Shown here: positions 1 through 64,000 of the stretch, piece by piece
Numbering within the stretch: position 1 is the first letter of the stretch
Layout: every line of letters starts with the position of its first letter
DNA from: Thysanoteuthis rhombus
Taxonomy: Eukaryota > Mollusca > Cephalopoda > Oegopsida > Thysanoteuthidae
DNA: 64,000 bases
Assembly: GCA_963457665.1 (NCBI GenBank)
Contig: OY735227.1
Coordinates: forward strand, 47,349,914 to 47,413,913
Direction: 5' to 3'
The notes under the pieces: model-generated
What the model saw: the letters and a program-made list of their open reading frames with translations, nothing else
What the model was told of the DNA's origin: nothing
Databases searched by the model: none
Made by a program: the position numbers and the translations under genes

Positions 1-1547
1 TTGTGGACACGACCTTAACCTTTATGATCCTTAGTGTTCACATCTTTGGGCGAAGTGCTCGCACTTTTTCTAATTTTTGCTTTTTTTTCTTCGTCATTCT
101 ATGGTCTGCTAGCACAGCTACCCCTATGATCTAGTAGGCTATCTCTCTGTTTACGATTATCAAATACGTACTTTTTGCTTAATTACGGATTTGTCAATTT
201 AAATCTCAAAATATTTGAGCTTCTTTTCATTTTCTAGGATTGCTAAAGTTTGTATTTCTTCCATTCACCTACATTGTCGAACCCAGGTCGTTCGTACAAT
301 CCTCAGTTCATCTGTGTACCTAACCAGTCATATCTGTTTTTATTTTCTTTTTGGGCCAACTTCACTTATGATGTGGTTTACAATCTCACTTTTTTCTGAA
401 AATGTTGATTTTTGCTTTCATATTGTTTCGAATATTGATCATCATGGCCAAGAGTAATGGCCTCTGCTTCAGTAGGTTGTGGTTTTTATCCATTGTCGAT
501 TTGTATTAAAAACTTGGTACTCAATGCCTCTCCGTTAAGCACTCAGCAAAAAGAGTAGGATTGAAGAAGCCCGTAGAATGGTGGACTCTGCCAGTCTACG
601 TCACCCAGAACACACCAAGGAGAATAATAATTGGTATTTATCCACTCATTCTAGGGATAAGTATCAGATCATATTCAAATCTGGTCTCTGATGGTTGACG
701 TTAAAAATCAACGAACTTTCAAATCTTCTGCATTCTCGTCAGTATTTTCAAGATCTTGTCATTTATCAATTTTCTCACTGGTTTTACTCCCATTTCGTTG
801 ACCGCTGGTGCAGCCGTATTAACTCTCTAATGGACGTCACACTCTGAATCTACAATTCTCAAAAAGGCCGTTTATTGTGATCACTATGAAGCAAGGTATT
901 TTAAATGATAATAACAGACTGATAACATTTAAATCAATCTTGATCAACGCATCGATGTGCAGTCAAAAATGAAACACCAATTGCCAGAGAGGATAAAATG
1001 AAACCCCCCTAAATGCAATGAAACTGAGAAAAACCTCAATCTGCATCGGCCGTCAGTCGTTTTACCTAAAGTCGCATCCCCCAGGAAGGAACCAGGATGA
1101 GGTCAAAAAATCATTTCCCGGTTCAAACTCAACTGATAATGGTCTGTTCGGTCACTAGGGCTTGGATAATCCTAACCCTGAATCAACAGACCCACCATCA
1201 AATAGTAGACTCTCAAGAAAACAAAATAAATGGAAACGTGGGGAGTTGAAAACAGACATAGTAGCCTTTTACACTGCATCAAACAGACCAGAACGAAACA
1301 ACCCTGAACAAACTGACAGTATATGACCACTGCCAATATATAGATGCTAGAAGAGTAACTGGTGCAGAAGTTGAACTGATTGAAAACAGCATTATTAGCA
1401 ATAACAGGAATGATGGGAACTAAGAGGGCGGTGAAGATGACGAAGAACGAATAAAGGACCACCATACTAAGCAAACAGCTGATTCTAGACTTAAGCTAGA
1501 ATGCATGGAACAAAACAAACAAAACAATGGGATATTAACATTATTGA
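1..1547. other. Unassigned AT-rich sequence, no gene seen
   Basis: No open frame here resembles a known family. From about 1200 onward the plus strand could hold decayed upstream sequence of the RLE LINE that becomes recognisable at 1548, but I cannot align it to that element by eye. The only frames are short (80 aa at 215-457, 100 aa on the minus strand at 1172-1474) and of low complexity. Confidence 0.5.
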
Positions 1548-2545
1548 GGTATTGATGAATGGAAAACTCCGGGAAAAGACAAAATACCCCATTTTTGCTC
1601 AGTTCCTGAACTGCAACAACTTCACAAATTAACTATCAAACATCATATAAAATCAAGAGAAAACACCTACTCCGCTGAACAGATGGAGTAACATTCATAT
1701 TACCAAAAACAGACAGAACAAAAAGCATGAGTTATAGACCAACTACTTTCTTAACAACAACATATAAGATACTAACGGCTATCTTGACAGACAAAATACT
1801 TGTTTCTTAATCAAAATAACATTCTCTCCGTAGAGCAAAAAGGGTGCAAGAAAAACTTCTACGGCTGCAAAGACCAACTCCTCATAAAAAAAATGATCCA
1901 AGAAAATTGCAGCTCAAAACATTATAATCTCAGCCCTGCGTGGATTGACTACTGCAAGGCATTTGATAGCGTCCCTCATCCATGGATAATGAGATCTCTC
2001 GAAATTTACAAAATCTCATCCACAATTAAGAACTTTCTCCGATAAAACACGATGGGGAATGAAATCATTCTTCTCCCATTCCAATGGTGTAATGAAAATA
2101 GACCGTAGAATTTCCCAAGGTGACACTCTCTCCCTTTTTTTTGTTCTGCCTGTCTCTGATATCTATCTCGCATGTATTCAACAAAATTACATACGGGTAC
2201 AAAACCTATAACGAGACCACAACCTACCTCACCGATGTGAATGACTAGAAAATCCATGGAAAAAATGATGAGCAAGTAGGAAGCCTCTTGAAGACTGTCA
2301 CAAAATAGGGATGGAGTTTGGACTTGATAAATATACAAAAGTTACTTTAGAAAGGGTTAAATTAACCGCTTCATCGTCCATTCATATAGATTTAAATAGT
2401 AAGATCAAGGAATTAGACCAAGAAAAAAGCTATAAATATCTAAGTATAAATGAAGGTATAGGTATGCAACAGAATAATGCGAAAGAAAAAATAAGGAAAG
2501 AATATTATAGAAGAATTACATTTAGAATGAAAACAATTAAAGTTG
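1548..2545 (+). mobile_element. RLE-type LINE, decayed reverse-transcriptase fragment (copy 1)
   Basis: Reading through frameshifts, the plus strand gives the reverse-transcriptase core of an R2-like LINE. It starts with DEWKTPGKDKI (about 1550-1590), then EQKGCKKNFYGCKDQLL (about 1835), motif A as IDYCKAFDSVPHPW (about 1945-1985), motif B as ISQGDTLSPFFF (about 2110), and the palm/thumb piece GMEFGLDKYTKV through YKYLSI and KEKIRKEYYRRI (2311-2535). The same blocks occur in the same order in the better copy at 3130-5194. The active-site box (YMDD in that copy) has decayed to about YLTDVND. Several stops and frame changes are present, so this is a dead copy. It stops after the thumb motif, so the zinc knuckle and nuclease are missing. 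Confidence 0.8.
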
Positions 2546-2765
2546 AAAATTCTGGCCATTGTGAATGTATGCACTACACCCAGCAAACATCACTTTATAT
2601 ACATATATAAGTATGCTTTGGATATGTTGTATTGTCTGTATATGTAAAAGCCCTACCCCACTTTTCCATCCTCTCTCAAAAGCCCAGACTATCAGAACTT
2701 ACATGGTTGTCAAGCTTAGGTGTCTGGTTGAGACCAGGCTGGTGACTTACATAAGCTGAAATCAA

Positions 2766-2796
2766 AGCCAACAACAACAACAACAACAACAACAAC

Positions 2797-2837
<41 letters not shown>

Positions 2838-2838
2838 C
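2766..2838. repeat. Compound (CAA)n(TAA)n microsatellite
   Basis: About nine CAA triplets are followed by about seventeen TAA triplets. A near-identical CAA-then-TAA compound array borders the RLE fragment on the minus strand at 29282-29346, so this looks like an insertion context rather than a random microsatellite. Confidence 0.9.
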
Positions 2839-2949
2839 ATTCTGGCACATCATCCACACTCACTACTTTGTTACCTGCTCCGAGTTTCAAGCCGAAACTC
2901 AATGTGCAATGAATGCCACTAGACAACAACAACAATAATAATAATGATA

Positions 2950-3112
2950 ATAACGGAAACTGAAGGAAATGTTGAACACGGAAGTCGGGTAGTATCAATA
3001 ATAGTTGGTGCACTTGGAACTGTACCAAAGACACTGAAAATGAAATCTGGAAATAAGAAACAGCACTACTGGGGTCGACACGAATACTGAGGAGAGTTCT
3101 GGTAATATAAGA
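2950..3112 (+). mobile_element. RLE-type LINE, 3' end of ORF only (copy 2a)
   Basis: Conceptual translation contains SIIVGALGTVPKTLKM (about 2998-3045), then with a frame change QHYWGRHEY. These match VIVGALGTVPKTLRV and QTTALLGTARI at the C-terminus of the copy ending at 5194. Only the last ~50 codons are present, bounded on the left by mixed CAA/AAT triplets. The next RLE copy begins almost immediately (about 3130), so two copies are joined or nested here. Confidence 0.75.
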
Positions 3113-3208
3113 TCAGCAATGGCCTAACATCCAGGGTGAAAAACTTTACACGGTAGACTCATCCACCTACTCCAAAGTTGTCTAAACGAAGGCAAGGCAC
3201 CAGAATGG

Positions 3209-4467
3209 ATGACCAAAGGCAGAACCACTCTCATCCAAAAAGACCCAGAAAAAGGGAACATAGCAAGCAACAATAGACCAATCACGTGCCTACCACTTAT
3301 GTGGAAAATCCCGACTGGACAAATAGCAGAGAGAATATACATGTTAATGGAAAGAAGGGGACTATTACCAGAAGAACAGAAAGGGTGTAGGATAGGAAGC
3401 AAAAGAGCAAATGATTTACTTTACATAGACCAGATGATCTTGAAAGAAGTGAGGAAAAGGAGAAAGAATATCGCAATGGGATGAATAGATTACAAAAAAA
3501 GCGTACGATATGATTCCACATAGCTGGATACTCGAAAATTAGCGAACTGGTGGTTAGATTCATTGAAAATTCGATGAAAAACTGGAAAGTAGACTTGACA
3601 GCCGCAGAGGACAAACTAGCAGAGGTAGGAATGAAAAGGGGAATCTTCCAAAGAGACTCCTTGTCCCCACTATTATTTGTTCTAACAATGATACCGCTCA
3701 ACAGAATTCTGAAGAACAGCAAAAGGTACCATTTCTCTAAAACAAAAGGAAAGGTCAACCACCTAATGTACATGGACGATATAAAATTGTTCGCAAAAAA
3801 CAGGGGAGAGCTTGAGACTCTGTTCAACGAAGTAAAGGAATACAGTGAGGACATTGGAATGGAGTTTGGAATAGAAAAATGTGCAATCATGGTAATGCAC
3901 AAAGGAAGGCTTACAATGACTGAAGGAATTGAACTCCCGGACAACAGCAAGATTAGAGCATTGACTGCACAAAACCGATACAAATACCTAGGCGTCCTTG
4001 AATGTGACACGATAAAACGGGAAGAGATGAAGGAGAAAATAAAGAGAGAATACCTCAGAAGGATAAGGAAAATATTAGAGACCAAATTAAACAGCAGAAA
4101 TCTAATAAAAGGAATGAACACCTGGGCTGTGTCAGTAGCTAGATATACAGGACCATTTCTAGGATGGACAAAGGAAGAGCTCCAATCAATGGATAGGCGA
4201 ACAAGGAAACTTATGACAATGCATAAAGCATTACACCCTAGAGATGATACAGATAGACTATACGTTAAGAGAAAAGAAGGTGGCAGGGGGCTCATTAGCA
4301 TAGAAGACTGTGTCCAGAGAGCTAAAGCAGTCCTAGAAAGGTATGTGCAAACGAATAATAAAGAGTGCGAGAGACAGCGCAACAAACATCAAAGTAGAAA
4401 ACAATGGAACAGCACAGCAAACATGAAAAGAAAGATGGGAAGAGAAAAAATTGTGTGGCGAGTTTAA
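3209..4467 (+). pseudogene. Reverse transcriptase domain of RLE LINE (broken ORF)
   Basis: Frame 3209-3484 carries early RT blocks, including RPITCLPLMWKIPTG and LLPEEQKGCR. It ends where MGWIDYKK has become MG*IDYKK (TGG to TGA), followed by an extra base in an A-run that breaks motif A. Frame 3550-4467 (305 aa) continues with motif B GIFQRDSLSPLLF at residues 31-43 (an arginine where GD is usual), the active site YMDD at residues 74-77 (3769-3780), the GMEFGIEKC block, motif E as YKYLGV, and a thumb region ending near residue 290. The enzyme would copy the element's own RNA onto nicked chromosomal DNA. A long minus-strand frame over the same bases (3297-4385) is only its mirror. Confidence 0.88.
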
Positions 4468-4552
4468 AAGGCATATACAAGATGTAGCAGACAAGAAATC
4501 TTGGACTTGATTACGAAAAGGAAACCTGAAGAGAGAAACTGAATCGCTCATC

Positions 4553-5194
4553 ATGGCAGCCCAAAACAAAAGCATAAGGACAAACTACATAAAAACAAAA
4601 ATCGACAGAACACAGACAAACAGCAAATGCCGCATGTGCTGTGAAAGAGATGAGACAGTAAACCACATAACTAGCGAATGTAGTCAACTCGCCCAGAAGG
4701 AGTATAAGCATAGACACGATAGAGTAGCAACGATGATACACTGGGAACTAAACAAACAAATGGGATTCAACGATGGGGAAAAGTGGTATCAGCACAAACC
4801 AGAGGCAGTTTTGGAGAATGACAACCACAAACTACTCTGGGACTTTGACATCCAAACTGACCACCTCATCCAAGCAAGAAGACCGGACTTGGTAATAGTA
4901 GACAAAAAAAGGAAGGCCTGCCAAATAGTAGACGTTGTTGTACCTGCCTACCATAGAGTGAAAAAGAAGGAGAGTGAAAAACGGGGAAAATACCAGGACC
5001 TAGCAAGAGAATTAAGGAAGATGTGGAACATGAAAACCAGGGTAGTACCAGTCATAGTGGGCGCACTAGGGACTGTCCCAAAAACGCTGAGGGTGAGACT
5101 GGAGGAGATCGGGATTAGGAGAAGAATTGAGACCGTACAGACTACAGCACTACTTGGAACTGCACGGATACTGAGGAAGGTGCTAGAGATATAA
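4553..5194 (+). pseudogene. CCHC zinc knuckle plus restriction-like endonuclease of RLE LINE
   Basis: This 213-residue open frame is the C-terminal part of the same polyprotein, displaced from the RT frame by a frameshift near 4440-4455. The same frame is open upstream to about 4510, where a TGA sits at a position that reads as Trp in related elements (SWTW), so the ATG at 4553 is probably not a real start. Zinc ligands are Cys26, Cys29, His38 and Cys43 (C-x2-C-x8-H-x4-C). The nuclease has WDFDIQTDH at residues 96-104, RRPD at 109-112, a second acidic residue Asp127 after 14 residues, and lysines from 137. This is the PD...D...K layout of the R2-type endonuclease that makes the target nick. 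GALGTVPKTLR and TALLGTARILRKVLE close the protein. This part looks undamaged. Confidence 0.9.
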
Positions 5195-5249
5195 GGACTA
5201 CAACGAATTGTAGCCCTGACGTGATAGGTGAAAGAGAGAGGAGACGTTA

Positions 5250-5631
5250 GCTGAAGACCTGGGGAGACTTATTGCCACTCAGCCTTCAGCGATACCCACT
5301 GGGCAACCGGTGTGAAACTGTAAATCGCAGAATTACTGCGACCTATGAGTACTTGGAGAGGAGGGCTGGAGACTTGAGGAGACTTGCTGTCACTCAAACT
5401 CCAGCGGTTACCACCAGGCAACTGGTGTGAGATGGTACAAACTACAGCGCTGCTGTGATATATGAGGACCACATGAATTGAAAAATGGAGAACGAAGAAG
5501 ACAATCTTCAGTGATAAACACTACGCAACTAGTGTGAAACTGCAAACTAGGACACTGTGTCAGATTGAGAGGGTTGGAAGGTTGGCTGGGGACTTGTTGT
5601 TATACAGTCTTGACCACCAGGTGACTGGTTG

Positions 5632-5633
<2 letters not shown>
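5250..5633 (+). repeat. 3' UTR of RLE LINE: tandem ~105-bp units, each with a GNRA-loop hairpin
   Basis: Four imperfect units follow the stop codon. Each holds a short stem closed by a tetraloop of GNRA form. Unit 1 is CACTGG-GCAA-CCGGTG (5297-5312), unit 2 is CACCAG-GCAA-CTGGTG (5412-5427), unit 3 is ACACTA/TAGTGT around C-GCAA-C (5518-5535) and unit 4 is ACCAG-GTGA-CTGGT (5616-5629), which ends the element just before the AAT tail. A second hairpin follows in units 1-3, for example TCGCAG-AATTA-CTGCGA (5325-5341) and ACAGC-GCT-GCTGT in unit 2. Stem sequences differ while pairing is kept. Role in binding the element's reverse transcriptase is inferred. Confidence 0.75.

Positions 5634-5672
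<39 letters not shown>
5634..5672 (+). repeat. (AAT)n 3' tail
   Basis: About thirteen AAT triplets directly follow the last hairpin of the RLE LINE. This may be a templated or slippage tail, or the target microsatellite itself. Confidence 0.85.
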
Positions 5673-5675
<3 letters not shown>

Positions 5676-7009
5676 GGAAATTTCAACTAATATGGAATTA
5701 AAAGGTTTATATTTTTGAAGACGACACTCTGACTTAACACGTAAATGGTAAATGTAATTACCTTCGGTAAACCTGAATGCTTGGGAAGTTTGCATTAATT
5801 TTAATTGGACAATTTACACACATGATAGGAACATGAACAAGGAAATATCTTTGTGGGGGAAAACAAAGAGATTTCAGAAGACTGAAATAGAATTGGACCT
5901 TGGAAGACAGATGTAGCCTTATTTGAAAATTTATAAAATAATATTTTATCTGGAACTTCGTTCTTAGCTTTTACATGCATATATCTGATTTCTGTCCCTC
6001 AAATACCATTATGTCACCTTCTATGAGAGCACCCTGTCATGTGCCCTCCATAGTGCAGCATGTGCATGAAAAAGTACCGGCTACAACGGTCTGGTCCTAG
6101 CTTGGCAAGATACCCTGTTAATCAGTGGCATATCATGGGCCGAGATGCTCGCAGGGTAATCTTATTGCTGCATAGGAAACCTGGAATTCTCAGACAGTCA
6201 CATACCTTAGTAATGACCAAGCTCTACATCGCTTGAAGTCGATGATCGTACGAGAACCATTGTATTTGATGCTATTTGACCATATATACATACATATATA
6301 TACATGTACACATGAATGTGCATTGAAAACTTCAGTATGAACCGGCGAAATGTCAAAATAAACAATACAAATTTCATTTTAATGCGATATGGTCTGCTAA
6401 ATTGTCTTTTTACTCTAGTATTATCATGCATGACGGACGTGTTCAGTTGGATCCATAAAGTGATAACAAGCACATATATCAGATGAAGATAAAATGATTG
6501 AATGAACAAATGAAATTAAACATTAGTTTACATTCAGCATAATTAATTTAGAGCTCCATTTCTAAGTAACAACTTATTGAGATGTCAACTCTCTAGATCT
6601 GCTTTGGAGAATTTAGAGCAAAAACGAATCGAAACTAAACTCATATGATTAAAGTTATCAGTTAGCGGTTATACCCACTTCCGCTAAATTTTTAGCAGTT
6701 CATTAGTTCAGCTGTGTACACCACTGCTTATCTGAGGATCTTACATAGCGTATGCGTACAATTTCATCCATCCCATTGACTTCATTGAATATGCAGCGTT
6801 TCCTAAAATACGTTTTTCTCTTTCTCGCGTATCGTTCGTTCGTGAAACATGATTCAGAATCGAAAAATAAAGAAAAAAGCTTCCTTCCTTCAGTAGCCTT
6901 GGATGAATCTCTATGAAAATGTTATGAAACTTCACATTCTTGCTGTTCTATTAATTCAACAATATTTTGCTCCCTCATTCTCCAAAATAATTCTCATTGA
7001 TTGATAGTA
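5673..7009. other. Unassigned sequence, no gene seen
   Basis: No credible coding frame. A segment near 6235-6260 around GATCGTACGAGAACC resembles one near 13208-13230 and may be a fragment of an unnamed repeat. A short TATACA-rich stretch lies at 6280-6310. Confidence 0.5.
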
Positions 7010-7381
7010 TATGGAAGTTTACATAGGTATAAACTCCTAAGATAAAAAAATTGTGGATATATACTCCCATAATGGAAGTATTTGGGCATATACTCCTCTA
7101 ATGAAAGTATTTAGGCATAAACTCACATAAGGTGTGAATGTAGGCATATACTCCTATAGTGAAAGTATGTAGGTAAGAACTCCTTTGATGAAAGTATGAA
7201 GGTATAAACTGTAATAGTGACAACATGTAGGTATATACTCCTATAATGGAAATATGTAGACTAAAATGATGACAGTATGTAGGTTTAAACTCTTATAAAG
7301 GAAGTAAATAAAAACTCCTGTAATAAAAGTATGTGAGTATAAACTACTACAATGACAGTATGTAGGCATGTAATTCTATAA

Positions 7382-7625
7382 TGATCGACCGGGAGGTCGG
7401 CGAAATGGTAACGATATTAAGAAGAAGGCAAGAGAGAGAGAGAAAGATTAGCCGGTAACAAGTGCTGGGGCCACAAGCATAAGCAGTTAGGGACGCTGGC
7501 GCCAGTGATCATTGGACCATGTGCGCCCAGGTGTTTTATTGGGGTCGTCGGAGGAAGTGACGTTTTGTATATTTAGCTTAAAGAAGAATTTCGTGATTAA
7601 TTCCTAACTAAAAGTATAGGGGACG
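7382..7625 (-). mobile_element. Probable Ty3/gypsy solo LTR
   Basis: A 244-bp, GC-richer insertion interrupts the minisatellite. On the minus strand it begins TGTAGCGTCCCC, contains an AATAAA polyadenylation signal in CCCCAATAAAACACC (about 7536-7550 on the plus strand complement), and ends CCCGGTCGATCA, giving TG...CA termini. These are typical features of a gypsy-type LTR. No internal gag-pol sequence or second LTR is present. A target duplication cannot be seen because both flanks are degenerate repeat. A short anonymous insertion is the alternative. Confidence 0.55.
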
Positions 7626-8548
7626 CTACAACTGCATGTTGACATATACTCCTATAATGAAAGTACGTAGGTATAAACTCCTATAATAGAAGCATGTAGG
7701 CATAAACTCCTCAAATAAAAGTATGTGGGTATAAACTCCTATGATGAAAGTATACAGGTATAAACTCCTATAATGACAGTATGTAGGTACATACTCCTTT
7801 AATGGAGGTATGAATGTACAATATTGTTATAATAAAAGTATATGGGTATTTTCTCCCATAATGAAAGTACGTGGGTATGAACACCTACAGCAAAAGTATT
7901 CAAGTATATACTGTTATAATGAAAGTATGTATATACATACTTTCATGATGAAAGTATGTGGATATCATCATCATCATCATCATCATTCTTTTAACGTCCG
8001 TCGTTGGATATGGACTTTCCCCAGGATCCACCACATTTCTTTATCATCGGCGTTGCAGAGCCAGTATTTTCTAAATTTGCCCAGTTCATCTTTCCATCTT
8101 GTATTTTGTCAGCTTCACTTTCGCATATGATCTCTAAGGGTCCATGTTGTAAGTTATCACAACTCACAACATCGGTTGTCTTTCATTCTCGCAACGTAAC
8201 CAGCCCATTGCCATTGAGTTTTCTAATAGATTCTATGATGTCTCAGACCCCCATTTTTCCTGATATATTCAGCTATCTTGTGATTTCTTCATGTGAGGTT
8301 GAGCATGATTGTCTCATGTGCGCATTGCATGCTTCTCAGTCTGCGGATTTGTCTCTTGGTTAGGTTCCATGTTTTGGCTTTATAAGTGACTATCGGGAGG
8401 ATGTATTGGTTGTATACTTTTCTTTTTTAGTTGTTTTTGAAGGTTGAGCTTACTCTGTCGAAGGCTTACCATACTAAGGTGATTCTCTGCTTGATTTCTT
8501 TTCTGGTGGGTTTCATAGAGATTCCTTGTCCTAGGTATATGTAGTGGT

Positions 8549-9052
8549 CTACTTTCCCAGTTTTGCATTTTTAATTTTGACAGTTATGTCTTTATTCTCA
8601 ATGTGATTGTCACACATGATTTTTGTTTTGCATAAGTTCATGTTTACGCCAACTCTACGGTTTTCTTCGTTTAGATCATCTAGCATTAGTTGGAGGTCGT
8701 ATAGATTCTCTGCAAAAAGGACGATGTCGTCTGTAAATCTGAAGTTGCTCAGATATTCACCGTCTATTTTGATTCCTCTATTCTCCAAGTCCAGGTTACA
8801 GAAGATCATCTCAAGGTTGGCTGTAAAGAGTTTGGGTGAGCTGGTATCACCTTGTCTTACTCTTTTTCGGAGTTGGAAGAGTTCAGAGTTTTTATGTAGC
8901 CTAATAAAGGAGTTGCTGTGATTGTATATATGTTGCAGCACTTTTACGTATACAGGGTCTACACCTTGTATTGTGGTAATCTTCATGACAATGGGAATTT
9001 CTACACAGTTGGATGCCTTCTTCAAGTCTATAAATGCTACAGCGAGTGGCAT
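8549..9052 (-). pseudogene. RTE-type reverse transcriptase fragment
   Basis: This 167-residue frame matches the RT palm of RTE LINEs. Motif A is AFIDLKKASNCVEIP (residues 6-20; FDSVE is usual), motif B is VRQGDTSSPKLF, motif C is FRFTDDIVLFAE (TDD in place of the usual ADD), followed by the LMLDDLNEENRRVG and TKIMCDNH blocks. Upstream blocks continue on the same strand to about 9347 ([11 protein letters not shown], then the [13 protein letters not shown] region) with frame changes. Downstream the C-terminal region runs to about 7985 with several stops. The enzyme would copy element RNA, but it is not expressed as an intact protein here. Confidence 0.88.
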
Positions 9053-9348
9053 TTTGTATTCTGCTGCTTTCTATTTCAGCTGCTTTATTGAATGAAGATG
9101 GTCCATGGTCGAGTAGCTTCTTCTAAATCCAGCCTGTTCTCGTGGTTGGTTTTTATCTAGTGTTTTAGTAATCCGGTTGGTGATGATTTTTGTGAACAGT
9201 TTATAAATGGAGTTGAGTAGGCTTATAGGTCTGTAGTTGATGAGGTCTTTGGGTTTTTTTTATGTAGAAGCATTATGATAGCCGTATTTCAATCTTTAGG
9301 GACTTTGCTCTGTTTTAAACACAGGTTGAACAGATTAGCTAGTTTTTG

Positions 9349-9953
9349 TGGACCGATGAAAACGACACCAACATCAACGAACTCCACAGCAAAATAGCAA
9401 CCTCTCTAATAGAAGCTGCCAATATGTTTAAACCAAGAAACACACAGACCAACAACAAAGTCTCGGATGAAACCAGGAAACTCATTGAAAAGTGCAGAAA
9501 CCTCAAACCACCAACAAGGGAAAATATAGGAGGCCGAACTAAACAAAACAATCAAAAAGAACCTAAGAGAAGACACAAGAAGGTATACAACAGCAATCAT
9601 CGAAACCACTCTCGAAAAACAGCGAGGCTTCAGAGTAATAAATAAAGCTCACAGTATAAGGCAGAAACAAATAACTAGCATACTCGAAGAAAACGGAGAC
9701 ATAACAACAGACAGACCAAATTGTCGAACGCACCCAAGAATTCTACCAAGAACTCTTCAAGACATGGTCAACTAAGCAACGATCTGGATACAGAAGACGC
9801 TGACAATGAGTTCGACGACTTCCCAAAAGTTACGCCATGGGAAGTAAAACAAGCTATCAAACAAACAAAAAAAAAGGAAAAGCCCCTGGACATCACCATC
9901 GATCTACTCAAAAAAGCTGGTATGATGTTCTACGAAAAAATAGCCAATCTGTC
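9349..9953 (+). pseudogene. RTE LINE region between endonuclease and RT (inverted segment)
   Basis: The plus strand encodes, with frame changes, NDTNINELHSKIATSLIEAA, then DETRKLIEKC, the EENGDITT region, and PWEVKQAIKQTKKKEKP, the conserved lead-in to RT. The matching piece of the copy at 35765-38395 lies at about 36610-37190. It is head-to-head with the minus-strand RT half, which identifies the inversion. Confidence 0.85.
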
Positions 9954-10957
9954 TATGTGTGTATGAATTACAATAAAGAAAGTATGAAGTATAAACTCCT
10001 ATAATGAAAGTGTGTAGGTACAAACCTCTATAAGGAAAGTATGCATGTAAAAACTCCTATAATGACGGCATTTAGGTACATACTCCTATAGGAAAAGTAT
10101 GAAGGTATGTACTCCTATAATAAAAGTCTATTGGTATAAACTCTTGTAATTAAAGTAGGCACGTATATTGTCTTATGATGGAATTATGTAGTTATTTACT
10201 CCCTTGATAAGTATATAGGTATGAACTCAGAACATGAAAGTATGTAGGTATAAATTCAAATAACGAAAGAATGTAGGTATAAATTCTTATAATGAAAGTA
10301 TCTATATATTCCTATGATGAATATATGTATATACACTTACAATAAAAGTACGTAGGTATATACTCTCATAATGAAAATATGTGGGTATATACTCTTATCA
10401 TTAGAGTATGCTTGTATGAATTTCTGCAATGACACTATGAACGTGTATACTCGTAAAATGAAAGTATATTGCTACAAACTCCAATAATGAAATTTGTAGG
10501 TATAAACTCCTATAATAACAGTATGGAGGTGTATTCCAATAATGAGAGTGCGTACATATATATTCCTATAATTAATGTATGTAGAGATAAACTCCTGTAT
10601 TGGAGGCACGTACGCATGAACTCCGATAATGAAAATATTTACGTATATACTCCTATAATGAAAATCTGTAGGTATGATAACCCATGATGACAGTATATAG
10701 GTATAAACTCTTATAGTAAAATTATGTAGGTATGAACTCTTGTGATGAAAGTATGTCGGTATATACTCCCATAATGAAAGTATATAGGTATAAATCTTCT
10801 AATGACATCATGTAGGTATATACTCCTATAATGAATGTCCGTAGGTATAAACTCTTACAATGAAACTATGAAGGTATAAAGTCTTCTAAAGACAGTATGC
10901 TGGTATATACTCCTATAATGAATGTCTGTAGGTACATATTCCACAATAAAAGCATAA

Positions 10958-11726
10958 AAGTAACTTAGAAAAAAAGACTGTTCCCAAAGCCCTGCATAAT
11001 CTTAGTTTCATTAATATTCGCTTTGGTCCCCACAAAAGAGAAAAAATAATCCGGTCTGCCCCTATGAAAAATTTTAAAATATAAGATCATTTATTTAATT
11101 TTGTGCGTGTACCAACATCCACAAATCTCCTTACATAAAGCCAATACATTTGAGAGAAGAAATAGTTAGTAACGAATTGTTAATAAAGTGATTGTCAGTT
11201 CCAAATCACAGATTGAAGAATAAATGTGAACATAATTTTGGTTATTAAACTGGAGAGCTTTTGATATTCAGATTATGATACAATAAAAAGAAAAAATACA
11301 ATACTTGGTGTATAAGTTTTGCAATTATTTAAAATAGTTCTGCCTGCTTTTTGAAAAATTGAAAAATAATATTTCACTTAAACTGAATGAAAAAAAATTT
11401 TGATACTTCATTCCCCCCCCAAAAAAAACAACCGAACAAACAAAAAGCAAAATATTCATCACCTGTTGTTATTTTATCGGATATTTTATTCTATTTGAAC
11501 GATTAAGATAAAGAATCTTGAACCTGACAGCTTTTAGTGAACTGACCGCTACAAAAACTGCGAGTAATTTCTTTTTTATAAATTAAAATAAAAGAAAACA
11601 GTCATCTAATCTATTGCAGGAAATATGCAATATTGAAACGTAAGCTGAATTCTTTCGCTCTAGGGTTCCCATCTTGGCCTAACATATCCCATTACAACCT
11701 GTTTGCGATATGAGAATTCAACTTAG
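10958..11726. other. Unassigned AT-rich sequence
   Basis: No gene or repeat family recognised. Several A-runs and one C8 run near 11414 are present. Confidence 0.5.
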
Positions 11727-11900
11727 AGGCGGCAAGCACCGAAAGTGGCTTCATTCACTTTGCTCTAGTAAGAGAGAAAGATGGGTTCATGCCATTGCCA
11801 TTAATATGAAGTGAACACTAACTGTGAAAGCCAGAGTTTGAACTCTGCTCTCCTAATCTATTCCTCCGAGTCGTTATCCGTTCGGCCACTCCGCGCCTAA
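11727..11900 (-). mobile_element. tRNA-related SINE, family 1
   Basis: On the minus strand a tRNA-like head gives an A-box-like GTGGCCGAACGG and a B-box-like GAGTTCAAACTCT about 45 bp later. A tRNA-unrelated body follows, ending in the conserved GCCACTTTCGGTGCTTGCC. The same head and tail recur at 18605-18803, and the tail recurs at 60655-60800 and 62955-63112. Such elements are transcribed by RNA polymerase III and moved by LINE enzymes. Head resemblance is to Leu/Ser-type tRNAs, judged by eye. Confidence 0.75.
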
Positions 11901-12362
11901 TTTTAGGAAAACAATGTAAAATGTTGATTGAAAACAAGAACTTGAGAAAATAAAAAGAAATTATGGAAAATATTTGAATATCTGACTGTTTTTTGTTTGA
12001 AGTTGTTTTGTTTTTGACAATGTTTATCAAGGAGAGTTTTCCTGGTTTCATACAAGTTTTTCCACTTTTCTCCAAAATAAAAAAAAATATTTACAGTGTT
12101 ATTTAACAAATTTCAACAAAGTCAACAGAATTGCACGTTTATTTTCTTGTTTCGTTTTTAGGTATTTTTTCTGGATTCTCGCACATAAAAAGGGGAAAAA
12201 ATCCTCAATCTCCATCCCACACCTCACAGTAAAACAAACAAGAGAAAAGAAGATGGAGAAAAACATTTTGTCAAATAAAAGAAAAAATGCCACACTTGCC
12301 TGTGATTTCAATGTGGTTAATTAGAAGGCAAAAATATCCTAAAATATAATTTTTACCCCACT

Positions 12363-12404
<42 letters not shown>

Positions 12405-12682
12405 GCACGCACGTACACCTAAAAAATTCAATAATGCAAGATTTAAGAAAAACAGGAGCCAAATCATACCAGATTTTTGGCTCAGGAACATAAAAAAGCG
12501 TAGAATTAATTCCGATTACAAATAAAATTGCAAACAATATTTGACTTTAAAAAAGTCTCAATGGAACAATGCGACCATTAAGAGAGAAAACAAAGTTGAA
12601 CTTAATGAAAAATTCTCAAATTCACAAATACATTAAACTAACTTTCATTCAGATAACACTTTTCTACGTTTTCTTGTTTCAG
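11901..12682. other. Unassigned sequence with one CA microsatellite
   Basis: A (CA)n tract with GCAC end lies at 12363-12414. No gene seen elsewhere. Confidence 0.6.
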
Positions 12683-12926
12683 GGTAATAAGTGTTATTTT
12701 CTGATTGATTATGTCTGATAAATATAGAAATTACTTTTCGACCATGGACAGAGATAATTTGAAATCTACTTATTCTCGATTCGACAACGGATGAATTTGC
12801 ACATTTTAATCACATTAAAAAATGTGTATTTCACTATCCTGGTGCAAAAACAACGTTTGAAAGGAATAATAGTCATTTCTTAATACTTTCTACGGGTAAT
12901 CAATAGAAAAATAACACTCACTACTC
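12683..12926. mobile_element. MITE family M1, copy 1
   Basis: Terminal inverted repeats: the left arm contains GGTAATAAGTGTTATTTTCT, and the reverse complement of the right end (12875-12926) contains GTAGTGAGTGTTATTTTTCT. Similarity continues about 45 bp inward on both sides. Similar elements lie at 14940-15238 and, more decayed, at 49693-49900 and 50612-50780. No coding capacity, so non-autonomous. Confidence 0.7.
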
Positions 12927-13345
12927 GTAATAAACACTTCACGTCGTAATAAACAGCATTGATTACTTAGCTGGAGACAAGATTTAAGGTTCAAATATAT
13001 GAGCCGGGTTGATCTATTCATTTCCTTTCTCTTGCAGATAAGCCAGTCAGGAGATGGGCCTCTCGGTTTGCGTTATTTAGCGAAGTGACTTTAGAGGATT
13101 ACTGGGATCGCTACAACAGGCTCTCTACATTAGCTGTTTACGGCATCTGGTGTACCCAATTGGTCATCAATCTATGTATTATATTAGGCTCGAAATTCCT
13201 TATCTTCGGCGATCGTACGGGAACCAGTGAGTTCGACATGATCCGGCTGTAACAGCCGTGTGGGCGAAACAAATATACAGAAGATTTGTACTGGTGCCTC
13301 GCCGTTCATTAGTGGATAGTCCACTACTCTCACATTCTGTTTTTA
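12927..13345. other. Unassigned sequence
   Basis: A locally GC-richer patch (about 13190-13320) shares a short segment with 6235-6260. Nothing coding is recognised. Confidence 0.45.
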
Positions 13346-13600
13346 TTGTATTAAATTCTATTCTCACTAGGTGCCCCACTATTGTGGCATTGTGCTAGTA
13401 GAGATTGAACTTTGCAAATATATAGAATAATGTTTAGCATACTACACTCACAGACCATTAAAGTCTTTTAGTACCCAACTAGTGTGGTCTTGTACCAGTT
13501 GAATTTTGTACCCTTAGTTGAGCTTAGGAAATACCTATATATGAATGACACAGACCAGAGCCTCACTACAGTGGCTTTGTATCACTTCAAGTTAACCCAG
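13346..13600. repeat. Weak ~95-120-bp tandem repeat, about three units
   Basis: Units around 13365, 13470 and 13560 share an ACTA-TGTGGC-TTGTA pattern followed by a shared ACAGACCA stretch in the first two. Divergence is high. The 98-aa frame at 13484-13780 overlaps it and resembles no family I know. Confidence 0.4.
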
Positions 13601-14234
13601 GTAAATACACATACATTGGTGCCCATCCAAGACTCAGTTATTGAACATCTGACTCCGGACTCACTCGATTTCCAAATTCAAAGCTGTTCCAATGCCTGTG
13701 TTAGGTATGTTTCTGAGATGAATCTCAGATTATCTCCCTTTCTGGACAAATCTAGCAACTCTAACACAGACTTTGAATAGCAATCTGGGAAAGTTCAGGG
13801 TCGGGAGGAATAACGTAAGCCTGTGATGGGACTGTAGCTAATGTTATTAACGGGGCCATGAAGTTTGAAAAAATACGCATAAGTATTAAAACAGTTTATG
13901 TTTTTACTTGGAAAGTGATGCTATTTCTAAAAAAAATTGTTCACAGCCAGATAATACGCCGAACATGTCTGACATTTCTGTTACAATATTAATTTCCGTC
14001 TCCATTTTGACTTTTGTGCAGCTGCTATGACTTCAGTTTTGAATACGTTCATACCTATGTGCCATAAATTACATAATTACTACACTCCATTAATGTGTTC
14101 AAATGATAACCCCTATTAAAGGTGATAATTTGCAAAAATCGCTAACCTTGAAAACGCAATTGTTTATAAAAGTTGAAGGCAATATAGAACGATAGAAATA
14201 GAAACAATCATCAAATATTCGGATCCATCAATCA
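13601..14234. other. Unassigned sequence
   Basis: No gene or clear repeat. Confidence 0.45.
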
Positions 14235-14450
14235 ACACTGTCACGAAAAGTGTCAACATAAGTTTCATCTGGCTGACTATGTATGGGTCACGTATACAGA
14301 CAACACCAATGAAGCTAGAGGGCTGAAAATCTAAACATTTACTCCGTATCATGTCTAGGGAAAACGATGATTTTTTTGTTCAATTCTCTGCCAAAATAGT
14401 TTTTGTGGACGTTGCTCACGTTACGATTTCTATTGAGTGAGTAACTAGAC
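14235..14450 (+). repeat. Interspersed repeat family X, copy 1
   Basis: Contains GGCTGACTATGTATGGGTCA, then GGGCTGAAAATCTAAACATT and a terminal GTTACGATTTCTATTGAGT. The same order occurs at 20060-20455, 28130-28530 and 42101-42550. The terminal block also resembles the sequence after the Tc1-like transposase relic (about 25770-25790), so this may be a non-autonomous Tc1/mariner relative. Confidence 0.6.
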
Positions 14451-14939
14451 CTATTCTTGTATTCACAGATTTTGCGACAATGTTCATGGACCTCGAAATG
14501 AAAGAGTCATTCAATGGTGCAAGATTTGTATTAACCAAATGACAATGTCATGGTGACACATCATCCTATCAGAAACGATGTGCACCCTTCACTTTTTAGC
14601 ACTTAGCTTGTTCCGACAAACTATGGACTCCCATCAATGAATTTAAATGGAATAAGTGTCGGGGAAAGTAGTAGGTATTTGAGATAGATTATCAGCTAGG
14701 TAGATAGATAGAGAGATATGATAAGACTCAGATAAATGAAAAATATCAATTTTTTTTTACAAATTCTGTTGCAAAAATGAATAAATGAGCGAGATGATCA
14801 ACGTAAAATGATTCTTTTTCCTTCATTCAGTTCCATTCATGATTTTAGTAAAATAGGAACCTTAGATAGATAGACGGATAGAATTGGGAGAAAAAGAGAC
14901 AATGAAAAAATATATATCACTTCAAAGACCAAACAACAG

Positions 14940-15238
14940 TGTGCAACATATTTTTACTTTTTTGTTCCTGGGTAGTAAGTGTTATTTTCTAATGGCTTGT
15001 GTGTGAAAAGTATAGAAACTATGTATTATTAATTGCAAACCCTGCTTTTACAACAGGACAGTGATAATTTGAAATCTGCCTATTCCCAATTGGTCAACGG
15101 TCAACTTTGTGCATTTTCATTTACAAAAAAAACAAACTAAAGCAAAGTTTGAAAGGAATAATAACCAAACCTTTTACAAATAAGAAATAAGCAAATAACA
15201 CTTGCATCCAATGAAGAAAAATTGCGTTGCACGGTGCA
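14940..15238. mobile_element. MITE family M1, copy 2 (most complete)
   Basis: Left end GTGCAACATATTTTTAC through TTGTTCCTGGGTAGTAAGTG; the reverse complement of the right end reads GCACCGTGCAACGCAATTTT and then GGATGCAAGTGTTATTTGC. The inverted repeats are about 55 bp per side and imperfect. Internal sequence is AT-rich and non-coding. It is about 300 bp long. Confidence 0.72.
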
Positions 15239-15578
15239 ATTGCTTCCCCTGTAAATGGTTCTGATGATCATTGCCAGGTTGTCGTGACAAATGAGCCTGT
15301 TCTGATTTGAAATTAGCTGCTCATTGTCCATACGTAGCGAGCAGAGACCACCCCGTACCATCTAAAGTGCTGGATCAAACAGGGTTCTAGGTTTTTATAG
15401 CCCGCCATGTGCGCTGCACTAGTGATCTTTGGAATCTGAAAGTCTTTTAGTTTTACAGTGGCGCCAGGAAAATAACTTTTAAAATCTCGGTGGATAATTC
15501 ATTTGTCTCCGAAAATAGTAAGAAGCATCAGTAGGCAGGATACGAACATATATCTACACATGAATACTAGCCTGTGAG

Positions 15579-15632
<54 letters not shown>

Positions 15633-15699
15633 TATAAATCAGCATATTAATGTTACTATGTAAATCAACGTATCATTAACAGCTGCTTGTTTATACACC
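15239..15699. other. Unassigned sequence with (TA)n(GA)n microsatellite
   Basis: A (TA)n then (GA)n tract is at 15580-15628. The segment 15240-15440 is GC-richer but has no recognisable product. Confidence 0.55.
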
Positions 15700-15719
15700 C
15701 CCCCCACACACACACACAC

Positions 15720-15811
<92 letters not shown>
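15700..15811. repeat. Homopolymer C, (CA)n, (TA)n compound microsatellite
   Basis: C8, then ACAC, then about 90 bp of nearly pure TA. Frames made of IYIY or HTHT in this tract are artefacts. Confidence 0.95.
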
Positions 15812-15815
<4 letters not shown>

Positions 15816-16674
15816 TGGGGGTGACAGAGAAAGTAAATATAAATACAGGAACATAGATGCTAACAGATTAAGTTTGCTAGTTAGCTAGCAAGAAAGATAC
15901 GTAGATATATGAACAAATAAATAAACATACAGTAGAGATTGAAATATAAAGATTGATAGATATAGACACGTTGAGACAGACCTGATCTATACATAGATTT
16001 ATACAGAAAGGTTGTATCTGTGTGAGTGTGTGCATGTGCGTATTTGCACGTGCTTTGGCTCTGTTCGAAGTCAATCCAACAGTGATCATTTCGAGCCCAT
16101 CTAAGCAGCTTATTTGCCGTTCATCGGTCCGTACAAAAGATTGGCTGTAGTGCGCTTCGGTGGTCGTTGGCAATTTTCAGTGCGAAGCAAGTATGAAGGG
16201 TGCAGGACTACGAGTAGTAGCACAACGACCTTGACAGTTTTTGCCTGACCTTCCTTTATTTTTGGTCTTTCCAAAAGCCCACCATCTGCAGCTGATTCGA
16301 CAACCATTCCCCGAAACATACAGCCAGGGAAAAAAGTATCGGATACATTTCAAAAAGGTAATTTGAACATCTCAAGTACTGCGTCAAAATTGTCAGAATT
16401 TGGACCAAAGATCAAAAGATTCTTGAAGATATTATGTTGACAGGTAGACCAACGTGATCAAATACATATACTCTTCTAGTTCCGTTGGCAGATGTATAAT
16501 AAGTTAAGAGCCAAATTTTTGTGAATTTATTATTCACTAATCTAGATATAGTCATTGTGCACATTGAGTAAATATGAATTTAAAAAGAGAAAACGTTGGG
16601 GGAGATGTACAGGAGAAAAATGTTTGCCATGCGAGTAAAGAATATTCTAGAATCTCGCAGTCATACGGGGGGGG
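15812..16674. other. Unassigned sequence
   Basis: A GC-richer island at about 16050-16330 includes a minus-strand frame of 69 aa with no recognisable similarity. Nothing else seen. Confidence 0.45.
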
Positions 16675-16830
16675 GGTGTTACACTTCTTTTAGACATGGA
16701 GTGTTGTACTTCTTTTAGACATGGAGTGTTGTACTTCTTTTAGATCTAAGGTGTTGTACTTCTTTTAGATCTAAGGTGTTGTACTTCTTTTAGTTCTAAG
16801 GTGTTGTACTTCTTTTAGACAGATCGTGTA
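16675..16830 (+). repeat. 25-bp minisatellite, six units
   Basis: Unit GTGTTGTACTTCTTTTAG plus a variable end (ACATGGA in early units, ATCTAAG later), repeated six times head to tail after a G9 run. The subtype order suggests stepwise amplification. Confidence 0.92.
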
Positions 16831-17089
16831 GTTCAGTTTTGGCACATTTGTTCCTTCCATCATTGGCTGATTTATTTCGTCATTCATCTTGACTCATCCT
16901 CTTGTTTTTTAGCCAGATTTAGAGCCTCGTTTTCTGCTTCATTCAACCACGAACTCTGCTTTGTCTCCTTCTTCTACTCCCTTTCCATCTCCCCGGTCTC
17001 GCTGCATAAGCATTTGTTTATGAGTTGAGGTATATTTTTAACATTAACATGATTTCACTTACTGTATTATATTACATTCATACATACCT
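16831..17089. other. Unassigned sequence
   Basis: Pyrimidine-rich, no gene. Confidence 0.5.
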
Positions 17090-17111
17090 ATATATATATA
17101 TATATATATAC

Positions 17112-17145
<34 letters not shown>

Positions 17146-17197
17146 ATTCATATATGTGTGTGCATGTGTGTGTGTGTGTGTGTGTGTGTACGTGTGT
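17090..17197. repeat. (TA)n(TG)n compound microsatellite
   Basis: TA repeats pass into TG repeats in two blocks; frames of VCVC/YIYI are artefacts. Confidence 0.93.
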
Positions 17198-17399
17198 CCG
17201 TTTGTGTGCTTGCTTCAATGAAAGAGGGAAAAAAGAAAGATGGCTTTGCAAGCATGGGTGAGAACGTTAATGAAGGAGTGGGAGAAAAGAGAGGCGTGGC
17301 TGACTGATATTTTCCCGATTGTCTGCTAGTCCTATTACCGAGGGAATGGGCAAAAAGCAGACTGGCTGTATTGGCATTTTTACCAATTAATGTGCTTGA

Positions 17400-17900
17400 T
17401 TTTATTCCAATAAATTCCTACAAAAGTCTATGATAGCCGATTATATCTAATAATATGATGAGCGTGATGAAAGTAATTCGTTTTAAATTCTTAGTATGTA
17501 GTTATTTTTTTTTTTTTTGATAAGTCAAATGGGAATAAAAGAATCTCGCTGATTTTAGTCATTTTTAAGACAGATTTAGCTATCAAATGCCAACCATGAC
17601 ACTGGATTCCGAAAAATTCGTTTCAGTCGAGTATGAAAAATAAATAAAATAGATTATAATCAATTAACAGAAAATAATTGTTCCAGCTTTCAATCCATGA
17701 CATCCTTTTTTCCTCCGTGGAATTTGTCAGTTTTCAAAACAAACTCCCATTTTCATCGTTAAAGTTATTAATTGTCAATGTTTTTCTGTTTTCGGTTACG
17801 ATTTGATTAATCAAATGTAGTTCAGATTCATAATGTTTACAAGGTTACTATATAAAAATCATCAAGTCAACAGCCGTATCTTTTCCAGTAACCCTATTTA
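17400..17900 (+). repeat. Interspersed repeat family Y, copy 1
   Basis: Blocks CTATGATAGCCGATTATAT, then AAATTCTTAGTATGTAGTTA, TGATAAGT and later TTCGGTTACGATTTGAT recur in the same order and spacing at 55150-55560. No coding capacity and no clear ends. Confidence 0.6.
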
Positions 17901-18604
17901 AGCATAAACTTGGAAAGATTTTTTTTTTTCTATAATCTGAATTTGACCACGATTTCCTGAAAGATAACAAATCGTACTTGGCTTCATTGGATTTCATATT
18001 ACCCAAATCTCAAACTTCCGTTTTCAATAGCTGCGTGGACTACTTTGACCTGTCTGGGATGCGTGTGGGCCAGTGCGGATCTGCCCGAAGTCCCGATTGT
18101 GCCAAGTAAGAAGTCATATATTGAAGAACATTTCCGTTCATGAGAGGTGTCACCCTGTGTGACTGTCGTCTGTCACGCCATGAAAACCACCAAAACATGA
18201 ATGCAGTCCAACCAAATTTATACATACTCAACGGAAAAGTTTTGAAATTGAAAGTTTTCGGAATTTTCAAAAGGGTTTTAGAGGGAAGTTCTATCTACAA
18301 TATAACTGCAGTGTCAAAGTGGAACCTAACCTCTGTGAAGGGTCCAAAGTGAATGGACACTTGCTCACCCCTTCAAGTATTCAAAAGTGAGGGTGGGAAC
18401 AAGGCCAATAGTGAACAAGAGGCCTTTTCACTTCTATCTATCTATCCCATCCTCTTGTCTATCTATCTATTTATCTACCCGTCTGTTCAGATAGACAAGC
18501 AAGTGAGTAAAGAATTATTAGTGAGTAGTGCCCTTACACTGATTTCGACTTCAGTCGTTTGTGCTCGTGTTCCACATATCACATTACCACTAACTCGGTC
18601 TGTT
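17901..18604. other. Unassigned sequence with CTAT microsatellite
   Basis: Short (CTAT)n runs at 18430-18475. A minus-strand 76-aa frame at 18040-18270 has no recognisable family. A CTATCTACAATATAACTGCA segment near 18290 resembles 55835-55860. Confidence 0.5.
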
Positions 18605-18803
18605 CGATAGACTAAGGGGCGACAAGCACCCGAAGTGGCGTCACTTCAACATGCATTATTTCACCTAGAGCTAGGGAGATAGAGGAATTGGTGCCTTTCC
18701 CAATGACTTTAGTACGATGCAGACATAAACCGTCCCAGCCGGAATTTGAACTCAACTGGCCAAGTTCATTTCTAAGCTGTTACCAGCTCGGCCATCCCTG
18801 GCT
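18605..18803 (-). mobile_element. tRNA-related SINE, family 1
   Basis: Minus strand: A-box-like GATGGCCGAGCTGG, B-box-like GAGTTCAAATTCC, body, and 3' end GACGCCACTTCGGGTGCTTG. Nearly full length, with the same layout as 11727-11900. Confidence 0.78.
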
Positions 18804-19372
18804 AAAGGTGTTCATTTAAGACTCGATCTTCTTGGACTATATCTACCCATCAGATTCCCATCAAAGAGTTCGGATAAGTAAGACGGCGTTTTTGGTTCTT
18901 CAGTGAAACAGACCAACACCTCCATACTCTTACCCATCCAGACATATTGTGTAAACGATTCAAAGCCAACCATTTTTATCATCGTCTGCGCATGCGTAAT
19001 TCGTGCATTTATCCTAGTGGGTGTGGATCTATTCGATGGACTGAGGCGTAGTTCAGGGAGTGGGAGGCCCTTTGAAAACGCCCTTTATAGAGGAGTCCCC
19101 CAAAGCTTTATAAAAAAACACTCATTCACTGCATTTCTCAGCGTTTCTACTCCCAATATACGATAATGATATATTAGAACATATATGAATTGCATGAATA
19201 ATAATTCAACTTTGGGATCGTTTTCCACAAATCATTTCTTCTTTGATTTATCCCAGTTGCAATGACAGTTCACTATACCTAACAAAACGAAAAAAAAAAT
19301 GATTAAAGTTTAACATAAGAAAACTGAAGTAGAAGTGTTACAGAGATTTAAAAATGGACGATGAGGTGTAGA
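18804..19372. other. Unassigned sequence
   Basis: A plus-strand frame (18903-19166, 87 aa) has no recognisable similarity. No other structure is seen. Confidence 0.45.
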
Positions 19373-19374
19373 TA

Positions 19375-19605
19375 CAGGCTTCCCTCATTATAACACGGTT
19401 CATTTTAGCTCAGTTCTCAATATATATGTCGATGGACACTGGACCCAAACATATCAATGTAGCTCCAAAATAGTTAGATTCAATCCTAAAATAGGTAGAT
19501 TTATCCCCTAAATAGTGAAATCAGCAATCCCGACTATTGCAGCTCGGTTTCAATACAGTTGGCTACCTAAGATCCCAACAATCGTATTTTAACGTAGGAC
19601 GCCTG
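19375..19605. mobile_element. pogo/Tigger-like MITE with TA target duplication
   Basis: A 231-bp element starting CAGGCTTCCCTCATTATAAC and ending so that its reverse complement starts CAGGCGTCCTACGTTAAAAT. It is flanked by TA on both sides (19373-19374 and 19606-19607). CAGG-type inverted termini with TA duplications are typical of the pogo/Tigger branch of Tc1/mariner. The interior is non-coding. Confidence 0.78.
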
Positions 19606-19607
19606 TA

Positions 19608-20059
19608 TTGAAAGCACCCAGTAATCAATAACCGTAGAAACAACGAACTGTAATGCCGAGAGAATTCAAAGATAAATTTATCCGTTACAAAAAACCTAAA
19701 GTGGCGTTAATTTGACTTGGCACTGAAGCATAAGGGACAAGATTTTTTTTGCGACGATGAATCTACCCAAAGAACTTCATTCCTGTTTATATATTGATCC
19801 TATGGTAATATTGGTTTTACTTTACGTTGTCGTACCCTCCCCTAAAAAATTATCAACAACGTTAAGTGAGGATAAACTGTATTTCATCAGTGTTAGATTT
19901 TTCCCAGATGATTACAACCCAATAGAATTTGATCGTGTGTAGCTGACCTATGATCATATTTCCATATACACACATTATGCAACAAGGTCCGAAAAGAAAT
20001 CATTGTGCACGCAAATAACCTACTCCAATATTTATACTAAAAACCGTCTATAAAAACTG
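19608..20059. other. Unassigned sequence
   Basis: A 61-aa frame at 19757-19942 is not recognisable. No repeats seen. Confidence 0.45.
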
Positions 20060-20455
20060 TCAGGATAGTTTTCATCAGTTTTCAAGTCGGTTTGGCTGGC
20101 TATGTGTGCGCTACGTGTATAAGCCGCAACAACGGAGCTAAAAGGCTGAAATTTAAACATTTACTCATTATCATGTTTAGATATATGGATTTTTTTTCGA
20201 ACTCCTCATCGAAAATAGGCTTTTAGTGGTGGGATCAATTTACAATCTAAGTTCATGCAAATTGGTACCTTATTTTCTGTCCGGCAGCGTTCGTCCTTGC
20301 TCTTGAAAAAATTGGAATTTTCAGTGATTCATTAAAAAGTAATTTATTTATTGATCACCCCTTTTCTCGTGTTTTAATTGATTGCTCTTATACAGCATGC
20401 TGTTAGAAGACGTTGGTCACGTGACGGTTTTCATTGAGTTACTCACCAGATGTGT
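20060..20455 (+). repeat. Interspersed repeat family X, copy 2
   Basis: Carries GTTTGGCTGGCTATGTGTGC, AAGGCTGAAATTTAAACATT, a TTTTTAGTG-type middle and the terminal GACGGTTTTCATTGAGT. It is one of the longer copies (about 400 bp). Confidence 0.65.
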
Positions 20456-20489
20456 TTTTCTATTGTTATCTGGACTGTTTCATGCCAAA

Positions 20490-21236
20490 TATTTCTTTGG
20501 ATGGTTTTATTTAGTCTGGTTGCTCCATTTCTTTCTTTTGTTCTTGGGGGTTTGAGTTTTGCCATGAGGTTTCATATGAGATTTTACAGATGGTTTTCGT
20601 ACTCTTTGGTTTAAACTTCGTAATGACTTCGATTAGAGAGGAAGTAATTTTGTTGTTGAATTTGTTAAAGTTGATGTCGTTCTTTTCTGGTTCAGTAAGA
20701 AGTTCGTATCTGATGTTCAGTTCAAGATTGAGAGTTCTTTCACTACGTCCTGTGGATGCTGTTTGGTGTGGAACATTTTCCTGCGTCCTTTCTTGGTGTT
20801 AAGTTGAGTTTTACATCTTACCATTCTGTGATTGCTACCTACGTTGACTTGATTTAGATCCTGGATATCATTGGCTGTGTCACTTTTGTCTGCTAGAAAG
20901 TAGTCTTTTTCGTTCTTGGTTTCATAGTTTTAGCTCTTCTAAGTCTATTTTCATTGGGTTTTTTATGAAGAAGTTGCTTATAATTTTGAACCTGTTCTCA
21001 GTTGCAGAGTTTACGAGGTTTTCACCTCTTTCGTTCCTTACTTCATATCCAAACTTGCTGACAAAACGTTCATTTTCTTGTCTTACCTGTGCTTTGAAGT
21101 CCCCCGTAGTAACTTTGAAGTATTTTCTGGTATCTTCGAATACGATGTTCAAGTCATCGTAGAAGTTGTCTATTTCCTCTCTGGTTGAATTTAAAGTGGG
21201 AGCGTAGATTTGGATGATTTCGACATTGCAATACAT
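20490..21236 (-). mobile_element. RTE LINE fragment: endonuclease C-terminal half and linker (copy B)
   Basis: Minus strand 21236 to about 20490 encodes the later part of the APE-type endonuclease and the linker towards RT; the RT domain is absent. The linker matches INFNKFNNKITSSLIE to the INELHSKIATSLIE block at 9349-9953. Loss of the 3' half means this is not a simple 5' truncation; a later deletion or breakage is needed. Confidence 0.82.
20922..21236 (-). pseudogene. APE-type endonuclease fragment of RTE LINE
   Basis: A 104-residue frame with the APE-family blocks IIQIYAPTLNSTREEID (residues 7-23), TTGDFKAQVRQ (43-53; GDFNAKVG is usual) and KFGYEVRNERGENLV (61-75). In RTE elements this nuclease nicks target DNA to prime reverse transcription. 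The substitutions at Asn-Ala in GDFNA and the frame end before the catalytic SDHR box suggest inactivity. Confidence 0.85.
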
Positions 21237-22438
21237 AAGAGAAAGAAATGCTCATTCATGTTACGGAATAACAAACTGGGCAAAGTAGTATAGAAGTGTA
21301 AAATAAAATATTAACTGGATACATTGACTTTTTAGAATGCAATCCAACTTGTTTTCAGTCAAAACGCCGATACAGTTTTATCAACAATGATAGCTAGGCT
21401 GTGCCAAACTCTTCCATTTAAAAAAGCATTCAAATTGCACTCTCCTTTGCCACAGGGAAATTATGCTCAGCACATTACTTCGCTCACACATACCCTAAGA
21501 AATTCGTGGCTCCCGCCCCAGTAACCCGAACAAACTGCGAAAGATTCGGGTGAACATTACTCACGATTGTAAACCTGTATTGTATAAAGCAAAGCTTACT
21601 AATATCTGTATAAAGTCGCTTATCGTAGCGCAATGGTTAGCAAAATAATTACGTGTTTAGTATTCCAAAATTCCTTACCGTCACCTAAGGTCGCTGTTCG
21701 AATCAAAGTAAGAGTAGTCATTCTGAATCTCCATCTTCAAAGCAGGTTTGTTCTTCCCACTTGAATAATTAGTGCAACTCATTTTTTTCAACTTCTATTT
21801 GTCCTTGTACCAGATTTAAGCTTTGTAAACAAAATGGCAAATGTTTACTCGAGGCTTTTTCAAAGTACAGGTCCCGACACATCACTGGGTCGCAAGGTCC
21901 TGCTAACTGGGTCACAGTTTCACAATGAAGATTATAGTTAAAGAGTGACAATGAAATAATCATTCTAAGAAATAGGAATACTTTAAAGCGATAATTTTAT
22001 AAATACCATTGTCACTAATAATTTGTTAAACTTATCAAATCATAACAGCAGTAGTAGCCTTTTCATGGTTGAGAAGCGACAACAGAAATTTAATGATATA
22101 GAGAAAGAGGGAGACAGATGTGCTGGGGTAAAGACAAGTTTTATACGTCTTTGAAACAAACACGAGATTAGTTACGTTTAAACTTCGAGAGTGTGGAGTG
22201 GTGCCTTTTTTCAGTTATATAAAGTTCATGACTGACTGTGATATAAATAGATTCTTTATATTATGTCAGTGGGTCGGAGTGTTATTATTGAATGACATCA
22301 AATTGGTTGCAATCAAAAGGTGTTTTATGCCACAACGATAGTACAAGAATTATTTGAGAAAGCCAGATTCGATCCGAATCAGTTTCAGGATCTCCTGAAT
22401 ATAACGTATTTCAAAAAAGAAACTTGATATAATATTTG
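21237..22438. other. Unassigned sequence
   Basis: No gene recognised. The 64-aa minus frame at 21769-21963 is not similar to any family I know. Confidence 0.5.
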
Positions 22439-22439
22439 C

Positions 22440-22755
22440 AATCATTCTGTTGGATCACATATATCCATTTCTTTATAAATAACTGTCGCGTTTAAAAAAA
22501 ACGAATAGACCAAGAATAAAGGAGATGAAATTGGGCCTTTGCATTATCAGCAACTTTTTAGCTCAATTGTAAGAGCAACGTTACTTTGAGTAGTTATTCC
22601 ATCGGTTACAGGTTCGATTCCTACTGCAACTCCATTATTTTTGGTTGTTTATTCTATTTACGATGTCTAGTTTGAGTGATACATTAATTGCGTAATTATG
22701 GAATATCATTTCAAATGAATTTGTGTATGATATAAGGCAATTTGTAATCATATAC
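22440..22755 (+). mobile_element. tRNA-like repeat, family 2, head-to-tail composite
   Basis: From 22440 to about 22530 is the 3' end module (ATTCTGTTGGATCACATAT ... CGAATAGACC). It is joined by a linker to a tRNA-like head: A-box-like TTTAGCTCAATTGTAAG (about 22558) and B-box GGTTCGATTCC (22612-22622). A body then ends ATCATTTCAAATGAATTTGT ... TAATCAT. Thus the end of one unit runs into the start of the next. Squid and octopus tRNA-related SINEs are known; identity with those needs a search. Confidence 0.72.
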
Positions 22756-23698
22756 TTAAAACAAAAATGCTTTACTCGTTCCACCCTTAAGGCGATTGTT
22801 AATCATCTTCAAAAGGTCTTGAAAAGTCTTAAAAGGGTTAGGTATACTCATCGTATCAGAAACATCCAATACTATCAAAAACATTATTAGAAAAACACAC
22901 ACTACCCCAGCCCTCCGAAGAAAGCATCATCGAGGTAACTTGCCAAAATTGCAACCCAATTTACATATCACCTTAACACTTTCGTTCATCAGCGAAACCT
23001 CTTACACCACAATCTCTAAAACTAATGCTTATGATCAAATGACCTTATCTCCACCAGATACAAGTGCATTGAATGTGTTCTCATATCGGTCAGCAACATG
23101 ATCATATAACGTCCAGATGATTCCCAATATGCCCATGAGCAACTAGCGAAATTAATCGGACAACAGCATAAAATAAGACGAATGGCAGTAATGCATTTGT
23201 TGTCGGTTAAACACTAGAGTTATCCCTAGCATTGCTCTTTCCAAGGCTCTCTCTGCAATTCCATATTGCTTCTCAGTTCGTTTTGCATCCGTAAGCCATA
23301 GCTGGTATCATGCATTCATTGTATTCATTGCATTCATTGAATACTTTTTGCTTTAAGTATACTGGCAAGGTCCTCTTCGATTTGTGTCAATTCATACCAA
23401 ATGATTTTCAGCCAATCATTATCAGTCGTTTTATTTTGCATTCATGGTCTTTCTCTCAGGAGGAAATTGGGTTTTAAAAGGCGTATATAAAAAGGTGTGT
23501 ATATGAAGGGAACGGTTTAGAATTGTGCTAAACTCTGAAATTATTGAGTTGATGGGATGCGTTATTCTGTGGTTTAGTTCTTTTTGTTTTTGTTTTCTAC
23601 ATTGGTCCTGTCTATTTTAAAGGATTCCCTCCGAACATTTTCTATGAAGCAAAATAAAGTAATAAAGGATTGAGATCATAAATATAATCCGTCTGTAT
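22756..23698. other. Unassigned sequence
   Basis: No gene; a small ATTCATTG triplication lies near 23310-23340. Confidence 0.5.
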
Positions 23699-24900
23699 TC
23701 AATCCAACTTCTTTTCAGTTAGTTTACCAAAAAAAGATTTCATGAATTTTCCATGAATTGACTTATTGTATGAAGGGGATCTATCGTTGTACTGTAGGGT
23801 AAGATCACTATTCCTAGACAGAAGTTTTAAAGTACTTTTGTAATGCATGAATAGCTGTGCTAGTCCTTTGCGAGATATATCCACTGTATCCTCTAGAAAG
23901 TCTATTGCTGCACCGTCTTCGTTGGAGCTTTTCCGGATTTCATGTGCAAACATTACTTTGTATTCTGTTATGTCTGGGATATCATTAGTATCTATCAGCT
24001 TATCAATTTGTATTATTTCTATTTTTGAAGTGTACAAATTCTCGGTGTTCTTCATTTATTTTTGACGGCTTGTCTCTACATTACATAAATTTGCCATTTC
24101 TGTCCTTGAGTGAAAGTATATGTTGCTTGCCGATGTGATGTGCAGCTCGTGTTATTCTTTACGTTGGTATTGCCTACTATTTCTGCTGCTTTCTCAATTA
24201 TATTTGTCAAGCTATTACTCTACCATTCCAAAGGACCTGAAATCTGGTTTCTATCGCTACTCAAAAACTGGTAATGTTTTCTATCTATATTCTATAAGGG
24301 TCTTTTTACTTTTAAGAATAATTTTGTCTCTTTCTGTTTTGAAGTTGAATTTAGTTCTGCACACTACGATTCTATGGTCGCTTCCTACATTTACTTCGTT
24401 CAAAACTGTAACGTTTTTAATGATATTAATCTGGTCAGCTATCATGAACTCAATTTCGTTCATTGTTATACCATTTGGGCATCTCGAAGTCCACCTGCGA
24501 CCTTCTCGTTTATGAAAGAACGTATTATTTATATTTAATCCATACCTCTCTGAAAAATTGACACGCACATCACCTTTCTCATGAACAATTCCATATTTTC
24601 CTACGGTACAATCCGAAACTTTCCTTCACTTACCTTATCATTGAAGTCCTCCATGGGTATTGTGTAATTTGTCTTTTCCTAACCCGTTATTCTACTGGAG
24701 TCGTCATAAAACTCTACAATCTCATTACCAGAACGTTTCTAAGTTGGTGCGTAAACCTAAGTTATTTTTAGTGTGTATCTTCTGCTAAGTATAACTACTA
24801 TCCAAGCTTTTCTGTCTGACACGCTGTCAAAACATAATATTGACTGCCATGTTGTTATTGACAAGAAATCCTACGCCATTGGACGTGTTTCCTCCTGCCC
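23699..24900 (-). mobile_element. Divergent RTE LINE fragment: endonuclease and linker (copy C)
   Basis: Minus strand from about 24900: GVRFLVNNNMAVN, then YTLKIT-VYAPT, DFNDKVSEG and GLNINNTFFHKREGRRWTS, NEIEFMIADQ, NVGSDHRIVVCRTKF (24568-24281), and the linker NLYTSKIEI to KSSNEDGAAIDFLED, GLAQLF (24055-23699). This matches an APE endonuclease and lead-in to RT of the RTE clade. Its sequence differs from copies A and B, so it is probably a second subfamily. The RT domain is absent. Confidence 0.82.
24281..24568 (-). pseudogene. APE-type endonuclease C-terminal blocks of RTE LINE (copy C)
   Basis: A 95-residue frame with GLNINNTFFHKR (residues 10-21), RRWTSRCPNGITMNEIEFMI (24-43) and the catalytic-site box GSDHRIVV (67-74). 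The W-T-SP(N/D)G-T-NEID and SDHR pattern is diagnostic of RTE endonucleases. Upstream and downstream blocks are in other frames, so it is not translatable as one protein. Confidence 0.85.
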
Positions 24901-25149
24901 TTTATAATAGATCCAGGCTAAATACACGGCCAAACTGGGGGAGAGAATTACTGTCTGATTTTCATCCATCTATCTTTTTCCTGAATTCTTTTTTAGACAG
25001 CAATTCACCCCACCCGTTAAGGCGGGTATTTAGTTTAGTTCTATTATAAGGGGTAGGGAATAACACGTTCAGTTGCGTAGGATTTCTCTTTTCAATTTGT
25101 AATATTTTATCATCGATTTAGCAAAGAAGTGAAAGAACTATCAGTAAAC

Positions 25150-25760
25150 AAAATACATAGGAATTTGCTTAAGATCCCACCCGCTACGAAAACGCATTTG
25201 TTGAAAAGGATGAAAATTTAAAGGAGTTGGATTATTTTTTCCGTTCAGATGAATCAAAAATAGAACTTCTTGGCAAAAACCCAGTACAAAATGATGGATG
25301 TACCAATGATCCAAAAACACCATCCCTACAATGAAGCACAGTAGATGGAAGTATCATGCTTTGGGTGTGTTTGTTTTTCAATGCTACGGAGGCACTTCAT
25401 GTGATGGAAGGAACCATGAATGGAACGATGTATTTTGGAATCTAATGTATTTTCTTCTTTGCAACAGTTGGAGCTTGCAGAAGGTTGGATTTTTCAACAA
25501 GATAACGACCAGAAACAGACAGACAAAATAACTCGTGAATGGTTTGTTCAGAACAATGTCGATGCGCTTCAGGGGCCTAGTCAATCTCTTTTTGACTCTC
25601 ATTCAGAATTTATGGCGATGCATCAAAGATCGAATCTATTAGAAGGACATCAGAAACATTCATGATTTAAAAGTCTTTTGCAAGGAAGAGTGGGCCAAGA
25701 ATGTTATGGATGGCTGATGTAGGGTTACAAAAACTACTAGCAACACTTCGTACGTGAAGT
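25150..25760 (+). mobile_element. Tc1-like transposase relic
   Basis: Across frame changes the plus strand reads RSDESKIELLGKN (first catalytic Asp, about 25245), STVDGSIMLWVC, HVMEGTMNGTMYWN, then LELAEGWIFQQDNDQKQTDK with the second Asp (about 25465-25530), ITREWFVQNNVDAL, and LTLIQNLW, where Tc1 transposases have PIENLW. The third catalytic Glu is therefore Gln. KVFCKEEWAKNVMDG closes the match. The N-terminal DNA-binding half is missing. It is a dead DDE transposase fragment. Confidence 0.88.
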
Positions 25761-26655
25761 ATAAACCAAGAGTTACGATTTCAATAAATTTAAGATCCTG
25801 GGGCAATTATTATTGATAAGAACTTCATTTGAATAAATCGTTTTCTTATTTTGACCGGTATTGTGAAACTTGATTTTAGCCCCCAAATGTACGACGAGTC
25901 ATTTCCTCGACATTCCTCATCGTCTGTTCGTGGACCAAGACACATTTGGCAACCCAGCCTATGACAGTGACAGAGACGATGGCGGCCATTTCACGCTGAT
26001 CGACTGAACGTCGTGTTTGCACTGACGTCCGCACGGATGTCGGATGAAATGGTTGAGACGCAAAGTAATTCCCATAAGCATGACCACTTAGGCTACTGAA
26101 CAAGACCTCTGACCATTGCAACACTAAATGAATTCTCTGCCGAGGTGACATTCTATTTCTCTTTAGGTTTCAAATTTCGTTTCAAGTGTAGAATCCGGCC
26201 CCCAAAACTGGTTTAAGTCTAAAACAGCAACTTTCAGATTACACTGTAATTAAAATTCAATTTAATTAAATCATAACAAACATCAAATGTCAAATTCAGA
26301 CTACACTTACACAAAAGAATTGGAGTTGGAATTCTACATTTATCCTTGTTTAGATTAAATAAAAAAAATTAAATTTTGATATCTGTTTGACCTGAAAATT
26401 CTCGCTTTTGACTCGAATCAATTTTTGGATCTGGATCTAAATTTGATCCGGAAATTCAAGTTCATTTTCTTTCCATCAGTGATACAAACATTGTTACTGC
26501 ATTGTATTTATAAGGCTTAACATAGTTTTAGATTGAAGGGATAAGTAAGGGGTAATTCACTCAGTAGTAATGATCGACGAGACCAACTTGCTAAACATTA
26601 AACCCCGGCAAGGCAACCATCAATGAACTTATCTCCTATAATCGTTCGATAATTC
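25761..26655. other. Unassigned sequence
   Basis: GC-richer island 25876-26151 carries a 91-aa minus-strand frame I cannot assign. The rest is AT-rich. Confidence 0.45.

Positions 26656-26708
<53 letters not shown>
26656..26708. repeat. (TA)n microsatellite
   Basis: About 50 bp of TA. Confidence 0.95.
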
Positions 26709-26756
26709 AGCAAAGTAATTGTTTTCACCTCAAATTTTCATCTCATGTTTTTCAGT

Positions 26757-27245
26757 GTTATTCGTTTCTTTCAATGCAACAATATGTATCAAGAAATTGA
26801 TGTATATGATGCGACAAAATGATTATGAATCGCGTTATATTATACAGAAACTCTCATTTCAAATGATTTTCGGTCAATACACGATTATTGTATCACTTTG
26901 CCTAGACTAGAATAAGCGATTGAAGAAAATGGGGCTGCTGTAGGAATCAAACCTGCGACGATAGGCTAGCCTCTTCAACGTACCGTTGCTCTTACCTTTG
27001 AGCTAAACAGCCACCAGTGATGTAAAGGCCCAAATTACTGTTTTTCTCTAAAATGTGTATGATACCCTGTGGGTCGCAGGTTCGTTTCCTTTATTATCAT
27101 TCCGTCGGGTCATATATATCTATTTCTTGATACATGACTGTCGCATTGAAAGAAACAAACAGAAAAGAATAGACCAAAAATAAACGAGATGAGAATTTGG
27201 AATGGAAACAGTTATTTGGACCTTTGCATTACTGGTGGCTGTATA
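26757..27245 (-). mobile_element. tRNA-like repeat family 2: one minus unit plus an opposing plus-strand end/start junction
   Basis: The minus strand 27025-26757 gives a near-complete unit: tRNA-like head with TTTAGCTCAAAGGTAAG and GCAGGTTTGATTCCTAC, body, and the 3' module ending TTGCATTGAAAGAAACGAAT. On the plus strand at 27085-27245 there is GTCGCAGGTTCGTTTCC, a 3' module, the linker and another head start (TTGCATTACTGGTGGCTGT). This means two units in inverted orientation. Confidence 0.7.
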
Positions 27246-28129
27246 TATAAGAGGGATTATATGTGTGTGTGTGTGTTCATGTGTGCGTATGTGCATGCAC
27301 GTGTAGGAGTACCAGTTGCTCTTACCAGCTGGGGAGGTCGTTCCCTGCAGCCATCTTGATCTTCATACGTATTGCACACTTCAACATGGACGACAGAGAA
27401 GGGGGATCGGGCTAAATATTTCCTTCATACTAAGTGCCCAGGCATAGCAGCTCAAAGTATTGAAGCTGCTCACATCGTTTGCCAAGAAGAAAAGAAGTAC
27501 AAAGTGGCGTTGACGGGGTTGAACCCTGTGAACCTTGCAAGAGAGAAGTTGAAGTCTTTTGATATAATGACGCCTAAACACTTGTATCAATGACCAATGA
27601 CATCATCAGCTGACCAGCAGCCTCTCTAATCTCAACTGCATAAGCACCACTACGCCACACAATTATGTCCCTCTGTTCTTGAAGTCTCTTGAGCGCAACA
27701 ACCAACCAGATATTACCAAAGCCCGCGTGACCTTCTCACCTCTCAACGCCATTTTCACCTTTGACCTCTGGTTGTAAGGACAAAAAAGATTGGCGAGCCA
27801 AAATATACAGGAAGTTCCGGACGATTACAGTTAAGTTGTAGTTTAATGTGATGCCTCAACCAGTGGCGAATACCTGAAACCCTAGCCAAAGGCTGAAGCG
27901 TCCGATAAGGGAAAGAAAACGGTTTAATACTCATCTTCAATGATGTAAGAGGCCAAGTGCCCTCACGCATACATATTCATACAAACATACACATACATAC
28001 AAACATACACATACATACAAACATACACATACATATCAATCTATGTGTGTTTGTATACCGGAAAGAAGAAATAAATGTTATTTCAAAATATAATTGAGAT
28101 TCTTAAAATTAATGATAAATAAATAATAA
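27246..28129. other. Unassigned sequence
   Basis: GC-richer 27300-27800 with a 73-aa plus frame (27372-27593) that I cannot assign. A short ACATACATACAA-type array lies at 27970-28040. Confidence 0.45.
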
Positions 28130-28530
28130 ATGAATAATGATAGGTCGACTGGATATGTATGCATCAAGCGTAGTAGGCTGGAGATTTCAACATTTACTTC
28201 TTATTATGTTTACGAAAGACATATTTGTTTTTTAAACCTCTCTCGACATAGGTTTTCCAGGAATTCAATTTGCAATGCAAATTTATGCTTAATTCATCAC
28301 TTATGTCTCATGTTTATGTCTTGCAGCATTTTTGAAAACAGACTTTTTAGTATTCACTGACTGACAGAATGTGAGAGAAGTAATTTATTCATTGACCTTC
28401 CCTATTTTTTATTTGGTCACCCCCAACAAGGCACGATGGTTTCTACTGAAAGGTAATGAAAAACAACTAACGGCAATTTTGTACGTGAATTATATATCAA
28501 ACGCTACGATTTCTATGAATTTCAAGACTT
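28130..28530 (+). repeat. Interspersed repeat family X, copy 3
   Basis: Carries GGCTGGAGATTTCAACATTT, TTCAATTTGCAATGCAAATT, ACAGACTTTTTAGTATTCAC, GGTCACCCCCAACAAGGCAC and the terminal GCTACGATTTCTATGAAT, in the order seen at 20060-20455 and 42101-42550. Confidence 0.68.
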
Positions 28531-28713
28531 CAAAAATGATTAACCAAACTTGTATCATATTTTAACTTACGATACTTTCACTTAATGACTGAAGAAAATA
28601 AGCAATACATTGAAAAAATCCAGTCTTGTACTTCTTTCTTTTTTTGTTTTTGTTTTTCCTTCGTTTTTTTTTACAATCTGCTTTCAAGTCGTATCGATCA
28701 ATGCTTGTTTTTT

Positions 28714-28718
28714 TTAAT

Positions 28719-28750
<32 letters not shown>

Positions 28751-29281
28751 GTCCACACCAGTTGCCTTATCGTCATTTCTGGAGACTGAGTGACAGAAAG
28801 TCTCTTCATGTCTCCAGCCCTCCTCCCAACACTCTCAATCCACAGCATGTTGTGGGTCGTAGTTTCACACCGGTTCCCTGGTGGTCATCACAGAAGTCTC
28901 CAATTCTCCTCTCATTGTCCTTACATCTCACAAGAGAGCTATGTTTTGTACCGTTTCAACCTTCCCAAGTTTCACTTACACGTCTTTTTTCCTTTTAGCA
29001 ATTAGATCATTTCTGACGACTGGGCTCGTAAGTCTCATACTTACAGTTTTCTCCAGCTCCTCTTGTCGTGTTCCGAGTGTACCTACTATAATTAGTACTA
29101 TTCTGATCCTTCGTGTCTCAGCTTTTTTTCAGCTCCCTTGCCAACTCCTGGTATTTTCTTAGCTCTCTTCCATCTACACTCTATGAACCACAGCCACATC
29201 GATCATTCGGCAGGTCTTCTTTTCTAAGTCCACGACAACTATGTCCGGTCTTCTTGCTTGGATGGAATGGTCGAAGTCACA
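28714..29281 (-). mobile_element. RLE-type LINE, 5'-truncated 3' end (copy 3)
   Basis: Minus strand from 29281: CDFDHSIQARRPDIVVVDLEKKTCRMIDVAVVHRV (in pieces: DFDHS, RRPD, then Asp after 14 residues) is the nuclease core seen at 4840-4960. It is followed by decayed C-terminus and a 3' UTR resembling units at 5365-5430. One hairpin is CACCAG-GGAA-CCGGTG (28869-28884), again with a GNRA loop. The element ends GCAACTGGTGTGGAC and runs into (ATG)n at 28714-28750. Confidence 0.85.
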
Positions 29282-29282
29282 G

Positions 29283-29318
<36 letters not shown>

Positions 29319-29346
29319 GTTGTTGTTGCTGTTGTTGTTGTTGTTG
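29282..29346. repeat. Compound (TTA)n(TTG)n microsatellite at RLE-LINE 5' junction
   Basis: Read on the minus strand it is CAA repeats followed by TAA repeats and then the truncated LINE, the same order as at 2766-2838. Confidence 0.9.
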
Positions 29347-30109
29347 GTGTTGTCATTTTAAAAAATTTAGGAAGAAGAAGGAAAAATGACGAAAGCTGTT
29401 CAGTGGATGAGCACAATTAAAATGTAAGTTTAAGAAACTGCCTCTGTAATGTTCCTGCGCAGAGACCACTTCCTGCAGACATTAGGTCGGTATAACCTGA
29501 TCCAGTTTTTGACCCAGTCATCATCATGATCATCGTAATAAAACTGAATCAAGAACTGCAATTATTTGCAAAATAAGTACAAAAATCACTCATCATCATC
29601 CTTATCATCAGAACAACCATCTTTTGGGTGCAATTCACACCAATAACAACGTAGTCTTCACAATATCTTTTCTGATTGTGAATAAGTACAAAAAAAAAAT
29701 CAAAGCAAACCTGTTTTTAACACTCATTAATGAATCATTTGAATGGAAATGAAAATGAAACCTCACTTTTAAATTGGGTAAGTGTCAGTTTAAATATCGG
29801 CTGTGTGTGGTTGGCTGACACATCTTCGAATACCTTATATTTAAAATGGCAATTTGAAGAAATAAGGGATCCATGCAGAAAAAAGAACATTTCGGTTTTT
29901 GAGAAAAAGTTAAAGAAGTTAAAATCAGTCCAATAATGATGGTAAAAAAATTGTATGTTTGTCTAAATCTATTACAGAATCATCAAGACTAGTGGTTCTC
30001 AGAGCAGAAAGTACTTGGCTCTAAGCGGTGGAATTTCTTATAGGGATGATTTTAAAATAGGGTCCAGGTTCATATAATGGAAAGTATATTCTTTAAAAGT
30101 CCTCTGCAG
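29347..30109. other. Unassigned sequence
   Basis: No gene. ACTAGTGGTTCTCAGAG near 29987 resembles a hAT-type terminus but no partner end was found. Confidence 0.45.
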
Positions 30110-30545
30110 CAGCAGTCTTTTAGCTTCTGTCGTTGGATTGGCGTCAAGTTTTCTGAACGTGTCTAATGTCACGTCATCTTATAATTTGCTGGCCATACTT
30201 TCGCATATGATCTCTTGGAATCTACATTGTGAGTTGTGGTGTGCATCGGCTTTCTGATATTCTCGCTACATGACCAGCCCATTGCAATTTGGGTTTTCTG
30301 ATGGATTTTATGATATTTCTTACTCTTTTTTTCTCTCTGATATATCGTATTATATATGGTATCTCCATGTGATTTTGAGCATGATTCTTTCATGTGTATG
30401 TTCCATGATTCTCAGTTTTAGGGCCAATCTCTTGGTTAGGTTCCATGTTTCAACTCCATAGGTGATGCATTGGTCGTATACTCTTCTTTTTAGACTAATA
30501 GGATTTTTCGTTCTTAAAGATTGAGCTTGAGCATAGAATGATTCT
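30110..30545 (-). mobile_element. RTE LINE 3' end (copy D)
   Basis: Matches the C-terminal region of copies A and G: TGACCAGCCCATTGC, TGATTTTGAGCATGATTC, GGTTAGGTTCCATG and GTGATGCATTGGTCGTATAC in order. On the minus strand this is the post-RT region. The extreme 3' end is altered and no GAT tail remains. Confidence 0.82.
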
Positions 30546-33500
30546 TTGAAAATGGGGTTGATGAATTGAAGAAACCTGCAATATCAATGTAAGGAATCTG
30601 ACCTGTATCTCTTATAACTACTGGTGTAGACTAAAATGCAAAATGACATTTCTGAATTCGTTTCAGTGGAATTGGTGGGTAAAAATTATCACCTTTGAGT
30701 GGAAGCACCCATTGTTAAGGACATAGAATGAAAAAAAAAACACTGTTTATTATTATAGTAGATCAGATGACCAAGTCGCAAAATGAAGGGACGTGAGTTC
30801 AAATCTCAACAAGAGCTTATTCCTTATTTCCAATCATCACTCTTTACAAACGGCAATAGAATGACAATCTTTGCTGTGGCGATGGAACCACAATAAGATG
30901 AAAATAATACTAATTAGAAATGAATAATGGTTGAAAATGGTTCATCGGATTAATCATAAAATCAAGATTATATCACAACTGATACAAGAAGAGGACGTAA
31001 AACAATTACAAATATAATTCCAAGCGTTTCAGAGGAATGAAACGTCAATCTATTTAATCAAATATTCTATTTTGTCATGAACAGTAAGAATTTTCGTAAT
31101 TCAAGCAACAAGGCAGCTGATAGAGAGGGTGTTTGAGTTTCCTCCAAAGATCATGGTTTATCTCTGATCCATGCTGTTTACTAATGGCCGTAGACTGACG
31201 ATCGTTGAGATGAAAAACTACAAAAATAAAGATGAAAGAAACACCATATAGAAATTAATAAAAATGCAACAAATCAATCGATTTATTTTCGAATAGTTTT
31301 CTTCAAACTTCCCAAATAATTTTTTATCAATGAAAAGAAGCAAAAAATGTTTCAAAGGTTTACTTAGGGACTTGTCTACGAAAAAAAAAACCCCTACAGT
31401 CAACTCTCATCAATATTTTGATTTGTATTCCTTTCATGATAACCCATTTATGCCTATAGACCTATATTTAGTATATTTGAAATATAGAAAATATGAAATA
31501 AAGCGGATCAAATTACTTATGAGCACAATCAAGATGATAAGAAACATGCTATCATTTTTTACAAATAAATCAACATTGCAATGCAATTCTTTCATTTACC
31601 CCATATTTCTAATAATACTAGAATTTGACATATGCATAAATGGGTAAATTTCAGCTGCTTTTATTACAACTCTCCGATCGTCATACATCAGTTTGAATGT
31701 CTGAAACTACCAGGCTTCATGGACAAATCGGTGACACAGCTGTCGCGGAAAAGTAATATGACTTCAAATCTTACCAGGGACGTGTTTTTTTTCTATATTT
31801 CTAATCTGTTTTGCGTACTTACAATTGAAGGATGGCAGAAGTGATAAAAAGCAATTATGATTAAGATGAAAAAACAATGGTCCTTAATCATATTAAATAA
31901 CATTATATATAAAACACGATGTGTGCCAGTTGCTTGCTTAGTTTGCCCACATGTTACAGGAGAAAGGAAGTATGTTACAGAAATAACATTTAATTTAGAT
32001 TTCTCTACATTCCACTTCCTTCCATCCGTGAGTCTACGCTACCCATCGTTCCCTTCCACCAGCACGGCAACACCTAACCTTCCCCCCAATGTAAAAGATG
32101 GAAATGGAGGTGTCAAGACTTCTCAAAATGAATGATTTTGTTGAAAAGTAAAGCTTTTCATAATTATCCGTCTACATCCAATGAAACAGTCATCATTTTC
32201 GACGACACGAGTACTAGTAACACTAGATTTAGATAGTCTTTGCCGATGAAAACCAGGCTCCTAACGAATTTATACTGCTCAGAAATACGGTCGATATTCT
32301 GTGTATCGAGCAAAAAGATGCAATAACATATTTTCTACTTCATCTCTCCAATTTATATCTGCAGCGAATGTCGATCAGTAATACGAATTCTAAAATGAAT
32401 TTCTCCAACACCAAACTGAAAAATGTTGAAAGGAAAGAAGGGAAGAGAGAGTGGGTCGAGAAAGAGGAATATCTTTTTTCACGTCACACCACGTCACTTT
32501 TTTTTCTTTTTAAAAAAATCTATTCTCGAAATAAAAATGAGATGCAAGACATTTTTTGATGTTGAGAATATCTAAACTTCACATTATTCTTGTTTTTAAA
32601 TCAATGTTCAAAACAAATAGTTTTATTACAGGCAGATTTTGAACAGCCGGTTCTTTTTCTTATTCTGTTTGTAGAAAAGAAAGTAATACAGTTTTGTTTT
32701 TTCTCTAAGTCAAACCTGTCATATCTTTTACAAGTCTCATGCAACAGTTTGCGACCGACTAACCAAAATCAGCTGGCTGGACGAATCGAAATCCTCTTTA
32801 TAATTGCTTTAAGTTAAACTTAACCAAAACTGCTGCTGATATATGATGTCTGCTTAATAATATTCCTTTCTATGTCGGCTCTGTATCGTAGGTAAATGAA
32901 TGATATTTTATTTGTCGGCAAAATTTGATTGATTCTCTCAAGTATTAACAGATTGTACGTGAAACTTAGTGGATAATAATCAACTGTATGATGAATCATG
33001 TTTACTGTTGATATTTCTTAAAACTGTATTTAATTATTCTAAATGTTATATAAAATATATGCAAATGAGCTTCCCTTTGAAATGTGTCGTTTACATGTAG
33101 TCCAGCAAATACCATCGACGATGCTCTTCAGAACGACTTGCTACATTTGTCATAACTACTTTTTATACTTTGGGCTTCTGGGATGAAACATATTCATTAT
33201 ATTACACATTTTCCATTGTTAGTATGGGTGAGTCTTTTTTTTTTCTTAATTCTTTATCAATCTTATTGTAGCGTTTCTGGCTGACGCCTTCTTCAGCCGT
33301 TAAAACAAACAGTGAGAAGTCGGGATAAAGAAATCCCCTTCGAGGTCTTCTTCACAACTAGGCTAAGGAAGAATGATTTGGCAATGTTTCCGTCTTGTAG
33401 AGGGAATTGTGTCTACTCAAGAGGTGAGACCAATTTTCAAGTACAATTTCAAATAAGGACATAATGATACTCAAGCTGCTGATGACCTTCATAAATCATT

Positions 33501-33964
33501 TAGAGTGAACTCAAGATAAAAATAGTGTGAAATACTCTGCAGTGGTTTAGAAAAAGTGAAAATATATTCAATATGCTTATCAAATTATATATAAGAAAAT
33601 ATGAAAAATTATCGCGGTGCAAGACTAACGACACCCTCTGTGCTCACACATACACATATATATACACTTATGCACCGTTCAGATATTAGAAGATTATTGT
33701 GGTAGAGTTTCACATATAAACAGTAAAAAGCGAAATTTCCTATAAGATAATTTAAAAAAAATCAAATATCAGTACAAGGGAAATCATTCAGTTTCAAATT
33801 AGATGCATTCAAACAGAATGAAACTAACGAAGTGAAACAAAAACATGACAAGTAATTTTCAAAATACAATCCCACCTGAAGATAGGGTTTCTATCTGTAT
33901 AAAATCTCGTTTTTATTGAAAATAACGTCCACATTATTTATACAAAAACAACGCATTAGTTACA
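30546..33964. other. 3.4 kb of unassigned AT-rich sequence
   Basis: The longest stretch without any element I can name. Frames are short (up to 105 aa, 31330-31647), A/T-driven and not recognisable. It has no microsatellite longer than about 20 bp. It could be intronic or intergenic. Confidence 0.5.
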
Positions 33965-33965
<1 letters not shown>

Positions 33966-34062
<97 letters not shown>

Positions 34063-34063
34063 A
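33966..34063. repeat. (TA)n(TG)n(TATG)n compound microsatellite
   Basis: About 58 bp of TA, then TG, then GTAT repeats. Confidence 0.95.
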
Positions 34064-34335
34064 GTTACCAACTCTTGCGAAATTCTCGCCTGCCAAAAAG
34101 CGTTTAGTCACTCCTTTTTAAACACACCCACAATCATACAGTCCCTTCACCGAGCCCTCGTGTCGTCGCGCAAAATACTTACCAACATACATTAACAGAT
34201 TGCCAAAAATGTTCCGCTTGGAAAGCAGTCTATCGTTGGAGCCTTGAATTGCCAGTTTCTGCTGCGTTTGTTCGTTCGGAATTTTTGTTCGTCATCTTCA
34301 ACGAGTTCAACACCCGTAAATTTTTATTAATACTA

Positions 34336-34382
<47 letters not shown>

Positions 34383-34978
34383 CGATTTAATTTGTTTGAA
34401 ACTCATATGAAACGAAGAAAACTCTGAGAAAGACAGTGACCCGACCGTTAATGTGCAGAGAGGATCAAAGGGTTCACTTATCAGATGTGGAAAAATGGAG
34501 CAACGGAATGGTGAAAGAAAAGGGAACGTGAGAGGAAAAAGCAGGAGGAAATGGGTTGGAGAGTTTCCTCCAAATTTTGTGCGTGTGCACGAGTAAACAC
34601 ATTTTGCTACCAGCGCACAACAAAAATAATGTGCACAGAAAAAAATTCAAAAGTTTTGATGGAGCATTTACTTGGAAGAGTTTGATTCTTTGAGAAGGTT
34701 TGTAAGAAAATGACTGAGAGATACATTGAATAAGACGAAAAAAGAAGCGGAAAGAGAAAGGTGGATAAAAGCAAGACGTAAATGGTCAGATGGGGATACA
34801 GTGATGCCGGGCAGTATTCGAATTCACTAAGAACGAAAGAAAATGCACGGAACATTAAAATGGAGGATTAAGTCGTTGGTTATTGATAGTCAATGAAAAG
34901 CAGAATGGTGAGGTTGTTGATTGGAAAAGGGTGTTGCATCAAAGTTACAAGTGTGTACGTTATGTCATCTTTGTAAAC

Positions 34979-34982
<4 letters not shown>
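34064..34982. other. Unassigned sequence with (CT)n microsatellite
   Basis: A 42-bp (CT)n tract at 34338-34380. No gene seen. Confidence 0.55.
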
Positions 34983-35032
<50 letters not shown>

Positions 35033-35063
35033 GTTAGTGTTTGTGTATGTATGAAAGCTTACA

Positions 35064-35095
<32 letters not shown>

Positions 35096-35320
35096 TGTAT
35101 ACTTTTGTGGTTGTGTTTGGATGTACATTCATTCCTATAGTACGAATATACACACACACACACACACATATATATGTGTGTGTGTGTGTGCATACATGCA
35201 TATTCATCACATATATACATATTTATATTCGTCACACACACACACATAGATATGTGTGTGTGTGTGTGTGTGCATTTTTACTATTGGAATAAATGTACAT
35301 CCAAACACAATAGCACACTC
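34983..35320. repeat. TA/CA/TG compound tract containing a ~200-bp inverted repeat
   Basis: TA (34983-35029), CA, TG and TA blocks. The unique segment GTGTTTGGATGTACATTCAT (35115) reappears inverted at 35290-35316, and the microsatellite blocks between are also mirrored about a centre near 35210. Frames of THTH/VCVC here are artefacts. Confidence 0.85.
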
Positions 35321-35764
35321 ATCTTCACACAAATATAAGGACACATATATATGTGCACACACGCCTACGAGTGTGTGTCTGTGTGTACGTGTGCAAGCAC
35401 ATGTGCTGTTTTTGAACGTTTGTGTGTCTTCCTCCAAAGGAATAAAGACAAACTGAAGTGTTTTGAACCGTCGAACAGGTGTCCTCCCAATAAATCTTTT
35501 TGGTTTGCTATTATACGGTATAGCAGGGTGGCTGTATTTTCGACACAGAAGGAAAATTTCAAATGAGTTTTTCCTTTACCGATTTTGTGGTTTATCCTTA
35601 AGATTGAAAAAGTACACAAACACACACACACACATACATACGTACACATGTATAGATATGTCTATAATGGGTGGTTATCAAATCCTTTGCACAGCTTCCA
35701 AATTGACAGAATTTCTAACAAATGAAACTCAAAATGCATTCAGACCAAATTGAATCTTATAAAG
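35321..35764. other. Unassigned sequence
   Basis: Short CA/TATG runs; no gene. The 96-aa frame at 35463-35753 is not recognisable. Confidence 0.45.
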
Positions 35765-38395
35765 TTACGAATCAAAATGTGAAATTTTTTGGTCATCGGT
35801 CCCAAAAAGACCGAGCTGCATCACCTACCTTGGGTGGGAGTGAAGTATTCCAATAGCAACCACCCAAACACAACCCCAAAACCCTTACTGAGAGAACAAC
35901 GTTATACATCGGCACGTACAACGTCAGTGCACTCTCAACTGACTCTCACCAAACCCATCTAGAAAACAAAATCAAAAATATCTGATGGGACATTATTGGT
36001 ATCAGCGAAATGAGGAGACCAGGGAAAGAACTAATAGAACTGAGAAACAAACAACTATCCTCATCAATGAAGACCTAAAAGAAATAACCTGGTTGGCTTT
36101 AGAGCTGTCTCAGAACGCATAGCCAGTGTCACCATACAACTTTCAAAGAGGTGCAAGCTGAATGTCATCCAAATATACGCTCCGACTTTGCAATCAACGA
36201 AGAAATAGACAACTTCTATGATAACTTGAACTCTCAACAGCAAGATGCTAAAAACATTTCAATGTCACCATGAGAGATTTCAATGCAAAGGTAGGACGAT
36301 AAAAAGAACGCTGCGTTGGTGAGCTTGGATACAAAATACGGAACGAGAGAAGCGAAGATCTTATAAAATTTGTAAACGAAAATGACTTCAAAATCATGAA
36401 TACATTCTTAAAATGGAAACCCAGTCTTGGAAGACCCCAATCAAAACGAAATAGACTACATCCGAACAGACAAAACCTACACCATCAAAGATATTTCAAT
36501 TCTAAACCAAGTAAAATAGGAAGTGACCATAGAATGGTCACTAAACGTACCAAATGAACTCACCCAATCCTTCAAGCTAGAACAGAAAACAGACATACAA
36601 TCCTCACTGAAGAGAACAACACTAACATCAACGAACTCCACGGCAAAATAACAACCCCTTAATGGAAGCTGCCACTATTTTTAACCAAGAAACATACAGA
36701 CCATCAGCAAAATCTCGGACGAAACCAGGAAATTCATAAAAAGCGCAGAAACCTCAAACTACCAACAATAAGAAACGAAAAATAGAGGGGACCGAACTAA
36801 ACAAAACAATCAAAAAGAAACTAAGGGAAGACAAAAGAAGGTATACGATAGCAATCATCGAAACCACTCTCGGAAAACGCCAGGTATTTGAAGCAATAAA
36901 CAAATCTCTCAGTAAAGGACAGAAACAGATAACTAACATACTTGAAGAAAACGGAGACAAGAATTCTACCAAGAACTCTATTCTTCAAGACATGGGCAAC
37001 AAAACAAGGAACAAGATACTTAAAACGCAGACAATAATTTCGAAGACTTCCTTGAAGTTACACCATAGGAGGAGAAACAATCTATCAAATGAACAAAAAA
37101 GGTAAAAGCCCCGAACCAGATAATATCACTGTCGATCTACTGAAAAAAGCTGGTAAGATAAAAAATTTAAAAAAAGCTATTCTATTCGACTTGTGTCTAA
37201 AAGACAGTAAAGTCCCGAAGACTGGAACAAGGCAATCATAATGCTTTTACATAGACAGGGAACCCCAAAGACCTCAAGAATTACAGGCCTATAAGCCTAT
37301 TCAACTGCATCTAAAAGTCACTTCATCTCAATTCAATAAATCAGCTGAAAGAGAAAGCAGCAAATACAAAATGCCTCTTGCTGTAGCATTTATAGACTTG
37401 AAGAAGGCATTCAACTCTGTAGAAATTCCCATGGTCATGAAGGCCATCATTTTACTCGGTGTAGACGGTTCATGTCAGAGTACTACAACATATATACAAT
37501 CATAGCAACTCCTTTATCTGGCTACACAAATACTTTGGACACTCCTGCCTCCAAAAAGGAGTAAGACAAGGTGACACCACCTCACCCTAACTCTTCATAG
37601 TCTGCCTCGAGATGAAACCTGGACTGGGAGAATAGAGGAATCAAAATAGATGGCGAATATCTGTTCAACCTCTGATTTGCAGACGACATTGTCCCTTTTC
37701 GCACAGAACCAACACGACCTCCAACTGATGCTAGATGAACTAATCGAAGAAAGCAAAAGAGTCGGTCAATACATGAACTTCAGTAGAACGAAAGTCATAT
37801 GCAACAACCATTTTGAGAATAAGAACAGAACTTTCAAAATCGAAGATGAAAAACTGGAGAAAGTACCTCTCCTTAGGACAACAAATCTCTATGAGACCCA
37901 TACAAGAATGAAAAATTAAGTGAGGTATCACTCTATGATGGCAAGTCTTCGACATAAAAGCTCAACCTTCAAAAACAAGACGATCCCATTAATCCTAAAA
38001 AAGAAGAGTATACAACCAATGCATTCTCCCGATGTTCACTTATGGAGCTGAAACATGGAACTTAATCAAGAGACAGTAAAGAAACTGAGAAGCATGCAAC
38101 GCACGCATGAGAGAATCATGCTAAAGCTCACATGGAAAAAAATCAAAACATTACTGTGTATAAGGAAGAAAACGGGGATCAGAGACATCATAATTTCTAC
38201 TTGAAAACTTAAATGGCAATGGGCAGGCCATATTGCAAGAATGGCAGACAACTGATCACAAAGTCGATCCACAGAGATCGAATGCGAAACTGAAGCCGGC
38301 AGAAAACAAGATGGAGAGACAAACTAAACAAATGAAAAAAAAAATACTGACACTGACGATAAAGAGATATGACAAATCATGATGATGATGAGGAG
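35765..38395 (+). mobile_element. RTE-clade LINE, most complete copy (copy E)
   Basis: Across many frame changes it encodes an APE endonuclease: IGTYNVSALST (about 35910), DIIGISEMRRPG (about 35990), VIQIYAPTLQST (about 36170), RDFNAKVGR (about 36280), then GSDHRMVTKRTK (about 36520). After the NTNINELHGKIT linker come the RT blocks PDNITVDLLKKAGK, LCLKDSKVPK, AFIDLKKAFNSVEIPMVMKA (37390-37445), GVRQGDTTSP (about 37560) and EESKRVGQYMNFSRTKVICN (about 37750). The C-terminal region YGAETWNL and NGNGQAILQEWQTTD follows, and a GATGATGATGA tail near 38380-38393. About 120 bp is deleted near 37310. Stops throughout: inactive. Confidence 0.9.
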
Positions 38396-38401
38396 GAGGA
38401 A

Positions 38402-38895
38402 CGTGTATAGCATGGGATATCTCAGTAAAGAATAAGTAACACTGATGATGATTGATATCAAAAGCACTTGAGCTATCTTCAGTGTAATAGTTGTGTATGG
38501 AAGAGCGATGTGGAGGACATGAAGTATCTCAGCAAAGCATATGTCATATTGATGAGGACTGACATCAAAAGTTCTTGAGCAATCAAACATCATCAGTGTG
38601 CAAGTTGTGTGTATACGTTGTACTACTGATGACTGACATCAAGTGTATTTGCATTATTGAATATCATCAGTATTCGGGTTATGTTTTTGTGAGCAATGTG
38701 TTTAGCAAGAGATATCACAGCAAAGCATGCGTTACACTGATGATGACTGATATCGAGAGTTCTGGAGCTATTGTATATCATCAGTGTGCAAGTTGTTCGT
38801 GTGCGAGCAAAGTGTTCAGCGTGTTATATCACAGCAAAGCATATGTTATACTGATTATGACTGACATCAAGAGAACTCATCATCAGTGTGAAAAT

Positions 38896-38945
<50 letters not shown>
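38402..38945 (+). repeat. ~100-bp tandem repeat with a hairpin in every unit, ending in (TG)n
   Basis: About five units start near 38402, 38505, 38610, 38696 and 38810. Shared blocks are ATATCTCAGCAAAGCAT, CTGATGATGACTGACATCA and ATCATCAGTGTGCAAGTTGT. The first and last of the GAT-type blocks pair: TACTGATGA with TCATCAGTA in unit 3 (38624-38632, 38664-38672) and CACTGATGAT with ATCATCAGTG in unit 4 (38735-38744, 38777-38786). It begins within ten bases of the RTE GAT tail and ends in a TG microsatellite (38897-38946). Confidence 0.85.
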
Positions 38946-38946
<1 letters not shown>

Positions 38947-39687
38947 AAGTAATGACTTTTCGCTAAAGAAATCAATTTTTGACTTGAGGTTTAACAAAAT
39001 AACTGATACAAAAAATGGATTCTCAGTTACTACCATCAGATGAGGAAACCTATTAAAAAATTGTCTGCAAAAATGCATGAAGAAAACCCTCTCATACGCA
39101 AGATTTTGTTGAAATCTCGTGTTATCCCAACATTTCAAAAATGTATAAAATGGGATAAATATGTATTTGTTATCTAAATTCAATTGAAGAAAATGTACAT
39201 ATATCTTTAGTTTAAATTCTACTTATATGTATTTCTGTTGAAATTCATATAGAATAGACTGAAGATTAGAATAAAGGGTTTTTTTGTTAAAATAGGGGAA
39301 ATTATTGCTACGTGACAGTCATACGAACATCAGAGGCGAAAAAGAAAGAGCGAGAATACCAATGAAACAGAAGAAAAAATACAGTAAATGTATTGGGCCG
39401 TTTTTACGACTTAAGAATACAAGCCATTCTTGTTTACATTTTTTATGAATTTTATTCAAGAGAATTCGTCAGCAAAAAGACACCCATTTGGTAATTGTGA
39501 AATACAGAAATAATAATGAAAAATGAATGCACTTCTCTTGATAATTGGATATGTAATGAAACTAATTCTCCAAATCAGTTTCATGCAAATAGATTTATAA
39601 TCATGAAAAGGAGGAGGAGAGGGAAAATATCCCACTGCTGCATCTTAACGAAGGGTCATTTATCTTAAAACTATCTAAGAGTTATCG
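38947..39687. other. Unassigned AT-rich sequence
   Basis: No gene or repeat recognised. Confidence 0.5.
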
Positions 39688-39739
<52 letters not shown>

Positions 39740-39742
39740 ACT

Positions 39743-39773
<31 letters not shown>

Positions 39774-39800
39774 CGTGCGTGTGTGTGTGTATGTGTGTAA
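39688..39800. repeat. (CTAT)n(TG)n compound microsatellite
   Basis: About thirteen CTAT units followed by GT repeats. Confidence 0.95.
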
Positions 39801-39975
39801 AAAAAGGAAAATTAAAAAAGAGATATTTCTTGAAATAAACATGTACATAAAAATATCAATACTATTTGTACTTAGTAAATCCAGTAAAAAGATTTTCAGC
39901 TCTTCCTTGTTATCTAAGCACCGCCTTCATTTCAATAATCTTCCAATTCAGTGCTTCCTCTGTTTGTGCAAGTTT

Positions 39976-40175
39976 CATCATCATCATCACCAGTCTTTTA
40001 ACGTCTGTTGTTGGACACAGATCTTCCCCAGGATTCGCCTAAATTCTCTATGGTGGGCGTCGCAGAGCCTGTACTTTCTAAATTTGTCTATTTCGTCTCT
40101 ACATCTAATACTCTTTCAGCCTTGGTTGTGCATATGGTCTCTGGGAATCCATCATTTCCACTTTTATTCTTTTAC
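39976..40175 (-). mobile_element. RTE LINE extreme 3' end (copy F)
   Basis: Starts with CATCATCATCATC (tail, minus strand GAT), then CAGTCTTTTAACGTCTGTTG, CTTCCCCAGGATTCGCC and GGCGTCGCAGAGCC, which match the 3' end of copies A and G. It is only about 200 bp long: a severely 5'-truncated insertion. Confidence 0.88.
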
Positions 40176-42100
40176 ATCGTTGTACACAAGATTGACTTGT
40201 GCTCGTATATCGACGATATTCGAAATAATATTAAATGTATAAATCAGAATCAGATAATTTTGACTGATGCATCTATTTCAGGCTCTCCAAATTAGTATTT
40301 AATGTAGACTGATTGCTTCCAACAAGTAAATATTCTATTATTTCATTCGTCATAATGTTTTTACACTATTGAGAAAGATCTAGTTAAGTACTTTCATCTT
40401 TTTCATTAGACTTCCACATCCAGCACCACTCAGCCGACTGTGTCTATGCTTAGAGAATTGGAACATCAAGTCTAAACAGATACTTTCATATTCAACTAAC
40501 ATTTGTCCTACAGATTACGATTTTTTTCACTCTGCATGAAATTTCAATTTTCGTGCTTTTACTTAGTGTCTTCCATACCTCAAGAACATAATGATAGAAA
40601 ATCCTTATTAGAGGATCGTTTGAAAATGCTTATTGCTTCGAATGGGTCAAATCGTTTTAGATGTTCACTATTTTGGCTGCTTGTATCATCCTTCATCTTA
40701 TTATTTAAAAAATGGCATATATATGTAACAACCTAATATTGATTTCATGATCATTTTGACTTATGTTTAATATCCAAACTCCCAGAATCGTATCCGTGTA
40801 ATCGTCGAAACTCAAAAGTAACTTGGACTATTATCATTGAACAACTTGACTTCTATTCGATAATTTTGATTCACATCGATTTCACACGATCCTAAGTAGA
40901 ATCAAAACCGATTCGGACTAATATTGCTCAAAAAGATTCTCAAAAGTGATATTCATGTAATCAACCTCAAAACTATCTAGACTAATGCATTACATTATAA
41001 AGCATTGTCGATGTGGGTGATAAAATCACAGAAAAAGGTACCTGGAGTCAAGGCAAATGTCGTGTGTTTGTGTTGGTGAATGCGTCTCGCTAGGGGTCGG
41101 AAAACTTTATCCTCCAGCACACCACTCCATCCCGCCCAGATGACGAATAAATCAGACAATAGACATGTAGTACTTGTCAATAAATTCATTTCATTTCATG
41201 TTACATTTCCATGAGACACAGTTTCGGAGCGGCACATTCACATATCATTATGCATCATGAATTTTCTTTGCTATACACATTGCTGAGATAACTTGTTCAA
41301 AACTCTGTTCACAACTCACAAAATATAGTTGGTTGTGATTTTTAAAAAGTTCTGTCGTTTTACAAACCCGTTTTTTACCCTTGTAATTTATCAAGCGTAT
41401 CCTTTAGAGTACACCTACCCTGTTTTGAGAACTCTGAGCTACCATTACTGCAATACTTTAAGGCGGGATAGTAAAGTGAATATTCGATAAGCACGATCTC
41501 ACAATAATCGGACCCCAAACCCACTGGAAATAGCTTGAGTGATAAGCTTTATGCCAGGCATCCAAATTAGATGTTTAGCAAACTGAGGACAGTCTGGCTC
41601 ATGGTCCAAATTTGGAGGCCAAAACAGGAGATACACAAGTAAGTAGAATGATATCCGCTGTCAATTAAAGGTAAACGGCAGAATTGTTAGTTGCTTAGTA
41701 AGGGTGTCTCCTTGTTTGTTACCTTCGGTGTGTGTATATATGTGAACTCTTCGTCTCTTTCAGCTCATCTGTTCCAGAACATGTGTGCATTTGCAAACGT
41801 TTCATAAGAAATATTGAGTTCGTTTTTTCAAGCGTTTTTTATCTTTCTCTTTTTTGTATATATCTAGATGATATCTATTACCGAATTCAGATCTAATTCA
41901 CTTCTAGACAAGAAATCAGTCGTCAGCTTTTGAACAGCTTTCAGTTCCGTTTCAAACTGATGCATCCCCCAAACAAATTTTTAACTCAATCCATCTCCCT
42001 GTCCCAAATCAACACAGAAAACGAAAGAAAGTCGTCTTGAAAGATAAAGAAACAAAAACGAGTCAACTTGCGTCAAATTAATTTTCATTGCGTCTAAAAT
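40176..42100. other. Unassigned sequence
   Basis: A GC-richer patch at 41030-41190 ends CAATAAATTCATTTCATTTC and may be a fragment of an unnamed retroposon. Nothing else assigned. Confidence 0.45.
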
Positions 42101-42550
42101 TAGTGCAGTTCAATTTCTGATCTTGAGTCTTATTAGGAACCGTCAACCAACGTTGTAAACGTGGCTTTCTTCAGTTTTTAAGCTGGTCCAGCTGGTTTGC
42201 TATGCATGTATCACGCAAACAGGCTGCTCCTATGGAACTAGAGGGCTGAAAATCTAAACATTTACCTCTTACTACGTCGAGAAAAAACGTTTTTTTAAAA
42301 TTTATTTTCAATCCCTCTATAAATAGGTTCTTAGTGAGTGATTCAATTTAAATTGTAAGTTTATACTCAAACGATCCCTTGACTTGTGTCCGCTTGTATT
42401 TGTTGTTTTGTTTGTTTTTTTAATTAGACTTTTTAGTGATCACTGATCAACCAAAATAACTTATTCAATAAAAATCCCTTTTTTCAACTTTTCGATTGAT
42501 CCACCCCAACAGACATTGGGTACGTCGCGATTCTTATTGATCATACTTGT
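42101..42550 (+). repeat. Interspersed repeat family X, copy 4 (longest)
   Basis: Contains GGCTTTCTTCAGTTTTTAAG, GCTATGCATGTATCACGC, GAGGGCTGAAAATCTAAAC, GACTTTTTAGTGATCACTGA, TGATCCACCCCAACAGAC and the terminal GTCGCGATTCTTATTGA. The 61600-61660 stretch (GTCAAGATAGGTTTCTTCAG) may be a start fragment of the same family. Confidence 0.68.
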
Positions 42551-43055
42551 TTTATTTATTTTCTCTTTTCCTTTTCTGGACAAATCAAGTCCAGCCTGAT
42601 ATCTTCAAAACCATTACTCCGATACAGAACAGAAATGTATTTTTTCAATGCCAGGGCTTCTCAAAGTGTTTTCATTCACAACCCCTTTTGATAAAGCAAA
42701 TTTTTCTGCAACTTCTATCGATAAAACTCATTATAGTTCCAATTTATTGATAACTAAACAAAAACAAATAAAAACAAAAATAATTGTCAAAATTGCAATG
42801 CATTTAGAATTCTTAAAGGACGTGACGCTGTTTATTACGAAAGATTACGTTTCGGTAATGAATTATCAAAAAGCAAAAAAAAATCGTTTAATATGTGAAT
42901 AGCATAGGGCCATTTTGAATTAGGCAGGATAGAGTACATTTTCAAATAAAGGAAAATGTTTAATTATATATTATTCTTTGAGAAAGATTTTCAAATATTT
43001 GTTGGACCCGATACTCTCTATAACCAATGGATATATCCCTAATTTGTTGTATGCC
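42551..43055. other. Unassigned sequence
   Basis: CCAGGGCTTCTCAAAGTG at 42649 resembles a hAT-type terminus, with no partner end seen. Confidence 0.45.
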
Positions 43056-43059
43056 CATC

Positions 43060-43612
43060 CACCAAAAATACAAGAAAGAGTTGGGAAAAAACCATAACAA
43101 ACTGAGCTGATCAACATGAAGAAAGGAGGAAAGAACCAAAATAAACTGGGCCAATCAAGAGGAAGAAAAAAAGGGAAAGAATCAGAACAATGCAAGAGTA
43201 TCAAAATAAAGAGAGGGAGGGAAAGAACCAAAATAAACTGAGCTTATCAACAAACAGAAGCTGGAAGAGGACTATAACAAACCAAATTTATCAGAAAAAA
43301 GAAGGGAGGAAAAGCACATAAAAAACTGAGCTTATCAGCAGTTGGAAATGAAGTTAACAACCTCAACAAAACTGAGCTTTTTTACGAAAAGAAGCGAGGA
43401 AACAACCATATAAACCAAGCTTGTGAACATGAAGAGAAGAAGAACAGAACTATGAAAAAACTAGCTTATCAAGGAGGGAAAGAGCCATAACAAACTGAGT
43501 TTATCAACATAAACAAATGAGGGTAAGAATCATAACAAACTGAGCTTATCAACAAAAAGGAGGGCAATAACCATGATAAACTAAGCTTATCAACATGAAC
43601 AAAAACTGAAAC
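43060..43612 (+). repeat. Degenerate ~45-bp minisatellite, about twelve units
   Basis: Unit shape: GAGGGAAAGAACCATAAC then AAACTGAGCTTATCAACA with a purine-rich spacer. Units are most regular at 43440-43600. The two minus-strand frames at 42960-43231 are by-products. Confidence 0.85.
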
Positions 43613-43667
43613 AGGCACTAAATCAAAGGGAATAACTAGCTTTAATGCATGTTACAATGATATTCCA

Positions 43668-44142
43668 TCATCATCATCATCAGTCTATAATCGTCTGTCT
43701 GCGGCATAGACCTCCCCAGGATTTGCCACATCTTTTTATCTTGGGTGTCGCGGAGCCAATATATTCCCTGAACCTTTCTAGTTTGTCACGGTTCTGCATT
43801 TGATCTTTTGGAGTACATTTTGTGAGTCATGATGTCCATCTGTTGTCTGCCATTCTTGCAATATAGTCTGCCCATTGCTATTTGAGGTTTTTATTTGTTT
43901 CTATGACAACTTGTACTCCTGTTTTCCCCTAATATACAGTTGTGATCTGTCCATGCGATGTTGAGCATGGTTCTTTCATGTGCATGTTGTTTGCTGGCCT
44001 GTCTCTTGGTTAGGTTCTATGTTTCAGCTCCATAGGTGACTATAGAGATGATGCATTGGTTGTATACTCTCCTTTTTAGGAGTACTTGGATTTTCTTGTT
44101 CTTGAAGGTTGAGTTTACCTAATGGAAGACTTGCCTGCCGAG
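43668..44142 (-). mobile_element. RTE LINE 3' end (copy G)
   Basis: Starts with (ATC)n (minus GAT tail), then CAGTCTATAATCGTCTGTC, CCTCCCCAGGATTTGCC, GTGTCGCGGAGCCAATAT, TGTCTCTTGGTTAGGTTCTA and GTTGTATACTCTCC. It covers the C-terminal region and 3' end and is interrupted by stops. It lies about 50 bp from the 45-bp minisatellite. Confidence 0.88.
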
Positions 44143-44770
44143 AGTCTGACGGGTTCATTAATAACAGCTAGATTCTGGAGTATCTAGATGTTTTTCGATG
44201 TTTTTTTTCGATGTTTTATTTTGGGAAACGCCAGTAATGATAATGATAGAATATATTCTGATCATATCTATCATTCAATTTTGAGGCTTCATTTTTCCAA
44301 TTATTGACTGTAATATACATTTGTACATTTATATTTCGTCTGTTTTCTTTTTTCTTCCTAATTTCTTTTTTCTCCTTTTTTTGTCAAAAGAATACTCTTG
44401 AAAAAAAAAGTACTCTGACGTAGTATGATGTAAAAAAGAATAATCTCCTTTGATTTTCCTCTCACTCATTACCCCACTCTTACAAAAAAAAAAAGCATTT
44501 TTGTCAGGGTCGCTATATTTCCTTTATCTCTCTCTCTCTCTCTCTCTCTCTCTGGGTCACCTAATTCCTTACAAATGCTTGTAACCAATTTAAATCTGGT
44601 TTTGACACAATATTCAGAACAAATGACTCACATTGTGCCATGTCCTCAACGACATGAATACAGAGCGTAAGAAAAGGTTTCTATTAATTTTTGATCCTTT
44701 ATTTGAGAAAATATATTCCCTTTCCCTCTGATCATACAAAACAAAAAATAAAAGTTACCTTGTCAGAGTC
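44143..44770. other. Unassigned sequence with (CT)n tract
   Basis: (CT)n at 44528-44553. No gene. Confidence 0.5.
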
Positions 44771-44774
44771 GAAA

Positions 44775-45050
44775 AAGCGTTTATTTTCAGTTTTCACCCT
44801 TCAATAGGGGATTCTTCCATTATTACTGACCCCCTTAAATGGAGGGTAAGTCGCCCTACTGTTTTGATCCCTAAAACCGTGAATGAGTATTCCGTTATTT
44901 TAGACCCCTTCAAGGTAGGAAAATATCTCCAATTCTCTTTCAACCACTTTACAAGAGCAAAATCTTTGTTAACTCTTTAGAAGAAAAAATTTCTCTCCAT
45001 CATTGACACTTTAAAAGAGCAAGAATGCTCCTGTCAAGAACCGCCATTTT
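44775..45050 (+). repeat. ~45-bp minisatellite family Z, copy 1
   Basis: Five or six degenerate units of the form TTTTGACCCCTTCAA-GGAGG-AAAAGTTTCC. The same unit makes up 54320-54545, and downstream AAATTTGGTTGGGCTT (45073) recurs at 54682 and 54917, so both loci share a larger repeat. Confidence 0.65.
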
Positions 45051-45131
45051 TCTCCTTATGAATAATGTATGGTAAATTTGGTTGGGCTTCGACTATGTTT
45101 GGGTTTTTTATAGCTTGACAAACTCTCACAT

Positions 45132-45135
45132 ATAC

Positions 45136-45185
<50 letters not shown>

Positions 45186-45200
45186 GTGTGTGTGTGTGTA
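45132..45200. repeat. (TA)n(TG)n(CG/TG)n microsatellite
   Basis: Includes a GCGCGCG segment inside TG repeats. Confidence 0.93.
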
Positions 45201-46355
45201 AGAATACAAATTAGGTATGCGATATGATATAATATCAAGTGTGTGATGGATTTATTCCAATAACTGCTCGATACATCCAACGTCAAAGATTAAGCTGATT
45301 TATCGTAGAGCCTAAAATATTATGGAGTAAAGATTCGCCACACAAACATATTTATGTTTCTGTCCTGTTTGGGCTTCTTCAGGCAAAGGATTCAATTCAT
45401 TTTAAGTTTCTATTTGGGACATAAAGGAGTGTCCATTTTATGAGTGATAAGATGTTCTTTTTATATCTATATATGTTTTTGTTTAGAGGGTTGGCCATTG
45501 TTTGCTGAATTTTTCGTTTTATTCATTGGGGGTGTTAGGTCTGTTGGTGGTTATAAATTACAAACCAGGAGGATATGGTGTGGGCAATTTCGTTATCAGT
45601 GTACGGTTGGTCTATCAGTAGTTTAGTGGTACGTTTCCTCTTTGAGAGTATTTTATTCTGACTTAATTCTGTTTCCTCGTGCTACAATTCCCTTTAATAT
45701 TATCTCAGTTGTTAATTTGATTATTTTCGGTTTGGTCTGTATCCTCATGTCCAAGATAATCATGGCAATTGGATTGTTTTTTACGATGGCTATGTGAATA
45801 AAATATCCTGAGTGGTTATTTTCAGCATATCTATTTGTGGGTTATTGAGTTATGTTTTTTAGAAATTTTGAGCGGTAACAGCATTTTAACGTTATATCAT
45901 TTTTTCTATTTAACAATTCTGTTTTTTTTTTGTTTGCTCTTTTAGCAAAAATAAGGATTTCAGATTTTCTCATTTAGGCATTTATAGCATGGAGTTTCAA
46001 TATTTTGTAATATGTTTGTTTGTTTGAACATTTTCCATTTTACAGTAGCTTTGAGATTGCTATCACTCAGTTGTTGCTGGTCTGTTTTTCTTTATTAGAT
46101 TTAACTTATTTATCCTATTTAAGACTGGTTTCAGTAAAACTGCAATTCTTTAAGGTTTCATCATACTCATTTCTAACATTGTTGGATACATCCTCATTTG
46201 AGGAATTATATGTGAGTCTAGTTTCAGTTGATTTTGGCACTCTTTATGTGAGGTAACTCGTTCATTGTAAGCTTATGCAATGCTCTTCCAAAATAGGAAT
46301 AGAGCTCTTATTCGCTTAAATTCAACCTTACTGATCGTAGTACTGGATGGAGTGT
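45201..46355. other. Unassigned sequence
   Basis: A segment at 45330-45430 (CACAAACATATTTATGTTTC, TTTGGGCTTCTTCAGGCAAA) resembles 48370-48460 and marks another anonymous repeat. No gene. Confidence 0.5.
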
Positions 46356-46362
46356 TTATTCG

Positions 46363-46770
46363 CTGTCCCACTACAGCAAAATGTGACACAAGGTCGAGGC
46401 TTAACGTGGGAAGAATACGAAACCATCCGTCCAAAAATGGCTCCAGCCGACGTGACTTTGGTTGCCAAGCGTCCGTAGAAGCGAAAACAACCTCCACCAC
46501 GAAAGCATTCACTTTGGGACCTGCTCCTTTAAGTGCAATGAAGCAGTGCTGCCCCCGGGCGCAATTTATTTACTGTCCCACCACAGCAAAATATGACACA
46601 AGGTCGGGCTTAACGTGGAGAGAATAGGAGACACCCTTCCAAGAATGGCTCCAGCCGACGAGGCATCAGTTTTGCAATGCAACCAAAGCAACCTCCACCA
46701 CAAAAGCGTCCACCAGGGGACCTGCTTTGTTAAGTGCGATGGAGCAGTGCTGCTCTGGGGAAACTGACTC
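46363..46770. repeat. 210-bp direct tandem duplication, GC-rich
   Basis: CTGTCCCACTACAGCAAAAT at 46363 and CTGTCCCACCACAGCAAAAT at 46573 open two units. Shared blocks follow in order: GACACAAGGTCG, AATGGCTCCAGCCGACG, CAACCTCCACCAC, GGGACCTGCT and AGTGCAATGAAGCAGTGCTG. No product recognised in any frame, although several frames are open across it. Confidence 0.85.
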
Positions 46771-46919
46771 CTGCATCTGAGCCGAGTAATAATAGGAGAG
46801 CCCAAGGAAGATTCCAAAGGCTTCCAATGCGTGTAACAGTGGCTGCCTCCGTAAAACCTCATTGGCTGACACACTGCATCAGCGCACTCGGTCTTGACAC
46901 CACCCACAACACCCGGCCC

Positions 46920-46920
<1 letters not shown>

Positions 46921-46952
<32 letters not shown>

Positions 46953-47213
46953 TTACAAATATATTTTCAAATGTATTTACATACGTATATTTGGAATATA
47001 CTTATACATATATACTTATATCAATATTCATATACGTATATACATATATATTCAAATATGTATAATTATGTATGCGTATATTTATATATATATATATACA
47101 TATAAGTATATTGATATTCATGTATATATATATCAATACATGTATATATGTATTTACATATATCATACATGAATATGCATATTTCATACATATATTCACA
47201 TAAATTCATATAT

Positions 47214-47263
<50 letters not shown>

Positions 47264-47335
47264 CCACACCAATATATATATTCATACATATACATATCAC
47301 ATACATATATATTATACATGAAATTTATGTATACA

Positions 47336-47403
<68 letters not shown>

Positions 47404-47455
47404 TGTTTGTTGATATATATTTGTATACAAATATTCAAATATACATATAATGATG

Positions 47456-47494
<39 letters not shown>

Positions 47495-47794
47495 GGAGAG
47501 AGAGATTTATTTATATACATTTATGAGAAGATTCATATACATATTTGTATTTATATTTATGCATATATATATTCATATATATGGATTCATATACATATAT
47601 ATATAAATTCATTCATATAATTCCTTATATAAATGTATATATATATACATATATATGTATGTTTATATGTATGAATATATGCATATAAATATGCATATGA
47701 GTATGTATGTATAAACAATTTTACATTAAAATATATAAATATTGATATAAATATATGAATATATATATTCATGTATAGATATTCCTATTTTCAA

Positions 47795-47859
<65 letters not shown>

Positions 47860-47915
47860 CTATAAATATATGTCTATGTGATAATGTATTCTTATATGTT
47901 AATGTATATGTATCA

Positions 47916-47969
<54 letters not shown>

Positions 47970-48085
47970 TACATACGTACATATATATATATATATATGT
48001 ATGTGTGTGTATGTGTGTATAAATGTATATATAAATATATACATATGAGTACATATATATTTGTGAGTGTGTGTTTGTGCGTGTG
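46921..48085. repeat. 1.2-kb TA-rich tract (TA, TATACA, CA, GA blocks)
   Basis: Almost continuous TA-type repeats with ATACAT variants, a CA block at 47213-47232, pure TA blocks at 47346-47400, 47808-47858 and 47923-47967, and a GA block at 47476-47505. All frames here (YIYIYI) are artefacts. Confidence 0.95.
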
Positions 48086-48500
48086 CTGTTATGTTTTAAA
48101 AATCAGTTACATGGTAAACAACTGATGAATGTAACAAGAGACAATTTGTAAATTGTACAAAAATAACAAAGTCGAGGGGAAAAAACACTTTCGTTGATGA
48201 CATGAATTGCATCGACTGATTTTAGGAAATTGCTGACTGGAGCGTCAAAAAAAAATTATATCCAAATGATTCTTTAATGATTAGTATGCAAAGCTCCAAC
48301 ACTTTTTGGGTTTCATAGACATGAATATCTATATCTATGTACATAAGAATATATCGTAGAGAGTAGATTTGTTACGCAAACACATTCATGTTTCTGCCTT
48401 CTTTGGGCCTCCTCGGGCGAATGATTCTACATGTATTGAGATTTCTGTTTGGGGATTAGCTGAGAGTCATGTGGGTGTCGCTTTAAGTAAATAGAATATT
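48086..48500. other. Unassigned sequence with an anonymous repeat
   Basis: 48350-48460 resembles 45310-45430. No gene. Confidence 0.5.
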
Positions 48501-48504
48501 TAAT

Positions 48505-48990
48505 AAAAGAAAATGGAGCTGTTGTAAGAATCGAACCTGCCACTGTTAGGGTAGACGCTTCAACGTAGCAATGCACGTACTAAATTCTAACCTTGGTCTC
48601 GTTTTTCTATTCAACGCAACTGTATGCATATAAATGATAGACGTATTTGGTTCGGCAAAATGAATTATAAATCGAGTTATATTATATAGAAACCTATTCA
48701 AAATAATCTACCGTCGTTACACGATTAGTATATCATTCAATTTAGACGACGTGAAAGGAGTGAAGAATTTTAAAAAAATTGGGCTCCTTTGCATTAACAG
48801 CGGGCTGTTAAGCACAATGCTGAGTGCATCAATTTGTTGAAGCAGCTACCCTACCGGAGATAGGTTCGATTCTTGCACCCAATTGTTTTTCTATTTACGT
48901 TGTCTAAATTGAATGTTATATTTACTATGTAACGGCAGGGTATCGTTTCAAATAATTTTTTAGACAACATTATGCAATTTATAATTCATA
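48505..48990. mobile_element. tRNA-like repeat family 2, two units in inverted orientation
   Basis: The minus-strand head at 48510-48590 (B-box-like AGGTTCGATTC on the minus strand) is followed by 3'-module- and tail-like sequence to about 48765. A plus-strand unit then starts at 48785 with GGTTCGATTCTTGC (48862-48875) and the body to 48990. The junction lies near 48765-48785. Confidence 0.65.
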
Positions 48991-48999
48991 TTGATATAC

Positions 49000-49132
49000 A
49001 TAGAAACATAAATGAATATATATGTATATTTATATATTTGAATATATATATAAATATATGTTTATATGTATGCATATATATACATGAATATATGTAAATA
49101 TGTAAATATGAATATACATATGAATGAATATT

Positions 49133-49220
<88 letters not shown>
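49000..49220. repeat. (TA)n and ATGAATAT-type microsatellite
   Basis: Irregular TA-rich start, then about 80 bp of near-pure TA. Confidence 0.95.
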
Positions 49221-49222
<2 letters not shown>

Positions 49223-49281
49223 CTAATGCTAGACTAATCTAAACTTTTTTTTCATTACCTATGTATGTTAGGAGATCAAAA

Positions 49282-49386
49282 ATGAACAGATCGTCGCCAA
49301 CATCCCCTGCCGACAAGAGTCTCCAGTTTGCGCTGTCACAACGGCCGATTTTATTTCTGGCCTTTGCTAGTGTCTTACTCCAGTGA
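49282..49386 (+). other. Speculative short open frame after a splice-acceptor-like tract
   Basis: A T-rich stretch ending TATGTTAG precedes an ATG that opens 34 codons: MNRSSPTSPADKS, then a hydrophobic PILFLAFASVLLQ, then TGA. Local composition is less AT-rich than the surroundings up to about 49690, and no repeat copy of this island exists in the window. It could be a short exon with a membrane anchor, but no donor site or homology supports it. Chance is at least as likely. Confidence 0.12.
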
Positions 49387-49692
49387 TCGAATATTCTTTA
49401 CGACTGACATCAAAGATACAGAACGATTAACGGTAAAAACAAAAAAAAAGCAGGCCGATTCCATTTCTTTCGTCTTCTGTTTCTCTGCTCATCAGCAACA
49501 GTCGTGGATGGGAAATATGGAAGAAACTTAAGCCCCCAAATCAGCAACTTCGTTATCATCATTATAATCATTTCCGGTGACAATTTCGTTTTTTCTAGTC
49601 GGGGGTTTCCGCTGCAGGCGGCAGGGTTCCAATTCTTCGCTTCAATCGGTGTGTTGATATGTTTCTTTTACTGCCGACCTGTCCATGCATGA

Positions 49693-49900
49693 TACCCGTG
49701 CAACGCCATTTTTGTTCCTAAGTAGGGAGTGTTATTTTCTAATTCTCTGTATGTAAAAAGTATAGAAAAAGGCCATTATTCTCTTCAAACATATCTTCTG
49801 TGGCCAGGATAATAATACACATATGTAATTGGTTTTCTTACTTCATGTGATTAGAATATGCCTGTTTACCCATTGTCCAATTGAAAATGAGTGGATGTTA
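49693..49900. mobile_element. MITE family M1, copy 3 (one end)
   Basis: Left terminus ACCCGTGCAACGCCATTTTT then GAGTGTTATTTTCTAATTC. It shares the internal CCAGGATAAT-type stretch. The right terminus is lost in the ATC/ATT/ACC microsatellite at 49901-49966. Confidence 0.65.
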
Positions 49901-49966
49901 AATCATCATCATCATTATCATTATAATCATTATTATTATCATTATTATTATTATCACCACCACCAC
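49901..49966. repeat. (ATC)n(ATT)n(ACC)n microsatellite
   Basis: Mixed triplets; gives an HHHH/YYYY frame artefact. Confidence 0.9.
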
Positions 49967-50089
49967 CCTATGTCTTGGAATAAAAATATTGCCACGGTGG
50001 CGTGCCATGATAGTTGACAGAAAAGAGAGCAGATGGATTATTCACTTTTGTGCATCACTCTCCCATAATTACATTAACTGCCCGGACAG

Positions 50090-50125
<36 letters not shown>

Positions 50126-50129
50126 GAGT

Positions 50130-50440
50130 CGTGATGTCTAGCGGTTGTCTGACAATTTTGCTACATGACCAGCTCATTGCCATTTGAATTTTCGAATGAA
50201 TTCTACGATTCTACATTTTCTCTAATATACAGTGCTGTTAATGATCTCTCCATTTTTTTTAGCTTCCATGTTGCCGCTCCAAAGATGGAATTTTCTTGTT
50301 TTGGGTGGTTGACTTTGCTCTACCGAAGTTTCTAACGTACAGTAATTCGTTGCTTGATTTCTTTCGAGGATTTCATGGAGATTTGTTGATCTATGAAGTG
50401 AATTTCTTTCAAGTCTGCATTTTCCATCTTGCTTATTTTG
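50130..50440 (-). mobile_element. RTE LINE C-terminal fragment (copy H)
   Basis: Begins right after a (TA)n tract (50093-50120) with TTGTGAGTCGTGATG, then GCTACATGACCAGCTCATTG, TTCCATGTTGCCGCTCC, TTGCTTGATTTCTTTCGAGG and GAGATTTGTTGATCTATG, matching copies A and D. The 3' end and RT are absent. Confidence 0.78.
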
Positions 50441-50611
50441 CTATAGTTCGCCAAATATCATTGGAAATGTCGGTGGCCGATCGGTGGACAATGGTCCAAG
50501 TGAGTTCAAGCTGTGACTAGTACTACTGCTTCTTGGGAAACACATGAATCCGTCTCTCCCCACAATCGATCCTTATTTAGCGTTCAATATAGATTCTTGT
50601 ATTCCATTCTG

Positions 50612-50780
50612 TTACAATGTGAAATCTTTTTTTAGTTATTTTTAAATACTATAAAAATGTCAGTCATTCCTTTCAAATTTTGCTTTTGTGACCAGGACAT
50701 TGATAATTTGCACTGTACCAATTTTCAATTGGATATCGGGCTAATTTACATTTTAACCTCATAAATTAAGAAAAAAAGAA
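50612..50780. mobile_element. MITE family M1, copy 4 (decayed)
   Basis: Shares TTTTGTGACCAGGACATTGA and ATAATTTG plus AATTTTCAATTGG with the interior of copy 2. Termini are eroded. It directly abuts MITE M2. Confidence 0.5.
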
Positions 50781-50784
50781 TTGC

Positions 50785-51072
50785 TGTATTTTACGGCATA
50801 TAAGACACACGTCCCATATAATATGCACCTCAATTTTAGCAAGCATACTCTTGGAAAAATAAAAAATAAACCCTTTTCCCGGATCTTCATAGCCCTTCAT
50901 ACAATAGGGTTATTGTAATGCATTCATCTATTCAAATCTATATTAAATTCTTCTCTGAGTGGCTGTTTATATTATTTGCATAGCACAGTGAAGTGAGAAA
51001 ACAACTGACAGAGCGTTTACCTCCCAAAACAGATCTTAGAAAAAACGGGTGTTTTATATACCCTAAAATGCG
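50785..51072. mobile_element. MITE family M2
   Basis: A 288-bp element with inverted ends: left GTATTTTACGGCATATAAGA then CACACGT; reverse complement of right GCATTTTAGGGTATATAAAA then CACCCGT. About 22 of 27 positions agree. Non-coding; superfamily not assigned. Confidence 0.72.
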
Positions 51073-52021
51073 CTGCATATGAATAACATTGTGCTGGTGA
51101 AAAATGCAAAATTTGATGATATTCAATACACAGAGACAGAAATCGCGTTGCATTGTATTATTCATAATGAGTAGCATAAAAATCTTGATCTGTTTGCCAC
51201 TGCTACCCCAGCTCCTTAAACACCGGCACAGCTTAACCAAAGTTTGCACAGATTTGGGATGTCTACACGACCGACCTAAGGGACTGTTTTAAAGTAAAGA
51301 AATCCAAGAAAATAACGAGGTTTCTAGAGTGTTCTACAATTTTCCTATACTGTTAAACTGAACCCTTACTTTCCGTTCAATATACATATACACATTCTAT
51401 CACGTATTTATAGGAAACTACTGGCTGTTTGTGTGTCTATCATTCCATCACACATTAGGTGACGCAGCTCTTTTCAAAAAAGATTTAAACAGTGTCAGGG
51501 GTTATACTTTTGACACTGTAATTATATTGCGAAACTGAACCCTCACTTTCAGCTCCTTTCTGTCTGCTAAATTTTGTACGCATATTTAGGGGAAGAACTT
51601 GCACAATTTGATTTTTCAAAAAAACAATTCAAAGCATTTTGGACAGGTTTCTATCAACAATGTTATTATAATAAACCCTTTTTTTCCGTCTCATCATCTG
51701 TTCCTATCTGTTTGTCACTGTGCCTCGCTTGATTCAACTGCGCAAACAGAACGATATTGAATGAATTATTTATTCCACGTAGTAGATACATATTAATATC
51801 TACTACAATACTTTATTGATCAGCATACAAGGCACAACAATGTCGAGGTCGGAGATTTTTTAAATCAGCAGTTCTCGAGAAATCTAATTGAAGTGAAAAA
51901 TAAATTAAAAATTACATTTCTTTACAAGTTTCTGTTAATTGTTGCCCTCGACATTCGTTTCACTCTTTATAAGAATACAATTAGCATAGAGAACATTTAT
52001 CTACCTCCTGACCGCTAGTTA
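51073..52021. other. Unassigned sequence with a ~190-bp direct repeat
   Basis: AAACTGAACCCTTACTTTCC at 51356 and AAACTGAACCCTCACTTTCA at 51534 suggest two related units. No gene. Confidence 0.5.
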
Positions 52022-52685
52022 GCATATGCAGTTGAGCAGGCTTATAGGTCTGTAGTTGTTGAGATCTTTGGGGTTACCTTTTTTTATGTAGAAGCATTAT
52101 GATAGCAGTGTTCCAGTCTTTCGGGACTTTACTCTGTTTCAGACACAAGTTGAATTGAATAGCTAGCTTTCTATTGACTCTCTTATCCGTTTTTTTTTGT
52201 GTGTGTGTAGATCGATGGTTATGTTATCTAGTCCAGGGGCTTTTCCTTTTTTGTTTTTTTGATTGCTTGCTTTATTTCCTATGATGTAACTTCAGGGATG
52301 TCCTCGAACTGATTGTCGGCATTTGGTGCATTCTGCTCGTCGTTGTTGTTGTATTGTCCGTGTTTTGGAGAGTAATGTTCTTGGTAAAATTCTTGAGTGC
52401 GTTCAACCATTCTGTCTCTGTCTATTGTTATGTCTCCGTTTGCTTCGAGAATGCTAGTTATCTGTTTCTGTCCTGTACTGAGAGCTTTGTTTATTGCTTT
52501 AAATCCTCGACATTTCTCGAGATTGGTCTCGATGATGGCTGCTGTGTACCTTCTTTTGTCTTTTCTCAGTTTCTTCTTTATTGTTTAGTTCAGTTCAGTT
52601 TCTTCTTTTTTTCCCTTGTGGTCGTTGGTGGTTTGAGGTTTTTACACTTTTCAGTAAGTTTCCTGATTTCGTCTGAGATATTGAA
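52022..52685 (-). mobile_element. RTE LINE middle fragment, linker to early RT (copy I)
   Basis: On the minus strand it covers, from 52685, the DEIRKLTEKC-KNLKPPTT linker, the SLETNLEKCRGFKAINKALS block, the EYYSPKHGQYNNND region and the [20 protein letters not shown] start of RT. It lacks both endonuclease and most of RT. Its 5' side is covered by a tRNA-like repeat. Confidence 0.82.
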
Positions 52686-53010
52686 AATTGCGTCACATTA
52701 CAAAGAAACTCATTTGAAATTATCTCCCGACATTACACGGTAATGGATCTCTCAATTTAGACAACGTTTATTGAATAAACAAAAGAAAATGGGGCTGCTG
52801 CAGGAATCGAACTTGCCATCGATAGGGTAACTGCATCAAGGTAACAATGCGCTTACCATTGAGCTGAACAGCTGCCGATAGTGCAAAAGCTAAATAACTA
52901 CTTCCAACCCAGATTTTATCACGTTTATTTATACATTCTGTCAGACCAAATACGTCCATTCCTTAATACATAATTGTCACGTTGAAAGAGACGTATAGAC
53001 CGAGTATAAA
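52686..53010 (-). mobile_element. tRNA-like repeat family 2, unit with inverted 3' module
   Basis: Minus strand: head with GTTCAGCTCAATGGTAAG and AAGTTCGATTCCTGC (about 52880-52800), body to 52690. Upstream on the minus strand the linker is present, but the 3' module (52935-53005) is in the opposite orientation from the 22440 copy. Confidence 0.68.
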
Positions 53011-53313
53011 ATATATACACTACTTGGAACCACCCAGTAGTTTGGTTTTCAGCTAGTTTCGTATAAATTGAATGGGACTAATAATCAACATTGGCTTTAT
53101 CAAAAAACTACTAATTTCATCAAAAATATAACTTATTTTATTACCTTAAATTAAATAAGAATAAATTTTATTTCATTATTATGAATCAAATAAAAATATT
53201 AATTATTTTATCAAAGAATAATCTTAATAACCATTTCTGACATCTAAATACAGTTAAAAACTGCTACATCTAGATTAAAACATCTAAATTGGCACAACTG
53301 CGGATGAATGAAA

Positions 53314-54319
<1,006 letters not shown>

Positions 54320-54545
54320 GTCAATTTAGACCCTTCATTGGAAGAAAAAGTTTCCTTTCAATTCTGACCCCTTGAGGGGAGGAACTTTCCATTATGATTG
54401 ACACCCTGAATAGAGGTAAAAGTTTCCGTGCCCTTTTGATCTCACAGAGATAGAAAAGGTGTCCCTTCACTTTTTGCCCCTTCAAATGGGTCAAAAAAGG
54501 CCCCTGTTCACTTTTGACTCCTTCATTAATTCTATATAAACATGT
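54320..54545 (+). repeat. ~45-bp minisatellite family Z, copy 2
   Basis: Units such as TTCTGACCCCTTGAGGGGAG and TTTGACTCCTTCATT with AAAAGTTTCC, as at 44775-45050. Confidence 0.65.
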
Positions 54546-55149
54546 AAAATAAGAAGATGTGTAGATAGACGGAAAATGAAGTTCCACTTAGTTACATAGT
54601 TACCCCCTCTTCTAAAAACATTTAAATCTTTTTTCAATCTAAACTTTTCATTTCAAAACTTTCCCCTGTGCATACCAAAATTGGTTGGGCTGTGCCTATG
54701 CTTAAGTGGGGGTTCTTTCATAGAGTGGCTGACAATCAGACAAACACCACTCACTTCTACATATACATGTATATTGAGGAAAAGTAAGGTTCCACTTCAG
54801 CATTATCGTTACATCGTATAGAGAAACCCCTCCACAACCTAAGAAAATATTTTTCTTGGAAATTTTTATTCTATAACCACCCCCCCCGCCCTGAGTTTTT
54901 TGAGCATGCTTGGCAAATTTGGTTGAGCTTTGCTCACGTTTAAGATGATTTTATAGCGTTTCAGACAATCAAAAGGACACCTCTCATTTATAGATGAGAT
55001 ATATTAATATGTATGTTTGTATGCGTGCCTTTAGTGGAAGCCGGGGCCAACAAAAAGAAAGAAAAACATCCTGGCAAGTCCGACTGACCTATACTTCTTG
55101 TTTGGACACCGACTATATAAGCTATTTCTCGACTAGATCCAGTCGATCT
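54546..55149. other. Unassigned; two copies of a GGTTGRGCT repeat
   Basis: CAAAATTGGTTGGGCTGTGC (54678) and CAAATTTGGTTGAGCTTTGC (54914) are followed by shared sequence with 45073-45130. No gene. Confidence 0.5.
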
Positions 55150-55560
55150 CTTTTTAATTTATCTAATAAAAATCTACGATAGCCGATTATATATGCATGA
55201 TAACTGTGATAAAAAATGATATGTTCTGAATTCTTAGTATATTTTTATTTTTTATGATAAGTTGAATTCGTTTTAGTGGAATATTCGGAAAAAAAATAGA
55301 TGAAAACGATTTTCACAAGTAATTCTTACTACTTTCAGTCGATTTTTCAAGTTCTCATTCGATTTTAACGTTTTTCTTCTTTCAGTTACAATTCGGTTCG
55401 GCAAATGTAATTTAGATTTATAATCTACAAAAAACTGCTCTATAAAAAAATATTTCCAAGTTTTTGACTTCAGTCAGCAATTGTCGTCAGTCGTTAACTG
55501 TATTACTGCAGTATGATCGTAGTCTTGCTTGTAAACAGATATTTTTCAAATGACTGTATT
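55150..55560 (+). repeat. Interspersed repeat family Y, copy 2
   Basis: Matches 17400-17900 through CTACGATAGCCGATTATAT, AATTCTTAGTATATTTT, ATGATAAGTTGAATTCG and CAGTTACAATTCGGTTC. Confidence 0.6.
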
Positions 55561-57020
55561 TAGACATAGATATAAAACAATAATGTTTCTCTAAATACCA
55601 AATCTATCATTTATTTCTTTAGGAAATATTTGAGTTTCGATAAAAAAATTTAAAAAAACTAATGTGTGTCAAAGTTTTCAATGTACTGAATTTCAGAAAA
55701 ATTCATTTTAGACGAAAATTCGGAAAAGATCATTTTCGCAATATTTGTCTTTGCTGTCAATACATAACACCTTTCTCCGAAAATTTTGTCAGTTTTCAGT
55801 AAAAATTATTCTTAGGACTTAAGGATTGTATTTACAATGTAACTACAATGCTAAACTGGACTGTTAATTTCTGTCCGTCACTGCGGAGGGTAAGGTTAAT
55901 TTTGTTCCCTTCGGTTACTTTTTTAAGAACAATATCGGGCATTCCAATGTGAAAAACGGTACATAAAAGTTTTACACCATTTTAACAACGAATGAGCGAG
56001 TGTGTGAAACTTCACGATTTACAATTGTTATCAAATACAATAAGTTGTTTGTACGATTTCTGTCACTTCACCTTTTGTGCATCTGAAATAAATTTCGATA
56101 ATGTTTAAAATTGTCTCCATAAAACAGAGGATCGCCAAATACCGTTTAGAATTAAAGGAAATTGATTTATAAAGTTCATATTATTGGGCTTTTAAACCCA
56201 AACTTCTGCTTTCAAACATTTCAATAACGGTCACACAAAAAGCTGCCTAGGGTACGTTGATAAGGTTCATGCAGACCTATGCAGGTCTGCTCAGGAATGT
56301 GTGCGAACCTGCACGGGGGGGGGGGTGACACCCACACCAAGATTACATCGTTCAACATGCCAGTTAGTACAATCAATACACTCAAACCATTTCTCACTTG
56401 TAAAATGGTTCGAGAAATTATCGTAGCATTCTGCTAGATCGATAATCGTGTCTAAAAATCCATTCAAATTTTCTATAAAAAAAATCAATTCTGTCTTCAC
56501 AAACTTCAGAAACAGGAATTGGAGAAAATTCTGATTATCTATCCAGTGTACAGAAATAAGAATATTTCTGACTTATAATCGGTTTCCTGCGGTTGGGCCT
56601 TCTCGAACATACAGTGTGACTTTTTGAAAAAGGAACATTTGCAATCAATAGACATGCACCATCACTTAATCGGTGAGACCAGCCCCAGAGGCTGATTTGT
56701 TATTTATGCAATCCATTTATGTTCAAGTAATGTTATTATATAATATCAGGAGAAATGCAGTAGGTGAGAATTACTATTTATAAAGCTCCACTGAAGCCAC
56801 TCCCTTAGTTTGCAGGGAGCGTCTTCAAATATCCTCATCTTTCATCTACACCACTGCATTCACAGAGACATTTGTTCCCTGATTGTCACCCTGACTGACA
56901 ACACTGGAAAGCGGAAATAAATCGAGCATAAAAACACTCTTTCACACTCGCCGACTCTTCCGGAGCCCTTCAACAGATAAATGAATTATTTCAGACTTGG
57001 GAAAAATATTCTGTTCAAGC
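55561..57020. other. Unassigned sequence
   Basis: No gene. A G10 run lies at 56315-56325. Part of 55680-55870 resembles 18230-18330. Confidence 0.45.
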
Positions 57021-57361
57021 AGTGATTCTCAGAGTTGACGCTACCGACTCCCTGGGGGAGGGGGCTCAGAGACTCAAGAGGGTCGCTGGAAGGCTAGGAG
57101 TGGTAAAAAGGCCAAGGGCAAAGATTACAAACCGATACCTCCAACGCATAAATCAATTATTTTTATATCAATCAATCGAGAATTTTTAGATACATTAGTA
57201 GAATCCCATTTTTGGTTTTACAATGAATGGTTGCATTAAAAAAAATACATTAAAATTCAATTTTCAATGCATCATTTTTGACCGACTTTGAGGGGTGGGG
57301 CGTTGATGAAATATATGCTCTAAAGGGGGCTACGGTGGGGAAAAGTTTGAAAAACCTTGAG
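57021..57361. mobile_element. Candidate hAT-like MITE
   Basis: Left end CAGTGATTCTCAGAGT and, reversed, right end CAAGGTTTTTCAAACT match at 10 of 16 positions and resemble the CAGTGGTTCTCAA-type termini of hAT elements. GGGG-rich subterminal segments occur on both sides. No 8-bp target duplication is visible. Confidence 0.4.
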
Positions 57362-58150
57362 TTTGATTCCAAAACTGCGATTATCAATCATTACTTAAAC
57401 ATTCGCTCACCCATCTCCCTCAATTGCACAAGGAGCAGGGGGCAAGGAAAATCCTTCTCTTTTACTCAAGCATAGGAAATTTACCAAATTATATTTTAAT
57501 TACAGCAAAGCATATGTTGGTTTTCAATTGATTTTTATAATAACTTTGATGGGTTTTTTCCTCTTTATGTAATTTTTACCACTTTTCTTTGGGTTTTTTT
57601 CGCTTGAGTAATTTTGGTAATAAATGACGTGGTGTAGTTGGACAAGTTTAAAAGAATTAATTCCTGGCCGAAATTAATGAATTTGAAACGAAGCAAAAAC
57701 AATTAAATATCGTCTCCTTATGATCAATTAGGCCAGGTGGTTGGAATTAAAACACTTTTCTTGGTGTCCTTCGTCCGACTTTTTCTGCATTTAAGATGTT
57801 TAACCATCCAAGATGGCCGCTGATGTCGCTACAGCATTTCAATAATTAAAAGTTATAATCGTCAGCTGTTTGTCAGACGACATTCCTATTTGCCTGCGTG
57901 TACCGTTGATCCTCCAAAGGCGCTATAATTTTCATTTCATCTTTTCTGTTTTAGATTATTCTTAGATTTTTAAAAATTAAGAAAAAAAGTGACTTAATTA
58001 ACGTTTATGCATGTGTGTGCTCTCGGTGAAAGTTAGATCAGGCATAAATATCCTCACTTTATATTCTTTCTTCATTCGTTTTTCGTCGCTCGCAACCAAG
58101 CCAGGCCAGGCTACGATAATTGAGGGGAGGCCTTTGGTTTGCATTATTGA
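57362..58150. other. Unassigned sequence
   Basis: No gene. A 69-aa frame at 58011-58220 partly overlaps the following repeat. Confidence 0.45.
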
Positions 58151-58156
58151 GTGCAC

Positions 58157-58440
58157 AGTACATATTGATATCTCCCTCAGAGAGTACATATTGATATCTC
58201 CCTCAGAGAGTACATATTGATATCTCCCTCAGAGAGTACATATTGATATCTCCCTTAGCGAGTACATATTGATATCTCCCTTAGCGAGTACATATTGATA
58301 TCTTCCTTAGAGAGTACATATTGATATCTCCCTTAGAGAGTACATATTGATATCTTCCTTAGAAAGTACATATTGATATCTCCCTTAGAGAGTACATATT
58401 GATATCTTCCTTAGAGAGTACATATTGATATCTTCCTTAG
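58157..58440 (+). repeat. 26-bp minisatellite, about eleven units
   Basis: Unit ACATATTGATATCTCCCT plus CAGAGAGT or TAGAGAGT, eleven head-to-tail copies. Variants (TCTTCC, TAGCGAG) are clustered, showing local amplification. Confidence 0.95.
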
Positions 58441-59529
58441 GAATATTAACGTGATCTCCACGGGTGGTTCTCTGCATGATTCCCAGCTACTTGTGGGTTC
58501 CTAGTATTTCTAAAAGGTCTCCCATCTGGCTACTGTACGAGAAGCGTCCATAACACTTCCTTTCTTCCTTACTTACAGTTTTCATTCTCGATTCTCCCTC
58601 TTTTCCATCTCTCTTCTCTTTCTCTATCTTTCTTTTTCTCTACCTCCATTCCCTGTCCTTCCTCACTTCTTCCTTTCTTTCTTTGCGTTTTCATTTGAGA
58701 TCCTTCCTTCATTCACTTGTTCGATTCCTCCTTTTTTCGCTTTCAATTAAAAAGTAAAGTGCTGTACAGAGCTGCTTTCCGTAGAAAAGGACTCTGATAA
58801 AGAAATTCCACTTAGCAGGGAGCGCCAATTTCCCCTAAAATCTATTGGCGAAATATGTTCAATTTGAGAGACAAAACCCTACGAAATTTTATAAAAGTTT
58901 CCAGAATAATGTAGATTCCATTTAAAATTATCAAGATTTATATCTAGTATTCATGCGCTTATTTTCAGACAGGCAGACAGACCTATGAACGTGGGTTCAT
59001 ATGGTAAATCATAATAAAATCATTCATTTGTTTATCTGGGCATTTACGTGTGAACTATTTTTGTGCATTATTTAAAAAGTAATTAGTACATTATACTTTA
59101 TTTACAAGGTTGTTATTAAGGTTTTAGGAGGAGTCTGATATTTTATTTGGAATAAATTACTGAAATCCCATATGTTTGATTATTCACTCTTCATCCAACA
59201 AAATATTTTGTGTCGATAGGTCTATGAATGCCAGTGTGTTTTTCTTTCTAACGAAATTTGGAAAGGTCCATGAGTTCAGTGGAAAGAAAAAGAAGAGAGA
59301 ACAGATGAATTCAGAGGAATATTTTACTTATTTACGTCATATTGCGTCATATCATTCCTTCTTTTGATAAATTCTCGAGATTGAAAAAATAGAAAGAAAG
59401 AAAGAAAGTAGAATGTACAAGAGTTGGTGAATAACTCTACCCGAGCTGTCAAAAATGACGGCATATATGGAATATATGGATATACGTTGCATTTTATATA
59501 CGTAGATAACAGAGTTTTGAATTGTGAGC
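58441..59529. other. Unassigned sequence
   Basis: CT-rich 58560-58740; a GAAA-type run at 59388-59408. A short CAGACAGGCAGACAGACC motif is near 58965. No gene. Confidence 0.5.
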
Positions 59530-60160
59530 ATTTATAGACTTTAAAAAGGCCCATCAAGGCCATCGCTCTACAAGGTGTAGACCCTGTATAGGTCAGAGTA
59601 CTGTGACATATATACAGTAATAGCAACCGTTTATCAGGCTACAAAAAGACTTTCAGCTCCAAGAACGGGTGAGACAAGGTGATAACAGCTCACTCAAACT
59701 CTTCACAGCCTGCCTCGAAATGATTTCCAGAAATCTAGGCTGGGAAAATAAAGGAATTAAAATTGACGGCGAATATCTTCTACTTGACTTCCAACTGGTG
59801 CGAGATGAACTAAATGAAGAAAGCAAAAGAGTTGGCCTACACATGAATTTCAGTAAAACAAAAGTCATATGCAACAATTGCGTCGGGAATGAAAACATCC
59901 TCTCAAAACATAGAACCTAATCAAGAGACTTACCTTCAAACAGAGAAGCAGGCAACGTTTACATGAAAGAATTATGCTAAACATCACATAGAGTGATCAC
60001 AAGACAGCACTATATATCGAGTAGAAAACTCAAATAGCAATGGGCTTGTCAGAATGGCGGACAACCAATGGACATCACGACTCACAACATGGATCCCTAA
60101 AGATCACATGTGGAACTGAGGCCGGCCTAATACAAGATGGAAAGATGAATTTGACAAATT
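59530..60160 (+). mobile_element. RTE LINE fragment with catalytic box deleted (copy J)
   Basis: RT motif B MRQGDNSSLKLFTACLEMIS (from 59669), then ENKGIKIDGEYLL runs straight into DFQLVRDELNEESKRVG and LHMNFSKTKVICN. Compared with copy A, about 17 residues including the (A/T)DD active site are missing, apparently in frame. Post-RT blocks (NGLVRMADNQWTSRLTTWIP region) follow in another frame. Both ends are truncated. Confidence 0.87.
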
Positions 60161-60654
60161 CAGGTGTCTTTATTACTTTAAATATTCTTATATTATTATT
60201 TGAATTCAGCATTCTTATTACTTCATTACGACATGGAGGAACTTCTTTTTACCACATCAGTTACACGAATGAAATTATTTTACTATGTCAGTTACAGCAT
60301 GACAGGAGACATGTACATAGCTAATTATGATTTATAAATAAATTTCATCACCTTTTCATTTCTCAATGAATCCTATCGTATTTCGGACGACGTTTTCATT
60401 TTATTTTTGATGGGATGATTATTTTTGCTTCAGACGTTTTAACAGGGATCAACTTGAAAAATCAATTGGAAACAAATAACTCTATTAAAGAAATAAATGT
60501 TGACAAATGCTGTCAAATATTGTACAAACAACTTCATTATTTTTTTATTTAAAGAATCTGTTCTTTTTTCTGTCTTTTATTCATCTCTTTCTATTTTCGT
60601 TTTCTCTCTGTCCTTGTTCCTGAATCATTCTTCAACTTTCGACGTAGAACAGAG
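60161..60654. other. Unassigned AT-rich sequence
   Basis: No gene or repeat recognised. Confidence 0.5.
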
Positions 60655-60800
60655 AGACTAATTCAAACTCTGGCTGACCCAGTTCAGCTAAACTTGGGAT
60701 TAATGCCATTGAGAAATGCATGAATCCACCCCTTCTCCCAGCAATGGATAAAATAGCGCAGGTTGAAGTGGATGACGCCACTTCAGGTTCAGGGACGGCT
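60655..60800 (+). mobile_element. tRNA-related SINE, family 1, 5'-truncated
   Basis: Starts near the B-box (AATTCAAACTCTGGCTGAC) and ends GATGACGCCACTTCAGGTTC. Matches the body of 18605-18803. Confidence 0.65.
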
Positions 60801-60990
60801 TAAGCTGTAGCCAATGTAAGTGAATTACTTACTTTCCTTTACTAAATTTTCTTTTCTTTTTCTGGTCCCCTTTCTGCCTCCCACCTCGTTCTTATTCATA
60901 TCCCTCTTCCTCTTTCGAAAATCATTATTCCTCTCGCACCTGTTCTCCTCCTCTATTATTTTTTATTTCCTTTCCCCTTTCTTCTTGCCT

Positions 60991-62954
<1,964 letters not shown>

Positions 62955-63112
62955 GAATTACGAACACCTGAAGTGGTGTGACTAACTGCAACCGATGCTA
63001 TTTCAATCATAGCTCGGGATACCGATGGATCTATGCCTTTCTAAAGGACATTAGTTCAAATTGAATGCAAAATACCTCTGTGAAAAGTTAAGCTCGGCCT
63101 TTATACACGTCG
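62955..63112 (-). mobile_element. tRNA-related SINE, family 1, decayed
   Basis: Minus strand retains the B-box vicinity (ATTCAATTTGAACTAATG) and the 3' CACACCACTTCAGGTGTTCG block. The head is largely eroded. Confidence 0.5.
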
Positions 63113-63668
63113 AGGCGAACTTTCAAGAAATACGGCTATTTACACATCAGTTAAACTTGGATAGGTTACCGAAATAGTGCCTGATCCCGAAGTCATTATC
63201 TGATGAGGGCTTTGTCAGGGGCACTGCGGCTGTTTTGTCTCCAGTGGTATAGAATTTATTCTCAAAGTTTAGAGTTGACTTTCTTTATCCATCATAACAA
63301 GAACAATCCTCGCCAAAATGAAAGGTGTAAACCAATATGTAAAACCTACAGCCCCCTTCCGTGATTTGAGCTCACGGTCTATTGATGGCCAGGAGGCTCT
63401 CTTACAAACTGAGCAAAATTGACAAATTGGAGTGGAGTTTGACCCTACAGTCACCTGTCTTATATATATATATATATGACGTACACACATACACACACAG
63501 AAACACACATATATATAATTTTTTCAAAAGTTTTTATGTGTCACTCCAGTCACCCATTTCGCAATTTCTGTCAATGCAATTTATGTAAGTGTTTCTCCAC
63601 TGTTTCTCCTATCCTTTGTTATTATCGTACAAAGTATAAATTGTCTCTTGTTGGGATCATCTGCTGTT

Positions 63669-63670
<2 letters not shown>
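63113..63670. other. Unassigned sequence
   Basis: A short (TA)n at 63463-63477. A 79-aa minus frame at 63269-63508 is not recognisable. Confidence 0.45.
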
Positions 63671-63744
<74 letters not shown>

Positions 63745-63995
63745 GTATATATATATATGTATACATATATGTATGTATATATATATGTATGTATATATAT
63801 ATGTATGTATATATATATGTATGTATATATATATGTATGTATATATATATATGTATGTATATATGTATGTATATATATATGTATGTATATATATATGTAT
63901 GTATATATATATGTATGTATATGTATGTATATATATATGTATGTATATATATATGTATGTATATATGTATGTATGTATGTATTTATATATATATT
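63671..63995. repeat. (TA)n passing into a TATGTATG-phased array
   Basis: About 60 bp of TA, then 14-18-bp units of GTATGTATATATAT to the window end. The 173-aa frame over it (YIYMYVYI) is an artefact. Confidence 0.95.
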
Positions 63996-64000
63996 GAATG

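Follow-up and report, generated by a model that had tools for sequence, protein, structure and literature searches.

A nested RLE-type LINE with a two-module 3′ UTR in Thysanoteuthis rhombus and a putative reverse transcriptase site at its 3′ end

We found that the row of four GNRA-loop hairpins in a 64,000-nucleotide stretch of Thysanoteuthis rhombus DNA (the window) consists of two two-module 3′ UTRs, one LINE lying inside another. Units 1 and 2 are the end of a young copy that stops at position 5433, and units 3 and 4 belong to the older relative housing that copy. A reading made from the sequence only had taken them for four consecutive units of one 3′ UTR, a view that we abandon here. Overall, we consider it probable that a young copy with a two-module 3′ UTR was nested in this way and that its terminal module is a putative reverse transcriptase (RT) site for target-primed reverse transcription (TPRT).

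Two nested copies in the window

The window's own genome (2.73 Gb) was searched with the sequence 5170–5633, and the best 40 of 2,612 candidates were scored. Among these, 39 places besides the window are 95–97% identical over 5170–5433. The match stops at query position 264, corresponding to window position 5433 directly after the second GNRA hairpin, in 38 of the 39 places, and 13 nt further, at query position 277, in the remaining one. When the flanks of seven copies were fetched, six entered AAT-type repeats within a few bases and the seventh ran into the nuclease sequence of another copy. The rest of the row, 5434–5632, has a top match elsewhere of 74% over 178 nt, with shorter pieces reaching 81%, and the matches covering at least 80% of its length are 66–74% identical, in 11 loci. 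In these relatives, the stretch is placed downstream of their own nuclease end and ahead of their own modules.

With 2945–3136 joined to 5434–5640, alignments to eight of the other loci examined span the join by 25 nt or more in both directions (62–68% identity, many gaps). When the left part is extended to 3151, the break sits at a conserved GGTACAAAC in L048, L053 and L043, while the same position reads GGT-CAAGC in L047 and takes a gapped form in L068. Since the joined flanks are collinear with these relatives, the young copy (about 3152–5433) lies inside the 3′ UTR of the older one. Its left border is inferred from the break in the older element; the longer copy that we fetched is alignable only from window position 3595. 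GGTA is found at both borders of the young copy and may represent a target duplication. The 60-nt junction between units 2 and 3 is present, among the loci examined, only in the window and in two loci of the same place.

The 5433 endpoints, the junction search and the across-join alignments together lead us to reject a single four-unit element. Four hairpins do stand in a row on the same strand, roughly in register, and arrays that look genuinely in register exist elsewhere in the genome, although rarely: L069 has six modules (spacings of 115, 115, 115, 115 and 114), and L011, L020, L079 and L084 have three each. However, module 2 is where nearly all of the near-identical places end, the left half of the older element (2945–3151) joins position 5434 collinearly, the junction recurs in no other locus examined, and all three four-module arrays (L001, which is the window, L050 and L070) look like 2 + 2 composites. 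One element with four tandem modules of its own is thus extremely unlikely. We also regard it as very unlikely that the array arose by RT template jumping between two co-expressed RNAs instead of by insertion. Available excerpts of the R2 literature describe such jumping, and at the L004 and L067 junctions a 3′ end is directly followed by another copy's coding sequence, but template jumping does not predict that both flanks of the young copy come from one older and far more diverged element. A coding origin of part of the repeat was considered as well, as the end of the ORF is similar to the sequence leading up to 5454 (1 of 300 shuffles was as good); this idea was dropped because that stretch belongs to the 3′ UTR of the older copy.

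The features of the nested pair and of a third copy are collected in Table 1. The young copy is damaged and truncated at its 5′ end. Its nuclease frame gives a zf-RVT match (E 0.0012) of 19.9 bits, under the curated cut-off of 27.5, and a weak match to a PDB R2 protein (E 0.02), with the CCHC and PD..D motifs recognized by eye. Module 1 scores 94.7 bits against our covariance model, of which it is itself a source.

Table 1. Features of the nested LINE copies and their 3′ UTR hairpins (window positions)
Feature	Position	Strand	Evidence or remarks
Older element, left part: nuclease ORF end and 3′ UTR start	2945..3151	+	split by younger insertion; preceded by AAC/AAT repeats; tblastn nuclease matches at 2983-3045 and 3060-3107
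Younger 5′-truncated RLE LINE copy, nested	about 3152..5433	+	near-identical copies and empty-site alignment
Reverse transcriptase fragment, damaged	3514..4467	+	RVT_1 E 9.3e-13; PDB R2 proteins, best 7e-08
CCHC zinc knuckle and restriction-like nuclease frame, ORF end	4511..5194	+	open frame; motifs by eye
Module 1, young copy	5250..5353	+	H1 5250-5290, H2 GCAA 5297-5312, H3 5325-5341
H2 unit 1	5297-5312	+	CACTGG-GCAA-CCGGTG
Module 2, young copy	5364..5433	+	H1 5365-5405, H2 GCAA 5412-5427; family's usual 3′ terminus
H2 unit 2	5412-5427	+	CACCAG-GCAA-CTGGTG
Older element, right part of 3′ UTR	5434..5632	+	hairpin 5444-5456; two reduced modules (H2 5519-5534, then terminal H2 5615-5630)
H2 unit 3	5519-5534	+	CACTAC-GCAA-CTAGTG
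H2 unit 4	5615-5630	+	loop GTGA
(AAT)n, tail or target microsatellite of older element	5633..5673	+	tandem repeat, 13.7 copies, 100% match
Third copy: nuclease remnant and two-module 3′ UTR	28746..29282	-	H2 28868-28883 and 28756-28771; between AAC/AAT repeats and (ATG)n

Two more degraded remnants of this element type occur in the window, at 2305–2517 on the plus strand and at 249–362 on the minus strand, with tblastn matches to RT (41%) and nuclease (37%). Other repeats and small RNA matches include an Rfam 5S rRNA match at 6169–6287 on the minus strand (45.6 bits), which may head a 5S-derived SINE, an Rfam tRNA match at 26932–27012 on the minus strand (35.6 bits), arrays of a 29-bp minisatellite like ATAAACTCCTATAATGAAAGTATGTAGGT at 7059–7266, 7644–7965 and 9973–10962, and a 26-bp tandem repeat at 58157–58440 (10.9 copies, 96% matches).

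Insertion habit and module architecture across the genome

The assignment to RLE-type LINEs made from the sequence alone agrees with the RT matches in Table 1. Our best reading, based on traits, is a Dong/R4-like RLE LINE that inserts into trinucleotide microsatellites. Among 29 5′ junctions of young-type copies, 17 have four or more trinucleotide units within 40 nt upstream, as against trinucleotide repeats in 23 of 2000 random windows. A clear trinucleotide tail follows 84 of 105 two-module arrays (AAT in 62, ATG in 9, others in 13). The flanks are trinucleotide repeats or other element copies and not the 28S rDNA site that characterizes R2, and insertion into TAA-type microsatellites, a Dong trait, is seen here. 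Several insertions sit where an older copy ends at its 3′ side; such an insertion can leave a new target, and head-to-tail strings arise in this way.

In the accessible parts of the cited papers, Dong of Bombyx mori was amplified with TAA repeats at the 5′ junction (PMC3774820), Dong-R4 LINEs are abundant in coleoid cephalopods (PMC13282606, PMC8967140) and Octopus bimaculoides is reported to carry a Dong element with a complete ORF (PMC9115989). Some HERO families likewise target microsatellites according to the part available (PMC4640811), so this habit is not exclusive to Dong/R4. The element resembles Dong/R4, as described in these excerpts, in its putative RLE nuclease, its relation to R2 and its insertion into TAA-type repeats; a duplicated GNRA module in the 3′ UTR appears in none of the excerpts.

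We then surveyed the modules in loci L001–L088 and the window, which were picked by 3′ UTR similarity, so that module-bearing copies are over-represented. The covariance model gave 6 + 120 + 149 = 275 matches. After two duplicate places (the entry 'window' and L039) were dropped, 132 arrays remained, and these have two modules in 105 cases, one in 16, three in seven, four in three and six in one. The spacing of the two-module arrays is 110–120 bp in 84 of 105 and 114–116 bp in 70 of 105. The three-module arrays of L014 (twice) and L061 are joined via AAT tails.

The two-module architecture extends to the whole genome. There are 11,191 occurrences of the exact module-1 hairpin and 15,543 of the module-2 stem when its loop is left open (CACCAGNNNNCTGGTGTGA); reversed-pattern controls gave 0 and 11, respectively. 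On contig C1, 58 of the 81 listed module-1 matches have a listed module-2 match exactly 115 nt downstream; the other 23 lack a listed module-2 partner downstream, and none of the 81 has a module-2 match upstream within 60–200 nt. The element usually ends with the second H2, which is mostly followed by (AAT)n. On the forward strand, to which this gapped-pattern comparison applies (the reverse-strand counts include overlapping matches), (AAT)4 follows within 25 nt of the module-2 hairpin at 5,368 places and of the module-1 hairpin at 3 of 5,507 places. The gap between the terminal hairpin and the tail is most commonly 10 nt (25 of 84 arrays). The inner module as an alternative 3′ end was rejected, as just six distinct places of this kind were found in all; at three of the six, GAGATTCC or GAGATTGC comes next to the hairpin on its 3′ side, just as it does behind module 2, which suggests recombination.

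Between diverged elements, modules at the same position are more alike (75% for 1 versus 1, 71% for 2 versus 2) than modules at different positions (69% for 1 versus 2), which points to an old duplication. The two modules within one element are 74.5% alike, and some homogenisation is therefore likely. No shared non-LINE head indicative of SINE passengers was found, by eye and self-BLAST, in 36 arrays without upstream RT or nuclease, and no relatives of the element were found in viral contigs and plasmids.

Two side observations belong to this survey. In related 3′ UTRs (L040, L043, L048, L053, L064 and others), two more conserved hairpins were seen by eye before the first module, namely CTGTTAG..CTAACAG soon after the ORF and ACAGCGCTGCTGT ahead of module 1. 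In contig C25 (56608286–56626269), nine PF00264 (tyrosinase/hemocyanin-type) matches with identical scores lie about 2.18 kb apart, a region whose sequence indicates a tandem array of near-identical hemocyanin-like units; a hemocyanin unit of the same genome matches PDB 6r83, a squid hemocyanin, with 682 bits in the best domain, and on this basis a cephalopod host is probable.

Hairpin folds, loop identity and covariation

We found GNRA-form hairpins at all four places where they had been proposed, with the loops GCAA, GCAA, GCAA and GTGA, and the C.C mismatch beneath the loop of unit 3 is present. A further hairpin after H2 had been reported for at least three units, and third hairpins lie at 5325–5341, 5444–5456 and 5551–5561 (the last by eye). 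The similar minus-strand hairpin with a GGAA loop is also real, at 28868–28883. The last GNRA hairpin had been described as the exact 3′ end before the AAT tail; GG stands between the two. The longer hairpin H1 ahead of H2 in units 1 and 2 had been overlooked. In each module, a 6-nt linker connects the long hairpin H1 to H2, which bears the GNRA loop, and a third hairpin (H3) stands between the modules. The four units are spaced by 115, 107 and 96 nt and connected by direct repeats of 17–83 nt.

Folded alone, unit 1 (z -4.31) and unit 2 (5365–5470; z -3.65) are more stable than their dinucleotide shuffles, none of 200 being as good in either case. Unit 4 is borderline (z -2.08; 4 of 200 shuffles as good), unit 3 is not clearly above chance (z -0.13), and the minus-strand units have no excess stability against shuffles (z 0.28 and -1.46). 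The whole 397 nt gave a z of -1.73, a level that 5 of 100 shuffles also reached. When a covariance model was made from the six window units and run over the window, it returned just those six up to E 10, and no known RNA family matches within 5170–5680 up to E 1.

The expectation of a structured 3′ UTR with GNRA loops was confirmed beyond the window. Across many copies, the loops stay GNRA, as the sequence-only reading supposed; the covariation that it also supposed is modest, and its extent varies with the level of measurement. A GNRA loop is present in 211 of 237 anchored modules and in 119 of 140 divergent ones. This count leaves out 15 unanchored modules of the 252 distinct ones and is biased upward, as the model used to find the modules included the loop. 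In the search with the loop left open, which gave 15,543 matches, 95 of the first 100 listed have a GNRA loop by eye (93 GCAA, 2 GTAA).

The stems vary and still pair, as had been noticed. In the six window units, two of which are on the minus strand, 84% of the pair cells hold standard pairs, as against 30–43% when the partners are slid. Changes on both sides are seen in 10 of 24 pairs, as against 0–3 after sliding (3 of 500 shuffles reach 10). Eight of 65 positions distinguish the module-1 consensus from that of module 2. Three stem pairs differ between them and all still pair (A-U to G-C, C-G to U.G and G.U to A-U), one of them via a double change. In six clade consensuses (61 of 102 sequences), 239 of 250 cells are paired, and six pairs have two standard types differing on both sides, as against 0–2 with slid partners. 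Inferred ancestors are paired in 97.7% of cells and tips in 88.2%.

Within the family, covariation is weak, near or inside the slid controls. The odds ratio of co-substitution is 1.52 for module 1 (slid 0.64–1.42) and 1.42 for module 2 (slid 0.87–2.03), and double changes that still pair number 38 for module 1 (slid 7–21) and 26 for module 2 (slid 14–25). Changes that keep pairing are more frequent on internal branches (44 of 88) than on terminal ones (195 of 566; p 0.006), a difference with p 0.11 when Watson-Crick parents alone are counted (30 of 74 versus 161 of 519). G.U shows no advantage over A.C (29 versus 26 on internal branches, 147 versus 154 on terminal ones), so this test does not reveal the RNA strand. 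Both the covariation and the strand tests are diluted because most copies are dead and decay neutrally. A covariation ranking over all modules mainly reflected how module 1 differs from module 2, and we did not use it as evidence.

A predicted docking site and its known counterparts

The order of the terminal H1, 6-nt linker, H2 and A-rich end resembles that of the R2 recognition element, and for this reason we take the terminal module to be a predicted docking site of RT, an assignment by analogy that we judge likely. In the parts of the R2 studies available (PMC10499050, PMC12222951, PMC12180492), the R2Bm protein binds two stems and single-stranded flanks in the 3′ UTR, the last 67 nt of the R2Tg 3′ UTR are bound, and avian and testudine R2 elements have a pseudoknot, a 6-nt hinge and a 3′ stem. 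The likeness to R2 as described there thus comprises a stem, a short linker, a stem and an A-rich tract, which in R2 leads into the RT active site, and the linker here has the length of the avian and testudine hinge. In contrast, R2 targets 28S rDNA and the present element trinucleotide repeats, and the one recognition element described for R2 is here a doubled module with a GNRA-closed second stem. A pseudoknot between the H1 loop and the linker, as in R2Tg and avian R2, was not specific here (0.84 and 0.80 in register 0; 0.81 and 0.88 at shift -3).

The stringent LINEs ZfL2-1, ZfL2-2 and UnaL2 belong to a different, APE-type group. According to the portions available, a 3′ stem-loop of zebrafish ZfL2-1 and ZfL2-2 (PMC4176376) and of eel UnaL2 (PMC6510757) is recognised by the LINE's own protein, and the UnaL2 loop turns into a GNRA loop only upon deletion of a residue (PMC6510757). 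These LINEs are described with a single stem-loop, as opposed to the doubled module here. In the papers searched, mostly those outside subscription, we found no description of an RLE LINE whose 3′ UTR carries a doubled GNRA module, which is a weak negative.

Most likely, the terminal module and the A-rich (AAT) end would be bound by the element's own RT, and this binding would start TPRT at a nicked AAT-type repeat. For the inner module, our reading is that an older duplicate has probably been retained as a spacer or second contact. The two modules could also be docking sites with different jobs, the terminal one priming reverse transcription and the inner one loading another copy of the protein onto that RNA end, for example a second-strand-cutting subunit; the inner module has the same fold, a fixed 115-nt register and almost never forms the 3′ end, but we consider this division of labour improbable. 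Structured 3′ UTRs can also serve RNA stability, export, 3′-end formation or translation. Such a role, or one at the DNA level, in place of RT binding would fit the strand test, which gave no RNA-strand signal; it seems unlikely, as the position of the terminal hairpin shortly before the integrated tail, most often by 10 nt, argues instead for the priming of reverse transcription.

If the terminal module indeed binds RT, the R2 rule of a stem, a hinge, a stem and an A-rich tract would extend to microsatellite-targeting RLE LINEs. The AAT tails serve as landing sites, so copies string head to tail, and such strings can mimic tandem structure in annotation. In this genome, a spurious four-fold array is replaced by a two-module architecture present at thousands of places, and the retained duplicate raises the question of why two copies of the module are needed.
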